DNA of 64,000 nucleotides. Origin: an uncultured Bacteroidales bacterium (lineage in GTDB: Bacteria; Bacteroidota; Bacteroidia; Bacteroidales; Muribaculaceae). Of this stretch, positions 1 to 64,000 are shown piece by piece. The notes under the pieces were generated by a model. The model did not search any database, was not told the origin of the DNA, and saw nothing but the letters and a program-made list of their open reading frames with translations. How positions within the stretch are numbered: the first letter of the stretch is position 1; each line of letters opens with the position of its first letter. A program made the position numbers and the translations under genes. Location of the stretch: positions 372,001 through 436,000 of the forward strand of contig CADCFN010000002.1 of the NCBI GenBank assembly GCA_902800715.1, in the 5' to 3' direction.

Positions 1-295
1 GGCTGGCACGGATGTCCACCACTGCGTCATACTGCTTGAGCACCTCACGCTCCACATATTGATAGACCAGTGCCACCACAGCCATCGGATGCTCGCCACG
101 CAGCCGAGAAATGTTGCCGATAAGCGTGGGATTAATGAGCACAATGTCGGGACGAGTGGCAACCAGGCGCTCATCAAGCTGGTCAGCCCCCATCTCGGGT
201 TCCAGCACCTTGAAGCGTATCTGCCCGTCAAGGATGGATTTCAACCCTTCGATGATGAGTTCCGAGGGTTCTACTATCAACAATCGCTGTTTCAT
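1..295 (-). CDS. Response-regulator-like protein, degenerate receiver (partial)
   Basis: The gene starts with ATG at 295 and runs off the left edge, so only about 98 N-terminal codons are visible. They read MKQRLLIVEPSELIIEGLKSI and continue with a receiver-like pattern (PDIVLINPTLIG). The usual acidic pair after strand 1 is EP, and the phospho-acceptor Asp of the VLLD motif is Asn (VLIN), so classical phosphorylation looks impossible. The ATG overlaps the stop of the upstream hemerythrin gene (ATGA), implying translational coupling. From family knowledge, such receivers usually carry a LuxR/NarL-type DNA-binding C-terminus, but that part lies outside the window. A regulator tied to the iron/oxygen/NO status of its partner is an inference. 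Confidence 0.75.
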   Translation of the reverse strand, partial: MKQRLLIVEPSELIIEGLKSILDGQIRFKVLEPEMGADQLDERLVATRPDIVLINPTLIGNISRLRGEHPMAVVALVYQYVEREVLKQYDAVVDIRAS

Positions 296-993
296 TTCTT
301 GAGGATGGCGTTTTCAAGATGTTTAACCAGCGGCACCATAATCTTTTCCTCGATGAAGGTGTGCTTCTTCAAGTCCTCGCTCAGGCGCAGGATATCGTCC
401 ACCACATCAAGCACATTGTCGTCATCGACCTGGGGGGGCAGGTACTTGAACACAATGTTCAGCAGGTCATCGAGTTTTCCCTCGATGTCGCTGTGCGTGT
501 CGATAAACTCACCGATGCTATAAGTTGCATCCCGCTTGCCAGCCATTAGTCCACGGATGTGAGGGAACACATCGCGCTCCTCGTGCATGAAATGAGTCTC
601 CACGTCCTCCTTGTATTCCTTGAAAAAACTGATAAAGACCCTACCGATACGGGCGTTCAGTTTCTGGGCAATAGCGTCGAGGTGACATTCGATGTGGGGC
701 AGGCGCTTTTCAACATAATACTTGTGGGACTTCTCGAGATAAGGGACAAGCCCTGTCATATCGGTTCCCAGTATGGCTGCCGTCGAAGGCACATAGTTAT
801 TGAAAGTATAGACGTTGCAGATGAGCAGGAAAAAAGCGGTATCCACCCCACTCTCTTCACACACGTCGGCAATAGAGCGGTCACCGAATCCCAACGAGAT
901 GCCCAGTCGCGACAGCAGCGAGAGCAGCGACGGATGGGCGGTTATCAAATCACTCAAGCGACTATCGCTCGAGAAAAGCCTTGATTTTATCAT
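292..993 (-). CDS. Hemerythrin-domain protein, RIC/YtfE-like di-iron
   Basis: The 233-residue protein has the layout of the repair-of-iron-centres family. Residues 1-70 form a helical region resembling the ScdA N-terminal/DUF1858 domain, and residues about 85-230 form a hemerythrin four-helix bundle. Candidate di-iron ligands are His104, His134, Glu138, His167, His211 and Glu215; their spacing closely follows the ligand spacing of YtfE. Family members repair Fe-S clusters or handle NO and oxygen in the cytoplasm. The N-terminal domain lacks the usual conserved Cys pair, so activity may differ. It heads a two-gene unit with the receiver-like regulator, overlapping it by 4 nt, and has its own promoter at 1034-1065. 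Confidence 0.85.
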   Translation of the reverse strand: MIKSRLFSSDSRLSDLITAHPSLLSLLSRLGISLGFGDRSIADVCEESGVDTAFFLLICNVYTFNNYVPSTAAILGTDMTGLVPYLEKSHKYYVEKRLPHIECHLDAIAQKLNARIGRVFISFFKEYKEDVETHFMHEERDVFPHIRGLMAGKRDATYSIGEFIDTHSDIEGKLDDLLNIVFKYLPPQVDDDNVLDVVDDILRLSEDLKKHTFIEEKIMVPLVKHLENAILKK

Positions 994-1033
994 TTCTTGA
1001 ATTATAACTGTTTACTGTATAGCTATTTCACTG

Positions 1034-1065
1034 CAAAAGTAACATATTTCCCGCAAACCAGCAAA
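1034..1065 (-). promoter_or_regulatory. Bacteroidota promoter of the hemerythrin gene
   Basis: On the minus strand TTTG (1065-1062) is followed after 20 bp by TACTTTTG (1041-1034), matching the TTTG-N19/21-TAnnTTTG pattern of the Bacteroidota primary sigma factor. It lies about 40 bp before the ATG at 993 of the hemerythrin gene. The interval 994-1115 holds nothing else recognisable. Confidence 0.7.
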
Positions 1066-1115
1066 CGGCGCCATTAGCAATAGAAACCAATCACCCCATT
1101 ATCAACAACATACAA

Positions 1116-2864
1116 CTATTTTCCCACATTATCAAAGATGATAAAGCGGCTGATATCCCAAGCTTGGCGCTGGTGGGGCGTGAGGGCTGTACTGTCGCCG
1201 ATGACCGACATATTGCGCGGCTGGATGGCACCCTTGACAGGATAACGCAAGATGCTATGTCCCAGTCCTTTCCAGTAATAGGCATTGGCGCCCATCACAT
1301 CAAGCAATGTGGGGAAAACATCCACCTGACCAATGACCGCATCATAGCGCAAGGTGGTGTCACAGCCCGTGATAATCAACGGAATACCCCAGTCGTCGGG
1401 CACGAATTCATAGTCGGAACGTCCCTCGATTCGGTTGCGGTACAACTGGGTGTGGTCGCTCACGATGGCAAACACCGTGTTTTGTGCCAAGCCCAGGCGA
1501 TGCAGGTCTTCAATCATGGCACCGATACAGCTGTCGGTGAGATGGACACAGTTGAGATAGCCCCGCGCCTCGGCATTGAGCGTGTCGCTGGCGGTAATCC
1601 ACGAGCCGGGCAGCTTGCCATCGGTATAGGGGGCGTGCATCGTCATGGTGACCATCTCGAGGAAGAAAGGCTGGCGCAACCGTGGCAACAGGCGCGCTGT
1701 GAAATCGGTAAGCGCCGCGTCATCCACATTATTGTGGCGCTTCAGGGCACCGTCGGCAATAAGGTCATCACGGGTGTAAAGGGTATCGAAGCCGTAGGTA
1801 CGGGCGGTAACACTCTGATTCCAGTTCATTCCAGGAGTACAGATTACCTCTCGGCAGTCATACCCATCTAGGGCTGCTGCCAGTGTCGGATATTCCTTGT
1901 CGCCCCAATTCACAGCCACCACCCCGTCACGCAGGGGCAACAGACCGGTATTGTAGATGAAATGGGCATCGCTGGAATGGCCATGGCTCGTCTGGAACAA
2001 CACATGTGGCGCATAAATCACGCTATCACTTGCCACCAGACGGTTAAGCACTGGAGTCACCTCTCGCCCATCGATTTCCATGCCGATGGGCCAGGTGTGC
2101 AGTGACTCCACAATCAGCAGCACCAGATTGCGGTTCTCGACACTGCAGTAGGGATTATCGCTATAATGGGGGCAATCCTCGTCAATAAACCGCTTGACCA
2201 TTGCCCGCTCGTCATCGGTCACCGTATGCGGGATAATCAGTTCCTGGTACAAGGAGAAGGCTGCATAGGGTATCAAGCCATTCTGCCCATAATACCCCTT
2301 GTTGCTGAAATTGTGCAGAAAGCGTTTCTCAAAGCTGTCGTTGCCGAAGATGTAGCCCCATGCTCCCGTTATCAGGCACACCGCCACCGAGCAAAGGAGC
2401 GCCTTCGTGCGGTTTTCATCAGCTTGGGTGCGTTTGCCCAGCAAACAAGCCACGATGAGCAGCAATGGCGGGACAATTATCAGCAGGTCTTGCCAACGAA
2501 GCAAAGCCAGTGTGCTTGCCGCCAAGGTGGAATTGACATTGTCGGTCAAAGCCAAGCTGCGCCACGGCATCAGGTCGTCATAGGCTCGGCAATAGCACAT
2601 CTGCATCAGGCTCCACACCGTGAGCAAAGCCAATGGAATCCACACGAGCCAACGCAGGCGGCGAGGCAACAGCCAGTAAGGCAACAACAGCAACAGGGCA
2701 TTGGCAATCGAGATAGCGACAACATGCCATTCATGCAACATGTTCCCCACCCCACCCAGTTGGGTATCGAGGGCAACGATAAAGCACTGCCATGCCACCA
2801 CCGCCACACACAGCACGAAAAACACGATGCCGTAACGCGTGATATTTCCCGCTATCTTCTTCAC
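1116..2864 (-). CDS. LTA-synthase-family sulfatase/phosphotransferase, membrane
   Basis: This 582-residue protein has about five hydrophobic membrane segments in residues 10-175, then an extracytoplasmic alkaline-phosphatase-superfamily (sulfatase fold) domain from about 245 to 560. Visible landmarks are the metal-site Glu in LLIVESLHTW (about E253), the nucleophile region SHGHSSD (Ser297 or Ser298, where LtaS has Thr), and the distal metal motif VSDHTQ. Family members move phosphoglycerol, phosphoethanolamine or similar groups onto envelope glycans. A Gram-negative host has no lipoteichoic acid, so LPS or another surface glycan is the likelier target (inference). It is last in a long minus-strand run, 9 nt after umuD. 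Confidence 0.82.
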   Translation of the reverse strand: MKKIAGNITRYGIVFFVLCVAVVAWQCFIVALDTQLGGVGNMLHEWHVVAISIANALLLLLPYWLLPRRLRWLVWIPLALLTVWSLMQMCYCRAYDDLMPWRSLALTDNVNSTLAASTLALLRWQDLLIIVPPLLLIVACLLGKRTQADENRTKALLCSVAVCLITGAWGYIFGNDSFEKRFLHNFSNKGYYGQNGLIPYAAFSLYQELIIPHTVTDDERAMVKRFIDEDCPHYSDNPYCSVENRNLVLLIVESLHTWPIGMEIDGREVTPVLNRLVASDSVIYAPHVLFQTSHGHSSDAHFIYNTGLLPLRDGVVAVNWGDKEYPTLAAALDGYDCREVICTPGMNWNQSVTARTYGFDTLYTRDDLIADGALKRHNNVDDAALTDFTARLLPRLRQPFFLEMVTMTMHAPYTDGKLPGSWITASDTLNAEARGYLNCVHLTDSCIGAMIEDLHRLGLAQNTVFAIVSDHTQLYRNRIEGRSDYEFVPDDWGIPLIITGCDTTLRYDAVIGQVDVFPTLLDVMGANAYYWKGLGHSILRYPVKGAIQPRNMSVIGDSTALTPHQRQAWDISRFIIFDNVGK

Positions 2865-2873
2865 TGCAACAGC

Positions 2874-3302
2874 CTAAACCTTCTTAATGATATGCGATAC
2901 CACGCCCCACACCTGGAAATTGCTGTCCTCGGGAACTGCCATCTCAGGGAAATCGGCATTGGCAGGCGTCAGAAAGACGCCTTCCTCGCGCACGCTGAGA
3001 CGCTTGACCGTGAAATCGCCGTCAATAAAGCACACGGCAATACTGCCGTTGTGAGGAGTGAGGGAACGGTCAATGATGAGCAAATCCCCCTCGTTGATAC
3101 CCGCATCAACCATAGAATTGCCGATGACACGGGCACAGAAAGTAGCCGACGGGTTAGTAATCAGGGCGCGGTTCAGGTCGATGGTGTCGGCATATTCGCC
3201 CTGGGCAGGACTGGGGAAGCCCGCCTGCACACGTCCTTCAAAGAACTGCAAGCCCGAGGTTTTTTCCTCGGACTTGACTTCAGATATCTTGATTTCTTCC
3301 AT
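2874..3302 (-). CDS. umuD: UmuD-like S24 protease, translesion polymerase subunit
   Basis: The 142-residue product matches UmuD in length and layout. It has a self-cleavage site Ala27-Gly28 followed by FPSPA, the nucleophile Ser63 in GNSMVDAGI, and the general-base Lys100 in GDFTVKRL, all collinear with E. coli UmuD. RecA-ssDNA stimulates autocleavage, and the processed form partners UmuC to make the error-prone polymerase. There is no N-terminal helix-turn-helix, so it is not LexA. It sits 3 nt after the PhnP-like gene and 9 nt before the membrane sulfatase gene. Its expected partner umuC is in this window but some 56 kb away (59292-60557). Confidence 0.9.
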   Translation of the reverse strand: MEEIKISEVKSEEKTSGLQFFEGRVQAGFPSPAQGEYADTIDLNRALITNPSATFCARVIGNSMVDAGINEGDLLIIDRSLTPHNGSIAVCFIDGDFTVKRLSVREEGVFLTPANADFPEMAVPEDSNFQVWGVVSHIIKKV

Positions 3303-3305
3303 CGT

Positions 3306-4076
3306 TTACACTTTCACGATTAGTCTATCGTAAGCCAGTTCCACGCCTTGTGGCAAGATTCTGGGGGAATCGGCATGCAGCCCCATCCGGTCACTCATGT
3401 GAATGAGATAAGTGCGCCCTGGTTTTATCCGATTGACAATGCTCAGCGTCTCGTCAAGGCACATGTGGGACAAGTGATTGCCCTCGGCCTTCAACGAGTT
3501 GATAACCAGCAAAGGCACACCCTTGAGGCTGTCAACCACTTCGTCGGCAATCGTTTTGGCATCGGTGATATAGGCAAGGGGACCGATGCGGAAGCCGATA
3601 ATCGGCAACTTGTAGTGCATCACTGGAATCGGCTCTACCCGCACGCCCTCGACCAGGAACGGCTTGCCGTCAATCACATGTTCCTCAAACTGAGCCACGC
3701 CGGGATAAGGATTATCGGCAAAACAGTAAGGAATGCGCTGATGCAGATTTTCCAGCACATCGGCACGGGCATACAGCGGGAACGGGCGCTCAAAACAATA
3801 GGCACGCAGGTCGTCAAGACCGGCAACATGGTCAAAATGAATATGAGTCAACAGCACCGCATCCAGGTTGTCGTCGCTGGCACGCAGCATCTGGGTGCGG
3901 AAGTCGGGGCCACAGTCAATGAGCAGGCGCACGCCTTGATAACGGACAATCGCTGAGGTACGCAACCGCATATCCCGCGGGTCTGAACTGAGGCAGACCG
4001 GGCACTGGCAACGCAACATGGGCACACCAGTTGATGTCCCAGTCCCCAAGAATTCTATTTCCAATGTCGTTAACAT
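3306..4076 (-). CDS. PhnP-like metallo-beta-lactamase-fold hydrolase
   Basis: A 256-residue cytoplasmic MBL-fold enzyme. The N-terminus LEIEFLGTGTSTGVP and the metal motif THIHFDH (His78, His80, Asp82, His83) are typical. A Cys cluster near residues 23-28 (CQCPVC) resembles the structural zinc site of PhnP, and later His residues (VMHYK, LSHM, IHMSD) complete the site. PhnP relatives hydrolyse cyclic phosphodiesters or act as nucleases; the substrate here cannot be told because no phosphonate genes are nearby. It lies 5 nt after the BamE-like lipoprotein gene and 3 nt before umuD, within one apparent transcript. Confidence 0.83.
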   Translation of the reverse strand: MLTTLEIEFLGTGTSTGVPMLRCQCPVCLSSDPRDMRLRTSAIVRYQGVRLLIDCGPDFRTQMLRASDDNLDAVLLTHIHFDHVAGLDDLRAYCFERPFPLYARADVLENLHQRIPYCFADNPYPGVAQFEEHVIDGKPFLVEGVRVEPIPVMHYKLPIIGFRIGPLAYITDAKTIADEVVDSLKGVPLLVINSLKAEGNHLSHMCLDETLSIVNRIKPGRTYLIHMSDRMGLHADSPRILPQGVELAYDRLIVKV

Positions 4077-4081
4077 CGTCT

Positions 4082-5047
4082 TTATCTTCGATACTGGCTG
4101 AGCAGACCATCCACAAAATAGAGGAAATATCCACCGTCATAATACCAATATTCTCTCATGCCCGACTGGTCTGGCCGTTGATTGATGTGCTTGGGATTGC
4201 CCAGTGACAGTCGGCACTCCTCCTTGGTCATGCCTTCAACCACCTGGCCGCGTGTGATGCGTTTCCAGTTCTCGTCACTGATATCGGGATAGCCCAAGCG
4301 GGGATTGGCAGCGACAAACAAAGCGTCAAAATCACGCCCGTGCATGACCGATAATTTATCACTCAGCCATACCATGGCCTTTTGCTGATTGTCCAATGCC
4401 GTGAACATCACGCGCAGCGGCATCACGCTATTGCCAGGCAAAACGCTGTCGATGTGGACCTTGATAAAATGCCGCCCGTCAATCATCTGCTCGCTCTCGC
4501 GGTCATACCAGATGGGGGTGCGTACATAATAGTCCTTATTCGTTATCTGACGTGCCATGTGAGCGACCATGTCCATGTCAATCAGCATAGGGATGGAGAA
4601 ATTACGGGTAAAATCCTCTATCGTTTTGTCGGTGCGATAGACATAGACATTTCCCGTGTTCTTATCCTGGAACTTGAGGTTCAAGGTCATGCGGTTGTCA
4701 TAGAGGCTCCCTGTGCTATAACCCATATAGGACAGCTCATGGCCTGCCAGGGTAACCGTATCGACGTCATAATCCTGTGAGGCGGCAAAGAGCAGCCTGA
4801 CATGGTCATCGGCTACCCAGAAGCGTTTTCCCGTTTTCCATGCCGGCACCGAGTCCACATAGGCATCGATTGTTATCGTTGCCTGGTGGCTGTTTTTCTG
4901 ATCAATAGCACGGCGCACGTCCTTTTCAGTAACGTGCTCGGTCATTTCGATACCGGTGCCGCAGGCAGCCAACAACACACACAACACACCGCCCGCCATG
5001 ATATGACGATAGCGGTGGAAGGAAAAACTCATGAGCCACCTGTTCAT
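4082..5047 (-). CDS. Lipoprotein with C-terminal BamE/SmpA-like domain
   Basis: The 321-residue product carries a lipoprotein signal with lipobox LLAACG (Cys29 from the ATG at 5047; a later in-frame ATG 12 residues before that Cys gives a shorter but usable signal). The bulk (about 35-255) is not recognised. The last 60 residues, with GMTKEECRLSLGNPKHIN and YWYYDGGYFLYFVDGLL, look like the SmpA/BamE fold (GMTxxxVxxxLGxP then an aromatic strand). This suggests an envelope role, perhaps attached to the outer membrane. It follows a small lipoprotein gene by 15 nt. Confidence 0.72.
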   Translation of the reverse strand: MNRWLMSFSFHRYRHIMAGGVLCVLLAACGTGIEMTEHVTEKDVRRAIDQKNSHQATITIDAYVDSVPAWKTGKRFWVADDHVRLLFAASQDYDVDTVTLAGHELSYMGYSTGSLYDNRMTLNLKFQDKNTGNVYVYRTDKTIEDFTRNFSIPMLIDMDMVAHMARQITNKDYYVRTPIWYDRESEQMIDGRHFIKVHIDSVLPGNSVMPLRVMFTALDNQQKAMVWLSDKLSVMHGRDFDALFVAANPRLGYPDISDENWKRITRGQVVEGMTKEECRLSLGNPKHINQRPDQSGMREYWYYDGGYFLYFVDGLLSQYRR

Positions 5048-5062
5048 CGTGCAGGAACAGTG

Positions 5063-5464
5063 TTATTTCTTTTCTTTGGTATCGATAGTGGCATCTACCG
5101 AATTGGTCACAGCTTCGATGCTCATATCACCCTGCATCACATCACCGATCACCTCGTTGATAACTGTGTCCTTTTCTATACCCTGCTTAACCTTGAGCGA
5201 GGAAATATAGGCGGCATTGCGTTGGCGCACCTCTTTCAAAGCACCAGTAAAGGCTGCAAAGGCTGCAGTATCACCACTTTCAACAATTTTTGCTTCAGTG
5301 TCGCGAATTGTTTTGTCCAGTTCAAGAACAGCTGCCGAGTCCTGTTTCTGGCACAGCTCATCAAGCTGCTTGGCAAAGCTCTCGCCTTTAGTCTTATAAT
5401 CAGCGTCACAACTAACCAGCGATAATGCCACAACGGCAGCCAGTGTCAATAAAATCTTCTTCAT
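5063..5464 (-). CDS. Small lipoprotein of unknown function
   Basis: A 133-residue protein with signal MKKILLTLAAVVALSLVSC (lipobox LVSC). The mature part is charged and probably helical, with many Lys, Asp, Glu and Ala and no recognisable domain. It sits between the TSCPD gene (24 nt) and the BamE-like lipoprotein (15 nt) in the same run. It resembles the short helical lipoproteins common in Bacteroidales; no function can be assigned. Confidence 0.75.
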   Translation of the reverse strand: MKKILLTLAAVVALSLVSCDADYKTKGESFAKQLDELCQKQDSAAVLELDKTIRDTEAKIVESGDTAAFAAFTGALKEVRQRNAAYISSLKVKQGIEKDTVINEVIGDVMQGDMSIEAVTNSVDATIDTKEKK

Positions 5465-5488
5465 TTCTGTATTAATTAATGTTAATAT

Positions 5489-5758
5489 TTATATCTGTTT
5501 CTCGTTATTGCCATCGACCGCCTGAGCCAATGCGATGGCAAGCTGGTCAGGGCAAGATGTGTTCTTATATCCGCAGCGGATACCGCGCAATTTCTTGATG
5601 GCGTCAACGGCTTTCATTCCGTTCACAAGCCTGCAAACAGCTTGCAGGTTTCCGTCGCAGCCACCAATGAAACTCACGTCCTTAATGATATCCTGCTCAT
5701 CCAACTCGAAATCGATCTGAATTGAGCATGTACCTCTGGTTTCATAAGAATAACGCAT
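5489..5758 (-). CDS. TSCPD-domain protein (TIGR03905-like)
   Basis: The 89-residue protein ends in the family signature: GYKNTSCPDQLAIAL contains the TSCPD motif itself, and FIGGCDGNL and GIRCG are its other conserved turns. The domain also occurs at the C-terminus of class II ribonucleotide reductases, where Cys residues bind metal; free-standing copies have no settled role. It is 4 nt downstream of the Crp/Fnr-type regulator, with which it is probably co-transcribed. Confidence 0.85.
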   Translation of the reverse strand: MRYSYETRGTCSIQIDFELDEQDIIKDVSFIGGCDGNLQAVCRLVNGMKAVDAIKKLRGIRCGYKNTSCPDQLAIALAQAVDGNNEKQI

Positions 5759-5762
5759 TACT

Positions 5763-6449
5763 CTATCTATTTCGTATTAGTTCAAACAACTTTGACTGGT
5801 CCAGAATCCTCATTCTGCTACTGTCACACTCGATGATATCCTCGTCAATCAAGCGGTTGAGCGTAGCGACCAGCGTGGTGCGTTGAGTGCCCAGCAAGTT
5901 GCATAGGTCCTTTTGCTTGAAGGTGAGCGCCACATCGGTAGCACCCGGTAGCACCAGCGTATCCAGCAGGGTCGCCAAGCGCTCGGCAACAGTTCCGTCA
6001 TGCACCGCCAGCGCCAACGATGTACTGCGTTGGCTGCCCGACGACAGATAATTGAGGATATTGAACAGGAACACCTTGTCACTGTTCACCATCTTGATGT
6101 AATCACTCTTGAGCAGCTGCAGGATGCCACATGGACCATCGGCAATGGCAGTATAAGGGTAAACCGTATCACGCCCGAACAGATACTCGGCAGCCAACAC
6201 GTGAGGCGTCGCCAGCACCTGTGAGAGCACAACCTTCAGATTGCTGAAAGGCGTTTCCAGCCTGACTTTTCCCGACACAATGAACTTGATGTGTGTACAC
6301 GGATCTCCTGCAGCAAAAATCTGCTCATCACCATGGAACTTGAGAAAGTGGAAAGGCAGTTTCTCAACCAAAGCGGTGATTTTCTCAGTACTCACGCCCT
6401 GAAACAGCGGCAGGCGCATCAACTGTTGGTACATACTATTCATTGCCAT
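5763..6449 (-). CDS. Crp/Fnr-family transcription regulator
   Basis: A 228-residue regulator: residues about 15-140 form a cyclic-nucleotide-binding beta-roll (FHGDEQIFAAGDPCTHIKF, with a GKVRLETP strand), followed by the long dimer helix and a winged helix-turn-helix (LTFKQKDLCNLLGTQRTTL). No cluster of N-terminal Cys is present, so it is not an Fe-S FNR type; the ligand cannot be predicted. It lies 9 nt after hisS and 4 nt before the TSCPD gene. Confidence 0.88.
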   Translation of the reverse strand: MAMNSMYQQLMRLPLFQGVSTEKITALVEKLPFHFLKFHGDEQIFAAGDPCTHIKFIVSGKVRLETPFSNLKVVLSQVLATPHVLAAEYLFGRDTVYPYTAIADGPCGILQLLKSDYIKMVNSDKVFLFNILNYLSSGSQRSTSLALAVHDGTVAERLATLLDTLVLPGATDVALTFKQKDLCNLLGTQRTTLVATLNRLIDEDIIECDSSRMRILDQSKLFELIRNR

Positions 6450-6458
6450 AGCACTATA

Positions 6459-7823
6459 TTACTTGCCCAACTTTTCAATCACCTGTTCGGGGGTTAATAC
6501 AAGCTGCTCACCCGTTGCCATGTCCTTGAGGGCGATGGTGCCATTCTGCACTTCGTCGGCACCCACGATAGCAACAAAGGGAATCTGACGGTCGTTGGCG
6601 TAGTTCATCTGCTTTTTCATCTTGGCACTATCGGGATAGAGCTCAGCGCTGATGCCAGCACGGCGCAACGCCATGATGTGACGCAGTGAAGCCGCTGCTT
6701 CCAGTTCACCGAAGTTGACGAACATCACCCGTGCTGTCGCCATGGTGTCGGCGGGATACAAATCAAGTGCGTTTAACACATCATAGATGCGGTCGGCGCC
6801 AAAACTGATGCCAACACCCGACAAGCCGGGCATACCGAATACTCCCGTCAGGTTATCATAGCGACCGCCACCAGTAATGCTGCCGATAGCGACGTCAAGC
6901 GCCTTGACCTCAAGAATCGTGCCTGTATAGTAGTTCAGGCCGCGTGCCAGCGACACGTCAAGTTCAACATTGGCACGGGTGCCCAGTGCAGCCACATGAT
7001 TGAGCACATAACGCATCTCCTCGATGCCCTTCATGCCCGTTTCGCTTGCAGCCAACATCCCTGCCAGGCTGGTGAGGCGCTGTTCATTAGTGCCATCGAG
7101 TGCCAGCAGAGGCTGCAAGGTGGCGATGGCATCGTCGGTCAGTCCTTTCTCCCTCAACTCGGCATTGACGTTATCCAAGCCGATTTTATCAAGCTTGTCG
7201 ATTGCGACTGTGATGTCACCAATCTTGTCAGCGGCACCGATGATTTCGGCGATGCCACTGAGAATTTTGCGGTTATTCAGTTTGATGACCACATTGATGT
7301 TGAAGCGGTTAAACACTTCATCAATCATCGTCACCAGCTCCACCTCGTTTAACAACGAGTCACTGCCCACGATATCGGCATCACACTGATAGAACTCGCG
7401 ATAACGTCCTTTCTGAGGACGGTCGGCACGCCACACAGGCTGCACCTGATAGCGCTTGAAGGGCATCTGCACTTCGTTGCGGTGCTGCACGACATAGCGG
7501 GCGAAGGGCACCGTCAGGTCATATCGCAGTCCCTTCTCGCTAATCTTGGTGGTCAAGTGCAATGAGTCATGTGCTGCCAGCAGGTCGTCGGGAGCATCCT
7601 TGAGGTAATCGCCACTGTTCAGAATTTTGAACAGCAACTTATCACCCTCCTCGCCATATTTGCCCATCAATGTGGACAGATTCTCGACGGCAGGAGTCTC
7701 AATCTGCTGGAAACCGTAGAGCAGGAACACGTCTTTAATCGTGTTAAAAATATAGTTGCGGCGCGCCATCTCAATGGGTGAGAAGTCGCGTGTCCCTTTA
7801 GGGATAGAAGGTTTTTGTGCCAT
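6459..7823 (-). CDS. hisS: Histidine--tRNA ligase
   Basis: The 454-residue protein is a class II aminoacyl-tRNA synthetase specific for histidine. It shows N-terminal KGTRDFSP, motif 2 with [13 protein letters not shown], the histidine-A motif ARGLNYYTG, motif 3 GGRYDNL, and a C-terminal anticodon-binding domain (about 360-454, VMFVNFGE..., AELYPD). It charges tRNA-His in the cytoplasm. It follows the zinc metallopeptidase by 42 nt and leads a closely spaced run of genes down to 1116. Confidence 0.95.
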
Positions 7824-7865
7824 TATTCTATTTTAATGTATTTCTCGGTGTATTGTGTTATGATG

Positions 7866-8546
7866 TTATCGACGACTACCGCCAAAAATCATGGCGACAT
7901 AATATAACAATGTTGCAAGCGAACCGATTGCTGCCACAACATAGGTGTAGGCTGCAGCATGCAATGCGTCCTTGGCATATTCCAATTGCTGTCCGCTGGC
8001 AATTCCTGAGCCCTCAAGCCACTTGATGGCACGGCGGCTGGCATCCACCTCGACAGGCAAGGTCACGAAACTGAACAGAACCGTTACAGCAAACAGGGCG
8101 ATGGCGATATACAAGGGTATCGGCGTCACTGCTGCCACTACAATACCGGCAAGCAAGAGCCATTGGATAGTGCTGGAAGCAAAGGATACCAAGGGCACCA
8201 TCTTGGTGCGCAGTTGCAACATACTATAGCCAACCTTGTGCTGCACGGCATGACCGCACTCATGGGCGGCAACGGCAGCAGCTGCGATGCTATTGGTTCC
8301 ATAGACCGGTTCACTCAAGTTCACTGTACGGTTGGCGGGATTGAAGTGGTCGGTCAACTGGCCGCTCACACTCGTCACCTGCACATCGCCACAGCCATTC
8401 TGCTGAAGCATGGCATTGGCAATGTCACGCCCTGCCATGGGAACAGCCAATGGAATCTTACTATACTTGGCAAACTTGGACTTAAGGGAGCTCTGAACAA
8501 TCATGCTCAGGATGAAAATGCCTCCCATTAAAATGTAAATGAACAT
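7866..8546 (-). CDS. Membrane zinc metallopeptidase, YugP family
   Basis: The 226-residue protein has an N-terminal membrane anchor (residues 1-18), the zinc motif HECGH at 95-99 within VAAHECGHAVQHKVGYS, then two or three hydrophobic segments (about 120-165 and 200-222). This is the layout of PF04298 neutral zinc metallopeptidases (YugP). The target is unknown. It is the first gene of the minus-strand run, with a -7-like TAACTTTG (8632-8625) about 80 bp upstream. Confidence 0.85.
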   Translation of the reverse strand: MFIYILMGGIFILSMIVQSSLKSKFAKYSKIPLAVPMAGRDIANAMLQQNGCGDVQVTSVSGQLTDHFNPANRTVNLSEPVYGTNSIAAAAVAAHECGHAVQHKVGYSMLQLRTKMVPLVSFASSTIQWLLLAGIVVAAVTPIPLYIAIALFAVTVLFSFVTLPVEVDASRRAIKWLEGSGIASGQQLEYAKDALHAAAYTYVVAAIGSLATLLYYVAMIFGGSRR

Positions 8547-8704
8547 AATATTAAGTATTTAATTGATATTTCACTATTTGGCACGGAAATTGCTATACAA
8601 TGCATCGGGCAAGATTCCGCACTGCAAAGTTATATTATTTTGCCCGCAAAACAGTCATTTACGACAATAAAAGTGCTAAAAAATGAAAATTGAGTGCAAA
8701 AAAG

Positions 8705-8735
8705 TTTGGTAATTCAAAAATAGCCGTTACATTTG
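8705..8735 (+). promoter_or_regulatory. Promoter of the Ala/Lys-rich lipoprotein
   Basis: TTTG (8705-8708), a 19-bp spacer and TACATTTG (8728-8735) form a textbook Bacteroidota promoter, giving a leader of about 45-50 nt before the ATG at 8790. The gap 8547-8789 also carries the divergent TAACTTTG box (minus, 8632-8625) for the metallopeptidase gene, and nothing else recognisable. Confidence 0.75.
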
Positions 8736-8789
8736 CGGCGTTGAATCGTTTTATTATTATTATTCATTTATTTTAAAAGTTGTTTTATT

Positions 8790-9365
8790 ATGAAGAAATT
8801 CTTATTGATGTTTGCAGCTGTTGCTGCTATCGCATTTGTTGGATGCAAGACCGAAACCAAGCCCGAGGCTGAAGTTGTTGAAGATCCCGCTCCCGTAGAG
8901 TACACCGTTGACGGCGTTGCCGCTGACCTGCTCAACTGCGCTGACGAGGCTAGTGCTGTTACCCTGCTTGATGGTATCAAGGCTAAGGCTGAGGAACTGC
9001 TGAAGGGTGGTGACCAGGCTGGTTACTTCAACATCATCAACATCCTGAAGACCGTTTGGGAGAACAACAAGGATGCCATCTTGGCTAAGATCCCGACCCT
9101 GGCAGAGAAGATGACCGGTTACATTGAAGTTCCCGAGGAGCTGAAAGCTGGTTTTACTGATTTCGTAGCAAAGCAGGCCGCTGAGAAGGTTGGTGAGGCT
9201 GTTGACGCTGCTGTTGACGCTGCCGGCGAGAAGGTTGACGCTGCTAAGGATGCCGTTAAGGATGCTGCTGCCGATGCTAAGGATGCCGCCAACAACGCTG
9301 TTGACGCTGCTAAGGACAAGGCTGCTGAAGGTCTGAACAAGGCTGCTGAGGAGCTGAAGAAGTAA
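8790..9365 (+). CDS. Lipoprotein with Ala/Lys/Asp helical repeats
   Basis: A 191-residue protein with a lipoprotein signal (lipobox AFVGC, Cys19). Residues about 30-125 are a mixed region. Residues about 127-190 are almost only Ala, Asp, Lys and Val in short repeating units (VDAAVDAAGEKVDAAKDAV, KDAAADAKDAA), like LEA or apolipoprotein-type amphipathic helices. Codon use is very biased (GCT, AAG, GAC), suggesting high expression, which fits the strong promoter and the clean terminator at 9398-9431. Function unknown; a periplasmic spacer or stress-protective surface helix is conjecture. Confidence 0.8.
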   Translation: MKKFLLMFAAVAAIAFVGCKTETKPEAEVVEDPAPVEYTVDGVAADLLNCADEASAVTLLDGIKAKAEELLKGGDQAGYFNIINILKTVWENNKDAILAKIPTLAEKMTGYIEVPEELKAGFTDFVAKQAAEKVGEAVDAAVDAAGEKVDAAKDAVKDAAADAKDAANNAVDAAKDKAAEGLNKAAEELKK

Positions 9366-9397
9366 TCTTGAGAACACTAGATTAATTCCTTATAACA

Positions 9398-9431
9398 AAT
9401 CAGGGCTGACTCGTATGGGTCAGCCCTGATT
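9398..9431 (+). terminator. Intrinsic terminator, 13-bp stem
   Basis: A perfect 13-bp inverted repeat (AATCAGGGCTGAC, 8-nt loop, GTCAGCCCTGATT) followed by TGTTTTAT lies between the lipoprotein and the convergent acetyltransferase gene. It best serves the plus-strand lipoprotein transcript. Confidence 0.85.
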
Positions 9432-9458
9432 GTTTTATATCGGTTGTGCCTGAATATA

Positions 9459-9956
9459 TCAACGCTTCGAGAGCTGATATGCCAGGCGTTCGTCACCGTT
9501 CAAGAGATAGATGATGCCGCAATAAGTGAAACCGTAACGGTTAATGACATGGCGCATGATAACATTGTCGCGGTGGGTGTCGATGCGCAGGGTTCCAGCA
9601 ACATCCAGGCAATAGTCCATCACGTCGTTGAAAACGCCATGACTCGCTGCCGTGCTAGCCAAGCGATGCACTACATGATAAGGCTTGTCATCCAGCCAAT
9701 TACCCTCGTAGATTTCCTTATAAGTCGGTTCAGGCCCTGGGATAAAGGCAAATGAGGCTATCACTTCCCCACCCTCTTCCACACACAGGTAACAATGACC
9801 ATTATTGATGTCATTCACGATGGTCTCCTCGCTGGGATAACCGCCAATCCACTGATTCACGTTGCCACACGACCGCATGATGCCACGCGCCTCCTCGATG
9901 AGCTGCATAATCACTGGCACATCCTCCATCGTTGCCTTCCAAATCATCCTTTTCAT
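9459..9956 (-). CDS. GNAT-family N-acetyltransferase
   Basis: About 165 residues from the ATG at 9956. A TTG at 9977 in the same frame would add seven residues and almost touch the M3 peptidase stop; ATG is preferred because the fold begins at MIWKATMEDVPVIMQLIEEAR. The pattern of strands and helices is that of the Gcn5 fold, including a beta-bulge region FAFIPGPEP, an acetyl-CoA loop region near VHRLAS, and the late helix DNVIMRHVINRYGF. The substrate is not identifiable. It lies immediately downstream of the M3 peptidase gene. Confidence 0.82.
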   Translation of the reverse strand: MKRMIWKATMEDVPVIMQLIEEARGIMRSCGNVNQWIGGYPSEETIVNDINNGHCYLCVEEGGEVIASFAFIPGPEPTYKEIYEGNWLDDKPYHVVHRLASTAASHGVFNDVMDYCLDVAGTLRIDTHRDNVIMRHVINRYGFTYCGIIYLLNGDERLAYQLSKR

Positions 9957-9978
9957 TACAATATGGTCTCTAGTCAAT

Positions 9979-12027
9979 TCATTTCTTGTTGATAATGCCG
10001 TCGCGACGCATCATGGCGCCGATGCCGGGTTCAGAGCCACGGAAGCGCTTGTAGAGCGTCATCGGGGCCTCCGTGCCGCCACGCGAGAGCACGTTCTCTA
10101 CCCATGAGCGGGCGGTATCTCGGTTGAAGATGCCATCCTGCTTGAACTTGTCAAAGGCGTCACACTCAATCATCTCGGCCCACTTGTAGCCGTAGTATCC
10201 CGCGGCGTAGCCTCCCGAAAAGATATGGGTGAACTGCGGCGACATGATGCAACCCTCGACAGGTTCAAAAGCCTGCACATCTTTCACAGCATTGTACTCA
10301 AAGGTGAAGTCATCACCCTCATAAGGCTCGGTGATGCTGTGCCAAGACATATCGATAAAGCCGAAGCCCAACTGTCGCACGCAGGCATAAGCCGCACCAT
10401 ACTGCGAGGATGCTATCAAGCGGTCTATCAATTCCTGCGGTACAGGCTCGCCAGTCTGGTAATGACGTGCAAAACTATCGAGGAATTCGCGCTCATAGAC
10501 GTAATTCTCATTGAATTGTGAGGGTACCTCAACAAAATCACGATAGACATTGGTACCCGACAGCGACTGATACCTGCAACGTGACAACAACTGATGCAAA
10601 GCATGACCGAACTCGTGCATGAAAGTCTCTACCTCGCGCACGGTGAGCAGTGACGGCTTGGTGTCGGTAGGACGGGTGAAATTCATGGTCAAGGTCACCA
10701 ACGGCCTCACGTCGTTACCGTTATCGTCGATGTATTGCTCGCGGAAACTCGTCATCCACGCTCCGCTCTGCTTAGTGGCACGAGGGAAGAAATCCAGATA
10801 AAGCATACCCACGGCTTTGCCGTCCTCGTCGGTCACGTCATAGACCTCAACCTCAGGATGGAACACCTGGGCATCATCGTTGGGCGTAAACCGCAGGCCG
10901 TACATCCGCTTGGCAAAACCGAAAACGCCCTTGGTCACTGAACTCAGCTCAAAATAGGGACGCAGCAATTCGTCGTTAATCTCGAACATCGAGTCCTTCT
11001 CCTTGTTACTGTAGTAAGCGTAATCCCACGGCATGATGTCGACTGGTTTACCCTCACACTCACAAGCAAACCTGGTCAAGCGTTCCATTTCTTGCCGTTC
11101 TACAGGCAGATAGGCATCGCGCAGGCGATTCAGCATATCATAGACCGCCTCGGGCCTCTCCGCCATCGTGTGCTGTAACTTATACTCAGCGAAGGTCTTA
11201 CTTCCCATTAACCGAGCAATTTCCAGCCTGGTGTTGGCAATATCACGCAAGACATCGAGATTGCAGTATTCGCCAGCAGTACACTGGCGATTATACATCT
11301 TATATAATTTCTCGCGCAAATCACGACGATTGCTGTACTTCATGAATGGACCATAACTGGGAGCATCAAGCGTTACCAGCCACTTATCTTCGTGTCCTTT
11401 GTCCTTGGCAGCCTGTTTGTAGGCATCAAGAGCGCTCTCGGGGAGCCCTTCGATATCAGCCTCGGTAAGCCACAATTCATAGCGGGGTGTTTCCTTGAGC
11501 GCGTTCTGGTCAAATTTCAAGGTCAGTTCGGTCAAACGCTTTGAAAGTTCACGATAGCGTTCCCTATCCTCACCTTGCAGGTTGGCACCGCTGCGCACAA
11601 AACCGTCGTAGGTCTCCCGCATCAGCATCCGGTCTTCAGCATCATGGTGCGTTGCATCAAAATGGTCGTGGACATATTTCACACGTTGCCACAACTGCTC
11701 GTTGAGCGTTATGCTGTTAAAGTGCTCGCTCAGCACGGGCGCCATGAGCTCACTCACTGCCATCAAAGCGTCATCGGCATTGGCCGAGAGCATGGGATAG
11801 AACACACCCAGCACACGGTTGAGTGTTGCTCCGGCACGCTCGAGCGCAACGATGGTGTTCTCGAACGTCGCCTCGGCTTCATTTCCTGCAATCGCCTTTA
11901 CCTCGGAGTCGTGCTCCTTGATGCCTTGACGGATAGCCGGCTCATAATCGGCTGTGGTGATGCGGTCAAAGGGTATCATGCCCCCCGTGGTTCTAAACGG
12001 CTTGAAAAATATGTTGTTCTCTATCAT
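9979..12027 (-). CDS. M3-family oligopeptidase (Dcp/PrlC type)
   Basis: A 682-residue cytoplasmic zinc oligopeptidase. The zinc motif HEFGH lies near residues 470-474 in ETFMHEFGHALHQLLS, with the downstream Glu ligand in the helix that follows (RDFVEVPSQFNENY). There is no signal peptide. Size and sequence fit Bacteroidota dipeptidyl carboxypeptidase/oligopeptidase A proteins, which finish degradation of short peptides. The 82-nt gap to mutS2 contains only a weak GCCGT/ACGGC dyad. Confidence 0.92.
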   Translation of the reverse strand: MIENNIFFKPFRTTGGMIPFDRITTADYEPAIRQGIKEHDSEVKAIAGNEAEATFENTIVALERAGATLNRVLGVFYPMLSANADDALMAVSELMAPVLSEHFNSITLNEQLWQRVKYVHDHFDATHHDAEDRMLMRETYDGFVRSGANLQGEDRERYRELSKRLTELTLKFDQNALKETPRYELWLTEADIEGLPESALDAYKQAAKDKGHEDKWLVTLDAPSYGPFMKYSNRRDLREKLYKMYNRQCTAGEYCNLDVLRDIANTRLEIARLMGSKTFAEYKLQHTMAERPEAVYDMLNRLRDAYLPVERQEMERLTRFACECEGKPVDIMPWDYAYYSNKEKDSMFEINDELLRPYFELSSVTKGVFGFAKRMYGLRFTPNDDAQVFHPEVEVYDVTDEDGKAVGMLYLDFFPRATKQSGAWMTSFREQYIDDNGNDVRPLVTLTMNFTRPTDTKPSLLTVREVETFMHEFGHALHQLLSRCRYQSLSGTNVYRDFVEVPSQFNENYVYEREFLDSFARHYQTGEPVPQELIDRLIASSQYGAAYACVRQLGFGFIDMSWHSITEPYEGDDFTFEYNAVKDVQAFEPVEGCIMSPQFTHIFSGGYAAGYYGYKWAEMIECDAFDKFKQDGIFNRDTARSWVENVLSRGGTEAPMTLYKRFRGSEPGIGAMMRRDGIINKK

Positions 12028-12109
12028 TTTCTTTTGGTATTTTAATGGCCGTAATTGGAGTCACGGCATAAATTAACACTGATTAACCATTATCCCGTTC
12101 ACATGAATA

Positions 12110-14563
12110 TTATTCCAGGTCGACAACGGTGATGCCGGCACCACCGAATTGCACATGCTCGTCGCGGAACGACTTCACGCCACTGACCGTGCGCAGGTAT
12201 TCACGGATGGCAACCTTCAGCGCTCCGGTACCTGTACCATGGAGGATGCGCACGCGTTGAGCACTGAACTGGATGGCATCATCGATGAAATAAGTAATCG
12301 CTTGCAGCGCCTCGTCGGCACGCATGCCACGCACGTCTATGTCAGGCTTGAAATTCAACTGTCGCGTGCGGATTTCATCGGTCGTAGCACGTCCTAGGGA
12401 TTCCGTCTTGGGCAGTTTTTCCTTGCGCATGGTGCGCTCCACCTTGTCCGCCTCGATGCGCGTCTTGATGTTGCCGAATGCCACCAGCGCATATTTCTCA
12501 TCGATGCTGATGAGGGTGCCGACGGTAGTCGTTCCCTTGAGCACCACATTGTCGCCTGCCTGGAGGGGACGTTCCTTGACAATGGGCTGCTGGGGCTTTT
12601 TCTTGGGTTGCTTGCGACGCGGCTTGTCCTTCGGAGTCAGTTCCTTCAGGCGCGAGGGGTCCTCGGGCTCCTCGGCATTAAGCCGTTGCTTGAATTCATC
12701 GAGCTGACGGCGCAGTTCCTTGGTGCGTTCCTTCTCGGCCTGCAGTTCACGTATTTCCTTGATGGTACGCTCAATCTGAGCATTGCTGCCACGCAGGATT
12801 TCCTGTGCCTCGGCACGCGCGTCATGAATTATCTGTCGGTGCTCGGCGCGGATGCTGTCCAATCGTTCATCATAGTCAGCAATCATCTGGTCGAGACGTT
12901 TTTCCTTGGCTCGCACATCCTGACGCTTGTTCTCCCAATATCGGCGGTCGCGCACGATATCGAGCAGATACTTGTCCATGTTGATGTAGTCACTGCCCAC
13001 AATCTCGCTTGCCTTCTCAATCACCTGTTGCGGCAAACCCGTCTTGCGGGCAATCTCGATGGCAAACGAACTGCCCGGATAGCCCATCGACAGCTGGAAC
13101 AGCGGCTGCATCCGCTGGCGGTCATAGAGCATAGCGCCATTGACAACGCCATCGGTCTCGTCGGCAAAATGCTTGAGGTTCTGATAGTGTGTCGTGACAA
13201 CGCCCATCACCTGATGTTCGTTGAGTTGCTCAAGAATCGACTGGGCGATGGCGCCACCAATCTGCGGCTCAGTGCCACTGCCCATCTCGTCGATGAGGAT
13301 GAGCGTTTCCTTGCCACCCTTCGAGAGGAACAATTTCATGTTCTGCAAGTGGCTGCTATAGGTACTCAGGTCATTCTCGATGCTCTGCTGGTCGCCGATA
13401 TCAATGAAGATGTCATGGAACAGTCCCATGTGCGAATTGTCACGCAGCGTGGGCAGCAGCCCGCATTGCATCATATATTGAACGACGCCTACTGTCTTGA
13501 GGCACACCGACTTGCCACCGGCATTGGGACCCGAAATCACAAGTATGCGGTCCTGCTTGTTAAGCGCGATATTGAGGGGAACCACCTGCTTGCCTTGGGT
13601 GCGCAACGAGAGCATCAAGGCTGGATGGATGGCATTGTACCACTCAATGACTGGTTTACGGTCCACATGGCACATCTGGGCGCCCACGTCAAGGGCAAAC
13701 AATGCCTTGGCGCGAATGAAATCCAACTGTCCCAGGGTATCGAGAATTCCTGCCAATTCGTCAAGGTGCGGACGAATCTGGTCGGTCACCTCGATGAGGA
13801 TGCGGATGATTTCACGGGCTATCTCGGCCTCGGTCTCGCGGATGCGGTTATTGGCCTCGACAATCGCGTCAGGCTCAATGAATACGGTCTTTCCCGTCGC
13901 GCTCTCGTCATGGACGATGCCATGGAGCTTGCGTTTATTCATGGCGCTCACGGGCAGCACCAACCTGCCGTCGCGCAGCGATGGTTGAACATCATTATCG
14001 AGAATGCCATCCTGCTTGCCCTGGGCAATGATGCGGCGCAGCGTGCCGTTGATGCTACTGGTCACACGAGCTATCGCCGTGCGCAACTCCTGCAAGCGTG
14101 GTGACGCGGTATCCTTGATGTTGCCTGCCTTGTCAAGCACATGGCCGATAGCAGCACTCAACTCGGGGAACGATTGCATGCCACTGGTCAGATTCTTCAG
14201 GCGCGGGTAAAGCGAGCCCGACTCGCCATCGGCATCGAAGAACCTAACCACCTGGGTTACAGTAACCAGCAGCCTTTGCAAGTCAAACAGCCGCTCAGCC
14301 GACAGGAAAGTGCCCGGTGTCGATACTTCCTTGAGCACCACACGCAGGTCGAAATAGTAGCTCAACGGGAACTCCTTGCCTGTTTGGACGATAGACAGGA
14401 ACTCGTTGGTCTCTTCAAGCCAGCGGATGACCTCGTCGCGACGGGTAGAGAAACGCAGGCGCGGCACGTTGGCAGCACCCAACGCGCTGACGCAGTGACG
14501 CTCCAATTCTCGTCTCACGGCATCAAAGCCAATCTTGCTCTCAAAATTTGAGGGATAAATCAT
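12110..14563 (-). CDS. mutS2: MutS2 with Smr domain
   Basis: The product is about 817 residues. The ATG at 14563 (MIYPSNFESKIGFD) matches the family N-terminus; an upstream start at 14590 would lie above the promoter. It has MutS domains III and V with Walker A GPNAGGKSV (near residue 345), the Walker B region LILIDEMGSGTEP, and a long coiled coil (about 510-640). A KOW-like linker follows, then a C-terminal Smr endonuclease domain (DVRGMRADEAL, LHGTGTGAL). MutS2 proteins resolve collided ribosomes or suppress recombination, not mismatch repair. The -7 box ends 4 nt before the ATG, so the mRNA may be leaderless. Confidence 0.93.
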   Translation of the reverse strand: MIYPSNFESKIGFDAVRRELERHCVSALGAANVPRLRFSTRRDEVIRWLEETNEFLSIVQTGKEFPLSYYFDLRVVLKEVSTPGTFLSAERLFDLQRLLVTVTQVVRFFDADGESGSLYPRLKNLTSGMQSFPELSAAIGHVLDKAGNIKDTASPRLQELRTAIARVTSSINGTLRRIIAQGKQDGILDNDVQPSLRDGRLVLPVSAMNKRKLHGIVHDESATGKTVFIEPDAIVEANNRIRETEAEIAREIIRILIEVTDQIRPHLDELAGILDTLGQLDFIRAKALFALDVGAQMCHVDRKPVIEWYNAIHPALMLSLRTQGKQVVPLNIALNKQDRILVISGPNAGGKSVCLKTVGVVQYMMQCGLLPTLRDNSHMGLFHDIFIDIGDQQSIENDLSTYSSHLQNMKLFLSKGGKETLILIDEMGSGTEPQIGGAIAQSILEQLNEHQVMGVVTTHYQNLKHFADETDGVVNGAMLYDRQRMQPLFQLSMGYPGSSFAIEIARKTGLPQQVIEKASEIVGSDYINMDKYLLDIVRDRRYWENKRQDVRAKEKRLDQMIADYDERLDSIRAEHRQIIHDARAEAQEILRGSNAQIERTIKEIRELQAEKERTKELRRQLDEFKQRLNAEEPEDPSRLKELTPKDKPRRKQPKKKPQQPIVKERPLQAGDNVVLKGTTTVGTLISIDEKYALVAFGNIKTRIEADKVERTMRKEKLPKTESLGRATTDEIRTRQLNFKPDIDVRGMRADEALQAITYFIDDAIQFSAQRVRILHGTGTGALKVAIREYLRTVSGVKSFRDEHVQFGGAGITVVDLE

Positions 14564-14567
14564 AGCA

Positions 14568-14599
14568 CAAAGGTAGTCATTTTTCGTCATTCAACGAAA
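14568..14599 (-). promoter_or_regulatory. mutS2 promoter abutting the start codon
   Basis: On the minus strand TTTC (14599-14596), a 20-bp spacer and TACCTTTG (14575-14568) are followed after only 4 nt by the mutS2 ATG. The expected transcription start coincides with the ATG. Confidence 0.6.
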
Positions 14600-14605
14600 T
14601 ATTTG

Positions 14606-14613
14606 TACCTTTG
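14606..14613 (+). promoter_or_regulatory. Divergent -7 box TACCTTTG
   Basis: A plus-strand TACCTTTG lies back to back with the mutS2 promoter. Its -33 region is only a weak TTTTC near 14581. It points into the short terminated segment 14620-14703. Confidence 0.5.
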
Positions 14614-14619
14614 CGGCAT

Positions 14620-14703
14620 CATCAATCAAATCTTATCTATCTGATTCATGAGAAAACAGTGCTTCGTGTCTGTCTATTACAGGCAAAAACGGGGCACTTT
14701 TTT
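14620..14703 (+). ncRNA. Candidate small RNA or short terminated transcript
   Basis: Downstream of the TACCTTTG box the sequence contains a 9-bp stem AGTGCTTCG/CGGGGCACT (14658-14666 with 14690-14698, two G-U pairs), an inner CTGT/ACAG hairpin, then TTTTTT ending near 14703. Promoter plus terminator with no sizeable gene between suggests an RNA of about 85 nt. A 30-codon reading frame starts at ATG 14648 but runs through the terminator, so it is not favoured. No known RNA family is recognised. Confidence 0.35.
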
Positions 14704-14744
14704 AATTTTTCCCACCAAAACACGTGATATTCAAAAATAATAAG

Positions 14745-14752
14745 TACATTTG
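14745..14752 (+). promoter_or_regulatory. -7 box upstream of the C1 peptidase
   Basis: TACATTTG lies about 54 nt before the ATG at 14806; no clear TTTG is seen at the -33 position. It would give a leader of about 45 nt ending in an A/T-rich unstructured stretch, common for Bacteroidota. Confidence 0.55.
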
Positions 14753-14805
14753 CAAGTTATAACCGAAGAAATACAATTAACATTTATAACTAACTAACAT
14801 TTTTT

Positions 14806-16011
14806 ATGAAGAAATTCTTATTCTTACTGCTCGCATCGGCTGTCTGCATCAATGTTATGGCCGATGACAAGGTTGTCATCCCCGACAGCACCGGTTTCAA
14901 GTTCACCGACACTAAGGTTATCAAGCACACCCCCGTCAAGGACCAGAACAAGTCCGGTACGTGCTGGTGCTACTCCACCAACTCCTTCTTCGAGAACGAG
15001 ATCCTGCGCATCACCGGCAAGGAGGTTCACCTGAGCGAAGGCTTTGTGGTTAACCACTGCTACTTTGACAAGGCCATCAAGTACATCCGCATGGATGGCA
15101 CCATCAACTTTGCTGAGGGTGGCGCAGCCGAGGACGTACCCTACGTTTGGCGCACCTACGGTATGGTTCCCAACGAGGTCTATACCGGCATGACCTACGG
15201 TGACAAGAAGTTTGACACCGGTGAGTTGACCTCCCTGTTGAAGGGTTTCGTCGGCACCATCAACAAGAACAGCCGCGGCAAGCTCACCCCCGCTTGGAAG
15301 GACGGTCTGCAGGCTATCCTCAACAGCTACATGGGCACCATGCCCGAGACCTTCGTCTATGAGGGCAAGACCTACACCCCGCAGACCTGGGCTGCCAGCC
15401 TCGGCATCAACATGGACGACTATGTACCCATTGCATCGTTCACCCACCACCCCTACTATCAGCCCTTCATCCTTGAGGTGGCAGACAACTGGTTGTGGTC
15501 AACCTACCAGAACGTGCCCATCGACGAGCTGCTCGAGATTGCCAACTATGCTATCGACAACGGCTACAGCATCGCTTGGGGTTCTGACGTGAGCGAGAAA
15601 GGCTTCAAGTGGCGCAATGGTTATGCTATCCTGCCCGTCAAGAAGGAAGTTCCCGATGCCGAGGGTACCGATATGGCACGCTGGGCTCAGCTGAGCGACA
15701 AGGACCGCGAGGCAGAGTTGTGGGACATCAAGGGCCCGGTTAAGGAGCAGTGGGTAACTCCTGAGGAGCGTCAGCAGATGTTTGACAACAAGGAGACCAC
15801 CGACGACCACGGTATGGTAATCATGGGTAAGGCTGTTGACCAAGAAGGCAACAAGTACTTCAAGGTGCAGAACAGCTGGGACACCAACCAGCTCTATGAA
15901 GGCTACTTCTATTGCAGCGAGGCCTTCTTCCGCGCCAAGACTTTGAACATCCTCGTTCACAAGGATGCCATCCCCGCCAAGATTGCCAAGAAGATGGGCA
16001 TAAAGAAGTAA
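14806..16011 (+). CDS. Secreted C1 (papain/bleomycin-hydrolase-like) peptidase
   Basis: A 401-residue cysteine peptidase with a cleavable signal (residues 1-19). The oxyanion Gln47 and nucleophile Cys53 are in KDQNKSGTCWCYS, the catalytic His is near residue 335 in DDHGMVIMG, and the Asn near 355 in QNSWD; order and spacing fit the C1B aminopeptidase group (PepC/bleomycin hydrolase). The signal peptide places it in the periplasm or outside, unlike cytoplasmic PepC. Strong codon bias suggests high expression. It is followed by the heptad repeat element and then ridA. Confidence 0.9.
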   Translation: MKKFLFLLLASAVCINVMADDKVVIPDSTGFKFTDTKVIKHTPVKDQNKSGTCWCYSTNSFFENEILRITGKEVHLSEGFVVNHCYFDKAIKYIRMDGTINFAEGGAAEDVPYVWRTYGMVPNEVYTGMTYGDKKFDTGELTSLLKGFVGTINKNSRGKLTPAWKDGLQAILNSYMGTMPETFVYEGKTYTPQTWAASLGINMDDYVPIASFTHHPYYQPFILEVADNWLWSTYQNVPIDELLEIANYAIDNGYSIAWGSDVSEKGFKWRNGYAILPVKKEVPDAEGTDMARWAQLSDKDREAELWDIKGPVKEQWVTPEERQQMFDNKETTDDHGMVIMGKAVDQEGNKYFKVQNSWDTNQLYEGYFYCSEAFFRAKTLNILVHKDAIPAKIAKKMGIKK

Positions 16012-16019
16012 TTTTCCTT

Positions 16020-16098
16020 TAGTCCCTAGTCCCTAGTTTTTAGTAAGCGGAAGCCAACCAGAAACTAGGGACTAGAAACTAGGGACTAGAAACTAAAA
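16020..16098 (+). repeat. Heptad repeat element between C1 peptidase and ridA
   Basis: After the stop codon come heptads AGTCCCT, AGTCCCT, AGTTTTT, AGTAAGC. Then, after 14 nt, come AACTAGG, GACTAGA, AACTAGG, GACTAGA and AACTAAA (16063-16097). The arms are complementary and can form a long hairpin. The same design occurs at 32935-33013 and, with a less clear left arm, before umuC at 60558-60582. Confidence 0.8.
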
Positions 16099-16120
16099 AA
16101 ACACCTTTAAACTAAACAAA

Positions 16121-16498
16121 ATGAAAGCATTAAACACCGACAAGGCTCCTGCAGCCATTGGACCTTACAGTCAAGCAATCCGCACCGGCAACCTCGTATT
16201 CGTTTCCGGCCAGCTTCCCATTATCCCCGAAACTGGAGCATTCCCCGAGGGTGGCGTCCAGGAACAGACACACCAGAGCCTCAAGAACGCCCGCGCCATC
16301 CTTCAGAGCGAGGGCCTCGACCTGTGCAACGTCGTTAAGACCACCGTCTTCCTGAGTGACATCGCCAACTTCGGTCCCATGAACGAAGTCTACGCCGAGT
16401 ACTTCACGGCTCCCTACCCCGCCCGCTGCGCCTTTGCAGTCAAGGACCTGCCCAAGGGTGCCCTTGTCGAAATCGAACTCATCGCCGAGGCCGAGTAA
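16121..16498 (+). CDS. ridA: RidA-family reactive-intermediate deaminase
   Basis: The 125-residue protein is full length for the YjgF/YER057c/UK114 family: N-terminal DKAPAAIGPYSQAI, central VFVSGQLP, and the C-terminal signature with Arg (PARCAFAVKDLPKGALVEIELIAEA). Family members hydrolyse 2-aminoacrylate and other enamine/imine intermediates released by PLP enzymes, protecting the cytoplasm. A strong terminator follows at 16521-16555. Confidence 0.93.
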   Translation: MKALNTDKAPAAIGPYSQAIRTGNLVFVSGQLPIIPETGAFPEGGVQEQTHQSLKNARAILQSEGLDLCNVVKTTVFLSDIANFGPMNEVYAEYFTAPYPARCAFAVKDLPKGALVEIELIAEAE

Positions 16499-16520
16499 AG
16501 CCCCGCACACACAACAACAA

Positions 16521-16555
16521 AAAAGAGACGCAATCCCGTGATTGCGCCTCTTTTT
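16521..16555 (+). terminator. Intrinsic terminator after ridA
   Basis: AAAAGAGACGCAAT and ATTGCGCCTCTTTTT pair across a 6-nt loop (one mismatch) and end in a T run. This is a strong hairpin 23 nt past the ridA stop. Confidence 0.85.
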
Positions 16556-16567
16556 GTTATTCATGCT

Positions 16568-16704
16568 GTTGCAAAACTCATGGCTCTTGGGATAAATCGC
16601 GCTACGCGCGAGAAATCAAACAAAATTATTAATAAAATGATAATAAGAATTTGATTTCTCGGCCATTAGGCCGATCAAAACTGGGTCATGGGTAGTTTTG
16701 CAAC
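16568..16704 (+). repeat. 137-bp element with GTTGCAAAACT inverted ends
   Basis: The ends are perfect 11-bp inverted repeats (GTTGCAAAACT at 16568-16578, AGTTTTGCAAC at 16694-16704), with partly matching CATGG/CCATG-like extensions inward. Inside is a second perfect 11-bp pair, GAGAAATCAAA (16610-16620) and TTTGATTTCTC (16650-16660), plus small hairpins CGCGCTACGCGCG and CGGCCATTAGGCCG. It lies between ridA and the 3' end of hsdR and looks like a MITE or a large cruciform. No target-site duplication is obvious. Confidence 0.6.
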
Positions 16705-16713
16705 TGCCCGGCG

Positions 16714-19700
16714 TCAATACTCGCCGTCCTCGGCAGCCATACCCACGTCATTGCTCTCGGGATACATCGTCGGTTTCGGCTGGTTGCGCAGGTTCAGGTA
16801 CATCGCCTTCGCCATCTCGCCCATCACGCGCTTATAGAACTGCTCGTCCTGGAACAGCTTCGAGAACGCGTCCATCTGCTCGACATAGCACTCCTGTGCC
16901 ACCTCACCGAAGGCTTTCGGGAAGATGGCTTCGGCAAACATGTTTGCATCGCTGTTCTCAGCCTGCTTTTTCAGCACCTTGCTGTTCTTGCTCATGCGGT
17001 CAAAGATAGTTTCCACAATCACGCGGTCGGCATCGGTGAAGTTGCCGGCATACATCATGTTGATTTTGGCGATGATGTTCGTCAGCAGGTCACGTTTCTC
17101 CTCGGGTTTGTTTCCCTTGCCGCCTTTCTCGGGCTTCAACGTCTTGTCATCGGGCTTGGGAGCCAGAGTGATGGTGCCCGAGAAGCCCGTGGAGTATTTG
17201 TTGTTGATGAGCGCCAGTTTGCCCGTCAGGTCCACTTTCTCGTGCGGATTCTTGGGCAGGAACTTATACAGGTACTCGGCGAACACATAGGTCTTCAACA
17301 ACTCTTTGTCAAAGGTGCGCACAATCTGCGCCATGTAGGCATAGAAGCGGATGAAGTTCTTCACCAGGCTACGCACCTCGAAGCGGTTCTCCTCGGTTAG
17401 GGTATCAAAGGCCTTCAACACAGGCGTATAGACGCTCGCCAGCTTGCCCATGTCGTCCTTGCCTTCCTGCTTGGCGCTGTACAGCGCCCACACCTTCTCC
17501 TCGTCCTGAGGCGCCCACAGGTGGTAGTTGTACAACTCGGTCTGGTACTTATACACGATGTTCACATCGACGGCCTCGCCCAGCAGCGTGTCTTCATAGA
17601 AAGGCTGGAACGACGCCTTGATGTCTTCGGCACTGTTGGCAAAGTCGAGCACAAAGGTGTCCACCTTGTCGCGGTGGGCTCGGTTGAGCCTCGACAGCGT
17701 CTGCACGGCTTTCACGCCTCGCAGCCCCTTGTCCACAATCATCGTGTGCAGACGCGGCTGGTCAAAGCCCGTCTGGTACTTCTCGGCGACGATGAGCACG
17801 TTATACAGGTCGCTGTCGAAGTACAGCGGCAACCGCGCCTCGCTGATGGCATACTCGGGGGTGGAGTTCAGCTTGCTCTCCACATAGTCGGTCCCTTGAT
17901 AGGTCACCGTGCCCGAGAATGCCACCAGCGGCATGACGTCGGTATAGCCCTTGCTCTTGCAGTATTCCTTCACGGCAAAGAAGTAGCGCACGGCATGGGC
18001 ACGCGAGGCGGTGACAATCATCGCCTTGGCCTTGCCGCCCATCTTGGTCAGCGTCACGCTGCGGATGGTCTCGACCATGATTTCGGCCTTCTGGGCAATC
18101 ACGTGCTCGTGGTTGTCGTGATAGCGCTTGATGGCGGTCGTTGCGGGCGGCTCGTCATATTCTGGGTCCTCCTTGACGCTCTTGGCAATCTCATAGGCGG
18201 TCTCCAGGGTGGTGTAGTTCTTCAACACGTCCATGATGAAGCCCTCGTCGATGGCCTGGCGCATGCTGTAGTGGTGGAAGGCGTCAAAGGTGCCGTCCGC
18301 CCGTGGCACGCCGAAGGTCTGCAGCGTCTTGGGCTTGGGCGTTGCGGTGAAGGCATAGAAGTACAGGTTGGGCTGCTGCCCCTGGGTGAGCAGCGTTTCT
18401 GTCATCAGGTCCATCTCGTCCTTGATTTCCTGCTCGGTCTTCTCCTCCAGCTCTGCCATCTCGCGCAGCGCCTCGTCGGTGTCGGCAAGGGCGGCCTTGA
18501 GCTTCTCGGCGCTCTTGCCGCTCTGCGAGCTGTGCGCCTCGTCAACGATGATGGCAAACCGCTTGCCCGAGTGGCTGTCCAGTTCCTTGTAGATGAGCGG
18601 GAAACGGTGCAGCGTGGTGATGATGATGCGCTTGCCGTCGTTGATGGCGTCCTTGAGTTTGCTGGAGTTGTCCTTGTCGGTGATGGTCTCGATTTGCCCC
18701 TCCAGGTGCTCAAACCCCAAGATGGTGTTCTGCAGCTGGGCATTGAGCACACGGCGGTCGGTGACGACAAACACGGTCCTGAACTTCTCCTCGTCGTGCT
18801 GGTCATGCAGCGAGGCGAGGCGGTAAGTCAGCCAGGCAATGCTGTTGCTCTTGCCCGAGCCGGCACTGTGCTGAATCAGGTAGTTCTTGCCGCGGTCGGC
18901 AAGGCGCGTGTCGTCAACAAGTTTCTCCACCACGTCGAGCTGGTGGTAGCGCGGGAAGATGAGGCGCGTGCTGCTGCGCTTCATCTGTTTGCCGTTCACG
19001 AGCGAGATGCTCTCCTCGGTCAGGCGCGTGATGTAGCGTTGCAGCAGCGACAGCAGCATCGGGCGGCACAGCACATGCTCCCACAGGTAGGACGTCGGGT
19101 AGCCCTCGTCGTTGGCGGGGTTACCGCCGTCGCCGATGTTGCCCGCACCGTTGCTGCCCTGGTTGAAAGGCAGGAAGAAGGTGTCCTCGCCCCTGAGCTG
19201 CGTGGTCATCGCCACCTCCTGCAGGTCGACGGCAAAGCACACCAGCACGCGGTTGTCGAACTGGAACAGCGGCTCCTTCGCATCGCGGTCATACATGAAC
19301 TGCCGCTTGGCGTTCTCCACGCTCTGCCCCGTCAACTGGTTCTTCAGTTCCAGTGCCACGACGGGGATGCCGTTCAGCGACAGCACCATGTCGATGGTGT
19401 TGTGGTTCTGCAGGGAGTAGGCAAACTGGCGCGTACACGTCAGGATGTTGGCGTCATATTTCTTCACCAGCTCCTCGTTGATGTCGCTAGCAGGCTTGAA
19501 GTAGCAGAACTTGAGTGTCATGCCCCTGTCCTTGATGCCGTTGCGCAGCACGTGCAGCAGGCCGAAGTTGCTCACGTTCTGTTGGAACACCTTGTAGAGC
19601 TGTGCCTCGCTCTGCGCGCCATAGACGTTCTGGTACTTCAGCCACATCTTGGGCTGGGTGGCTTCCAGGAACTGCATGAGCACCGCCATATCGATGGCGC

Positions 19701-19800
19701 GCCCCTTGTCATAGGTCGCCTGGTCACCTTTCACATACCCGCCTTCACTCAACAGGTAATGCTCAATGTCAGCCTCAAAGTTCTTCTCCTTCGTCTCCAT
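16714..19800 (-). CDS. hsdR: Type I restriction endonuclease subunit R
   Basis: The 1028-residue protein has the standard HsdR order. An N-terminal PD-(D/E)xK nuclease with VALELKN (near residue 150) comes first. Superfamily 2 translocase motifs follow: Walker A SAGSGKS (near 310), DEAH box VDEAH (near 418) and FTATPKP. The later helicase motifs (EKYQTGFDQPRLHTM, LSRLNR) precede a helical C-terminal region with a Gly/Lys-rich linker near 890. It pulls unmodified DNA through the complex and cuts at a distance. It is separated from hsdM/hsdS by two unrelated genes and 134 nt of intergenic sequence, and is GC-richer than they are. Confidence 0.95.
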   Translation of the reverse strand: METKEKNFEADIEHYLLSEGGYVKGDQATYDKGRAIDMAVLMQFLEATQPKMWLKYQNVYGAQSEAQLYKVFQQNVSNFGLLHVLRNGIKDRGMTLKFCYFKPASDINEELVKKYDANILTCTRQFAYSLQNHNTIDMVLSLNGIPVVALELKNQLTGQSVENAKRQFMYDRDAKEPLFQFDNRVLVCFAVDLQEVAMTTQLRGEDTFFLPFNQGSNGAGNIGDGGNPANDEGYPTSYLWEHVLCRPMLLSLLQRYITRLTEESISLVNGKQMKRSSTRLIFPRYHQLDVVEKLVDDTRLADRGKNYLIQHSAGSGKSNSIAWLTYRLASLHDQHDEEKFRTVFVVTDRRVLNAQLQNTILGFEHLEGQIETITDKDNSSKLKDAINDGKRIIITTLHRFPLIYKELDSHSGKRFAIIVDEAHSSQSGKSAEKLKAALADTDEALREMAELEEKTEQEIKDEMDLMTETLLTQGQQPNLYFYAFTATPKPKTLQTFGVPRADGTFDAFHHYSMRQAIDEGFIMDVLKNYTTLETAYEIAKSVKEDPEYDEPPATTAIKRYHDNHEHVIAQKAEIMVETIRSVTLTKMGGKAKAMIVTASRAHAVRYFFAVKEYCKSKGYTDVMPLVAFSGTVTYQGTDYVESKLNSTPEYAISEARLPLYFDSDLYNVLIVAEKYQTGFDQPRLHTMIVDKGLRGVKAVQTLSRLNRAHRDKVDTFVLDFANSAEDIKASFQPFYEDTLLGEAVDVNIVYKYQTELYNYHLWAPQDEEKVWALYSAKQEGKDDMGKLASVYTPVLKAFDTLTEENRFEVRSLVKNFIRFYAYMAQIVRTFDKELLKTYVFAEYLYKFLPKNPHEKVDLTGKLALINNKYSTGFSGTITLAPKPDDKTLKPEKGGKGNKPEEKRDLLTNIIAKINMMYAGNFTDADRVIVETIFDRMSKNSKVLKKQAENSDANMFAEAIFPKAFGEVAQECYVEQMDAFSKLFQDEQFYKRVMGEMAKAMYLNLRNQPKPTMYPESNDVGMAAEDGEY

Positions 19801-19808
19801 ATTCTTAA

Positions 19809-19837
19809 AACTACGAATTACACCAATTTAACTAATT
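19809..19837 (+). repeat. Left copy of a 29-bp inverted repeat in the defence island
   Basis: AACTACGAATTACACCAATT followed by TAACTAATT. The minus strand of 23429-23457 is identical at 26 of 29 positions. The remainder of the 134-bp gap 19801-19934 has a further related motif (CAATTACACGAAT, about 19867-19880) but no gene. Confidence 0.65.
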
Positions 19838-19934
19838 CTTGGCATCCGCCACTCTTATTTAATTCCAATTACACGAATAACACCATGCCTCTTCCGTCCG
19901 CTTTGTCCATGTATTACGAGCCTTTGGCTCGTAA

Positions 19935-21452
19935 TCAGATATAAACAGCATATTTAACAATATCGCCAAGTGTTTTGCCCCTCTTGCCCTCAATGATATT
20001 AATCAAATAAGGATTTATATTATCACTTTTATTAATTATCCTTTCATTAGGAATTGCATGATCTTTTTCGATCTCTTGGGTAGAACTAATGACGTCATTC
20101 TCGTTAATAATTTTGGGATAATCTGGCATTATCAAATGCTGAACATCCTGCGTGCTAATACATTTATTATTAAAATATAGCATCTCGCAGATTTTCATGA
20201 TAGTGGATTGGAGTTTTGATTCCAAAGTTCCTTTTATTGCATTCGGCTTGTCCAGCAAATCATTAGCCCACGACGGGACAATAACTATATTCCATAAATT
20301 AGTAAAATAGCGAGGGTCAAATGCCCGTCCCCATACATGGGAAATCCTATAATTCTGGAAAATATTTTCTTTGCCCGCACTGACAGTATAACCTGTTATT
20401 TCATTTATCACAGAACGGACTTTGGCATTACCATCATTATCACGAATAATTGGATAATTCTCTAATTTTTCACCTTCTTTGACAAAGGTACTACTTGTCT
20501 CAGTAAATAAATAATACCTAATTTTTTTCTTTTTCTTATTGCCTTCATCAGGCTCACCATTGCCATCTTGACTATCGTCATCATTGAGTTCCTCCGTTAT
20601 GTTGTCCTGTTGTTTCTTCTCTTTCTCTTTCTCTTTCTTTTCTTTTCTTTTCCTGGATAATTGATCATCATCTATTGTTTGTTTATATGTTCCAGTTCCC
20701 GACTCATCCATTGTTGAAAACCTTGCAAATAGGTCATATTTCTTACCCATAAAACCGTCTTCAGTATGTTGAGCTTGAAAAGTCTTAACAATCTTATCCA
20801 TTCTATTTTTAGCGACATCAGGTTCAAAGAAATAGCATTGGTCAATAGCGTATTTTATAAAAGTATCGGTGCCAATTTCTCTTGTAAGAGCAGTAACTCC
20901 ATCAATCTTATAGATTAATTCTTTGTTGATTTTCTTGCGAACTCCATCAAGTTTTTTATCAAGTTTAGTGTCTTCATTTCTCCTGACATTTTGGAACAGG
21001 TCAGCATCATGTTCAATATTATATCTTAACTCATCAAGTTTTGAAATGAAATCCTGCAGAACGCCTTTATTATCTTCTTCAATTCTTATTATGGCTTTTT
21101 CTGCAACTCGCTTCATGATATCAGTGATAGTTAAGGCATAGAGAACATCCCCCGCGTTAAGGAATTCAGCAATCAGCTCTAGATAATCATATTCATTATT
21201 TTGTTTTCTTTTTGAATTATCATCATTTATGGGATTTATGGTTTTTCTGTAATACTGGCATAGATAGTGATTAACCTTGCTGCAATCTGGCCATTGTTTA
21301 CCATCAGTAGTCTCTTGGTATTTGCCACTTTTGCCTTTTGTATCCCATTTAACAAGAGGTTCTTTGATTAAATGAAGCAATGAAGTTTTACCGAAGGTGT
21401 TAATAACATTCTTTTTTATAAACTGATTATCTTGTATTTCAAATCGTTCCAT
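19935..21452 (-). CDS. Unknown protein inside type I R-M locus, possible HNH-like C-terminus
   Basis: I do not recognise this 505-residue protein. Visible parts: an N-terminal region with GKTSLLHLIKEPLVKWD (not a P-loop); a helical middle (about 90-235) rich in Lys/Glu/Asp; and a low-complexity KEKEKEKKQQ then acidic DDDSQDGNGEPDEG linker (about 262-305). A C-terminal domain follows with YRISHVWGRAFDPRYF and LWNIVIVPSWANDLLDK. The His and the following Asn-rich strand are reminiscent of a beta-beta-alpha-metal (HNH-type) nuclease, but the match is weak. It is markedly AT-rich compared with hsdR and hsdM. It lies 73 nt after the DUF262/DUF1524 gene and 134 nt before hsdR. A defence role is inferred from context only. 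Confidence 0.7.
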   Translation of the reverse strand: MERFEIQDNQFIKKNVINTFGKTSLLHLIKEPLVKWDTKGKSGKYQETTDGKQWPDCSKVNHYLCQYYRKTINPINDDNSKRKQNNEYDYLELIAEFLNAGDVLYALTITDIMKRVAEKAIIRIEEDNKGVLQDFISKLDELRYNIEHDADLFQNVRRNEDTKLDKKLDGVRKKINKELIYKIDGVTALTREIGTDTFIKYAIDQCYFFEPDVAKNRMDKIVKTFQAQHTEDGFMGKKYDLFARFSTMDESGTGTYKQTIDDDQLSRKRKEKKEKEKEKKQQDNITEELNDDDSQDGNGEPDEGNKKKKKIRYYLFTETSSTFVKEGEKLENYPIIRDNDGNAKVRSVINEITGYTVSAGKENIFQNYRISHVWGRAFDPRYFTNLWNIVIVPSWANDLLDKPNAIKGTLESKLQSTIMKICEMLYFNNKCISTQDVQHLIMPDYPKIINENDVISSTQEIEKDHAIPNERIINKSDNINPYLINIIEGKRGKTLGDIVKYAVYI

Positions 21453-21480
21453 ATTGTATTGATTTATAATTTGTTATTTT

Positions 21481-21499
21481 GTTTAATTCGTGGAATTAG
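21481..21499 (-). repeat. Partial copy of the island intergenic repeat
   Basis: GTTTAATTCGTGGAATTAG on the plus strand shares GTTTAATTCGTG and AATT with the element at 23429-23457, in the same orientation. It lies in the 73-bp gap between the unknown gene and the DUF262/DUF1524 gene. Confidence 0.5.
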
Positions 21500-21525
21500 C
21501 GTTAAGCCTACAGGGGGACTTATCG

Positions 21526-23385
21526 TCACGGAATTTTCGGGAAACTGATATTCGTCGGCTTTTGTTCCCATGGGAATAAAAACTTATCAATCGCTTCTTT
21601 TACCAGCGCCACTGTTCGTCTCTTGATATTATCTTTATTCCATTTTTTTGCTTTTACAATATCATCATTGTTGATAATCCCATTTCTATAGCCGATAAAA
21701 TTGCCATGAGCATCGATGTGATTCTTTTTTGTGTTGAAGCTCTTGTTGCCCAGGCTGCTGTTATAGCCGGTCAAGGTCAAGTTGCCGAGGCGATGGACAT
21801 AGTCTTTCTGGATTATCTTTGCTTCAGCAACCTTGGTTTTATTTCCGGTCATCATTACAATCCATTCTTCTGGGATATTATCGCCTTCTGGGAACACATG
21901 CTCAATCGTCCAGATATAATTACCTTTTTTGTCACGGTCCCACAGGTCTTTTACGATTTTTTTAGCAAATCCGTTTTCAGCAAGTTTGCATAGGACAAAC
22001 CTGGTGGCATCTCGGTTTTCATCATAGATTTTCCCCATCAGAGCTTCAATAAACCTGTTGATATCGGCCGATACTGAAGCCAACTCATTCTTTATCAACT
22101 CATAGACTTTTTGACGTTGGGGTGCTTGAGTTTCAATATCGTTGATAATGCCCATGAACATTCTGTCCAATTCACGGGTATTGGGAGTGTCTGTCAGATT
22201 GCGTCTGATAAAGAATTTTACCAGCAGTTCGATAATGTCAACAATTGTCTTATCATTCAAATTTAAAGTTTTCTGCTTCTTGACAAGGTAAAGCAGAAGC
22301 ATATAGCTCGGCGCGGCTTGAACATGTTGCAGATCAAGCAATGGAACTTGCCACTTCTGGATTGTGCATTTCTCGGGCAGAATCAGTTGTTGATAGATTT
22401 TAGCACTATCAGTTATCTCATTCAAGAAATCAGTCACACTCTTTTCAATGAGTACCTCATAGATCTTCAACAAATTTGAACGGGTGGCAATACTTACCTT
22501 CGATAGATTATTGATCTTGGGATAGTGCTTTCTGATGTCGGTAATAAACGCATTATAGTGATGGCGGAAAAAGCGTTCCTGGACTTTGTAGTTGTCCGAT
22601 GAATCATCATCTGACAACAGTTCCAGTATATATTTCCATCTGCCATCATTGGCAATGATGTCTCCATTATTTTTATCTGTTTCAGACATCATTTTGTTCT
22701 TCATCAGTTCAATGGCAGTCAATGGTACACCTCGGTTGTTCAAGGACTCGAACAGCATGTAGGCATCATAATGGTTCTTGGCTTCAATCTTTACCAGCTC
22801 TGCCGCTTGCACTTTATCATAGACTTCCTTTAACTTTTTCTCTTTATTTTTGGGCTTGCAACTAGCCAAATCGTCTTCAATCAGCTTGGAAAGGACTTTT
22901 ACTGCTCTGCCTATCCTTCGATTACCGTAATATAGAGGTTCTGTTAGTTGATGTTGAAGCAGACTAAATATAGCATAATTAAAGTCCACATCATTATTAT
23001 TCTGACACTGAGGAACCAGAATCAATTGATTAATAGGATTGTTTGGGTTACGCAGTGAATCTTTGATATTGTTAAGGACGTTGACGCTTCTCTTGGTGGC
23101 CTTTGGTAATTGACTTATTTTATCATACAACACTCCCAGCATCAGGCACAGCGTGGTCAGTCGTTGTTGACCGTCAATCACTTCACGCACTTGACTGGGA
23201 GATGTGATAAAGATGATGGGACCAATAAACAAACCTTTGTCATTTTCGACAAGGTCATTATACAATTCGGTGATTTGGTTTTTACCCCAAATGTATTCAC
23301 GCTGATACTTGGGAATTTGATAGTAAAAACCAGGATTCTGCTGTATCAAATCCTTGACCTTAACAGGAGCTGCCTTTATTTTCAT
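21526..23385 (-). CDS. GmrSD-like DUF262/DUF1524 nuclease
   Basis: A 619-residue single-chain protein. The N-terminal DUF262 (ParB-like NTPase) domain has YQREYIWG (about 28-34) and the signature DGQQRLTT (71-78). The C-terminal DUF1524 HNH-type nuclease has TIEHVFP (near 492-498) and HRLGNLTLTGYNSSLGN with a trailing Lys-rich helix (about 535-560). This is the fused architecture of GmrSD-type, NTP-dependent type IV enzymes that cut modified phage DNA. It follows hsdS by 95 nt. Homologues often sit within type I R-M loci, where they may attack phages that evade the host system by modification; the target modification is unknown. Confidence 0.9.
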   Translation of the reverse strand: MKIKAAPVKVKDLIQQNPGFYYQIPKYQREYIWGKNQITELYNDLVENDKGLFIGPIIFITSPSQVREVIDGQQRLTTLCLMLGVLYDKISQLPKATKRSVNVLNNIKDSLRNPNNPINQLILVPQCQNNNDVDFNYAIFSLLQHQLTEPLYYGNRRIGRAVKVLSKLIEDDLASCKPKNKEKKLKEVYDKVQAAELVKIEAKNHYDAYMLFESLNNRGVPLTAIELMKNKMMSETDKNNGDIIANDGRWKYILELLSDDDSSDNYKVQERFFRHHYNAFITDIRKHYPKINNLSKVSIATRSNLLKIYEVLIEKSVTDFLNEITDSAKIYQQLILPEKCTIQKWQVPLLDLQHVQAAPSYMLLLYLVKKQKTLNLNDKTIVDIIELLVKFFIRRNLTDTPNTRELDRMFMGIINDIETQAPQRQKVYELIKNELASVSADINRFIEALMGKIYDENRDATRFVLCKLAENGFAKKIVKDLWDRDKKGNYIWTIEHVFPEGDNIPEEWIVMMTGNKTKVAEAKIIQKDYVHRLGNLTLTGYNSSLGNKSFNTKKNHIDAHGNFIGYRNGIINNDDIVKAKKWNKDNIKRRTVALVKEAIDKFLFPWEQKPTNISFPKIP

Positions 23386-23428
23386 ATCAGTAACAATGAT
23401 TAGTTAAACAACTGATTGCTATATACTT

Positions 23429-23457
23429 AATTAGTTTAATTCGTGAAATTCGTAGTT
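23429..23457 (-). repeat. Right copy of the 29-bp inverted repeat
   Basis: Reads AACTACGAATTTCACGAATT then AAACTAATT on the minus strand, inverted relative to 19809-19837 with three differences. Together they bracket exactly the DUF262/DUF1524 gene and the unknown gene. Confidence 0.65.
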
Positions 23458-23480
23458 TATTGAAATACGTAGTTAGGGGT

Positions 23481-24674
23481 TTATTTTTTGCCTGTGACGT
23501 ATTCGTAGATGAGGGATTTTTTGTATTGTTTTAAATCCTCAATCTTTTGCTGCTTGAGGGCTATCAGGGCGTCAATGTCGGCACATTTGCGGTCCAAAAA
23601 AACCGCTATCTCCCGCTGCTCCGAGAGTGGAGGCAACACCAATATTTGCCTTTTAATTCTATCAATAGCAAGTCCTGGCTGTGCTGCTGAAAGAGAGTAT
23701 TGATTGAGATTCATTGACTCCAACATGTAAGCAAACCAAGAAGTATTGAAATCATGTTTTGGGTAGCAAATCACAGCATGTTCTGTTACCCAAAATTTTT
23801 CTCTTGTTACTTTAATATTTCCACATAATGCACCTTGCCGCCCAATAAGAACATATCTGCCATCAAGCAAATAATCCTTGTAGTACCCTCTTATTCCATT
23901 TCCGCCATATACTGGATATAATTCTACATTATCAGTTATATCTTCCGTTTTTAAGCTATTCCCGCTCTGCAACATTGCAAGCGCATTGATTTGGCAGATT
24001 CCCCAGTGGGTGGGGATTTGGCCTATCCAGTCGATGTTGGTGGGCTTCATGGGGGCTGTGGGGTTAAGGCCCTTGGTGACGGCCTCGGTGATGACCGATT
24101 GCTTATAGGCTTTTAACTCCTCTATCACCTGCTCTTGCAAAGACACCATCTCGTCCACCTCACCACATTTCCTGTCGATTATTTCAGCGATTGCTTTCTG
24201 TTCTTCAATAGGAGGAAGGAGAAAGTCTAATTCTGATATCTTGTTCCACTTCAGGTCACAACTTCTTTCTCTAATGCCAGTTGAAAGAGCCAAGAAAACA
24301 TTGTTATAAGCAAGGGTTCTCAAATAAAAAATGAGATACCTGGAATTATGGTTATTCTTAGGGGTGCAAACAACAAGGACTGGTGAACCTTTACCTGTAG
24401 ATTTGGAAACACCCATAGCACCAGCAAAGCCATCCATTCCATGAATCACAATATCACCTTCGTTTATGCCTTGATAACCAATCTCTTTATCCGACATTGT
24501 AAAGCCTTCTGTCCGTCGTAATGACCGTAAAATGACTTCTCCATCTCTGAAGCAGGTAATAACCTCATCATTATCCCTAACAGGTCTTTTTTTCAAATCA
24601 AGGACTCTCTTTCCCCTTTCGATTATCCAATTATCTGGTACATAAGGAGCCCATGGTATGTTGGTCTTTTTCAT
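23481..24674 (-). CDS. hsdS: Type I restriction specificity subunit S
   Basis: The 397-residue product has two target-recognition domains, each followed by a conserved helix: LPPIEEQKAIAEIIDRKCGE (about 155-175) and LPPLSEQREIAVFLDRKCAD (about 350-370). The central spacer carries PTNIDWIGQIPTHW, typical of S subunits. It binds the split DNA target and holds two M subunits. It begins 2 nt after hsdM ends, so the two are co-translated. No second or inverted hsdS fragment is present, so phase variation by inversion is not evident here. Confidence 0.94.
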   Translation of the reverse strand: MKKTNIPWAPYVPDNWIIERGKRVLDLKKRPVRDNDEVITCFRDGEVILRSLRRTEGFTMSDKEIGYQGINEGDIVIHGMDGFAGAMGVSKSTGKGSPVLVVCTPKNNHNSRYLIFYLRTLAYNNVFLALSTGIRERSCDLKWNKISELDFLLPPIEEQKAIAEIIDRKCGEVDEMVSLQEQVIEELKAYKQSVITEAVTKGLNPTAPMKPTNIDWIGQIPTHWGICQINALAMLQSGNSLKTEDITDNVELYPVYGGNGIRGYYKDYLLDGRYVLIGRQGALCGNIKVTREKFWVTEHAVICYPKHDFNTSWFAYMLESMNLNQYSLSAAQPGLAIDRIKRQILVLPPLSEQREIAVFLDRKCADIDALIALKQQKIEDLKQYKKSLIYEYVTGKK

Positions 24675-24676
24675 CG

Positions 24677-26443
24677 TTATCGTCCCAAGATTTTAGCAAT
24701 TAATTCCTGTTCCTGTTGCTCCAACTGCTGCAGGTGGGCAAAGATGTCCTCGCTCTTGCGTGGGGCGACATACTTGTAGAACTCGCGGGTAAAGGGGATT
24801 TCATAGCCCACCTTGCTCTTTTTCTCGTCAATCCAGGCGTCGGGGTTATAGGGCAGCACGTTGCGCGCCATGTAGTCGTCGATGTCCTGTTTGCAGGGGA
24901 TGACCTCGGTATCACGCTTGGCGGTGTCGGGCTGCGGCTTGCCGCGCTTGAGCGCCGGGGTGCCGTCGGGGTTATAGAGGGGCGTCTCGACCACGACCTT
25001 GGTGAACTTGAAGTCCTCGTTGTCCTTGAGGCGCGCCTCGACGGTGAGGTCGCCGTCGGTATAGACGCCGTCGGCAAAGGCGCTGTAGGCGCGCGTTATC
25101 AGGTCGATACAGGCGTCGGTAAACTCGTTGCGCTTGTTGCCCAGCGACTTGCGCCGCTTCTCGAAGCACTTGCTGGCATCGATGAGCAGCACCTTGCCCA
25201 TGCGCTCGGGCGCCTTGTCCTTGGTGACGAGCCACACATAGGTGGCGATGCCGGTGTTATAGAACAGGTCGTTGGGCATCTGCACAATCGCCTCGAGCCA
25301 GTCGTTCTCGAGCAGATAGCCGCGGATGTTGCTCTCGCCGCTGCCCGCGTCGCCCTTGAACAGCGGGGAGCCGTTCTGGATAATCGCCATGCGGCCCGTG
25401 TCCTTGAGCTTGGCGATGCCGTTGAGCATGAACAGCTGCTGGCTGTCGCCGATGGCGGGCAAGCCCGGGGCAAAGCGCCCCGCCTCGCCCAGCTTGTGCT
25501 CGGCCTCGACGGCTGCCTTCTCGTTCTTCCACTCGATGCCGAAGGGCGGGTTGCTGATGATGTAGTCGAAGGTGAAACCGCCGAACTTGTCGTCGCTCAG
25601 GGTGTTGCCCTTCTTCATGTTCTCGGCATTGCCGCCCTTGATGAGCATGTTGGCCTTGGCGATGGCATAGGTCTGGGCGTTCAGTTCCTGGCCGAACTCG
25701 GTGATGTGGGCGTCGGGGTCTATCTCGATGAGTTTCTCGCTCAGGCAGTCCAGCATCTGGCTCGTGCCCATCGCCATGTCATAGATGGTGGTCGTCACGC
25801 CCTCGCGGCGCATCTGCTCACGGTCGGGGGCGACGAGCAACTCTGCCATCAGATAGATGATGTCGCGCGCTGTGAAGTGGGCTCCGGCATGCTCGTCGTA
25901 GCTCTCGCTGAACTTCCTCACCAGTTCCTCAAAGATGTAGCCCATGTCCACCGCGGTGACGGCATCCAAGCCCATGTAGGCTTTCTTGCTGCTGAACTCC
26001 TGCACCACGTTATAGAGCACGCCGTTGTCGTCCATCTTGGAAATCTCCTTGTCGAAGTCGAAATTCTCGATGATGTCGATGACGTTCGCCGAGAAGTGGT
26101 TCAGGTAGCTGCGCAGGTTGTCGGCGATGTTCTCGGCATCGCCCAGCAGGCCCTCGAGGGTGAAACGGCTCGTGTTATAGAAATCATAGCCCGACGCCTT
26201 CTTCAGGAAACCGTCCTTGACGATGATGCCGCGCTCGTCGAGCTGGGCATTCATGTCGAGCACCGCCTGCTTGGTAGCGGCAAGCACATCGTTAAAACGC
26301 TTGATGACACACATGGGCAAGATTACGTTGCCGTACTCGTGCGGCTTGTATACGCCCACAATCTTATCGGCAATCGCCCATATCAGGTTAGCCTTCTCCT
26401 GCACATTGACTGCAGTCTGCTTGGCGAGTTCTTCGGTTGACAT
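24677..26443 (-). CDS. hsdM: Type I restriction DNA methyltransferase subunit M
   Basis: A 588-residue N6-adenine methyltransferase. It has the N-terminal helical HsdM domain (about 10-160), AdoMet motif I as YDMAMGTSQMLD (about 222-233) and catalytic motif IV NPPFGIEW (near 297-304). A region with CEKRRK-like basic helices and a C-terminal contact segment with S follow. Motif I deviates from the usual DPxCGxGG form, although MGTSQM versions exist in a recognisable HsdM subfamily. It methylates the host target with HsdS and, with HsdR, forms the restriction complex. First gene of the island, with promoter 26478-26509. Confidence 0.94.
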   Translation of the reverse strand: MSTEELAKQTAVNVQEKANLIWAIADKIVGVYKPHEYGNVILPMCVIKRFNDVLAATKQAVLDMNAQLDERGIIVKDGFLKKASGYDFYNTSRFTLEGLLGDAENIADNLRSYLNHFSANVIDIIENFDFDKEISKMDDNGVLYNVVQEFSSKKAYMGLDAVTAVDMGYIFEELVRKFSESYDEHAGAHFTARDIIYLMAELLVAPDREQMRREGVTTTIYDMAMGTSQMLDCLSEKLIEIDPDAHITEFGQELNAQTYAIAKANMLIKGGNAENMKKGNTLSDDKFGGFTFDYIISNPPFGIEWKNEKAAVEAEHKLGEAGRFAPGLPAIGDSQQLFMLNGIAKLKDTGRMAIIQNGSPLFKGDAGSGESNIRGYLLENDWLEAIVQMPNDLFYNTGIATYVWLVTKDKAPERMGKVLLIDASKCFEKRRKSLGNKRNEFTDACIDLITRAYSAFADGVYTDGDLTVEARLKDNEDFKFTKVVVETPLYNPDGTPALKRGKPQPDTAKRDTEVIPCKQDIDDYMARNVLPYNPDAWIDEKKSKVGYEIPFTREFYKYVAPRKSEDIFAHLQQLEQQEQELIAKILGR

Positions 26444-26477
26444 TCTACTATTTTTTGCGGTTTATGTTTATAACCCG

Positions 26478-26509
26478 CAAAGTTAATGAAAAATATCCAT
26501 CTAGCCAAA
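26478..26509 (-). promoter_or_regulatory. Promoter of the hsd island
   Basis: Minus-strand TTTG (26509-26506), a 20-bp spacer and TAACTTTG (26485-26478) match the Bacteroidota consensus; the ATG of hsdM is about 35 nt downstream. The gap 26444-26774 otherwise holds the dyad at 26550-26589 and no credible gene. Confidence 0.75.
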
Positions 26510-26549
26510 CTGAAATCAATAGTATACCGCATGAAATCAGTAACGACGG

Positions 26550-26589
26550 CTTCCCGCTGCTTTTTGATATTGACACGAGCAGCGGGAAG
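26550..26589. repeat. Perfect 12-bp dyad upstream of hsdM
   Basis: CTTCCCGCTGCT (26550-26561) and AGCAGCGGGAAG (26578-26589) are perfect inverted copies separated by 16 nt, about 40 bp above the hsd promoter. The T run lies inside the loop, so it is not a standard terminator for either strand. It could be an operator, a recombination remnant or a structured RNA end. Confidence 0.6.
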
Positions 26590-26774
26590 CAGTAATTTTG
26601 CCGAGAGCGGGAGAAAAAAGCGTTTAGCTTTCATTAACGATTCCCCGCACCTCCCTTAAATATCTCACACACTCAAAACACCTTTGAAAATCAACGGAAT
26701 GGAAAAAACATGGGAAAAATCCTGAATTGCCTTTTGGTAGCCACGGTCCTCCAAGGGGGGGGGCAATCCAAGCT

Positions 26775-28475
26775 TCATCTGTTGCCCAGGAGTTGGTCGA
26801 TGAGGGCGGTCACGTCGGCGATGGTGACGTTGCCGTCGAGATTGATGTCGCAATAGGCAGCACGGTCAATCTCGCCTTCCAGCATCAGGTCAATGAGTGC
26901 CGTCACGTCGCCGATAGCAACCGTGCCGTCACCATCAACATCGCCCACATCCTCGATGGCGACGATGGTCTTGAAATTCTTCCACTCGTTGGCGGTGCGA
27001 TAAGCCTCCAGCGATGCCTTGGGAACATAGAGGGGAGCGGTCATGTCTTGTGGAGACGGGGAGAAGCATCGCCAGTAACCATCACAGCGAGGAGGAACGG
27101 GAGCCCAGCAGATGAGCACCTTGAGATTAATCAGGTCAACCAGAGCAAGATGCTCCAGCGAGTCAACATTGGCACCCAATTCAAGATACTCGATGTTTTT
27201 ACAATCGACTATACCACAATTCTTAATCAATGTGACGCCTGGTGCTGAATCCTTGCTGCCGATTTGCAATCGCTTCAATCCAGTACAACGGGAAAAAGCA
27301 TTGTGAACACTTGTGACACCACCGGGAATATATCCTTCTGTCAATGACGGACAATAGCAAAATGCCGAAAGGCCTAAACTCGTGAGGCCTTCACTCATGT
27401 GAATAGACTTTAAGGAATCGCATCTATAGAATGCTTGGTTACCTATCGTCTTGACAGTGTTAGGCATATCAAGAGACTCCAAGTAATAACATTCATCGAA
27501 AGCATCTCGGTCTATTGTCTCAAGACAACTACCCTCCTCGAAGGTCACCGTTCTCACGCCTGATTGATAAAAGACAAAAGTGCCGATGAATTTCACATTG
27601 CGTGGGATGACGACCTCGGTCAATTTTTCACACTGCATGAAAGTGCTGTTTTGGAGAGAATCGAGGCCCGCAGGCAGGTGTACACTGGTCAGATTGGAGC
27701 ATCCGCCAAACACGGTAACACCCATGTGCGTCACGCCGTCGGGGATGTAAGCCGTTTCAATCCCCTTACAATCTCTGAAGATGTTCATGTCAATCCAACG
27801 GAGAGTTTCGGGAAAATTCACCTGGGTCAGAGTCTGGCAGCCACAGAAACAATACTCATGAATCCTTGTTACCGGGCTAGGCACATCAAAGGTTGTTTCA
27901 CCTGAGGCAAGAGGATAGTAGTACAACTCTGTCATGTCCTTGGAATAAAGCACTCCGTCAACAGCCTTGAAGTGCTGGCTCATAGCACTGCATGAGAAGA
28001 ACTTTATCTTGCTGCAACCGATTAATGCCCTATCGCCAAATTTCGCAAGATTGCGAGGGACATGAAAGGTTGTGAATGCCGTACAGCCGTAGAAGCCATA
28101 TCTTTCAATTGACACAAGTGAATTGGGCAACTCGACATTCTGGAGATTACTGCTATAGGCAAAAGCATTTTCACCGATAGTGGTGATGCCCTCGGGGATG
28201 TCGACCAGGGTCATGTCATCACAATTGTAAAAAGCCCTGTTGCCAATGCGTGTGACACGATAAGTCACGCCATCATTAACGACCGTTGAGGGAATGAACA
28301 CCTCACCGGCATACTCGTCCGTGTCACGACTGGTAACTTCCACCTCATCGTCACCGATATAATTGTAACATATACCGTTGGACTCAAAGTCGGCAGCCGT
28401 GGCAGTGAGAACGCTAGCCATGAAAAGGATGGCCAAAACAAAGATTCTTTTTGGAAAAACGGTAATAAATTTCAT
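26775..28475 (-). CDS. BspA-like leucine-rich-repeat surface protein with dockerin
   Basis: A 566-residue secreted protein with a signal peptide (residues 1-28). It carries a run of BspA-type LRR_5 repeats (about 70-480, e.g. VTRIGNRAFYNCDDMTLVDI, then similar units every 23 residues or so). The C-terminus has two dockerin type I-like calcium loops (DVDGDGTVAIGDVTALIDLM and DINLDGNVTIADVTALIDQL, about 508-563). BspA-like proteins mediate adhesion; the dockerin pair is shared with two more secreted proteins in this window. Transcribed alone from 28529-28559. Confidence 0.9.
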   Translation of the reverse strand: MKFITVFPKRIFVLAILFMASVLTATAADFESNGICYNYIGDDEVEVTSRDTDEYAGEVFIPSTVVNDGVTYRVTRIGNRAFYNCDDMTLVDIPEGITTIGENAFAYSSNLQNVELPNSLVSIERYGFYGCTAFTTFHVPRNLAKFGDRALIGCSKIKFFSCSAMSQHFKAVDGVLYSKDMTELYYYPLASGETTFDVPSPVTRIHEYCFCGCQTLTQVNFPETLRWIDMNIFRDCKGIETAYIPDGVTHMGVTVFGGCSNLTSVHLPAGLDSLQNSTFMQCEKLTEVVIPRNVKFIGTFVFYQSGVRTVTFEEGSCLETIDRDAFDECYYLESLDMPNTVKTIGNQAFYRCDSLKSIHMSEGLTSLGLSAFCYCPSLTEGYIPGGVTSVHNAFSRCTGLKRLQIGSKDSAPGVTLIKNCGIVDCKNIEYLELGANVDSLEHLALVDLINLKVLICWAPVPPRCDGYWRCFSPSPQDMTAPLYVPKASLEAYRTANEWKNFKTIVAIEDVGDVDGDGTVAIGDVTALIDLMLEGEIDRAAYCDINLDGNVTIADVTALIDQLLGNR

Positions 28476-28528
28476 AATAATGTATAATTAGTAAGGTTAT
28501 CAATCATTTCGGTTACACAGGAATTTCG

Positions 28529-28559
28529 CAAAGTTAGTGATAAAAATAGAAAATCCAAA
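28529..28559 (-). promoter_or_regulatory. Promoter of the LRR protein gene
   Basis: Minus-strand TTTG (28559-28556), a 19-bp spacer and TAACTTTG (28536-28529) lie about 55 bp before the ATG at 28475. Confidence 0.75.
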
Positions 28560-28569
28560 GAAAAACAAT

Positions 28570-28577
28570 TATCTTTG
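28570..28577 (+). promoter_or_regulatory. -7 box of gpmI
   Basis: TATCTTTG on the plus strand, 48 nt before the gpmI ATG at 28626; no clear -33 TTTG. It is divergent from the LRR promoter only 11 bp away. Confidence 0.6.
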
Positions 28578-28625
28578 CAGTTTCAAAAATCAGGTTTAAC
28601 AATAAAACAGCAAAAAATTTCTATT

Positions 28626-30149
28626 ATGGCAAAGAAAGCATTATTGATTATATTGGACGGTTGGGGCATGGGACCCAAAGGTCACAGCAACGCTATTTAC
28701 AGCACTCCGACTCCATATCTGGACCACTTGTTTGCAAATTATCCCAACAGCACGTTGAAGGCCTGTGGCGAGGACGTGGGTCTGCCCGACGGACAGATGG
28801 GCAACAGCGAGGTGGGCCACTTGAACATCGGTGGCGGCCGCGTGGTCTATCAGGATTTGGTGAAAATCAACAAGAGCATCAAGGACGGCTCCATCCTGAA
28901 GAATCCCGAAATCGTGAGCGCCTACACCTACGCCAAGGAGCACGGCAAGTCGCTGCACATCATGGGCCTGACCAGCACGGGCGGCGTGCACAGCTCACAG
29001 GAGCACCTGATGGCACTGTGTGACATCGCCAAGGAGTACGGTCTGGAGAAAGTGTATGTACACTGCTTCATGGACGGCCGTGACACCGACCCCGAGAGCG
29101 GTAAGGGCTTTGTAAACACCGTTGCCGAGCACTGCAAGCAGAGCGCCGGCACCGTTGCCACTGTCATCGGCCGCTACTACGCCATGGACCGCAACAACAA
29201 CTGGGACCGCATCAAGATTGCCTATGACATGCTCACCGCAGGTGTCGGCAAGCAGAGCGACGACATGGTGAGAGCCATCCAGGAGTCCTACGACGAGGGC
29301 GTGACCGACGAGTTCATCAAGCCCATCGTCAATTCTACGGTCGATGGCCGCATCCAAGAGGGTGACGTGGTAATCTTCTTCAACTTCCGCAACGACCGCG
29401 CCAAGCAGATTACCATCGCCTTGACGCAAGAGGACAAGCCCGACGACGGCATGAAGGTCATCCCCGACCTGCAGTACTACTGCATGACGCCCTACGACCC
29501 GACCTTCAAGAACATGCACATCCTCTTCCCCAAGGAGAACGTCGATAACACGCTTTCGGAATACCTTTCGGGCCTGGGCAAGCGCCAGCTGCACATCGCC
29601 GAGACCGAGAAGTATGCCCATGTGACCTTCTTCTTCAGTGGCGGCAGGGAACAGCCCTTCGAGAACGAGGACCGCATCCTGGTGCCCTCGCCCGATGTGG
29701 CAACCTACGACCTGAAGCCCGAGATGAGCGCTCCCGAGGTGTGTGACAAACTTGTCGCAGCCATCCGCGAGGGCAAGTATGACTTCATCGTCGTGAACTA
29801 TGCCAACGGCGACATGGTGGGTCACACTGGCGTGTATGACGCCATCTGCAAAGCCGTCAGGACTGTTGACCGCTGTGTTTACAACACCGTCGAGGCAGCT
29901 CGCGAAATGGGCTACGAGGTCATCATCATCGCCGACCACGGCAATGCCGACCACGCCATCAACAGCGACGGCACGCCCAATACTGCCCACTCGCTCAATC
30001 CCGTGCCCATCATCTATGTCACCGAGGACCCCGAGCTCATCATCAATACGGGCCGTCTTGCCGACGTGGCTCCCAGCATTCTGCACATCATGGGCCTGCC
30101 ACAGCCCAAGGAGATGACGGGCCACAACCTTATCGACGTGACGAAGTAA
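28626..30149 (+). CDS. gpmI: 2,3-bisphosphoglycerate-independent phosphoglycerate mutase
   Basis: The product is 507 residues from ATG 28626 ([14 protein letters not shown]); longer reading from upstream would pass through the promoter and is rejected. Alkaline-phosphatase-superfamily features: first metal Asp in LDGWG, nucleophile Ser in [14 protein letters not shown] (about residue 64), [13 protein letters not shown], and the metal-site ADHGNAD near the C-terminus. It interconverts 3- and 2-phosphoglycerate in glycolysis using manganese. Strong codon bias suggests high expression. Confidence 0.96.
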
Positions 30150-30281
30150 GTTTTCGGTTGGCCAATACACTAAATGTTCGGTGTTTATTAAAACGCATCC
30201 AGAACGCCATATCATGAAGTGCTCCATCAACGCAGCTTGTTAATGATAATAAAAATGTGTTGGTGTTTAAATGATTATATG

Positions 30282-30289
30282 TACCTTTG
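30282..30289 (+). promoter_or_regulatory. -7 box abutting the dxr start
   Basis: TACCTTTG ends about 6 nt before the dxr ATG, so the predicted transcription start falls on or next to the start codon. The rest of the gap 30150-30281 shows no gene, terminator or clear -33 box. Confidence 0.5.
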
Positions 30290-30295
30290 CAGTTC

Positions 30296-31468
30296 ATGAA
30301 TAAAATGACACTGAAACGAAATATTGCGGTGCTTGGCAGCACGGGATCCATTGGCAGGCAGACGCTTGACATCATTGCTGAGTATCCTGACCTGTTCAAC
30401 GCCTGGCTGCTCGTGGCACGCAGTAGTGCCGACCTGCTGATTGCACAGGCACGGCTGTGCCGTCCTCACATGGTCATCATCGCCGATGAGCAATACTATG
30501 ACTATGTGCGCGATGCCCTCGAGGACACCGACATCATAGTAGCCACAGGCAGCGCTGCCATCGCACAGGCGGTTACCGCACCCGAGATTGACACCGTAGT
30601 GACCGCCATGGTGGGCTACAGCGGCTTGGAATCGACGATTGCCGCCATCGGTGCAGGCAAACGCATTGCCCTTGCCAACAAAGAAACCCTGGTGGTAGCG
30701 GGCGAACTGATTGACCGCCTGCTGAAGGACTCCGAGAGCGTGCTCTATCCCGTTGACAGCGAACACGGCGCTTTCTACCAGTGCCTGGTGGGTGAACGCC
30801 ATGAGGATATCGACAAACTGTGGCTTACCGCCTCGGGCGGTCCGTTCCGCACGTTACCCAAGGAGCAACTCGAAACCGTCACCGCCGCCGATGCCCTGAA
30901 GCATCCCAACTGGTCGATGGGTGCCAAAATCACCATCGATTCGGCAACGATGATGAACAAGGGATTTGAGATGATTGAGGCGCGATGGCTGTTCGGCGTG
31001 ATGCCCGACGACATCGAAATCATGGTGCATCCCCAAAGCATCATCCACTCGATGGTGGCATTTAAGGACGGTTCGGTCAAGGCGCAGTTGGGTTTGCCCG
31101 ACATGCACCTGCCCATCCGTTATGCCCTGGGGTTGCCCGACCGACGCCTGGCTAGCAACAGCCGCAAGATGACACTTGAGGACATGGCGACACTGACGTT
31201 TGAACGCCCTGACTTTGACAAGTTCCCGTTGCTCGGCATGGCATACGCCGCTGCTCGGACAGGCGGCACGGCTCCCTGTGTGATGAATGCCGCCAACGAG
31301 ATTGCGGTGGCAGCATTCCTTCAGGACAAAATCAAGTTTACCGACATTTATAAAATCATCGAAAATACAATGGAAAAGGCGCCCCACATCAAGCATCCCA
31401 CTTATGAAGATTATGTGGCAAGCAATGCCAATGCCCGTGCCATTGCCGAGCGCCTTGCAAAACACTAA
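30296..31468 (+). CDS. dxr: 1-deoxy-D-xylulose-5-phosphate reductoisomerase
   Basis: The protein is about 390 residues. The NADPH site GSTGSIGRQTLDI is at the N-terminus, followed by NKETLV, the metal-site region PVDSEH, the substrate loop SGGPFR, and NSATMMNK-like IDSATMMNKGFEMIEA. This is the committing enzyme of the MEP isoprenoid pathway. The start could be ATG 30296 (MNKMTLK) or the next ATG nine nt later. It lies 22 nt upstream of rseP; the dxr-rseP pair is common in bacteria. Confidence 0.95.
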   Translation: MNKMTLKRNIAVLGSTGSIGRQTLDIIAEYPDLFNAWLLVARSSADLLIAQARLCRPHMVIIADEQYYDYVRDALEDTDIIVATGSAAIAQAVTAPEIDTVVTAMVGYSGLESTIAAIGAGKRIALANKETLVVAGELIDRLLKDSESVLYPVDSEHGAFYQCLVGERHEDIDKLWLTASGGPFRTLPKEQLETVTAADALKHPNWSMGAKITIDSATMMNKGFEMIEARWLFGVMPDDIEIMVHPQSIIHSMVAFKDGSVKAQLGLPDMHLPIRYALGLPDRRLASNSRKMTLEDMATLTFERPDFDKFPLLGMAYAAARTGGTAPCVMNAANEIAVAAFLQDKIKFTDIYKIIENTMEKAPHIKHPTYEDYVASNANARAIAERLAKH

Positions 31469-31490
31469 AGAAAAAAACTAAAGACTAATA

Positions 31491-32936
31491 ATGGACTTAT
31501 CATTCTTATTGACTCAATCATTCTGGATAAAAACCCTTGAGCTGGTACTCGCACTCAGCATTCTGGTTGTATTTCATGAATTGGGACATTACTCGTTTGC
31601 CCGCCTGTTTGGCGTGTGGGTAGAGAAATTTTATATGTTCTTTAACTACAAGTTTTCACTGGTCAAGTGGAAACCCGGCAAATATCTCAAGTGGTTCTCG
31701 CTTGGCAGCGAAATGGGCGCCATGGAGGAAGAGGACAAAACAGGCAGCGAGAACAAGAACTCGTGGCGTGCCACCGAGTATGGCATCGGATGGATACCCC
31801 TGGGTGGCTACTGCGCCATCTCGGGCATGATTGACGAGTCGATGAACACCGAGGCCATGAAGCAGCCCGCCAAGCCATGGGAGTTCCGCAGCAAGGCAGC
31901 GTGGAAGCGCTTACTGATTATGCTGGGCGGCGTGTTGTTTAACCTGCTGCTGGCGATGATTATCTACTCGGGCATTGTCTTTTCCCAGGGTGAGAAGGTA
32001 ATCCGCTTTACCGACATTACCGAGGGTATGGAATTCAGCGAAACCGCCCACAAAGCCGGATTCGCCGATGGGGATATCATCCTGATGGCCGATGGCCATG
32101 AGTTGGAGAACATGGTTGACCAGACTGACTACAATGACCTGTTGTTTGCCAAAGAAGTCACCGTGCTGCGCAACCACAAGGATACCGTCAACATATCTAT
32201 TCCCAAAGGATTTATCACCGACCTCGAACGTGACGCTAAAGAAGGTATTGCGTTCATGACGCCACGCATGCCCGTCGTTGTCAAGGGAACCCTGCTGCAT
32301 CAGGGCGGAGAGAAAGCCGGCCTGAAGGAAGGTGACCGCATGGTTGCCGTCAACAATGTCCCGACACCGACATTCACCGAATTCACCACCGAATTGCTGA
32401 AAAATAAAGGCAAAACCATCTCACTGCAATTCAACCGTGACGGCCGCACAATGGTTGCCCCCAACGTCTCAGTTGACGCAAGCGGCAAGCTGGGCATCTT
32501 GCTGGCCGACTTGTTTACGGTATATAACACGCAAACCATCCATTACAACTTCTTCCAGTCGATACCTCGCGGTATCAAGATGGGTTGGGACCAGACCATC
32601 AGTTACATCAAGCAGCTCAAGGTCATCTTCACCCCTGAGGGAGCCAAGAGTGTGGGCAGTTTCGGCACCATTGGCAGCATCTTCCCCTCGACATGGAACT
32701 GGGTTGGTTTCTGGAACATCACGGCGTTTATCTCCATCATTCTGGCAGTGATGAACCTGTTGCCCATTCCCGCCCTCGACGGCGGCCATGTGCTGTTCCT
32801 GCTCTTTGAAATGATTACGCGCCGCAAACCCAGCCTCAAGTTCATGGAGGTTGCTCAGATGGTGGGCATGGGACTGATTCTCGCCTTGATGTTACTGGCT
32901 ATCGGTAACGACATTTTCAGATTCATTATAAAATAG
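31491..32936 (+). CDS. rseP: RIP zinc metalloprotease RseP (site-2 protease)
   Basis: A 481-residue membrane protease. It has HELGH at residues 29-33 in the first membrane helix, then two PDZ-type domains (about 165-245 and 255-340; GFADGDIILMADG and GLKEGDRMVAVN). The second active-site motif NLLPIPALDGGHVLF is near 420-434, with a final membrane helix. It performs intramembrane cleavage of anti-sigma factors or signal-peptide remnants. The first 25 nt of the heptad element overlap its stop codon (TAG is part of AGTTGTC). Confidence 0.94.
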   Translation: MDLSFLLTQSFWIKTLELVLALSILVVFHELGHYSFARLFGVWVEKFYMFFNYKFSLVKWKPGKYLKWFSLGSEMGAMEEEDKTGSENKNSWRATEYGIGWIPLGGYCAISGMIDESMNTEAMKQPAKPWEFRSKAAWKRLLIMLGGVLFNLLLAMIIYSGIVFSQGEKVIRFTDITEGMEFSETAHKAGFADGDIILMADGHELENMVDQTDYNDLLFAKEVTVLRNHKDTVNISIPKGFITDLERDAKEGIAFMTPRMPVVVKGTLLHQGGEKAGLKEGDRMVAVNNVPTPTFTEFTTELLKNKGKTISLQFNRDGRTMVAPNVSVDASGKLGILLADLFTVYNTQTIHYNFFQSIPRGIKMGWDQTISYIKQLKVIFTPEGAKSVGSFGTIGSIFPSTWNWVGFWNITAFISIILAVMNLLPIPALDGGHVLFLLFEMITRRKPSLKFMEVAQMVGMGLILALMLLAIGNDIFRFIIK

Positions 32937-33013
32937 TTGTCAGTCATCAGTTGTCAGTTGTCAGCGGCATTCGCATTCAACTGAAAACTGAAAACTGAGA
33001 ACTGAAAACAGAA
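32935..33013 (+). repeat. Heptad repeat element between rseP and rlmI
   Basis: Left arm AGTTGTC, AGTCATC, AGTTGTC, AGTTGTC (32935-32962). Right arm AACTGAA, AACTGAA, AACTGAG, AACTGAA, AACAGAA (32979-33013), ending 5 nt before the rlmI ATG. The arms are largely complementary (AGTTGTC against GAAAACT with A-C mismatches), so a long hairpin can form. Confidence 0.8.
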
Positions 33014-33018
33014 ATCAA

Positions 33019-34206
33019 ATGACCTATAAAACCGTAACCCTGAAACGTGGCAAGGAGGAATCGCTCGAGCGTTTCCATCCCTGGGTGTTCTCGGGCGCCA
33101 TCGCCGCAGCCGACGAAACCATCGAAGAGGGCGACCTGGTGACAGTATATGCCCACGATGGCACTCTTATCGGCAACGGCCACTCCCAAATCGGCAGCAT
33201 TGCCGTGAGGATGCTCACCTTTGACGACACAGCCATCGACGAGGCCTTCTACGAGCAACGCCTGACCGATGCCTACATGATGCGTAAGGCGCTCGGCCTG
33301 CAGCGCGAGGACAACAACGCCTTCCGCCTCGTCCATGGCGAAGGCGACTTCCTGCCCGGTCTGGTGGTGGACATCTATGGTCCCACGGCTGTGATGCAGG
33401 CACACTCGCCAGGCATGCACTTCGCCCGCGACATCATCGCCCGCGCGCTGACCAAGCTGCCTGACGGCATCGTTCGCAACGTCTATTACAAGAGCGAGAC
33501 CACCCTGCCCTACAAGGCCCATCTTGACCCGATGAACGACTATATCATCGGCGGCATGGAGACCGATGAGGCGCTGGAAAACGGCCTGCGATTCCACGTC
33601 GATTGGCTCAAGGGACAGAAGACCGGCTTCTTTGTAGATCAACGCGAAAACCGCAGCCTGCTGGAGCACTACAGCAAGGGCCGCAAGGTGCTGAATATGT
33701 TCTGCTACACAGGCGGTTTCTCGGTGTACGCCTTGCGCGGTGGTGCAGAGTTGGTACATTCGGTGGACAGCTCGGCTAAGGCAGTAAGACTTACCGACGA
33801 TAACGTAGCGCTCAATTTCGCACCCGAAGACCAGCGCCACCAATCTTTTGCCGAGGACGCCTTTAAGTTCCTCGACAACATGGAGAAAGATGCCTATAAC
33901 CTCATCATCCTCGACCCGCCCGCATTCGCCAAGCACAAGAGTGCCCTGCGTAATGCCCTCATGGGCTACAGACGACTGAATGCCAAGGCGTTGGAGAAAA
34001 TGCCTCACGGCAGCATACTGTTCACGTTCTCCTGCTCCCAGGCGGTGAATAAGGAACAATTCCGACTGGCAGTGTTCAGCGCAGCTGCCCAGACACGCCG
34101 CAAGGTGCGCATCCTGCACCAGCTCACTCAGCCTGCCGACCACCCCATCAACATCTACCACCCCGAGGGCGAATATCTCAAGGGACTGGTGCTGTATGTG
34201 GAGTGA
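33019..34206 (+). CDS. rlmI: Class I 23S rRNA methyltransferase, RlmI family
   Basis: A 395-residue protein with an N-terminal PUA domain (about 5-80, RFHPWVFSGAI), a linking EEHAD-like domain, and a Rossmann methyltransferase (motif I VLNMFCYTGGFSVYALRGGA near 230). The catalytic region DPPAFAKHKSA (about 300) and SCSQAV (about 338) match RlmI/RlmK-type m5C or m7G enzymes. By homology it methylates a cytosine in 23S rRNA. Its start codon follows the heptad repeats. Confidence 0.9.
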   Translation: MTYKTVTLKRGKEESLERFHPWVFSGAIAAADETIEEGDLVTVYAHDGTLIGNGHSQIGSIAVRMLTFDDTAIDEAFYEQRLTDAYMMRKALGLQREDNNAFRLVHGEGDFLPGLVVDIYGPTAVMQAHSPGMHFARDIIARALTKLPDGIVRNVYYKSETTLPYKAHLDPMNDYIIGGMETDEALENGLRFHVDWLKGQKTGFFVDQRENRSLLEHYSKGRKVLNMFCYTGGFSVYALRGGAELVHSVDSSAKAVRLTDDNVALNFAPEDQRHQSFAEDAFKFLDNMEKDAYNLIILDPPAFAKHKSALRNALMGYRRLNAKALEKMPHGSILFTFSCSQAVNKEQFRLAVFSAAAQTRRKVRILHQLTQPADHPINIYHPEGEYLKGLVLYVE

Positions 34207-34276
34207 GGAATGACTCAACAACAACCCAAACAAATGAATACTAACAACTTAACAATATCTTAAAGCAACAACTACA

Positions 34277-34720
34277 ATGAAGAAATTTTCGATTATTATC
34301 GCAGCCGTGGCATTGATGACCATGACCGCATGCAACGAAAAACCCGCTAAAGACAGTGCTGACAAAGAAAATGCTGCAGCTACCGAACAAGTGGAAACCA
34401 AAGCTGATGCAGACGCTCCCAAAATCGCACCGATGGAGAAAGCCGCACCCACCGAGGACGGTAAGGACCACGTCGTGTCAGAATTCAATACCAAGGATTA
34501 CCAGGTGACTGTAGAAAACCTTGCTGACGGTACTTATCGCGTAAGATTGTCCAAAGACGGTAAGGTTGATAAGGAGTATCTGTCCAAGAACTGCCGCATC
34601 CAGGGTAAAAACTATGTGATGGAGACTGTTGACGGATGCAAGATGATTATCGGCAGTGACAAGGGCCAAATCCTTATCATTAAGGACAAAGAAATCGTTT
34701 ACAACAGCCTTGGCAAGTAA
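34277..34720 (+). CDS. Lipoprotein of unknown function
   Basis: A 147-residue protein with signal and lipobox MTACN (Cys19). Residues 20-65 are a low-complexity Ala/Asp/Glu/Lys linker. Residues about 70-147 look like a small beta-rich domain with repeated VTVENLADGTYRVRLSKDG-type strands. No family is recognised. It stands 70 nt after rlmI and 42 nt before the DPP III gene; either could share its transcript. Confidence 0.72.
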   Translation: MKKFSIIIAAVALMTMTACNEKPAKDSADKENAAATEQVETKADADAPKIAPMEKAAPTEDGKDHVVSEFNTKDYQVTVENLADGTYRVRLSKDGKVDKEYLSKNCRIQGKNYVMETVDGCKMIIGSDKGQILIIKDKEIVYNSLGK

Positions 34721-34762
34721 TTCCGGTAACGAGACGATATTACTTTCTAATACAATACAGCA

Positions 34763-36763
34763 ATGAAGAAAACAATTCTTGCCGCCATCACTATGGCGGC
34801 GCTAGCTACTACCGCAATGGCACAGAACAGCAATTTTAACTACTCGGTGGACCGTTTTGCCGACATCGAGGTGCTGCGTTATCAGGTTCCCGACTTTGAG
34901 AATCTGTCACTCAAACAGAAGGAGCTGGTCTATTACCTCACCGAGGCTGCCCTCAACGGCCGTGACATCCTCTTTGACCAGAACTGCAAGTACAACCTGA
35001 TGGTTCGCCAGACATTGGAGGACATCTACCGCAACTACAAGGGCAACAAGACTGATAAGGATTTTATCGCCTTTGAGAAATACCTGAAGCAGGTGTGGTT
35101 CGGCAACGGCATCCATCACCACTACTCGATGGACAAGTTCACGCCCGAATTCTCCAAGAATTTCTTTGACAAGCAGTTTGCTGCGCTGCCAGGAGCCGAC
35201 AAGCGTGCTGGAGAGAAGAAGGTGCTCGACCGCATCCTCTTCGACCCCACCTTCATGGCAAAGCGCGTCAATCAAGCCGACGGACAGGACCTCATCCTGA
35301 CCTCTGCCTGCAACATGTATGAGGGAGTTACCCAGAAGGAAGTCGAGGACTACTATAATGCCATCAAGGATACCACCGACCTGACGCCCATATCCTATGG
35401 TCTGAACTGCAAGGTGGTGAAGCGCAACGGCAAAGTCGTAGAAGAGCCTTACAAAGTGGGCGGACTCTATAGCAAAGCCATCGAAAAAATCGTTTACTGG
35501 CTGCAGAAAGCCGCTACCGTGGCCGAGAGCCCTGCCCAAGAGGCTTACATCAACGAGCTCATCAAGTTCTACCAGACTGGCTCGCTGAAGACCTTTGACG
35601 ATTACAGCATCATGTGGGCCGAAGATACCCAAGACCAAGTGGACTTCATCAACGGCTTTATCGAGAGCTACGGTGACCCCCTGGGCATGACCGGTTCATG
35701 GGAAGGCATGGTGAACTTCCGTAACGAAGCCGCCTCACACCGCACCCAGGTCATCAGCCAAAACGCCCAATATTTTGAGAGCAATTCGCCCGTTGACAAC
35801 CGATTCAAGAAGAAAGAGGTCAAGGGCGTTAGTGCCAAGGTCATCACCGCTGCTATCCTGGCTGGTGACAGCTATCCCTCAACACCTATCGGCATCAACC
35901 TGCCCAACAGCAACTGGATTCGTGCCGCACATGGCTCGAAGTCGGTAACCATCGAGAACATCACCGATGCATACAACCAGGTGGCTGCAGGTAATGGCTT
36001 CAACGACGAGTTCGCTTGGAGCAATACCGAGATTGAACTGATGAAGAAGTATCTTGCCCTTGCCGACAACCTGCACACCGACCTGCATGAGTGCCTAGGA
36101 CACGCCTCAGGACAACTGCTCCCCGGCGTTGACCCCGATGCCTTGAAGGCCTACGGTTCATGTCTTGAAGAGGGTCGTGCCGACCTGTTCGCCCTCTATT
36201 ACCTTGCCGATCCCAAGCTGGTTGAACTTGGCATCATGCCCAACATGGAAGCTTACAAGGCTGAGTACTACAAGTATATCATGAACGGTCTGATGACACA
36301 GCTCACCCGCATCGAGCCGGGCAAGGATATCGAGGAGGCACACATGCGCAACCGCAAGTTCATCAGCGAGTGGTGCTACCAGCAGGGTAAGAAAGACAAC
36401 GTCATCGAGTATGTGAAGCGCGACGGCAAGACCTTTGTCCGCGTCAATAATTACGAAAAATTGCGTGACTTGTTTGCCCAGCTGCTCGCCGAGGTACAGC
36501 GCATCAAGAGTGAGGGTGACTATGAGGCAGGACGCCAGCTCGTAGAGACCTACGGCGTGAAAGTTGACCCCGCCATCCACAAGGAAGTGCTCGCCCGTTA
36601 CGAGGGCCTGAACATTGCACCCTATAAGGGCTTTGTGAACCCCATCTACACTCCAGTGTATGACAAAAACGGCAAACTCATTGATGTGAAAGCATCCTAT
36701 ACCGAGGGCTACATCGACCAGATGCTGCGCTACGGTCAGGACTACTCTCCCCTGACCCACTAA
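34763..36763 (+). CDS. Secreted dipeptidyl-peptidase III (M49)
   Basis: A 666-residue protein with a signal peptide (residues 1-20, cleaved after AMA). The M49 zinc motif is HECLGH (near 442-447, in DLHECLGHASG), a variant of the usual HELLGH. The second motif is EEGRAD (near 470), where EECRAD is typical. DPP III removes dipeptides from the N-terminus of short peptides; the signal peptide places it in the periplasm, fitting peptide scavenging. Confidence 0.9.
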   Translation: MKKTILAAITMAALATTAMAQNSNFNYSVDRFADIEVLRYQVPDFENLSLKQKELVYYLTEAALNGRDILFDQNCKYNLMVRQTLEDIYRNYKGNKTDKDFIAFEKYLKQVWFGNGIHHHYSMDKFTPEFSKNFFDKQFAALPGADKRAGEKKVLDRILFDPTFMAKRVNQADGQDLILTSACNMYEGVTQKEVEDYYNAIKDTTDLTPISYGLNCKVVKRNGKVVEEPYKVGGLYSKAIEKIVYWLQKAATVAESPAQEAYINELIKFYQTGSLKTFDDYSIMWAEDTQDQVDFINGFIESYGDPLGMTGSWEGMVNFRNEAASHRTQVISQNAQYFESNSPVDNRFKKKEVKGVSAKVITAAILAGDSYPSTPIGINLPNSNWIRAAHGSKSVTIENITDAYNQVAAGNGFNDEFAWSNTEIELMKKYLALADNLHTDLHECLGHASGQLLPGVDPDALKAYGSCLEEGRADLFALYYLADPKLVELGIMPNMEAYKAEYYKYIMNGLMTQLTRIEPGKDIEEAHMRNRKFISEWCYQQGKKDNVIEYVKRDGKTFVRVNNYEKLRDLFAQLLAEVQRIKSEGDYEAGRQLVETYGVKVDPAIHKEVLARYEGLNIAPYKGFVNPIYTPVYDKNGKLIDVKASYTEGYIDQMLRYGQDYSPLTH

Positions 36764-36844
36764 TTCACGGTAAGGAATACTCTGATACCAACGAGGGGGC
36801 AGCTACCAGCAAAATGGTGCGCCTCCTCGTTTCGTATCATAAAA

Positions 36845-36876
36845 ATTGTCGGATTGCCACATTTTGTTTAAATTTG
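36845..36876 (+). promoter_or_regulatory. Promoter of the GH20 gene
   Basis: ATTG (36845-36848), a 20-bp spacer and TAAATTTG (36869-36876) precede the ATG at 36907 by 30 nt. The upstream box is a weak match. A weak CGAGGGG/CTCCTCG dyad in 36790-36835 may end the DPP III transcript. Confidence 0.6.
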
Positions 36877-36906
36877 CGACAAAAATTTTTTAATAACAGA
36901 TAACAA

Positions 36907-38553
36907 ATGAGACATTTATTGATTAGTCTGCTTGTGGCGGCAGTTGCCGTGACAGCAACCGCGCAGGGGAATAAGGCGGATTATCGGGTTGTGCCACTGC
37001 CCGACAGAATTGACGGTATCAAAGGGGCTGATTTCAGGCTGACAGAGCAATGCCTGGTCAACTATCCCGCAGGAGACCGCAACATGGAGCGCAATGCAGC
37101 CATGCTTAGCCAGTATGTCGAGGAAATGACAGGTATGCATCTGAGCACCAGACCCACTGTCAATACGAAAGACCGCACGGGCAACATTTCGCTGATTATT
37201 GACCCGAAAGTGAATGGTGATGAGGCATACAGTATCCTCGTGACGCCCAAGGGCGTTGAAATCAGTGGTAAGACGGCAGCTGGTGTATTCTTTGGCATCC
37301 AGGCACTGCGCAAGTCGCTGCCCGTGGGCACCGCTCAGGCCATTAACCTGCCGGCAGCCCAGTTGGTATCGAACCCGCGCTTCGGATACCGTGGCATGCA
37401 CCTGGATTGCTCACGCCATTTCTTCTCAGTAGCCACTGTCAAGCGCTATCTCGACATCATGGCGCTGCACGGCATGAACCGCCTGCATTGGCACCTGACC
37501 GATGACCAAGGCTGGCGCGTGGAAATCAAAAAATACCCCCGACTTGCCGAAGTAGGCGGTTGGCGCAATGGCACCACACTGGGGCACAACTCCCCGGTTA
37601 ATGACGGCATCCGCTATGGCGGCTACTATACCCAAGAGGAAATCCGCGACATTGTACGTTATGCCGCTGACCGCTACATCACCATCATTCCCGAAATCGA
37701 CATGCCGGGACACATGCTGGGCGCCCTTGCCGCCTATCCTGAGTTGGGATGTACGGGAGGTCCCTATGAGGTTTGGGGCAAATGGGGCGTTACCGATGAT
37801 ATCCTGTGCGTGGGCAAAGACCACACGCTGCAATTCGTCAAAGACGTGCTCGATGAAGTGATGCAACTGTTCCCGGGAGAATACATCCACATCGGCGGTG
37901 ACGAGTCTCCCCGCGTACGTTGGCAGGAATGCCCCCTGTGCCAGCAGCGCATCAGGGACTTAGGAATTAAGAGCGAAGGGAAAAAGAGTGCCGAAGCCCT
38001 GTTGCAAGGCTGGTTCACCACCCAAATTCAGGACTATCTGGCAGCACATGGACGTCGCATCATCGGCTGGGACGAGCTGCTGGGGTGTGACGTGGACCCG
38101 TCGGCCACCATCATGTCGTGGAGAGGAGCCGAGCCTGGAGCCGAGGGTGCTAAACTCGGGCATGACGTGGTCATGACGCCCGTGGGCCCATTGTATTTTG
38201 ACTACTACCAGACCAGCAGCACATGGAACGAGCCGACAGCCTTCGGTGGCTGCAATACGCTCGAGAAGGTCTATAACTTCGAACCCGTAGCCGAAGACCT
38301 TCCTGCCGACAAACGACATCACATCCTCGGAGCACAAGCCAACCTGTGGACAGAATACGTCACCTGTGAGCCGCAAGTCCAGTATCAGGTTCTCCCCCGC
38401 ATGGCTGCACTTGCCGAAGTGCAATGGATTCAGCCCGAGGCCAAGGACTATCAGGACTTCAAAACAAGACTGACACGCCTTGTAGACATCTATAAGCTCT
38501 ATCATTGGACCTATCGTGCAAAGAGCCTCGTCGAGGAAGATGAAGAGAAATAA
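36907..38553 (+). CDS. Beta-N-acetylhexosaminidase, GH20
   Basis: A 548-residue secreted enzyme: signal peptide (residues 1-20), an N-terminal GH20b alpha/beta domain (about 25-155), then the TIM-barrel catalytic domain. Landmarks are RGMHLDCSRHFF, LHWHLTDDQGWR, and the catalytic Asp-Glu pair in HIGGDESPR (near 330). It releases terminal GlcNAc/GalNAc from glycoconjugates such as mucins, or from chitin or peptidoglycan fragments, by substrate-assisted catalysis. There is no SusC/SusD pair in the window, so it is not in an evident polysaccharide utilisation locus. Confidence 0.94.
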   Translation: MRHLLISLLVAAVAVTATAQGNKADYRVVPLPDRIDGIKGADFRLTEQCLVNYPAGDRNMERNAAMLSQYVEEMTGMHLSTRPTVNTKDRTGNISLIIDPKVNGDEAYSILVTPKGVEISGKTAAGVFFGIQALRKSLPVGTAQAINLPAAQLVSNPRFGYRGMHLDCSRHFFSVATVKRYLDIMALHGMNRLHWHLTDDQGWRVEIKKYPRLAEVGGWRNGTTLGHNSPVNDGIRYGGYYTQEEIRDIVRYAADRYITIIPEIDMPGHMLGALAAYPELGCTGGPYEVWGKWGVTDDILCVGKDHTLQFVKDVLDEVMQLFPGEYIHIGGDESPRVRWQECPLCQQRIRDLGIKSEGKKSAEALLQGWFTTQIQDYLAAHGRRIIGWDELLGCDVDPSATIMSWRGAEPGAEGAKLGHDVVMTPVGPLYFDYYQTSSTWNEPTAFGGCNTLEKVYNFEPVAEDLPADKRHHILGAQANLWTEYVTCEPQVQYQVLPRMAALAEVQWIQPEAKDYQDFKTRLTRLVDIYKLYHWTYRAKSLVEEDEEK

Positions 38554-38587
38554 AGAAGTCAGGATATACCCTTTGAGACAATAAGAA

Positions 38588-38640
38588 TTCCCGCAGATGT
38601 TGATGCTTGTAACATCCATCTGCGGGAATAATATTTTTTA
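38588..38640 (+). terminator. Intrinsic terminator after GH20
   Basis: TTCCCGCAGATG and CATCTGCGGGAA form a perfect 12-bp stem (38588-38599 with 38617-38628), extended by GTT/AAC inside, followed by ATATTTTTTA. It sits between GH20 and the convergent nhaD gene. Confidence 0.85.
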
Positions 38641-38660
38641 ATGATTGACGGCTGAAGCCT

Positions 38661-39998
38661 CTATCCTCCTACTTGCATGAAGAACGGGAGCATGCTCTCC
38701 AGACAAATGATGATGATGCCAGCAACATAACCAGCAAGCGCCAGGAGCGAAATCTTCTTCACATACCAGAAGAAAGGTATTTTCTCAATGCCCATGGCCA
38801 CAACACCAGCAGCAGAGCCGATAATCAGCAGCGAACCGCCCACACCTGCACAGAACGTCAACAGATGCCAGAACAGACCATCCTCGACAAATGTCAACAG
38901 ATAGGGATCGACGGTACCAGCGGGTGCCATTCCCTCAAACATCTTGATGCAAGCAGAAACAAGTGGCACGTTATCGACGATTGAAGACAGAGCGCCAATG
39001 ATAGAGGTCATCAGCACAGGCTCATGAATTCTGGTGTTCATCTCATCAGCCAACGTGTTCAATACACCGACCTCGGAGAGTGCCGATACCGCCATAAGGA
39101 TGCCCAAGAAGAACAGGATGGTCGGCATGTCGATGGTGTGCAGTGCCGAAGAAACACGTCCACCCATCTTGGAGTCAATCTTGAAGCGCTTCACCCAAAT
39201 CTCGGTTACACCCCAAATCACGCCCAATGAAAGCATAATGCCCATGAAGGGAGGCAGTCCCGTCAGCGTCTTGAATACAGGCACAAACAGCAGACCTGAG
39301 ATACCGATAATGAGCATAGCCTTGCTCAAATGAGGATGCCGCTCGTGCAGACCTGGATTCTTGTCAGCCATTCTGGTGATGGTCTGCATCTTGCCTTCCT
39401 TGATAAAGTACTGTGCAATGAAAACCGGAACCACCATAGCCACGATACTGGGAATGAGCAGGTTGATAATCAGACCAACTGATGACACTTTCTCGTCCAT
39501 CCACAACATGATGGTGGTCACATCGCCAATGGGTGAGAATGCACCACCAGCATTGGCAGCAATGACAATGAGTCCAGCAAAAAGCCAACGGTCCTTCTGA
39601 TCGCTGAGCAGACGACGCAACATCATCACCATGATGATGGTGGTGGTCATATTGTCGAGCACAGCCGACATGACGAATGACAAGCTGCACAAAATCCACA
39701 GCAGGTGGCGCTTGCTCTTGGCCTTGATATTCTCGGTGATAAACGAGAATCCGCCGTAGCGGTCAATAATCTCGACAATGGTCATTGCGCCAATCAGGAA
39801 AACAACAATTTCACACGTGTCTCCCAATTGTGTCACGATTCCCTCATGGATGTGAGGATTGTCACCCATCAAGGCATAAATGGACCACATTATGCCGCAG
39901 GTGAGCAAAGCAAAAGTCGCTTTATTGATATGGAGAGGATGTTCCAATGCAATCAGCAAATAGCCGATTACAAAGACAACTATCATCGCTGCTATCAT
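38661..39998 (-). CDS. nhaD: NhaD-type sodium:proton antiporter
   Basis: A 445-residue polytopic membrane protein with about 11-12 hydrophobic segments. The sequences KATFALLTCGIMWSIYAL, FLIGAMTIVEIIDRYGGF, NAGGAFSPIGDVTT and SIVDNVPLVSA match the NhaD branch of the ion-transporter (ArsB/NhaD) superfamily. It exports Na+ or Li+ in exchange for protons. It is a stand-alone gene; a second ATG 12 nt inside gives an almost equal start. Confidence 0.92.
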   Translation of the reverse strand: MIAAMIVVFVIGYLLIALEHPLHINKATFALLTCGIMWSIYALMGDNPHIHEGIVTQLGDTCEIVVFLIGAMTIVEIIDRYGGFSFITENIKAKSKRHLLWILCSLSFVMSAVLDNMTTTIIMVMMLRRLLSDQKDRWLFAGLIVIAANAGGAFSPIGDVTTIMLWMDEKVSSVGLIINLLIPSIVAMVVPVFIAQYFIKEGKMQTITRMADKNPGLHERHPHLSKAMLIIGISGLLFVPVFKTLTGLPPFMGIMLSLGVIWGVTEIWVKRFKIDSKMGGRVSSALHTIDMPTILFFLGILMAVSALSEVGVLNTLADEMNTRIHEPVLMTSIIGALSSIVDNVPLVSACIKMFEGMAPAGTVDPYLLTFVEDGLFWHLLTFCAGVGGSLLIIGSAAGVVAMGIEKIPFFWYVKKISLLALAGYVAGIIIICLESMLPFFMQVGG

Positions 39999-40071
39999 CG
40001 CCGTAAATTAGTGTTAAAAATCGAATCTAATCAAGTAACCATAAGTAAGCCAACAGATTGAGTAAGCGCAG

Positions 40072-40521
40072 TTACCTCAATCTATCAGCATCGCGAAGCA
40101 TCTTCTTGTCTTTGGACATGGCCTTGTGAGCCAACATGAGGAAAATGATGGAAAGTACCGGCAGAATCAGATACCATTGCCAAGTTAATGAAACACCATC
40201 CCTATTGCCGATGATAAAAGCCTGAATGGCAATGGCAACCAGCATAGACAACCCAATGATGATGTCCACAAAACATACCGTCATCTGGCGCTGCAGATTC
40301 TTGAACAGGAAGATGTCAACAATTGCCAAGAACACAATAAGAATGATGAGCATGAGCATCAACGGGTCGACGTGTGTCACACCAACCTTGCCAGCCTCAA
40401 GAGCGCCATAAACAAAATTACGACCACCCAGTTCGAAAGACAGGGCAGGGAAAAATGCGAACACTGCCATCAGGATTACCGCGATGAGCAGATAAACGGA
40501 TTGGATACGTTGGATTACCAT
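40072..40521 (-). CDS. DUF4293 four-helix membrane protein
   Basis: A 149-residue protein starting MVIQRIQSVYLLIAVILMAV, the signature start of the Bacteroidota DUF4293 family, with four membrane helices (about 8-28, 55-75, 83-103, 113-133) and a basic tail. Function unknown. Its promoter box TAATTTTG is at 40566-40559; it is divergent from the TPR gene. Confidence 0.88.
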   Translation of the reverse strand: MVIQRIQSVYLLIAVILMAVFAFFPALSFELGGRNFVYGALEAGKVGVTHVDPLMLMLIILIVFLAIVDIFLFKNLQRQMTVCFVDIIIGLSMLVAIAIQAFIIGNRDGVSLTWQWYLILPVLSIIFLMLAHKAMSKDKKMLRDADRLR

Positions 40522-40558
40522 AATTTGAAGTGTTTTTTATTGTTTTGTTATTTGGCGA

Positions 40559-40566
40559 CAAAATTA
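40559..40566 (-). promoter_or_regulatory. -7 box of the DUF4293 gene
   Basis: Minus-strand TAATTTTG about 38 nt before the ATG at 40521, with no strong -33 element visible. Confidence 0.5.
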
Positions 40567-40629
40567 AGGAAATTTTTCAATAATGAACATAAATACTGAA
40601 GAAAATTCGCTCAAAAGCACAATAATTGC

Positions 40630-40637
40630 TAAATTTG
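40630..40637 (+). promoter_or_regulatory. -7 box of the TPR-dnaG unit
   Basis: TAAATTTG about 50 nt before the ATG at 40688, with a weak TTCG at the -33 position (40606-40609). Confidence 0.5.
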
Positions 40638-40687
40638 CATACGATTTGCAGATGTTGTTACTATACAATGAGTAAATAGTATAACAA

Positions 40688-42901
40688 ATGACCAAACTAG
40701 AGATAGAAAACATCCATCGACAAGCGACGCTATTCCTAGATAATGCCGAAGTGAGCGAAGCATTTGAGACCGTGGGCAAGCTTAGCCATGAGCTAAGCCG
40801 CGCCGACATCAACGATGAGTTGGAACGGCTTCACATGTCCTACAAGTTCATGCTCAAGTACCTGGAACAGGGCGTGATGGACCCACAACGGGATGAGATA
40901 TTATCCAACATCCTGCAATCGCTGTACTCCCTTAACGATCAATGTTTTATCGGATTAATGGAGCAGAACAGCCCCGAGGTATTCTATGCCCGTCGACGTG
41001 AGCTAACGGGCGTTTCCTTGATTTCCATCATCGAAGAATACCGTAAAGAGCTACAACAACTCTCGTTGGTTAAGTCTTTACCCAACGAGGAAAGTGACAA
41101 TCATGCCATTTTGGCACACCTGCGTCAGGCTGAAGAACTGGAAACAAAACTTTTCAACCGCGTGTGGTCATCATTACCCCTGAGTGCCGAAGACGCCAAC
41201 AATCTGAAGCTGTGCATCAACGGTGATATCCTTCCCGTTCACACCCGCTGTCTGCTGGTTGCGGCATTATTCCTGGGGTTGATGAAATTCTATGACGAGG
41301 GCAAGCTGCTCATCTTGCTGGAGGCATATTCGCTCAGCGACGAGCCTCTTGTTCAACTGCGAGCCTTGACCTGCACCATGCTGGCATTGCTGGCCCACAA
41401 AAAACGCACGGTCACCTCTAAAGCCATCCAATCGCGCCTGTCCACGATTCAAGACTCACCTGACTTCAAACATGACGTATGGAGCATCCAGGTGCAGCTA
41501 GCCCGTTCCCGCAACACCGAAAATGTGAAGGAGCGTGTTCGTAACGACCTCATTCCCAATATCATGAAAATGAGGCCAGACATCATAGACAAACTCAAAG
41601 ACAAAGATTCACAAGTTGTTGACTTGAGCGATATCGAAGCCAATCCCGAGTGGCAAGAATGGCTGGACCAGAGCGGCATCACCCGCCGCATCGAAGAGTT
41701 CAATGCCATGCAGATGGAGGGCAGCGACGTGTTTATCGCCACCTTTGCTCACCTGAAGACCTTCCCGTTCTTCAAGACACTGAGCAACTGGTTCCTTCCA
41801 TTTTATGCCGCCCACTCTTCGGTTGTCGAGAATCTGGGGGCTGGAAAGATGGCACTCGCCGAGGTCGTGCAGCATGCTCCCTACCTGTGCAACAGCGACA
41901 AGTATTCGTTCTGTCTATCGCTAGGCGCACTGCCTGAATCTCAGCGAACAATGATGTCTGCTCAGCTCGAGGAGCAGAATGCCGCCCTCAACGAGGCCAA
42001 GCAAGCCGAGTTGCCCGACGAACGCAAGCAGCGCGTGAGCATCGTGAACGCCTTTGTTCAAGACCTGTACCGATTCTTCAAGCTGTTCTCACGCCGCCGT
42101 GAATTCATTGCCATGATGGACAATCCAGCTCTCGATATGACTGATTGCCTGCCTCTGGCAGAGTATACACGCGATCCTCATGTACTGGAACTGCTGGGCA
42201 CGCTCTATTTCAAGAACGCGTTCTACGAAGACGCCATCAAGTGCTTCACCCGATTAGAAGAAATTGATGATGCCACCGATGACCACATCTACCAGAAAAT
42301 CGGGTTTGCCTACCAGAATGCAGGCAAGATGGAGCGAGCGCTCAATTACTACAAGCGCTACGAGTTACTGCACGATGAGGATGCATGGAACATGCGTCAC
42401 ATCGCGGCTTGTCATCGAGCGTTAGGAGAATTTGATAAAGCCCTTGATTACTATCGCCGTGTAGAGGCGTTGACACCAGACAATGTGTCGCTCACTCTGA
42501 CCATTGGCCACGTGCTACTCGAGCAAAACCGCACCAAAGAGGCATTGCAGCAATACTTCAAAGCCGATTTGATGGACAGCGCTAAACACCGCGCTTGGAG
42601 GCCTATTGCATGGTGTTCATTCCTGTTGAATGACTATGAGCGGGCACTTGACTACTATAACCGAATCGACCAATATGATACGCCATCGGCTCAAGACCTG
42701 CTCAACAAGGGGCATGTACTGTTGTGCCAAGGCAGAACCCAAGAAGCCATCGACACCTATCGCAAGTCATTGGGCCTGATGGGTGGTATCACTAAAAAAT
42801 TCCGTGACATGTTCAAGGGCGATGCCATGGAATTAAGGCTTCATGGCGTTTCGGCAGTTGACCAAGCGCTTATTCCCGATGCTGTTTGCGCCCCAAAGTA
42901 A
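40688..42901 (+). CDS. Large tetratricopeptide-repeat protein
   Basis: A 737-residue cytoplasmic protein without signal peptide. The N-terminal two thirds are helical and not recognised (about 1-490). Residues about 500-700 contain clear TPR units (HVLELLGTLYFKNAFYEDAI, YQKIGFAYQNAGKMERALNYYKRY, RHIAACHRALGEFDKALDYYRRV, LLNKGHVLLCQGRTQEAIDTY). It probably scaffolds protein contacts. It ends 27 nt before dnaG and shares its transcript, but no link to primase is known to me. Confidence 0.85.
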   Translation: MTKLEIENIHRQATLFLDNAEVSEAFETVGKLSHELSRADINDELERLHMSYKFMLKYLEQGVMDPQRDEILSNILQSLYSLNDQCFIGLMEQNSPEVFYARRRELTGVSLISIIEEYRKELQQLSLVKSLPNEESDNHAILAHLRQAEELETKLFNRVWSSLPLSAEDANNLKLCINGDILPVHTRCLLVAALFLGLMKFYDEGKLLILLEAYSLSDEPLVQLRALTCTMLALLAHKKRTVTSKAIQSRLSTIQDSPDFKHDVWSIQVQLARSRNTENVKERVRNDLIPNIMKMRPDIIDKLKDKDSQVVDLSDIEANPEWQEWLDQSGITRRIEEFNAMQMEGSDVFIATFAHLKTFPFFKTLSNWFLPFYAAHSSVVENLGAGKMALAEVVQHAPYLCNSDKYSFCLSLGALPESQRTMMSAQLEEQNAALNEAKQAELPDERKQRVSIVNAFVQDLYRFFKLFSRRREFIAMMDNPALDMTDCLPLAEYTRDPHVLELLGTLYFKNAFYEDAIKCFTRLEEIDDATDDHIYQKIGFAYQNAGKMERALNYYKRYELLHDEDAWNMRHIAACHRALGEFDKALDYYRRVEALTPDNVSLTLTIGHVLLEQNRTKEALQQYFKADLMDSAKHRAWRPIAWCSFLLNDYERALDYYNRIDQYDTPSAQDLLNKGHVLLCQGRTQEAIDTYRKSLGLMGGITKKFRDMFKGDAMELRLHGVSAVDQALIPDAVCAPK

Positions 42902-42928
42902 ACACTACCAAAAAGAAACAGACGACTG

Positions 42929-45175
42929 ATGATAGACCACAATACAGTACAACAGATTCTTGACACCGCCGACATCGTTGACGTGGTGAGCGACTTTGTG
43001 GCGCTTAAGAAGCGTGGCGCCAACTGGATTGGCCTGTGCCCGTTCCATAATGACCGCCGCCCGTCTTTTTACGTGTCCCGTGCCAAGGGCATCTGCAAGT
43101 GCTTTGCCTGTGGAGAGGGTGGCAGTGCGGTCAATTTCATCATGAAGCACGAGCAGCTCAGCTACCCCGAAGCCCTGCGTTACCTGGCTCGCAAATACCA
43201 TATCGAAATCCAAGAAAAAGAACTCACCGACGAGGAAAAGCAGGCGCAGACCGAACGTGAAGCGATGCTCATGCTCAACGAGTGGGCATGCTCCTATTTT
43301 GAAAAGCAACTGCATGAGACCCAAGCGGGACAGGATATCGGTTTGAGCTATTTCAAAGAGCGCGGCTTCAACGATGCCACCATCAAAGAATTCAGGTTGG
43401 GTTATTCCAGTGAGGGCTATGACGACCTCTATAAAGCCGCTGTTGCCCAGGGTTTCAACCCCAAGCTGTTGTTTGATGTGGGCTTGTGCATACCCGATGA
43501 CCGCAGTGGCGGGCATGACCGTTTTCGCGGTCGTGTGATGTTCCCAATCATGAACATTGCCGGCAAGGTCATCGCTTTTGGCGGCAGAACACTGAAAAAG
43601 GATAAGGAAGTCGCCAAATACGTCAATTCGCCCGAGTCAGCCATCTATTCCAAGCGCAACGTCATCTTTGGTCTATACCAAGCCAAGCGCGAAATCAGCA
43701 AAGCCGACAAGTGCTATATCGTTGAAGGCTATGCCGATGTCATCTCCATGCATCAGGCCGGTTTCAAGAACGTAATAGCTTCGTCGGGCACCGCATTAAC
43801 CGAGGGGCATATCCATGCCATCCGCCGCTTTACCAATAACGTCACCGAGATGTTTGACGGTGACGCCGCCGGTGTGAAAGCAGCCATCCGTGGCGTTGAC
43901 TTGCTGCTCAAAGAGGGCATGAATATCAAGGTGTTGCCCTTGCCTCCTGAAGATGACCCTGATACCTTCGTGCGTGCCCACAGTTATGCTGAAGTCGAAG
44001 ACTACATTGAAAAAAATGAGGCAGATTTCATCAACTTCAAGTCAAGTGTGGTGCTCAAGGATGCAAAGAACGATCCCATCAAGCGTACCGCAGCCATAAC
44101 CGATGTGGTGAAGTCCATTGCTCTCATTCCTGATGAGATTGCCCGCATGGTCTATGCCAAAGAGTGCAGCAACCTGTTTGAGATGGATGAGCAGACTATC
44201 CTGCGACAAATCAAACAGTATCGCAATAAATACCTGGAGCAATGGCGAAAAGAACGTCAACAGCAGCAGGCACGTGAACAGCGCATGGCTGCACAATCGG
44301 ATAATGTCGTGCCACCCTCGCCTAGTTTAGATGACGTTCCACCAGCTCCCCTACCCGATGATTTCGTTCCCGAGTCTGAACAGGTTCCTGCTCCTCGTGT
44401 GAGCAGCCGCACATCTACCGCCATAAGCGGAGTTGACGTCCAGGAGCGTGAAGTCATCAGGCTCATTGTCAATTATGGCATGTGCTATCTGACCGAAACC
44501 GAGTATCAAGACGGAACGGTGCGGCCCACAACAGTTCTCGAGCATATCAACAATGAGATTCATCTGGATTACATGGGTTTCAGTGATCCATTGTACAAAC
44601 GCATCTTTGAAACCGCATTGCAGTACATCGAGCCCTATTACAAAGACTTAGAAGTATTTAAGGCTCAACTGGAGGAGCGCACGCGCGAATTTATTGCAGA
44701 GGAAATGGCAGCGCAGGATGAGGTCGACCCCGAAGCACTTGACAGCGTTGCACTCATCAATGCTCAAGAACGCAAAGAAAAAGCCATTGAAGCCAAAGCT
44801 AATGCTAAAGCCAAAAATGAACTACTTGAGTTCAACTGTGGCTATCTGGTGAAGGCATTATGCTCGATTGATGATGACGAAATGCGGCAATTGGCTTGTG
44901 ACCTCGCCACCGACAACATGCCACAATTGAGTAAAATCCACACTAAATATACCGTCATTGTCGAGGAACGCGACAAATTGTTAAACCTTGTGCCAGAGCG
45001 AATCAACAACTGGAAAAATGCCCTGCTTGTGCTCCGTATCAATGAACTCAAATCACAAATTGCCAATGCTGCTCCCGAAGAGCAGCCCAAACTGATGCAA
45101 TCCCTTCAGGAACTCTATAAAGTGCGGCATCAACTAGCCGCCGTCATTGGCGACAGGGTGGTCAACCCCATCTGA
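42929..45175 (+). CDS. dnaG: DNA primase
   Basis: A 748-residue primase. It has the CHC2 zinc finger CPFH...CKCFACGEGG (about 38-66), the RNA polymerase core with a TOPRIM domain (YIVEGYADVISMHQAG near 260 and FDGDAAG near 309), and a helicase-binding C-terminal region. It is longer than E. coli DnaG (581) because of a Pro/Asp-rich linker (about 455-495, PPSPSLDDVPPAPLPDD) and a long helical C-terminus. It makes RNA primers for replication. Confidence 0.95.
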   Translation: MIDHNTVQQILDTADIVDVVSDFVALKKRGANWIGLCPFHNDRRPSFYVSRAKGICKCFACGEGGSAVNFIMKHEQLSYPEALRYLARKYHIEIQEKELTDEEKQAQTEREAMLMLNEWACSYFEKQLHETQAGQDIGLSYFKERGFNDATIKEFRLGYSSEGYDDLYKAAVAQGFNPKLLFDVGLCIPDDRSGGHDRFRGRVMFPIMNIAGKVIAFGGRTLKKDKEVAKYVNSPESAIYSKRNVIFGLYQAKREISKADKCYIVEGYADVISMHQAGFKNVIASSGTALTEGHIHAIRRFTNNVTEMFDGDAAGVKAAIRGVDLLLKEGMNIKVLPLPPEDDPDTFVRAHSYAEVEDYIEKNEADFINFKSSVVLKDAKNDPIKRTAAITDVVKSIALIPDEIARMVYAKECSNLFEMDEQTILRQIKQYRNKYLEQWRKERQQQQAREQRMAAQSDNVVPPSPSLDDVPPAPLPDDFVPESEQVPAPRVSSRTSTAISGVDVQEREVIRLIVNYGMCYLTETEYQDGTVRPTTVLEHINNEIHLDYMGFSDPLYKRIFETALQYIEPYYKDLEVFKAQLEERTREFIAEEMAAQDEVDPEALDSVALINAQERKEKAIEAKANAKAKNELLEFNCGYLVKALCSIDDDEMRQLACDLATDNMPQLSKIHTKYTVIVEERDKLLNLVPERINNWKNALLVLRINELKSQIANAAPEEQPKLMQSLQELYKVRHQLAAVIGDRVVNPI

Positions 45176-45223
45176 AAACAATGAGCATTTCATAGTTTTT
45201 TCTTAAAAAACAAGACTCAATGC

Positions 45224-45258
45224 GTGGCAAATCAAGTAATAATTACTAAATTTGCCAC
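45224..45258. promoter_or_regulatory. 35-bp dyad covering the promoter of the LysM gene
   Basis: The sequence is symmetric around A45241: GTGGCAAAT, AGTAAT, A, ATTACT, ATTTGCCAC, with 15 of 17 base pairs complementary (only the pairs 233/249 and 234/248 fail). The -7 box TAAATTTG (45247-45254) lies in the right arm and the -33 region in the left arm. This is what an operator for a dimeric repressor would look like, or the hairpin may end the dnaG mRNA. Confidence 0.65.
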
Positions 45259-45327
45259 ATATTTTATATTACACCAATGTGTGGTTTTAAACCATTACTT
45301 TAAGCACGATAAGACAATTTAGTGATT

Positions 45328-47370
45328 ATGAGACTCAAGAATATTGTTATTTTGGCCACTATGGCTTTTGTTGCATTGTCATCACAAGCCCAAATGAACT
45401 TGCCAAAAACCGTCATTGACGGCATCGAGTATTACTATTATGTTACCGGTTCCAATGAGAGCATCTATGACATAGCTGCCAAATTGGGAGTGACAAAGGA
45501 CTTCATTATCAAAAATAATCCTGATGCAGCCGATGGCATCTCCAACGGCATGAAACTTCGTTTTCCTGTCGACAAGAAATCGGGTAATGTCACTGCCGAG
45601 CAAAGCAAAAACAATAATTCTACTCACACTGTAGAGCAAGGTGAAACGCTCTACGGGCTCGCCAAACGCTATGGCGTAACCGTTGAAGAGCTTATTGCCG
45701 CCAACCCAGGTACTGACAACGGACTGAAAGTCGGTCAGAAATTATATATTCCTAGCACAACTGCATCATCAGCCCCCTCGGTAGACGCCAACAAACAAGT
45801 GCGTGACGCCTTTGACCGCAACGGCTCGGCAACCACTGCGCAAATCTCTGTTCCCACGGGCTCAGACCCCGTGTTTATCACCTTGAATGACGGTGAGAGC
45901 ATCTACACCATTGCCAAGCAGTACAACACCTCGATCGAGGGCATTATCACCTCCAATCCCGGCCTCAAACCTGATGAATACACCGCAGGTGCCAAGGTTA
46001 AAATCGTCCCCAACTCGGCACTGCCGTTCATTTATGAGCGCATGAGCCGCCGCAACTACAAGTATGAGGTACAGCGTGGCGAAACTTTTGCCTCGATTGC
46101 TGCCGCCAACGGAATCACCGAAAAAGAGCTCAAGAATGCTAATCCCGAACTAAAAAAGGCCAAAAAGGGTAAAACCATCATTTTGCCGAAACCCTATGCC
46201 GAGCGCGTGACCGGAGAGATGGCTACTATTCCTCTCGAAGAACTTCGAGACTACTATGAGCCCAGAATCAACGACATCTATGACAATCTGGTAGCCAAGC
46301 GTCTTGAGAACGAGGTAAATATTGCTATGGTACTCCCCTTCCAGCTGCACAAGAGCGCACCTCCCAAACAAGCCTATCTGTACACTGATTTCTACAAGGG
46401 CTTCCTGCTGGCACTTGACAATGCAGCACAGGAGAGCCAAAAGCATATCAATCTCAAGGTCTATGATACCCAGCACAACCTCAACGTCACCGACAGCATT
46501 CTTGCGCTGCCAGAGCTCAAGACGATGAACATGATTATTGCCCCCAGCGAGCCGCAACAGCTGGCAAGAATCAACAACTTCGGTAAAGCCAATGGTGTGC
46601 CAGTACTTAACTGCTTCACAACTAAAAACGAAGATTACCTGGATAATCCCTACGTTTATCAGGTGAACACGCCTACTAATGAACTGATGCATAACGTCAT
46701 GCGTTGGTTTGACGAACAGTTCAAAGGATATCATGTGATTTTCCTGAGTGCAGCAAGCGACAATGACAAGGAGATGTTTGAACACATCCGCAAGCACATC
46801 ACCAACAAGAAATACGAGACCACAACCATCAACGTGACCGGAGACCTGACTTACGGTGACATATCCAACAAAATGAACCCCGGTTCAAAATATGTCTTTA
46901 TCCCCTCGTCTGGTGACAAGAATCTCATCAGTAAATTCATCAAATCGCTGAAAGAGGTAAAGAACGAACGATTTGACTGCGATTTGTCCCTTATCGCTTA
47001 CCCTGAGTATGTGCTTTATCTCAAGGATTATCAAACCGATTTGCAAGATATCGACACCTACATGTTCTCCCGCTTCTTCAACGCCAAGGGTTATCGCACC
47101 CGCAACCTAGAGGCTGCTTACAGCACCAACTTTGGCGGCGAACCGTTGAAGGGTGAGCCTCACATGGCACTCTACGGTTGGGATACAGGTATGTATCTGC
47201 TCAAGTCGCTCGGTGTGGACGGACTTATCGATGAGGAGACGCCTCTCTATGAAGGCGTACAGACCAGTTTCCGCTGGGAGCGTGGTGACAACTGGCGCGG
47301 ATTCACCAACCAGGCTGTCAATATTGTCCACTTCTCTACCGACCATCAAATCACCGTCAAAGTGAAATGA
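45328..47370 (+). CDS. LysM protein with C-terminal periplasmic-binding-like domain
   Basis: About 680 residues from ATG 45328 (an in-frame GTG lies 6 nt upstream). It has a signal peptide (residues 1-22) and four LysM-like repeats (about 33-80, 96-143, 178-225, 237-283; e.g. HTVEQGETLYGLAKRYGVTVEELI). A domain from about 325 to 680 with IAMVLPFQLHK, FYKGFLLALDNA, IIAPSEPQQLARI and YVFIPSSGDKN resembles type I periplasmic binding/amino-acid receptor folds (also seen in LpoA). It probably binds peptidoglycan and regulates or anchors a cell-wall process. It overlaps the barrel-protein gene by 4 nt. Confidence 0.85.
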   Translation: MRLKNIVILATMAFVALSSQAQMNLPKTVIDGIEYYYYVTGSNESIYDIAAKLGVTKDFIIKNNPDAADGISNGMKLRFPVDKKSGNVTAEQSKNNNSTHTVEQGETLYGLAKRYGVTVEELIAANPGTDNGLKVGQKLYIPSTTASSAPSVDANKQVRDAFDRNGSATTAQISVPTGSDPVFITLNDGESIYTIAKQYNTSIEGIITSNPGLKPDEYTAGAKVKIVPNSALPFIYERMSRRNYKYEVQRGETFASIAAANGITEKELKNANPELKKAKKGKTIILPKPYAERVTGEMATIPLEELRDYYEPRINDIYDNLVAKRLENEVNIAMVLPFQLHKSAPPKQAYLYTDFYKGFLLALDNAAQESQKHINLKVYDTQHNLNVTDSILALPELKTMNMIIAPSEPQQLARINNFGKANGVPVLNCFTTKNEDYLDNPYVYQVNTPTNELMHNVMRWFDEQFKGYHVIFLSAASDNDKEMFEHIRKHITNKKYETTTINVTGDLTYGDISNKMNPGSKYVFIPSSGDKNLISKFIKSLKEVKNERFDCDLSLIAYPEYVLYLKDYQTDLQDIDTYMFSRFFNAKGYRTRNLEAAYSTNFGGEPLKGEPHMALYGWDTGMYLLKSLGVDGLIDEETPLYEGVQTSFRWERGDNWRGFTNQAVNIVHFSTDHQITVKVK

Positions 47371-48047
47371 AACGCCTAGCGTTCATATTAGCGGTTCTCT
47401 TAGTGACGATTGCGGCTCATGGCCAGACTCACTACGAGGGCACGTTTGCAGTCGGCGGCAAAGCCGGCGTGACGTTATCAAAGGTTAATTTCAACCCAAC
47501 AGTTCAGCAAACAATGCTTCCTGGCATTACCGCCGGAGCGATGTTCAGGTATATCGAGGAAAAGCATTTTGGTCTGATTGCCGAACTTAGCCTCACGCAA
47601 CGCGGCTGGAAGGAAGCATACGACGATGCTGACTACAGCTACTTTCATCGTTTTACATATCTTGAACTGCCTATCATGACGCATATATTCTTTGGCAATC
47701 AACGCGTGAAGGGTTTCTTCAACCTGGGACCCGAAATTAATGTGATGATTGCAAATGGAATCAAGTCAAACTATGAATACAAGCAGGCGGCAGAAACAGC
47801 TTATTTTATCGATAACAACCTTCATACTGAGCAGTTGACCATGGACATACACAATAAACTGGACTATGGCATTTGTGGCGGCGCTGGTATGGAAGTTAAT
47901 CTGAACAATCGCAATTCACTCCTGCTTGAAGGCCGCTTCTATTATGGCTTAACCGATGTGTTTCCCAGCCACAAGACAGACGTTTTTTCCAGTTCCAACT
48001 CCATGACAATCATGGTGACACTGGGCTACTTTTACCGACTGAAATAA
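47367..48047 (+). CDS. PorT-like outer-membrane beta-barrel protein
   Basis: A 226-residue protein with a signal peptide (1-19, AHGQ) and alternating aromatic/polar strands through to a C-terminal aromatic strand (MVTLGYFYRLK). GGKAGVTLSKVNF and the LELPIMTHIFFG pattern fit the PorT/OMP_b-brl_2 family. Such proteins are 8-stranded outer-membrane barrels; PorT itself assists type IX secretion, but this copy cannot be assigned that role. The start codon overlaps the LysM gene stop, implying coupled translation and possible partnership. Confidence 0.85.
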   Translation: MKRLAFILAVLLVTIAAHGQTHYEGTFAVGGKAGVTLSKVNFNPTVQQTMLPGITAGAMFRYIEEKHFGLIAELSLTQRGWKEAYDDADYSYFHRFTYLELPIMTHIFFGNQRVKGFFNLGPEINVMIANGIKSNYEYKQAAETAYFIDNNLHTEQLTMDIHNKLDYGICGGAGMEVNLNNRNSLLLEGRFYYGLTDVFPSHKTDVFSSSNSMTIMVTLGYFYRLK

Positions 48048-48061
48048 AGGTCTATTCTATC

Positions 48062-48088
48062 AAAAAAGGAGGGGCTGTTCACCCCTCC
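48062..48088 (-). terminator. Terminator of the S8 protease gene
   Basis: GGAGGGG/CCCCTCC stem (48068-48074 with 48082-48088, 7-nt loop). On the minus strand it is followed by TTTTTTG, so it ends the S8 protease transcript; the plus-strand side lacks a T run. Confidence 0.75.
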
Positions 48089-48115
48089 ACTAGCAAAATC
48101 TATCATTTACAGAAT

Positions 48116-50467
48116 CTAGAAACTAACGTCATCCTTAAAGTTGATGATGTCAATCAATTCTGTTACATCGGGAATACTGACATTCCCGTCTTGATTTAAA
48201 TCTCCAGCCTCATAAATGAACCCTTCCACTTCAAGACGTAAAATATAGTCAATCATCAATGTTACGTCTGCAATGGATATAGTACCACTTCCATTGACGT
48301 CACCCATAATTATGGGATCTTCGGGTTCTTCGATTAAGGAAAGAATGTATCTCGCTCCAGCCAAAGCATCAATCTTGCCATTCGGACCATAGCGGAAATA
48401 AGAATCCGGATTAGCTGTAAAATCGTCTTTTATTGCCGTTTCGGCGATGATTCGCTTAATGTCACCTGGGCACAAATCCGGCTTAATCTGCAACCACTGC
48501 GCTATGATACCTGCTACAGTAGGTGACGCCATTGAAGTACCGGTCATCACACCCCAGAAACAATCATTGGGATTCTTCCACACTAAATAACGGATACCCG
48601 GTTCTGTCATGTAAAAAGTGGAATACCGACTGATGGCAGAAACCACGTTAACAGACGGCGCAACAACTGTAGGCAAAGCTTTCTGGGTCGGTCCCGTGCC
48701 TGCCCTCTGATAGCTTGACTTATTATAATATGAGCCAACAGTGACATCATCTGTCACATAAGTGCCTTTTCCCCAAGAAAAATACCTATTTCTTGCAACA
48801 TATCCACCAGCTGAAATAATGGAGTCATGCACAGCATGAGTTCCAATTGAGCATTCGCTCGATGGCCTAGAGTAAAACCCTTCAACCTCTTTTGTTAAGA
48901 TAGAGCCATCCTCTTGCACTTCATCAACATAAACAACACCATTGTATTCACCCCTCACTGCAGAGGAATTGCACTGCCATGAGTCAACGAAACAGCTTTC
49001 ATTCCACTTTGGATTATAAACTTTGGGGGCATAGAAAGACATACCTATCCTATATCGGCTTTCGGTACGGTCATTGTTAGTGTTATAGGTTGAAGCAGTG
49101 GTTTTCAAATTGCGGATTTTGGTTGCGACCTTATACTTGCCAGCCGAAAGGTCGCATGAGATAGAGGCTTCCATAAATCCATCATCACTGACTGAAGGAT
49201 CAGGTTTGAAATAATCACTGTATTCCGATGAATAAATCTTCTTGTACTGTGTGATGTAGTCCGACTCCCAAACTATGTGTTTCGTAATTCTGTCAAAAAT
49301 ATGGAACTTGACGACCGGACAAACATATTTATCACGAATCCATGATTCAATCCATGTAGAGCCATAATAGTAATACTCATCAACATAGAAACTATAATTA
49401 TCAGGCATATAACCTAATAACATGTTCACCGGTTTAGTCATTGTTGCTTGTCCTGAACAATAGAATCCCCTGTTACCGTTATTACCTGCAGCAATGACAA
49501 AGACTCGACCTGGGCCAACTAATTTAGCTAATGCTTTTGAAATATAATCGCTTCCATCGTGGGGACCATTGGTTGTACTTACACTCAAACTGATTACACA
49601 AGGTTTACCCACACTATCGGCATAAGAATAGATATACTTGATGCAGTTTACAACCTCTACTTCAGAAATGGCAATGTTCAACGAGCGGCAAGCACAGACA
49701 ACAATATCTGCACCAGGAGCCATACCTCCATAACCGCCTATATGGTTACCCGCAGCAATGCTAGTTGTGTGAGTGCCATGGGTTTCAAAGCAATCAGTAG
49801 TCAAGGTATCAATCTGCTCTCCCATGAAAACCGAGCCAGATAAAGTATTATCCCCTATGACAACCGGGTGACCAGTAGAATTTTGTGTATCGTATACCCT
49901 CAAAATTCTGTTTTTACTGGGATCGTCAGTGCGACGGAAAGCACTATGCTGATAATCAAAGCCAAAATCGATAATACCTACAATCACACCTGAGCCATCA
50001 TAGGCTTGAGGCAGTCCATAATCCAAACCATTCAGGACCATTCCGGCATTGGTCTTTCGCAAAGTGCTATCAGTGCACATCTCCAGCAAGCGACTCATCT
50101 CCACTGAATTCACACCCGACAGTTTGGACACATGTTCCAGACTGGTTAAAGGTATCTGTGCCGTCAAGAAATCGTCAAAAACACAATTAACGATAACGCC
50201 TTGAGCCTTCAACTTTGAAACAACAGCTGGGTCTGAGAATCCGATAAACGCATCGGCATACTCCACGCCTTTAATCATGCGTGTTGGTGCATACTCACGC
50301 TCAAACATTGATTCAGCCTTCATGTTATTGGACTTGATGAACCCCATGTGGGTAACATATTCGTCCATAAACCGACTGACAGGGCTTAACGGTCCGCTCT
50401 GCAACTGAGCAAAAGCCCCTACCAGCGTTGTGGCTGCAACAATAGACAATAATAATCTTTTCATCAT
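48116..50467 (-). CDS. Secreted S8 subtilisin-like protease with dockerin
   Basis: A 783-residue protein with a signal peptide (1-20) and an inhibitor I9-like propeptide region (about 65-115). The subtilisin triad is Asp near 167 (VGIIDFGFDY), His near 228 (ETHGTHTTSIAAG) and Ser near 640 (GTSMASPTVAGI). About 280 residues between the oxyanion Asn region (AAGNNGNRG) and the Ser form an inserted beta-rich domain. Two dockerin-like repeats end the protein (DVNGSGTISIADVTLMIDYI, DLNQDGNVSIPDVTELIDII). Likely degrades extracellular protein at the cell surface. Confidence 0.92.
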   Translation of the reverse strand: MMKRLLLSIVAATTLVGAFAQLQSGPLSPVSRFMDEYVTHMGFIKSNNMKAESMFEREYAPTRMIKGVEYADAFIGFSDPAVVSKLKAQGVIVNCVFDDFLTAQIPLTSLEHVSKLSGVNSVEMSRLLEMCTDSTLRKTNAGMVLNGLDYGLPQAYDGSGVIVGIIDFGFDYQHSAFRRTDDPSKNRILRVYDTQNSTGHPVVIGDNTLSGSVFMGEQIDTLTTDCFETHGTHTTSIAAGNHIGGYGGMAPGADIVVCACRSLNIAISEVEVVNCIKYIYSYADSVGKPCVISLSVSTTNGPHDGSDYISKALAKLVGPGRVFVIAAGNNGNRGFYCSGQATMTKPVNMLLGYMPDNYSFYVDEYYYYGSTWIESWIRDKYVCPVVKFHIFDRITKHIVWESDYITQYKKIYSSEYSDYFKPDPSVSDDGFMEASISCDLSAGKYKVATKIRNLKTTASTYNTNNDRTESRYRIGMSFYAPKVYNPKWNESCFVDSWQCNSSAVRGEYNGVVYVDEVQEDGSILTKEVEGFYSRPSSECSIGTHAVHDSIISAGGYVARNRYFSWGKGTYVTDDVTVGSYYNKSSYQRAGTGPTQKALPTVVAPSVNVVSAISRYSTFYMTEPGIRYLVWKNPNDCFWGVMTGTSMASPTVAGIIAQWLQIKPDLCPGDIKRIIAETAIKDDFTANPDSYFRYGPNGKIDALAGARYILSLIEEPEDPIIMGDVNGSGTISIADVTLMIDYILRLEVEGFIYEAGDLNQDGNVSIPDVTELIDIINFKDDVSF

Positions 50468-50575
50468 GTATTAATTGTTAATGATTCATTTTATTTCATT
50501 AGCGCAGCGACTAAGAGAAGCCTTGAAGCAGCATGTGCCGATTGAGCTATCATCCAGACACCTTAAGCACTACTC

Positions 50576-52243
50576 TCAATTATTCTCAAGAAGAAAGTCG
50601 ATCAGCATAGTCACATCGGCAATGGAGATGACACTATCTTGCGAGATATCGGCATTCTGTTGGTTGAAAGGCTCTGTCGCTGTGCCCAAGATAAAGTCAA
50701 TCAAAGCAGACACATCACCGATGCTCACTAGTCCGTCATCATTCACGTCACCCAACAACAGTACGGGTTGAGGAACGATGACATCTATTCTGAACGACAG
50801 GTTTTCGGCATCCAATGTGATCTGGTAATCGCTGCCGTCACCAGTAAAGTAATAAGAGTAATTGTTATTGCGGCGAGCTGTACTATACTGCATGCCGGTT
50901 GTGACAGTTGTCGTAGCCGTTGGACCAAAACGATACTGGCTATTGAAAACATTCCAATCGTCATTCCACAAGTCAGGTCCGCCATCAGCAAAGACGAAAT
51001 AAATTGGGGCACTGATACAAAGTGTATCTACATAGATGCCATTGCCCATATTGGTCATCTTGCCTAATGGCTCAACCAGGTTCCAGTTGCCCTCGCCGCC
51101 CACGATGTAAAAACTAACGGATGTCGCAGGGTCATTGTCAAAGTTTTTCATCTCAAAAAGGGCATCCATGACTTGACCCGTTTGATTATCCCACCAACCA
51201 CAGTTATACCAATCGGTAGTGACATGGTTAGTATAGTTGATGCCATACTCATTAGCTTCGGGGAACCACCAGTACAAACCATTCACCGACTCGTGGTTAT
51301 TGAGCGTGTTGATAAGGTCAACGGTGAATGCCTTCTGCCCAGCCTCGGTTGCAGGCCATATCGACTGTAAGTCATAAGAAGCACCACTGGGATAGTAAGC
51401 ATGGGGATAGCCAGTTTCCACAATCTGTATTTTCTTGGCAGGATAAGAAGATTCCAGATTGGACAACAAATCGTCCAAAACACTCAATCCACCATGCCAA
51501 TAAGGATAATAACTGAGTCCAATAATCTCAAAATCAGTAGTGTAGCCACTGAGAACCTGATAAAATGACAAGACATTGCTCGCGCGCGCCATCTCGGTAT
51601 GCACAACGATTTGAGCATCGGGACAAACCTCACGGCAAGCCTTGATACCCTGCTTCAGGTAGTTGGCAAAATTGGCAAACGTACCTGAGCCATAATTTGC
51701 ACCACTGGGATAGCAATGTCCCGTCGGCCATAACATGCCGTAAGTCACTTCATTACCAACCTGAACGAAGTCGGGAGATGCACCGACAGCGTTCATGGCA
51801 GTGAGCACTCGTTTGGTGTAGCTGTACACACTGTCAGCAAGAGCGCTAGCCACAGTCCATGATGATGGTGTGGAGTGCTGCCCGGGGTCTGTCCAAGTGT
51901 CGCTGTAGTGGATGTCAAGCAAGAGATTAAAACCAGCCTCCTTGATGCGTTTACCCAACGCAAGCACATAAGGCAAGTCCTGGCATACACCCTCGCCCTG
52001 ATCTTCGGCATTTGCCTTAGAAGGATCCACAAACAAGCGCACACGCATCGCATTCATGCCATTATCCTTCAGGTAAGAGAGCATATTGGTAATCCTTGTC
52101 CCGCTTTCATTATAATAGATGGCGCCATGTTCCTCATATTTAGTCAATAATGAAATGTCACCACCCACATATTTCGTGGAGGCATACATAGCGGCATTTC
52201 CAATGAACAGCAGGCAAATAATCGTCAAGAAAAGATGTCTCAT
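50576..52243 (-). CDS. Arabinogalactan endo-beta-1,4-galactanase, GH53, with dockerin
   Basis: About 555 residues from ATG 52243 (MRHLFLTIICLL; a GTG 24 nt upstream is less likely). It has a signal peptide and a GH53 domain (about 25-340): YVGGDISLL, MRVRLFVDP, LLLDIHYSDTWTDPG, acid/base Glu in QVGNEVTYGMLW (near 163) and nucleophile Glu in IQIVETGYPH (near 274). A beta-rich domain of about 110 residues (possible carbohydrate binding) and two dockerin-like repeats (DVNDDGLVSIGDVSALIDFI and a following one) end it. It cuts beta-1,4-galactan side chains of pectin. Confidence 0.92.
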   Translation of the reverse strand: MRHLFLTIICLLFIGNAAMYASTKYVGGDISLLTKYEEHGAIYYNESGTRITNMLSYLKDNGMNAMRVRLFVDPSKANAEDQGEGVCQDLPYVLALGKRIKEAGFNLLLDIHYSDTWTDPGQHSTPSSWTVASALADSVYSYTKRVLTAMNAVGASPDFVQVGNEVTYGMLWPTGHCYPSGANYGSGTFANFANYLKQGIKACREVCPDAQIVVHTEMARASNVLSFYQVLSGYTTDFEIIGLSYYPYWHGGLSVLDDLLSNLESSYPAKKIQIVETGYPHAYYPSGASYDLQSIWPATEAGQKAFTVDLINTLNNHESVNGLYWWFPEANEYGINYTNHVTTDWYNCGWWDNQTGQVMDALFEMKNFDNDPATSVSFYIVGGEGNWNLVEPLGKMTNMGNGIYVDTLCISAPIYFVFADGGPDLWNDDWNVFNSQYRFGPTATTTVTTGMQYSTARRNNNYSYYFTGDGSDYQITLDAENLSFRIDVIVPQPVLLLGDVNDDGLVSIGDVSALIDFILGTATEPFNQQNADISQDSVISIADVTMLIDFLLENN

Positions 52244-52278
52244 AATTGTTTTTATCTGGTTAAACACTGATTATCATG

Positions 52279-52286
52279 CAAATATA
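52279..52286 (-). promoter_or_regulatory. -7 box of the GH53 gene
   Basis: Minus-strand TATATTTG about 36 nt before the ATG at 52243, without a convincing -33 TTTG at the usual distance. Confidence 0.5.
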
Positions 52287-52362
52287 ATTAATGATTGACA
52301 AACCGCCATCATAAAAAACTAAAAACTGGCACTCCCCTTGACCATACCAAACTCAGGGCACA

Positions 52363-53409
52363 TTACGCATGGAGGATTTTATACACCAGTTCCTTGAGCA
52401 GGGCATAAGAGTCTTGACGGGAGCCGATACCCTTGCTGCGGGTATCACACTCGCGCAGAAAGGCGATAATGTTAATCAACGAGCGAGTATTATAAACTTG
52501 TGCTGCGTCAATGAATTTACGGGCACGCCACTGGCTGCGTGTGCCCACAACAGCCATAATGCCCTCGAGGCTCTTGTCGCGTGCTGTCGCTGCAAGCAAC
52601 ACATTAGAAAAAAACGAGAAGAGTATAGCGACGCTCACGACAAAAGGATTGTTCTTGGGATTACGTTCAAAGTAGTCCACAATACGGAAAGCCTTTTCGG
52701 CATCACGCTTGCTGAGTGCTTCTTCTAGCTCAAAGTTGTTGAAGTCCTTGCTGATTCCGATATTGCGCTCAATGAGTTCTGGCGTGATGTTGTTATCATC
52801 GGTAAGCATCGCCAATTTGTCAAGTTCACTGAACAGACGTGCTATGTCGGTACCAATGTGGTCGGCAAGCATGCTGGTTGCCTTATGGTCGATATTACAC
52901 TCCAATGAATTAGCATAATTCACAATCAGCCCCTCAAGATCACGGCCTTCCTTCACTTTATTGGAGTCAAAGATGACGCCGCTCTTATTGGCTTTGAGCG
53001 CATCGGTAAACGGTTTGCTCTTCAATGTAGCGCCCTTATGGCAGATTACAAGAATTGTAGACGCCAATGGACGTTCGGCATAGGATGCAAAAATGTCAAA
53101 ATCATCTTTGTGTCCAGGCAGTTTCGGTATTAGCTGCGCTTCTCTGACCACGACAACCTTATACTGCGAGAACGCAGGATACTGGCAACAAGTACTTACC
53201 ACATCACGCACATTGGTATTGTTGCCATAGAAGAGTGTTAAATTGAAATCGCGCTGGTCCTCGGTGAGCGCAGTGTCGATAATAAGCTGCTGCAAGTAGT
53301 CGATGTAGTATGGTTCCTCGCCTTGCAGAACGTATATGTTCCTGAACTTGCCGCTCTTGATTTCCTTGCTTAATGCGGTGAAAGTAACCGATTCTCGTTT
53401 TACTGCCAT
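52363..53409 (-). CDS. holA: DNA polymerase III subunit delta
   Basis: The product is 348 residues from ATG 53409 (MAVKRESVTF). The frame stays open farther upstream but that part lies above the promoter box at 53439-53432. The sequence FRNIYVLQGEEPYYIDYLQQLI, VVVVREAQLIPK and the clamp-loader AAA+-like middle and helical C-terminal collar (LEEALSKRDAEKAFRIVDYF) match HolA. It is the wrench subunit that opens the sliding clamp during replication. Confidence 0.92.
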   Translation of the reverse strand: MAVKRESVTFTALSKEIKSGKFRNIYVLQGEEPYYIDYLQQLIIDTALTEDQRDFNLTLFYGNNTNVRDVVSTCCQYPAFSQYKVVVVREAQLIPKLPGHKDDFDIFASYAERPLASTILVICHKGATLKSKPFTDALKANKSGVIFDSNKVKEGRDLEGLIVNYANSLECNIDHKATSMLADHIGTDIARLFSELDKLAMLTDDNNITPELIERNIGISKDFNNFELEEALSKRDAEKAFRIVDYFERNPKNNPFVVSVAILFSFFSNVLLAATARDKSLEGIMAVVGTRSQWRARKFIDAAQVYNTRSLINIIAFLRECDTRSKGIGSRQDSYALLKELVYKILHA

Positions 53410-53431
53410 AGGTGATGTCGTTTTCTTACCG

Positions 53432-53439
53432 CAAATATA
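53432..53439 (-). promoter_or_regulatory. -7 box of holA
   Basis: Minus-strand TATATTTG 22 nt before the ATG at 53409; it decides the start codon of holA. Confidence 0.55.
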
Positions 53440-53524
53440 CATAGAAAAAAATGATTTCAATGCCTGACAGACAAAGAAATCATGTTTTTAATCTTACCAA
53501 ATGACAACTATTTTACCATTTTGG

Positions 53525-54247
53525 TCACTCATCAAACAAATTATTGGCCCATTTATCCCACGGAGCAAGAATCTCAGTCGGGTCGTCAGTGCTGATAATG
53601 TCTTCGTCGGAGTAATAGTTGCGCACTGTATAGCTGTGAGTCACATGGTAACTGTCATAATAGGACTTGTCGCTAATTATCAGGAAAGTTTCTTCACTTT
53701 GGAGGTCAGTGCCTAGCCAAGTCATCTTAGTGTATGTCGTCTCGGCAAACGAACTTGAAGTCCTGCGATAAACTGTCTTGTGACCAGGATCGTAGAAGAA
53801 ATCGCCATTGAACACGCTGAACCCGTCATTAGTGCCTCGCACAAAGAGGTTCTCGTTGGGGTCCCATAGAATCAAAGCACTATACTCGCGGTTACATCCA
53901 GGTCCAATCAATATATCGACATAACCGTCAAAATTGGCGTCCAGAAAATGTACCACCTTGCGCACGATTGAATCATCCTCGCGAATTGGCAGGCTCTGCA
54001 TCCGCATTCCGTCAGTAAAGATTTCCACTCTATCAATGCAATATTCGCCCTCATGCAGTATTACCTCTAGCAAATCATGCGTTGTCGGGCAATCCTCTAC
54101 TGTGAACAATCCATACTTGTCGAGTGCCACCGTCGGCACTGCAAGCGGATTCTTCATTGAGGCATTCTGTTGAGCCACAACCCTACAAGAGGTCATTACG
54201 GCAATAGCCATAACCACAAACAATAGAATAATGCTTTCACATTTCAT
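53525..54247 (-). CDS. Lipoprotein with FG-GAP/VCBS-like repeat
   Basis: A 240-residue protein with lipobox VMTSC (Cys21). The mature part is beta-rich; VVHFLDANFDGYVDILIGPG (about 105-125) resembles an FG-GAP/VCBS calcium-binding loop, and LILWDPNENLFVRGTN continues the pattern. No family is otherwise recognised. It has a -7 box TACATTTG at 54273-54266 and looks monocistronic. Confidence 0.75.
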   Translation of the reverse strand: MKCESIILLFVVMAIAVMTSCRVVAQQNASMKNPLAVPTVALDKYGLFTVEDCPTTHDLLEVILHEGEYCIDRVEIFTDGMRMQSLPIREDDSIVRKVVHFLDANFDGYVDILIGPGCNREYSALILWDPNENLFVRGTNDGFSVFNGDFFYDPGHKTVYRRTSSSFAETTYTKMTWLGTDLQSEETFLIISDKSYYDSYHVTHSYTVRNYYSDEDIISTDDPTEILAPWDKWANNLFDE

Positions 54248-54265
54248 AATTATCGAATATTTACC

Positions 54266-54273
54266 AAATGTAA
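54266..54273 (-). promoter_or_regulatory. -7 box of the FG-GAP lipoprotein
   Basis: Minus-strand TACATTTG 18 nt before the ATG at 54247; -33 element weak. Confidence 0.45.
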
Positions 54274-54298
54274 AAAAGTGATTGTCCAGAAAGAACGA

Positions 54299-54766
54299 TT
54301 ACTTTACACCGCGGGGATCGACACGGAAGGTGACGAAGCGGTTATAGGCGTAATTGGCAAGCGTGTAAACCACCATGGCGAGTACCATGACGATGTTTTG
54401 ACCAGCCTTCATCATCGGGAAGAAGGGGATGATGTCGTCGGGGAGGTTCTTCCAGCCGAGTCCTTCAAGAAGAATCCAGCTGACACAGAGCTGTAAAGCA
54501 AGGCAGATAAGGAAACCGCACACGAACAGGAAGAGCTCACGCTTCAAGTTGTTCTTGGTCTTGAACACCCAATTGCGGTTCCACAGAAAACTGTTAATGA
54601 CACCCAGAATATAGCCCGTCACGTTAGATATACCATAAGAAAGGCCAAGTCTGGTGTTTAGAAGATAAAATGTAACCAATGTGATGAGCGTGTTGAGCAC
54701 ACCTATCACACCATACTTCAGCAGTTGTATACCCGTCTCGCGGGCTTCTGATATATCTATCTTCAT
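54299..54766 (-). CDS. GtrA-family membrane protein
   Basis: A 155-residue protein with four membrane helices and the GtrA hallmark YGVIGVLNTLITLVTFYLL at the start, then NVTGYILGVINSFLWNRNWVF. GtrA-like proteins (flippase-like) help move lipid-linked sugars across the inner membrane for surface glycan decoration. It is a single gene under promoter 54788-54818, with no glycosyltransferase next to it. Confidence 0.88.
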   Translation of the reverse strand: MKIDISEARETGIQLLKYGVIGVLNTLITLVTFYLLNTRLGLSYGISNVTGYILGVINSFLWNRNWVFKTKNNLKRELFLFVCGFLICLALQLCVSWILLEGLGWKNLPDDIIPFFPMMKAGQNIVMVLAMVVYTLANYAYNRFVTFRVDPRGVK

Positions 54767-54787
54767 GATAACAGTTCTATATCACGG

Positions 54788-54818
54788 CAAAATTATAAAT
54801 TATTAACGAAATAACAAA
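54788..54818 (-). promoter_or_regulatory. Promoter of the GtrA-family gene
   Basis: Minus-strand TTTG (54818-54815), a 19-bp spacer and TAATTTTG (54795-54788) lie 22 nt before the ATG at 54766. Confidence 0.75.
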
Positions 54819-54836
54819 ATTTTTTTCACTTCAATG

Positions 54837-55346
54837 CTACTTCGGCGCCACAATGATGCCCACATTGACCAGTCCCTGCAATGTATCGCAGCCTGGCATC
54901 GCCTGCCAAATAACGACCGAACGGGCATCAGCAGGACTGGCTGCACGCGCTATGGTCATCTGATCCTGATAAAGAGCGCCGAATCCCCCACCCGTCCAAT
55001 TGCCGTACTCATCGGCAAGCGCCATATCCACCGTCTGACGGTTAACGGTCGAGTCTTCGGCAAAGATGTCAACCACGAGCGAGAGGTTGCGGAAACGGTA
55101 ACTATTGTCGTGACGCACAGCAAGCGTGATATCATAGGCGGCAGCCGAGTCGTCATATTCAGGCCGGAATGTCAAAGGCATGGTGCGCTGCCAACCATCA
55201 TGAGACAGATGGGCGAAATAGGCATGAGGCATCACGGGCTTATGGTCGCATGACACCATCATGAGCATGGCGGCGGCAACGACCAATGTCATTGCCACCG
55301 CATGCATGATAGGTTTCCACCGATGGTGGTCACTCGTTAGAGGCAT
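54837..55346 (-). CDS. gldH: Gliding-motility-type lipoprotein GldH
   Basis: About 169 residues from ATG 55346, overlapping the ricT 3' end by 17 nt; ATG 55307 is an alternative closer to the signal peptide. The lipobox MMVSC follows a hydrophobic stretch. The mature part (HAYFAHLSHDGWQRTMPLTF, YRFRNLSLVVDIF, GGGFGALYQDQM) matches the GldH family. GldH occurs also in non-gliding Bacteroidales, where its job is unclear. The ricT-gldH order is typical for the group. Longer readings of this frame would run antiparallel to nothing but overlap ricT in another frame and are rejected. Confidence 0.88.
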   Translation of the reverse strand: MPLTSDHHRWKPIMHAVAMTLVVAAAMLMMVSCDHKPVMPHAYFAHLSHDGWQRTMPLTFRPEYDDSAAAYDITLAVRHDNSYRFRNLSLVVDIFAEDSTVNRQTVDMALADEYGNWTGGGFGALYQDQMTIARAASPADARSVVIWQAMPGCDTLQGLVNVGIIVAPK

Positions 55347-56775
55347 TATTCTTGTTGCCTTGAGCATTGTTGTTGTGTGGAGTATTGCCCTCAGGCGATT
55401 GAGATTGAGACCGCGGGCGGAATGTCTTGAGCGGTTTCTGAGGCTTATCTGCATGAGGTCGCTGCTTGCGCTCTCCACCAGGTTGTCCGTCCTGGTAATG
55501 CTGGCGTTTGGGTTTGCCGGGACGCTGCTTGCGGTCGTTGTGTTGTGCATTACCACGCTCCTGCTGCTCGCCTTCAGGTTTATCCTTGTTTTCAACGACT
55601 GACACGGGTTTTGCACCCTTGTCGGCTGGAGCCTTGTCACCCGATTTCTTCTTCTTTTTCTTCTTCTTTTTGCTGTCAAAGCGATTGATGGCGTCCTGAT
55701 TAAGCAAGTCACCAAAAGGAGAAGCAGCCTTCTTGCCGTCCTGATCGTCGGGCTTGAGGCTATCGGGCTTGACACCATTCTTGTTCAAAGCAATTACCTC
55801 AAACGCCTGGGCTGCTGTCAGCATCACCGTATTGACAGGAGCATTGCGCTCGGTCGAATAGATGATTTCGCGCTTGAGAGCATCGGCCTTGAAGTAGTAA
55901 TAGGTGGCATCTTTGGTTTCCAAATGTACATCCTTGGGAGGCAGCTGACGTATTGCCTCGACATAGGTGTTCACCTCAAAGTTGATGCAGCACTTGAGCT
56001 TAGCGCACTGGCCAGCCAAGTTCTGAGGATTTAGCGAAATGTCCTGGAAGCGCGCAGCACTGGTCGCCACCGACACAAAGCTCGACATCCATGTTGCACA
56101 GCACAAAGGTCTGCCACAAGGGCCTATGCCACCGATGCGACCGGCTTCCTGACGGGCGCCAATCTGCTTCATCTCAACACGGATACGGAATACCTCGGCC
56201 AAAACCTTGATGAGCTGACGGAAGTCCACACGGTCATCGGCAATATAGTAGAAAATCGCCTTGTTGCCGTCACCTTGATACTCGACATCACCGATTTTCA
56301 TTTTCAGACCCAAGTCCACCGCAATCTTGCGGGAACGAATCATGGTGTCTTCCTCGCGGGCTTTGGCTTGTTCATAGCGTTCCATATCGGCTGGCTTAGC
56401 CTTACGGAACACTCTCAGGATTTCAGCATTCTTACGCAGGTTCACGCGCTTCATCTGGTTCTGGACCAGACGTCCCATGAGCCCTACACGCCCGATATCA
56501 TGCCCGGGATTGGCCTCGACAGCGACCCAATCACCCCGTTTGAGCGGAATGTGGGTGCTGTTGCGATAGAAGCCGCGACGCGTGTTCTTAAAGAGCACCT
56601 CAACGATTTCATAATCATTGTCAGGCACATCTTCAAGCCAGTTGGTGCTGGTGAGATTGCAACGCCCGATGTCGTCAGAGCAACATCCGCCGCTGCAAGC
56701 CCCTGCGTCGCATTTCACGCACTGGTCAGTAGTGTTATCGGGCACAGGCGTTTGATAGTTCTTGTTCTCGTCCAT
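55330..56775 (-). CDS. ricT: RicT/YaaT-like PSP1 protein
   Basis: The product is 481 residues from ATG 56775. An N-terminal Cys-rich segment (CVKCDAGACSGGCC) comes first. The PSP1 domain follows, with VEVLFKNTRRGFYRN, GDWVAVEANPGHDIGRV and the Cys cluster CGRPLCC...CAKLKCC (about 225-270). In Bacillus these Cys residues bind Fe-S clusters in the RicAFT complex that steers RNase Y. The C-terminal 130 residues are a Lys/Gly/Gln/Pro-rich disordered tail with a run of nine lysines. It lies 15 nt downstream of rny, which supports a functional link to RNase Y. Confidence 0.9.
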   Translation of the reverse strand: MDENKNYQTPVPDNTTDQCVKCDAGACSGGCCSDDIGRCNLTSTNWLEDVPDNDYEIVEVLFKNTRRGFYRNSTHIPLKRGDWVAVEANPGHDIGRVGLMGRLVQNQMKRVNLRKNAEILRVFRKAKPADMERYEQAKAREEDTMIRSRKIAVDLGLKMKIGDVEYQGDGNKAIFYYIADDRVDFRQLIKVLAEVFRIRVEMKQIGARQEAGRIGGIGPCGRPLCCATWMSSFVSVATSAARFQDISLNPQNLAGQCAKLKCCINFEVNTYVEAIRQLPPKDVHLETKDATYYYFKADALKREIIYSTERNAPVNTVMLTAAQAFEVIALNKNGVKPDSLKPDDQDGKKAASPFGDLLNQDAINRFDSKKKKKKKKKSGDKAPADKGAKPVSVVENKDKPEGEQQERGNAQHNDRKQRPGKPKRQHYQDGQPGGERKQRPHADKPQKPLKTFRPRSQSQSPEGNTPHNNNAQGNKNNASNE

Positions 56776-56790
56776 CGTGGTACGCAATCA

Positions 56791-58329
56791 TTATTTGGCG
56801 TAGCTCACGGCGCGCGTTTCGCGGATGACGGTGATGCGCACCTGTCCAGGATAAGTCATCTCATCCTGAATCTTTTGAGCGATCTCGTTGGACAGTTTCT
56901 CGGTTTCTTCATCAGTGATCTTGTCGGCACCGACGATGACACGCAGTTCGCGTCCAGCCTGAATAGCGTAGGTCTTTACAACACCAGGATAAGACAAAGC
57001 CAAGTGTTCCAAGTCATTAAGGCGCTTGATATAGGCCTCGACAATCTCGCGGCGTGCACCGGGACGGGCACCACTGATGGCGTCACATACCTGAACAATG
57101 GGAGCATAGAGACTCGTTGCCTCTTCCTCATCATGGTGGGCACCGATGGCATTGCAGATGTCGGCTTTCTCCTTGTATTTCTCAGCCAGCTTCATACCCA
57201 ACTGTGCATGCGGCAGTTCGGGTTCTTCATCGGGCACCTTGCCGATATCGTGCAAGAGACCGGCGCGGCGAGCCTTCTTGGGGTTCAAGCCCAACTCACT
57301 AGCCATGATAGCACACAGGTTGGCAGTTTCACGCGAATGCTGCAGCAGGTTCTGGCCATAACTGGAGCGGTATTTCATCTTACCAATCAAGCGAATCAGC
57401 TCGGGGTGCAGACCATGGATACCCAAATCGATGGCAGTGCGTTTGCCTGTTTCAATCACCTCTTCCTCAACCTGGCGACGCACTTTAGCCACCACTTCCT
57501 CGATGCGGGCGGGATGGATGCGTCCGTCACTCACCAGCTGGTGCAGTGCCAAACGAGCAATCTCGCGGCGCACGGGGTCAAATCCCGAAAGAACGATGGC
57601 CTCAGGAGTGTCATCCACTACGATTTCAACGCCTGTTGCTGCTTCCAGGGCGCGGATATTGCGACCCTCACGGCCGATGATACGGCCCTTGATTTCGTCA
57701 TTGTCAATATGGAAAACGGTCACAGCGTTCTCGATAGCGGTCTCGGTAGCTACACGCTGAATGGTCTCGATAATGATGCGCTTGGCTTCCTTGTTGGCAG
57801 TCATCTTGGCATCATCCATGATGTCGTTGATATAGCTGGCAGCATTGGTCTTGGCCTCGTCCTTGAGCGACTCGATGAGCTTCTCCTTAGCCTCCTCGGC
57901 CGACAGACCGCTCACATGCTCGAGTGTATCACGGACGCTGCGTTCCATCTTGTCTACTTCCTTCTTGCGCTCTTCAAGCACAGCCATCTGGTTATCGATA
58001 TTGAGCTTGAGGTTGTCCAGCTCATTGCCGCGGCGCTTCAAGTCACCTTGCTGCTGGTTCAACGTCATTTCACGCTGTTTGAGTTTTGCCTCACTGGTCT
58101 GGACCTTGGTCAGACGGTCATTGGCTTCCTTCTCGGCAGCACTCTTAATCGACATACCGGCTTCCTTGCCTTTCATCACCTCGTTATTCTTGAGCACTTC
58201 GGCTTCAAGACGGGCTTTCTCAATAATTTCGTTGGCGCGTGATTTGGCATTCTTTTTGGACAGATACAATGCCAAAGCACATCCAATTGCCATCGCCAAG
58301 ATGGCCACAATAACAGTTACTATAATCAT
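56791..58329 (-). CDS. rny: Ribonuclease Y
   Basis: A 512-residue membrane-anchored endoribonuclease: N-terminal membrane helix (residues 1-22), long coiled coil (about 25-190), KH domain ([20 protein letters not shown] near 210-245) and an HD domain ([27 protein letters not shown] near 330-375; AHHDEEEA). It starts mRNA decay. It is followed by ricT and gldH and preceded by a structured RNA and zapA. Confidence 0.96.
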
Positions 58330-58344
58330 TGTTACTTAAATATA

Positions 58345-58455
58345 TTAAACAAATAGCGCCACCCAAGGCAACATCGTCATTGGACTGGAAACCAGTCCAA
58401 TAAGACATTAAGCCCAAAGTGGTGCAGGAACCTAATCTCGTTATCAGTCACTCAC
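58345..58455 (-). ncRNA. ssrS: Structured RNA between zapA and rny, probable 6S RNA
   Basis: The 146-nt gap between zapA and rny has no gene, but on the minus strand it can fold into one long irregular hairpin. The tip is a perfect 10-bp stem ATTGGACTGG-TTT-CCAGTCCAAT (58374-58396 region). It continues outward through internal bulges to GCACCAC/GGGTGGCGC pairing (about 58350-58425). A long hairpin with a bulged centre next to zapA is the expected form and place of bacterial 6S RNA, and I recall Bacteroidales 6S-like RNAs at this locus. The exact ends are estimates. Confidence 0.5.
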
Positions 58456-58475
58456 TCGCCAGGAGTCACTGTATA

Positions 58476-58772
58476 TCACTCCTCGTTCCCCAACAGGGAA
58501 TCGAGTTGTTTGTCCAAATCGTTCAGGAAGTCATTGACCTGTCGGTTTTCACCGTAAGCCTCCAGATAGAGGCGTGCAAACTGGAATGCAACTCTAGCGA
58601 GAATATCGTCAGACTTCTCACCAAAGCGGTTCATCCACTTGTGCCACAGCGTGTTAACAAGTTCTTCCGCTTTCCGATAGTTTTCCTCCTCGTCTGGTTT
58701 GATACTCAGAGCGATGGGGTTTTCGGCATCGGCAAGTTGAATCCATATTTTAACTTTATTATTGTCGGCCAT
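58476..58772 (-). CDS. zapA: Cell division protein ZapA
   Basis: A 98-residue protein with an N-terminal beta strand (KVKIWIQLADAENPIALSI) and C-terminal long helix (DDILARVAFQFARLYLEAYG, DFLNDLDKQLDSLL). This is the ZapA layout, in which dimers and tetramers bundle FtsZ filaments at the division ring. It is 19 nt downstream of the coiled-coil gene, probably co-transcribed. Confidence 0.85.
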   Translation of the reverse strand: MADNNKVKIWIQLADAENPIALSIKPDEEENYRKAEELVNTLWHKWMNRFGEKSDDILARVAFQFARLYLEAYGENRQVNDFLNDLDKQLDSLLGNEE

Positions 58773-58791
58773 AACGATAGAGAGTCACGTG

Positions 58792-59088
58792 TCAAGCGTT
58801 CAATTGTTTGATGCATCGGTCAATGTCCCGCACCATCTTGGCAACCTGCTTCTTATACTTAGCAACCAACTCGGGGTTGCTGGGAACGGAATGTGCGACA
58901 CGCAGGAACTCATTGTCAATGCGCAGTTGGTTTACTTCCTTCTCCAGCTTGGCAATCTCCAGACTCTGGCTCTCGACTTTACGCGTCAATTCCTTCCTCT
59001 CATTCAGGAGCGCGACATATTTGCGCCTAAGGGAATCCACCTTTTGCGCCATGTTCTGCAATCTGTCTTTCAGCTCCATAGAAGGCAT
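58792..59088 (-). CDS. Coiled-coil protein upstream of zapA
   Basis: About 98 residues from ATG 59088 (another ATG 9 nt inside). Residues about 5-65 are a continuous coiled coil (KVDSLRRKYVALLNERKELT, KVESQSLEIAKLEKEVNQL), then a short helical tail. It resembles ZapB-like or septum-associated coiled coils in size and position, but identity is not shown. Promoter box TACTTTTG at 59115-59108. Confidence 0.75.
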   Translation of the reverse strand: MPSMELKDRLQNMAQKVDSLRRKYVALLNERKELTRKVESQSLEIAKLEKEVNQLRIDNEFLRVAHSVPSNPELVAKYKKQVAKMVRDIDRCIKQLNA

Positions 59089-59107
59089 AGTTGTCCAATT
59101 TTGTTTG

Positions 59108-59115
59108 CAAAAGTA
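59108..59115 (-). promoter_or_regulatory. -7 box of the coiled coil-zapA unit
   Basis: Minus-strand TACTTTTG about 20 nt before the ATG at 59088. The rest of 59116-59291 is A-rich, without gene or hairpin. Confidence 0.5.
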
Positions 59116-59291
59116 CAACTATTTTTGCATTTCTTGTCATCAATTGACAAATATTTTTAAAATTTTGAGCACATCAATAGCATTTTGCTCGATTTGTTGA
59201 AAAAATCAACCGAAAAAACGCATGAACAGATGCAAACAAAGAGAAAAAAACGCAAGTAAAACGATTAGCTCGAGACTCAAAAAAACGTGAA

Positions 59292-60557
59292 TCACGTAGT
59301 AAGCATGCCGGTGTAGAAGTGGAGCGTCTTGCTCTTGGTGTTAAAGTGGTTCTGGTTGGGGGACCACTCGCCACGCTGTAGACCTGGTGCCAGCTTGATG
59401 GAGCGCCTGCCGTACATATTGTTGATGCCGTCGATACTGGTCATCAGCCGACGCAATTTGCCATGGTCATCAGGGTCAAAAAGATTGAGTTGGATAGCTG
59501 TACCGCGCTGGATATCAAGTGCCATGACTCCCGCCTTGCGATAAGCGAAGCCATCCCGCCATATCAGGTTGAGGGCATTGAGCGCTTGACGCGCAATGGT
59601 CATGGTGTCACTGGTGGGTGTGTCGAGCGCCAATTGGCATGAATTAGAGTAGAAAGGCAAGTCCTCACGGAAACGGTCCCCTCGAACAAAGGTCATGATG
59701 CTACCCGCCACACTACCCTCGTCGCGCAGCTGACGTGCCGTGCGCTCAGCAAAACTGACGATGGCGTCAGCTATCTCGTCACGACTGGTAATGACCTTGC
59801 CGAAGGTGCGCGACGTCATTATGGTCTTGTGGGCAATAGTTACGGGATTGGCAATCTGGCAGTCATGCCCCATCAGTTCACGCTGGGTGCGTTCGAGTGT
59901 CACCGAATACAACGACCTCACCAATGATGGCGGCATCTTCACAAAATCGGCTGCAGTCTTGATGCCGCGTGACTGTAATGACGCCGACAGCCGCCTGCCC
60001 ACGCCCCACACGTCCTCGATAGGTGTGCGCCGCAGAATGATGTCGATGGCCTCAGGGCGGATGAGCCAATAGACGCCGTCGGTAATGCGGGGGTCTTTTT
60101 TAGCAATGTGATTGGCCACCTTGGCAAGGGTGCGCGAGGGGGCAAAGCCGATACTGACCGGAATACCCACATATTGCCTGATTCTCTTGACCAGTTCCGC
60201 CATCACTCGATGACTGGTATCCACATCCTTGTGCTTCAATGTAAAAAAAGCCTCATCAACCGAATATTGTTGCAGATTATCGACCTCCTCGCCCACGAGC
60301 TTCATCACACGGTTAGACAAGTCGCGGTACAAGATGTGTCGTGCCGACAACTGAATAACTTGACGCGGATCGGTGTGTTCCTTGATTTTGAAGGCGGGGC
60401 AACCCATCGGGATGCCAGCAGCCTTGGCCTCGTTGCTCCTGGCAATGACGCAGCCGTCGTTGTTGGAGAGCACTACGACTTTTTTTCCGTTGAGTCGCGG
60501 GTCAAACAGGCGCTCACAGGAAACAAAGAAGTTATTGCAGTCAACCAGACCGTACAT
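59292..60557 (-). CDS. umuC: Y-family DNA polymerase UmuC
   Basis: A 421-residue translesion polymerase catalytic subunit. It has first metal Asp in MYGLVDCNNFFVSCE, steric-gate region, NNDGCVIARSNEAK, catalytic YSVDEAFF (Asp-Glu near 100), helix-hairpin-helix (EDVWGVGRRLSASL), little-finger domain and a C-terminal DUF4113 tail (RRSIKLAPGLQRGEWSPNQ). Its partner UmuD is 56 kb away at 2874-3302 rather than adjacent. Heptad repeats lie directly before its ATG. Confidence 0.94.
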   Translation of the reverse strand: MYGLVDCNNFFVSCERLFDPRLNGKKVVVLSNNDGCVIARSNEAKAAGIPMGCPAFKIKEHTDPRQVIQLSARHILYRDLSNRVMKLVGEEVDNLQQYSVDEAFFTLKHKDVDTSHRVMAELVKRIRQYVGIPVSIGFAPSRTLAKVANHIAKKDPRITDGVYWLIRPEAIDIILRRTPIEDVWGVGRRLSASLQSRGIKTAADFVKMPPSLVRSLYSVTLERTQRELMGHDCQIANPVTIAHKTIMTSRTFGKVITSRDEIADAIVSFAERTARQLRDEGSVAGSIMTFVRGDRFREDLPFYSNSCQLALDTPTSDTMTIARQALNALNLIWRDGFAYRKAGVMALDIQRGTAIQLNLFDPDDHGKLRRLMTSIDGINNMYGRRSIKLAPGLQRGEWSPNQNHFNTKSKTLHFYTGMLTT

Positions 60558-60582
60558 TTTTTAGTTAATAGTTAATAGTTGG
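60558..60582 (-). repeat. Heptad repeats before umuC
   Basis: On the minus strand AACTATT, AACTATT, AACTAAA run straight into AAATG of umuC. The left partner is less clear (AGTTAG and AGTTAA motifs after the ABC-F stop). Confidence 0.7.
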
Positions 60583-60613
60583 CTTACGCATTCTTTAACT
60601 TTCCGCCCCCTAA

Positions 60614-62482
60614 CTAACTCTCAGAGAGTTCAAGCCAGCGCAGTTCTTTCTCGTCAAGGAGGTCTTTAACCTCTTGGTAGCGAGCGGCTTTGGCAGCCAC
60701 ATCGTCGAGAGTCTCACCGCTGGCAAACAGGGCGTCTAATTCGGCTTTCTCCTTATTGAGGGCTTCGATGTCAATATTGAGTTGCTCGAGCTCCTTTTGT
60801 TCCTTGTAAGTCAGACGTTTCTGTTCGCTGCGGTTTGCCCAGGTGTTTTCTTTCGGCTTGGCAACTTCCTGTTCCTTAGCGAGTTGGGCTGCTTCTTGTT
60901 CGTGTCGTTGCTTCCAGGCGCGATACTCGCTGTAATTGCCCGGGAAGTCCTTCACATGGCCATTTCCCGTGAACACAAACGTGTGGTCCACCGTGCGGTC
61001 CATAAAGAAGCGGTCGTGGCTCACGATGATGACACAGCCATTGAACTGTGACAGGTATTCCTCGAGAATCTCCAGTGTGGAGATGTCAAGGTCGTTTGTC
61101 GGCTCATCGAGGATGAGGAAGTTGGGTTTGGTCATCAGCACCATCGCCAAGTACAGGCGTCGTCTCTCGCCACCGCTCAGTTTGGCAATGAATTTCTGCT
61201 GGTCCTGCGGTGAGAACAGGAAGTGGTTGAGCCACGCCATGGCTGTGTAATGGTGCTTTTCATCAAAGTAGATATACTCTGCCACATCGCGCACAGCATC
61301 AATCACCCGCTTGCCCTCATCAAAGTGCATTCCTTCCTGACTGTAATGGGCGAATTTCACTGTTTCGCCTATTTCAAAGTAGCCGCTATCAGGCTTGACG
61401 ATGTCAAGCAGCAACTTGATGAACGTGGTCTTGCCCACGCCGTTATCGCCCACGATGCCCAGTTTTTCATAACGGGCAAAGGTGTAATTGAAATCGTCAA
61501 GAATTACCTTATCGCCAAAGCGCTTATTGACATGGTGGGCTGTGAAAATTTTCTTGCCGATGTAGGCGCTCTTGACGTTCAATTCCACCTCGCCGTCATC
61601 TCGTCGTTGTTGTGCTCGCTCCTGCAGGTCATAGAAGGCATCGATGCGATACTGCGCTTTGTGGGCACGCGCCTGCGGCTGACGGCGCATCCAGTCCAAC
61701 TCGGTGCGCAGCAGGTTGCGGGCACGTTCCACCTGGGCATTCTGCGCCTCGATGCGTTCGGCACGCTTCTCCAGATAGTAATTGTAGTTACCATTGTAGG
61801 AGAAGATGCTGTGCTGGTCCATTTCCAGGATGCGGTTGCAGATGTTGTCCAGGAAGTAGCGGTCGTGGGTCACCATCAGCAGGGTGACACGGCTGCGCTG
61901 CAGGTAGTTCTCCAGCCACTCAATCATGTCGATGTCGAGGTGGTTGGTCGGCTCGTCAAGGATGAGCATCTGGGGGTCATCAATGAGCAGGCGGGCCAGC
62001 GCGACACGCTTGACCTGTCCACCGCTCAACTCCTTGACCGGCTGGTTGTAATCGGTGATTTTGAGTTGGGTGAGAATCTGCTTGAAGCGCTCCTCGTAGT
62101 CCCACGCCACATTAGCATCCATCGCCTGGATGGCGGCAGTCATCGCATCACTGTCGCCCGAGCGCAGGGCCTCCTCATAGGCATGAATAGCACCCGAACG
62201 CGGGTCATCGCCATGCAGACAGGCGTCGAGTACAGTGTGCGCACCACCCAAGTCAGGCAACTGCGGCAGGTATCCCACCCGCAGGTTGTTGCGGTAGATG
62301 ACCGTACCGCTGTCCTGCGAGGCAATACCCGCCAGGATGTCGAGCAAGGTAGACTTGCCAGTGCCGTTCTTGGCGATAAGCCCGATTTTCTCACCCTCGG
62401 CAATACCGAAGGTCAAATCCTCGAAGAGCACATCGACGCCGAACGCCTTGCTCAACCCCTCTACCTGCAAATAACTCACCAT
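60614..62482 (-). CDS. ABC-F ATPase, Uup-like
   Basis: A 622-residue protein with two ABC cassettes and no membrane segment. It has Walker A GLIAKNGTGKSTLL and GIVGDNGVGKTTFI, signatures LSGGQVKR and LSGGERRR, and Walker B LILDEPTNHLD and LILDEPTNDLD. A linker between the cassettes (about 240-320) and a C-terminal coiled coil (about 540-622) fit the Uup subgroup. ABC-F proteins bind ribosomes to relieve stalling or confer antibiotic resistance; the short linker argues for the housekeeping type. Confidence 0.92.
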   Translation of the reverse strand: MVSYLQVEGLSKAFGVDVLFEDLTFGIAEGEKIGLIAKNGTGKSTLLDILAGIASQDSGTVIYRNNLRVGYLPQLPDLGGAHTVLDACLHGDDPRSGAIHAYEEALRSGDSDAMTAAIQAMDANVAWDYEERFKQILTQLKITDYNQPVKELSGGQVKRVALARLLIDDPQMLILDEPTNHLDIDMIEWLENYLQRSRVTLLMVTHDRYFLDNICNRILEMDQHSIFSYNGNYNYYLEKRAERIEAQNAQVERARNLLRTELDWMRRQPQARAHKAQYRIDAFYDLQERAQQRRDDGEVELNVKSAYIGKKIFTAHHVNKRFGDKVILDDFNYTFARYEKLGIVGDNGVGKTTFIKLLLDIVKPDSGYFEIGETVKFAHYSQEGMHFDEGKRVIDAVRDVAEYIYFDEKHHYTAMAWLNHFLFSPQDQQKFIAKLSGGERRRLYLAMVLMTKPNFLILDEPTNDLDISTLEILEEYLSQFNGCVIIVSHDRFFMDRTVDHTFVFTGNGHVKDFPGNYSEYRAWKQRHEQEAAQLAKEQEVAKPKENTWANRSEQKRLTYKEQKELEQLNIDIEALNKEKAELDALFASGETLDDVAAKAARYQEVKDLLDEKELRWLELSES

Positions 62483-62563
62483 AACATAGATGTTTAGAAT
62501 GTCGCGATGTCATCACGACAGTTATCTGATACTTCATGTCGTGGCATTGCCACAACAATAATA

Positions 62564-63865
62564 TCAAGAGAAGAACTGTTTCATCACTTTGATCATGTTC
62601 ACATGGTCATCACATGAACCGGTCTCGCACACCGAGTGCATTGCTAGCACGGGGTTACCCACGTCCACGCCCTCGATATCGAGCTGGCCCGTGAGGATGT
62701 TGCCCAAGGTCGAACCGCCAGCCACATCGCTGTGGTTAACGAAGTACTGGAACGGAGCGTCAGCGCGTTCGCAGAGGCTTCTGAAGATGGCTGCCGAATG
62801 GGCATCGCTCATGTACTTGCAGTTAGCATTGACCTTGACGCACGGACCACCACCAAGCGAGGGATGGTTGGTCGGGTCATATTTCTCGGGATAGTTGGGA
62901 TGGAAAGCATGGGCATTGTCAGCCGAAACCATAAACGAACGGTGAACGGCACGGCCAAAGTCCTCAAAGTCACCACCCAATGCCATCACGAGCCTCAGCA
63001 GCATGTTACCCAGCACGGGCGAGTGAGCTCCCTGCTTGGTTCCACTACCCGTCTCCTCGTTGTCGAAGATGGCTGCCACCAGCGTCGCGTCTTTGTCTTT
63101 AGCCTCGGTAATGGCGGTGATGGCGGCATGCACCATGCTCAAGTCATCGAGACGCCCAGCCGAGATGAACTCGTTGTTAAGGCCGAACAAGCTTGCCTTG
63201 CTCACGTCATAAAGCATCAGGTCAAAGTCCAGAATATCAGCCACTTCGATCTGCAACTCGTCAGCAACGAGGTTGAGCAACGTGTTCTGCCACTCCATGT
63301 CCTTGTTGATTTTGGCAAGGATGGGCAGCATGTCCTTCTGCTTCGACAGGTGGTTACCCTCGTTGACGGCACGGTTGAAGTGGATTGCGAGGTGTGAAAT
63401 GCACATCAGGGGACGCTCAATCTTCAAGAGTTTGGTCACGGGATGGAGGACATCCTTGCCCTTGAGAATCACACGGCCAGCCAGTGACAAGGGGCGGTCA
63501 AACCAGGTATAGAGAATCGGACCACCATACACCTCGGTGTTCAAGCGCAGAATACCGCCATCGCCGGGAATTTCGGCAGCAGGCTTGATTCTGAAGCAGG
63601 GCGAATCGCTGTGTGCAGCGATAATCTTGAAACCTGTGTCAGCAGGTTTCTTCTTACCGACCTGCACTGCAAAGATGGCGCTGTCATTCTTGGTGAAGAA
63701 AAACTTCTCACCAGCCTTGGCAGTCATTTTGTCGTCGATTTTCTTCTCCTTGAAGCCATTGGCTGTCAAGATTTTCTTCACGGTGTCCACTGCCAGAAAG
63801 TTGCAAGGACTGTTATCCAGAAATTCCAGCAATGATGATACATATTTATCAGCTAACTTACTCAT
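62564..63865 (-). CDS. M18-family aminopeptidase
   Basis: A 433-residue cytoplasmic zinc aminopeptidase. First metal-site IIAAHSDSPCFRIKP (about 82-96), DDLSMVHAAI (about 240), catalytic FDNEETGSGTKQGA (about 267-280), and C-terminal GGSTLGNI and the conserved His in VLAMHSVCETG. It removes N-terminal acidic or neutral residues from peptides. The 81-bp gap to the ABC-F gene has a CACGACA/TGTCGTG dyad (62511-62540 region) that could be a terminator. Confidence 0.93.
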   Translation of the reverse strand: MSKLADKYVSSLLEFLDNSPCNFLAVDTVKKILTANGFKEKKIDDKMTAKAGEKFFFTKNDSAIFAVQVGKKKPADTGFKIIAAHSDSPCFRIKPAAEIPGDGGILRLNTEVYGGPILYTWFDRPLSLAGRVILKGKDVLHPVTKLLKIERPLMCISHLAIHFNRAVNEGNHLSKQKDMLPILAKINKDMEWQNTLLNLVADELQIEVADILDFDLMLYDVSKASLFGLNNEFISAGRLDDLSMVHAAITAITEAKDKDATLVAAIFDNEETGSGTKQGAHSPVLGNMLLRLVMALGGDFEDFGRAVHRSFMVSADNAHAFHPNYPEKYDPTNHPSLGGGPCVKVNANCKYMSDAHSAAIFRSLCERADAPFQYFVNHSDVAGGSTLGNILTGQLDIEGVDVGNPVLAMHSVCETGSCDDHVNMIKVMKQFFS

Positions 63866-63884
63866 AATTATTTAGTTATTAATT

Positions 63885-64000
63885 TTAAATTCCGTAATAA
63901 ACAGCATTTAACGCACGTTGTACGTTGCACAGGGTTTGCCCCCAATAGTTGATGAAATTAACCTTGCACTGGCACAGCATTTCATGCTGGGTCTCGGTGA
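63885..64000 (-). CDS. C-terminal fragment of an unrecognised protein
   Basis: The last 37 codons of a minus-strand frame are open from the window edge to TAA at 63887-63885, ending FINYWGQTLCNVQRALNAVYYGI. It stops 19 nt before the M18 aminopeptidase start, so it would be the upstream gene of the same transcript. Too short to identify. Confidence 0.45.
   Translation of the reverse strand, partial: TETQHEMLCQCKVNFINYWGQTLCNVQRALNAVYYGI

Follow-up and report, generated by a model that had tools for sequence, protein, structure and literature searches.

The window, by which we mean the whole 64,000-nucleotide stretch of DNA analyzed here, carries a type I restriction-modification operon: hsdM, hsdS, and hsdR are present with their domains in a single operon (Table 1), and methylation and restriction by their products are predicted. 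The NCBIfam models for hsdR and hsdM match below their cut-offs. As the original prediction had it, hsdM and hsdS are coupled, with a gap of 2 nt, while hsdS and hsdR are kept apart by a GmrSD-like gene and an unrecognized gene, hereafter orfX; both ORFs are confirmed where they had been placed, on the same strand as the operon. The two genes had also been described as visibly more AT-rich than their surroundings. This holds relative to hsdM and hsdR (GC3 0.86), compared with 0.30 for orfX and 0.45 for the GmrSD-like gene, but not relative to hsdS (0.42). Because hsdS is as AT-rich as the insert genes, composition does not delimit a two-gene module.

Table 1. Features of the hsd locus and their positions in the window
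Feature	Position	Strand	Basis and remarks
hsdM	24677-26443	minus	HsdM_N and N6_Mtase above Pfam cut-off; NPPF motif; methyltransferase subunit
hsdS	23481-24674	minus	Methylase_S above Pfam cut-off; specificity subunit
GmrSD-like gene (DUF262 + DUF1524)	21526-23385	minus	GmrSD_N and GmrSD_C above Pfam cut-off; PADLOC HEC-06
orfX, 505 aa	19935-21452	minus	ORF; family alignment; structure models
hsdR	16714-19800	minus	HSDR_N and SWI2_SNF2 above Pfam cut-off; Walker A and DEAH; restriction subunit
hsdR-side repeat arm	19808-19837		Copy of dispersed repeat; also in G036
hsdS-side repeat arm	23429-23458		Another copy of that dispersed repeat; G036 lacks it here
Bacteroidetes-type promoter match	26478-26509	minus	34 nt upstream of hsdM

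We infer that the GmrSD-like gene encodes a modification-dependent endonuclease of the GmrSD family, for which cutting of modified DNA is predicted. The protein joins an N-terminal DUF262 domain (GmrSD_N, E 5e-33) and a C-terminal DUF1524 domain (GmrSD_C, E 5e-16) in one chain, and its best PADLOC model is HEC-06 (E 4e-58). It carries IDGQQR at residue 70, in agreement with the published GmrSD motif (I/V)DGQQR (PMC4619093; this and the other papers cited are quoted from excerpts), and an HNH-type motif at residues 494-550 (IEHVFP at 494, HRLGNLTL at 531, NSSLGNKSF at 542), with E-H in place of D-H. The proposal that the type I system is accompanied by an enzyme that would attack modified DNA is thus upheld at the level of family and motifs, the activity itself being a prediction from sequence. 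Homologs were found in two of 101 genomes of the genus (E<=1e-20) and two of 395 of the phylum (E<=1e-30), our own genome included in both counts. The closest relatives found, 43% identical in G742 and 37% identical on the Pseudomonas veronii plasmid LT599585, are embedded in BREX systems between pglX and pglZ rather than in a type I operon; a 28% identical relative directly follows hsdS in G011. That the nearest relatives also lie inside methylation-based systems was counted in favor of the interpretation given below.

Judged by sequence, orfX belongs to a small, mostly Bacteroidales family that is undescribed in the libraries searched. It has no match in PADLOC or NCBIfam at E<=0.1, a single sub-threshold match in Pfam (DUF1319, E 0.041), and no confident match across four family libraries. 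Phage and plasmid records yielded no orfX, and among viral contigs 106 stretches fit a pattern, none of them a relative. The C-terminal domain is conserved, its motif being strongly kept over 19 sequences with H372, N388, and N397 invariant. In structure models this region forms a strand-strand-helix arrangement, in which the His ends the first strand and the Asn residues lie at the second strand and helix, a placement that fits the HNH pattern. The models hint weakly at a resemblance to an HNH-type finger, and every test of that resemblance was weak or negative. Among known HNH profiles, HNH_4 matches one of the 19 members at E 0.16, and unrelated families score better. A PtuB match (E 0.002) likewise occurs in one of the 19, in the L063 member; it covers residues 305-365, beginning 16 residues past the His, at the motif Asn, and because the His falls outside it, it speaks for no more than the latter half of the HNH interpretation. 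In other members, scores almost as good come from CARF and Csm4 models. A fold search with the whole model returned 78 matches, none at E<=0.001; with the C-terminal domain it returned six (best E 0.55), three of them Cas9 chains, one a chain of a retron-Ec78 effector, and the rest unrelated, all identified at the chain level. Likeness to PtuB and other HNH nucleases is confined to these weak matches, none of them significant. PDB sequence searches with both orfX profiles gave nothing convincing.

The genomic comparison that the original prediction had proposed as its own check did not find the same five genes everywhere. Closely related hsd genes occur in just four congeneric genomes, our own included, and these four show four different states of the hsdS-hsdR junction. 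Our genome holds GmrSD and orfX; G036 holds a NOV_C gene, a gene for a 191-aa protein, and an orfX homolog of about 40% identity; G034 holds ApeA alone; and G372 is empty, with 6 nt between the hsdS and hsdR ORFs. One vacant junction, and two others filled quite differently, bear out the claim of an exchangeable cassette, in the sense of extra genes between hsdS and hsdR that are absent or different in relatives. Between our genome and G036, flanking DNA identity is 95.7% and 96.5% on the hsdR side, up to position 19849. The middle of hsdS (about 23634-24001) is replaced in this comparison, and both its ends are conserved. Within the genus, five of the eight hsd loci are occupied, the eight being matches of our HsdM at E<=1e-60, a definition that places other type I systems, such as that of G011, outside the count. 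Neighbors were sought by BLAST with the proteins of our operon, so that distant hsd genes could escape, many relatives are draft assemblies, and ORF lists retained the longest non-overlapping ORFs. RhuM and RmuC, present in two of the slots, and the 191-aa protein of G036 are not established defense genes.

With the sum of this evidence, we propose, at a probability of about 85%, that the hsdS-hsdR junction is an insertion and exchange slot for accessory, mostly defense-type genes, occupied here by a GmrSD-like endonuclease and orfX, whose functions are predicted. The proposal draws on the four slot states, flanks about 96% identical in one case, the occupancy of five of eight loci, the intact GmrSD motifs, and published precedents: RloF and TgvAB are recorded cases of GmrSD genes at this junction (PMC4619093, PMC11411939), a further precedent is given in PMC3874165, and the authors of the EPEC DarTG2 work name the hsdS-hsdR site a potential recombination hotspot (PMC12255303). 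The cargo probably consists of defense genes, the family evidence for this coming from GmrSD and ApeA only.

The module had been thought to be bracketed by an inverted repeat. The repeat exists, its arms being identical at 27 of 30 positions (90%), and it is not a chance occurrence within the window, where the 20-nt core matches twice and 100 shuffles average 0.00 matches. As a cassette boundary, however, it does not hold up: the repeat is dispersed and often palindromic, and the sister allele in G036 keeps a single arm. An element bounded by this repeat and carrying GmrSD and orfX, whether transposon-like or a palindromic repeat with cargo in its loop, would account for arms lying so close to the module on both sides, and for the finding that all four adjacent arm pairs 150 bp to 5 kb apart in our genome are in (-,+) order, one being the present module and another bracketing a PDDEXK_3 gene. 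That order is not telling, because a palindrome produces it by itself, and 11 of the 20 repeat stretches read are short palindromes, the core often being one palindrome half. The core moreover matches 42 times in the genome (control 2) and so is not specific to an element; the ORF list and Pfam reveal no transposase in the module, and the flanking sequence holds no direct repeat outside the arms that could be a target-site duplication. G036 retains the hsdR-side arm beside other cargo; neither arm occurs at the slot in G034 or G372. On these grounds the candidate was rejected, and we regard an element bounded by the repeat as quite improbable. That the arms make the segment an invertible switch is hardly credible: the 30-nt arms are indeed inverted, but all five genes lie on one strand, the arms are copies of a dispersed repeat, and neither the ORF list nor Pfam shows a recombinase in the module.

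The part played by orfX is less clear-cut. The two insert genes are adjacent, on the same strand, and 73 nt apart, and in TgvAB both proteins are required (PMC11411939), which would suit a single two-protein system; we nevertheless find this unlikely, since orfX has neither DUF262 nor profile similarity to GmrSD, the GmrSD protein already holds both domains in one chain, none of the other orfX loci read has a GmrSD gene nearby, and the homolog in G036 has other neighbors. The suggestion that orfX is a new partner of GmrSD is consequently not borne out: found beside GmrSD only here, it is probably not a dedicated partner, and as no second genome with the pair was found, the two could be chance neighbors. 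It is a serious possibility, if short of an even one, that orfX has no part in defense and is a passenger settling in AT-rich sites prone to exchange. Its copies are single and scattered, mostly among non-defense neighbors and hsd-linked in two of 19 cases, and the tests for HNH character are weak. The strong conservation of the C-terminal motif speaks against a passenger, as does the presence of orfX inside a restriction operon in two species with different partners. A further point against it is that WYL regulators, a type IIG/PDC-S06 cluster, or a PifA-like NTPase sit close to some of the other copies, although these neighbors, 10 proteins at six orfX loci, were hand-picked and had no control. 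The orfX loci L047, L050, and L116 are on contigs of about 4 kb, and L051, L052, L054, and L061 are not independent of G154, G015, G036, and G011, to which they respectively correspond. We entertain tentatively, as a rather unlikely reading, that in orfX a new family of HNH-like defense nucleases of gut and rumen Bacteroidales has its first recognized representative. It would be an autonomous plug-in that changes its slot partners (GmrSD here, NOV_C in the sister species) and has no companion at other loci, where a WYL regulator sometimes precedes it or other defense genes lie close by.

HsdMSR would cut foreign DNA that lacks host methylation, whereas in GmrSD the DUF262 NTPase domain would sense modified bases and the DUF1524 (HNH) domain would cut, so that together, going by their families, the two would cover unmodified and modified phage DNA. 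orfX might act as an independent, possibly nuclease-type defense gene. Homologous recombination in the flanks, as opposed to transposase action on the inverted repeat, may swap the cargo, with one joint perhaps within hsdS or at its end and the other at the dispersed repeat beside hsdR. The five genes may be co-transcribed from upstream of hsdM, where the only strict Bacteroidetes-type promoter match between positions 16700 and 26510 is found (six in the window against 1.0 expected, using what we take to be the consensus). Sigma-70-type matches inside the AT-rich genes (31, shuffle mean 13.9) and a 9-bp hairpin after orfX leave a single transcript uncertain.

With RloF, TgvAB, and the hotspot already published, our locus adds to a known kind of arrangement. 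It resembles TgvAB of Vibrio cholerae VPI-2 in having GmrSD-family genes in a type I operon, and both clusters have five genes, two of them extra; in TgvAB, DUF262 is present in both proteins, along with DUF1524 in one, and both are needed, whereas our locus combines the two domains in a single chain and its second gene is unrelated (PMC11411939). RloF of Campylobacter jejuni is likewise a DUF262 gene between hsdS and hsdR, although in another phylum, and the excerpts report no orfX at its locus (PMC4619093, PMC11411939). In the EPEC type I locus another defense system, DarTG2, occupies the same position, the cargo there being a toxin-antitoxin system (PMC12255303). In a single genus, one and the same restriction operon occurs with a vacant slot as well as with three kinds of cargo, so that the published idea of an exchange site can be tested directly, and orfX is singled out as an undescribed, well conserved family for tests of phage protection and nuclease activity.

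The operon holds five genes, of which all except orfX receive a Pfam assignment. Gene content, order, and the 2-nt spacing of hsdM and hsdS are as originally predicted (ORFs, Pfam). The two genes between hsdS and hsdR had also been described as visibly AT-rich, which holds relative to hsdM and hsdR (GC3 0.86 for both, against 0.45 for the GmrSD-like gene and 0.30 for orfX) but sets no limit to a module: the GC3 of hsdS, 0.42, is as low as that of the GmrSD-like gene, and the AT-rich block therefore starts already in hsdS.

Genes of the type I restriction-modification operon
Gene	Position	Strand	Remark
hsdM	24677-26443	-	Pfam
hsdS	23481-24674	-	Pfam; 2 nt from hsdM
GmrSD-like gene	21526-23385	-	Pfam; between hsdS and hsdR
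orfX	19935-21452	-	between hsdS and hsdR; nothing assigned by Pfam
hsdR	16714-19800	-	Pfam

Judged from sequence features, the operon is likely co-transcribed. Upstream of hsdM, at a distance of 34 nt, there is a strict match to the Bacteroidetes-type promoter, and the operon itself contains none (six matches in the window, 1.0 expected). That the genes are not all on one transcript is argued by the sigma-70-type matches in the region, which exceed those in shuffles (31 vs 13.9), and by a perfect 9-bp hairpin, without a T-run, 3′ of the orfX stop codon (19914-19934). An excess of sigma-70-type matches is common in AT-rich sequence.

We searched 101 genomes of the genus with the HsdM of this genome (E ≤ 1e-60) and read every matching locus, eight in seven genomes, our own counted. 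The slot between hsdS and hsdR is occupied in five of the eight. Closely related hsd genes occur in four: our own, which carries the GmrSD-like gene and orfX, and those of relatives G036, G034, and G372. G036 has 99% identical HsdM and HsdR and hsdR-side flanking DNA of 95.7% and 96.5% identity, and its slot encodes a NOV_C protein, a 191-aa protein, and an orfX homologue sharing 38-44% identity with ours across two aligned parts. In G034 (HsdM 81%, HsdR 72% identical) the slot holds a single ApeA-type HEPN gene, and in G372 (86% and 84%) it is empty, the hsdS and hsdR ORFs lying 6 nt apart. The remaining four are further removed, at about 37-42% HsdM identity: two are empty (G016, G024:C9), one holds RhuM (G024:C17), and one RmuC, with a GmrSD gene 3′ of hsdR (G261). 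Between our genome and G036, HsdS has its first part and 3′ end in common while about 23634-24001 is replaced, so the exchange extends into hsdS or occurred repeatedly. The locus comparison proposed with the original prediction thus returned empty and differently filled slots, not the same five genes everywhere. The GmrSD-like gene and orfX are a real, exchangeable, defence-type insert within a type I operon.

Such an arrangement is already known in kind. In passages of the published accounts, the defence genes most often next to GmrSD are those of type I systems, and RloF is placed between hsdS and hsdR (PMC4619093); TgvAB lies inside a type I operon and acts against Tevenvirinae (PMC11411939), DarTG2 sits between hsdS and hsdR at a site termed a potential recombination hotspot (PMC12255303), and a type I operon also houses PrrC (PMC3874165). 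Within the order, a genome from a different family fills its hsdS-hsdR gap (L040, G046:C141, 3199-4931) with a PDDEXK_3 gene and a second gene whose match to an IS200-like transposase falls below threshold.

The GmrSD-like gene encodes both domains as well as the motifs known from publications, with E-H replacing D-H, and HEC-06 is its best PADLOC fit. At the cut-offs applied, few genomes carry it (two of the 101 genus genomes and two among 395 from a phylum sample, our own counted in each). The nearest relatives found, at 43% (G742) and 37% (a Pseudomonas plasmid), both lie between pglX and pglZ; a 28% identical gene lies directly 3′ of hsdS in G011, in a different type I system cut by the contig end. 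The G742 gene shares the pglX-pglZ interval of a BREX locus with a two-gene pair (L127, G742:C11, 10974-12769) whose first gene matches PDC-M07A. The G011 gene (L128, G011:C23, 8787-10871) has an additional C-terminal DUF5655 / PDC-S18 domain; the contig end truncates the 161-aa ORF that comes next.

The inverted repeat around the two genes is real (30 nt, 27 matches) but is not the cassette boundary it was taken for, since copies are dispersed and arms are missing from relatives' alleles. Its 20-nt core matches our genome 42 times at ≤3 mismatches (reversed control, 2) and occurs in 24 of 41 genus genomes (≤2 mismatches). Among 20 stretches hand-chosen from the 42, eleven have two inverted arms inside about 100 nt, two have them 190 and 525 nt apart, one has direct copies, and six a single arm; of the 14 neighbouring pairs of matches ≤5 kb apart in our genome, 12 are ordered (-,+) and two (+,+). 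From these counts and short-range pairs, the repeat is dispersed and often palindromic. Arm pairs might instead mark out an element carrying cargo: all four neighbouring pairs >150 bp apart are in (-,+) order, and one besides this module encloses a PDDEXK_3 gene. In G036, however, the hsdR-side arm is kept with 3 mismatches, the alignable flank stopping just past it, and the hsdS-side arm was not found; no arm occurs in the G034 slot or the entire 18-kb G372 stretch (≤5 mismatches). The arms are therefore not required for the cassette. One joint of the cargo may have formed by homology at the hsdR-side copy, and the repeat around the module is incidental or, at best, assists recombination. The pair around the PDDEXK_3 gene, presumably GxxExxY-type, is that at 61-605 of L095 (G000:C4:188401-189400, our genome), its inverted arms 525 nt apart. 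Downstream of the operon, at 16018-16097, is a further palindromic repeat with 27-nt arms (89%), between genes we take to be C1-type peptidase-like and RidA-like.

Neither Pfam, PADLOC, NCBIfam, nor PHROGs matches orfX with confidence. From 58 candidate stretches, a pattern-based scan of a species-genome collection yielded 18 orfX loci; the label is Prevotella, Prevotellaceae, Bacteroidaceae, or Bacteroidales for 15 of them, Kiritimatiellae for one, and a proteobacterium for one. Our own counted, orfX occurs in 8 of 101 genus genomes (two weak), 16 of 297 family-sample genomes (several weak), and 2 of 295 order-sample genomes; none was found in phage or plasmid records or confirmed in viral contigs. 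Among 19 loci, hsd genes adjoin it in two (the window and G036) and GmrSD in the window only, and five further loci added neither neighbour, which argues against orfX as a partner of GmrSD. Neighbours that recur are a WYL regulator (two loci), DUF2779 genes (four; one lacks a PADLOC match), a convergent AAA gene (four), and, 5′ of orfX in L051, L052, and L061, a gene of about 313 aa without Pfam or PADLOC family match, which follows a WYL-domain regulator in two of these three loci. Hand-picked neighbours, taken without a control, suggest a defence setting: near orfX in Prevotella pallens (L056), PADLOC recognises PDC-S06 along with a type IIG enzyme and a methyltransferase; L058 has a PifA-like NTPase, and L059 matches PDC-S26 weakly.

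The family alignment shows invariant D338, N342, H372, W374, G375, D379, P380, W387, N388, P393, N397, and D401 in the C-terminal domain. In the AlphaFold2 model (mean pLDDT 69.4; block means 80-94 over residues 341-460) H372 ends strand 368-372, N388 immediately precedes the second strand (389-393), and N397 lies within the following helix (394-400), the arrangement typical of an HNH-type finger. The domain modelled by itself has identical elements (mean pLDDT 70.8). Comparisons with known families were weak: the fold search with this domain had a best E of 0.55; PtuB matches one of 19 members (E 0.002), leaving out the His, and HNH_4 one of 19 (E 0.16), with unrelated families scoring better. 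orfX has no similarity to GmrSD. A nuclease role is an unproven, putative lead only. orfX is a family undescribed in the four databases, and the new piece of this locus.
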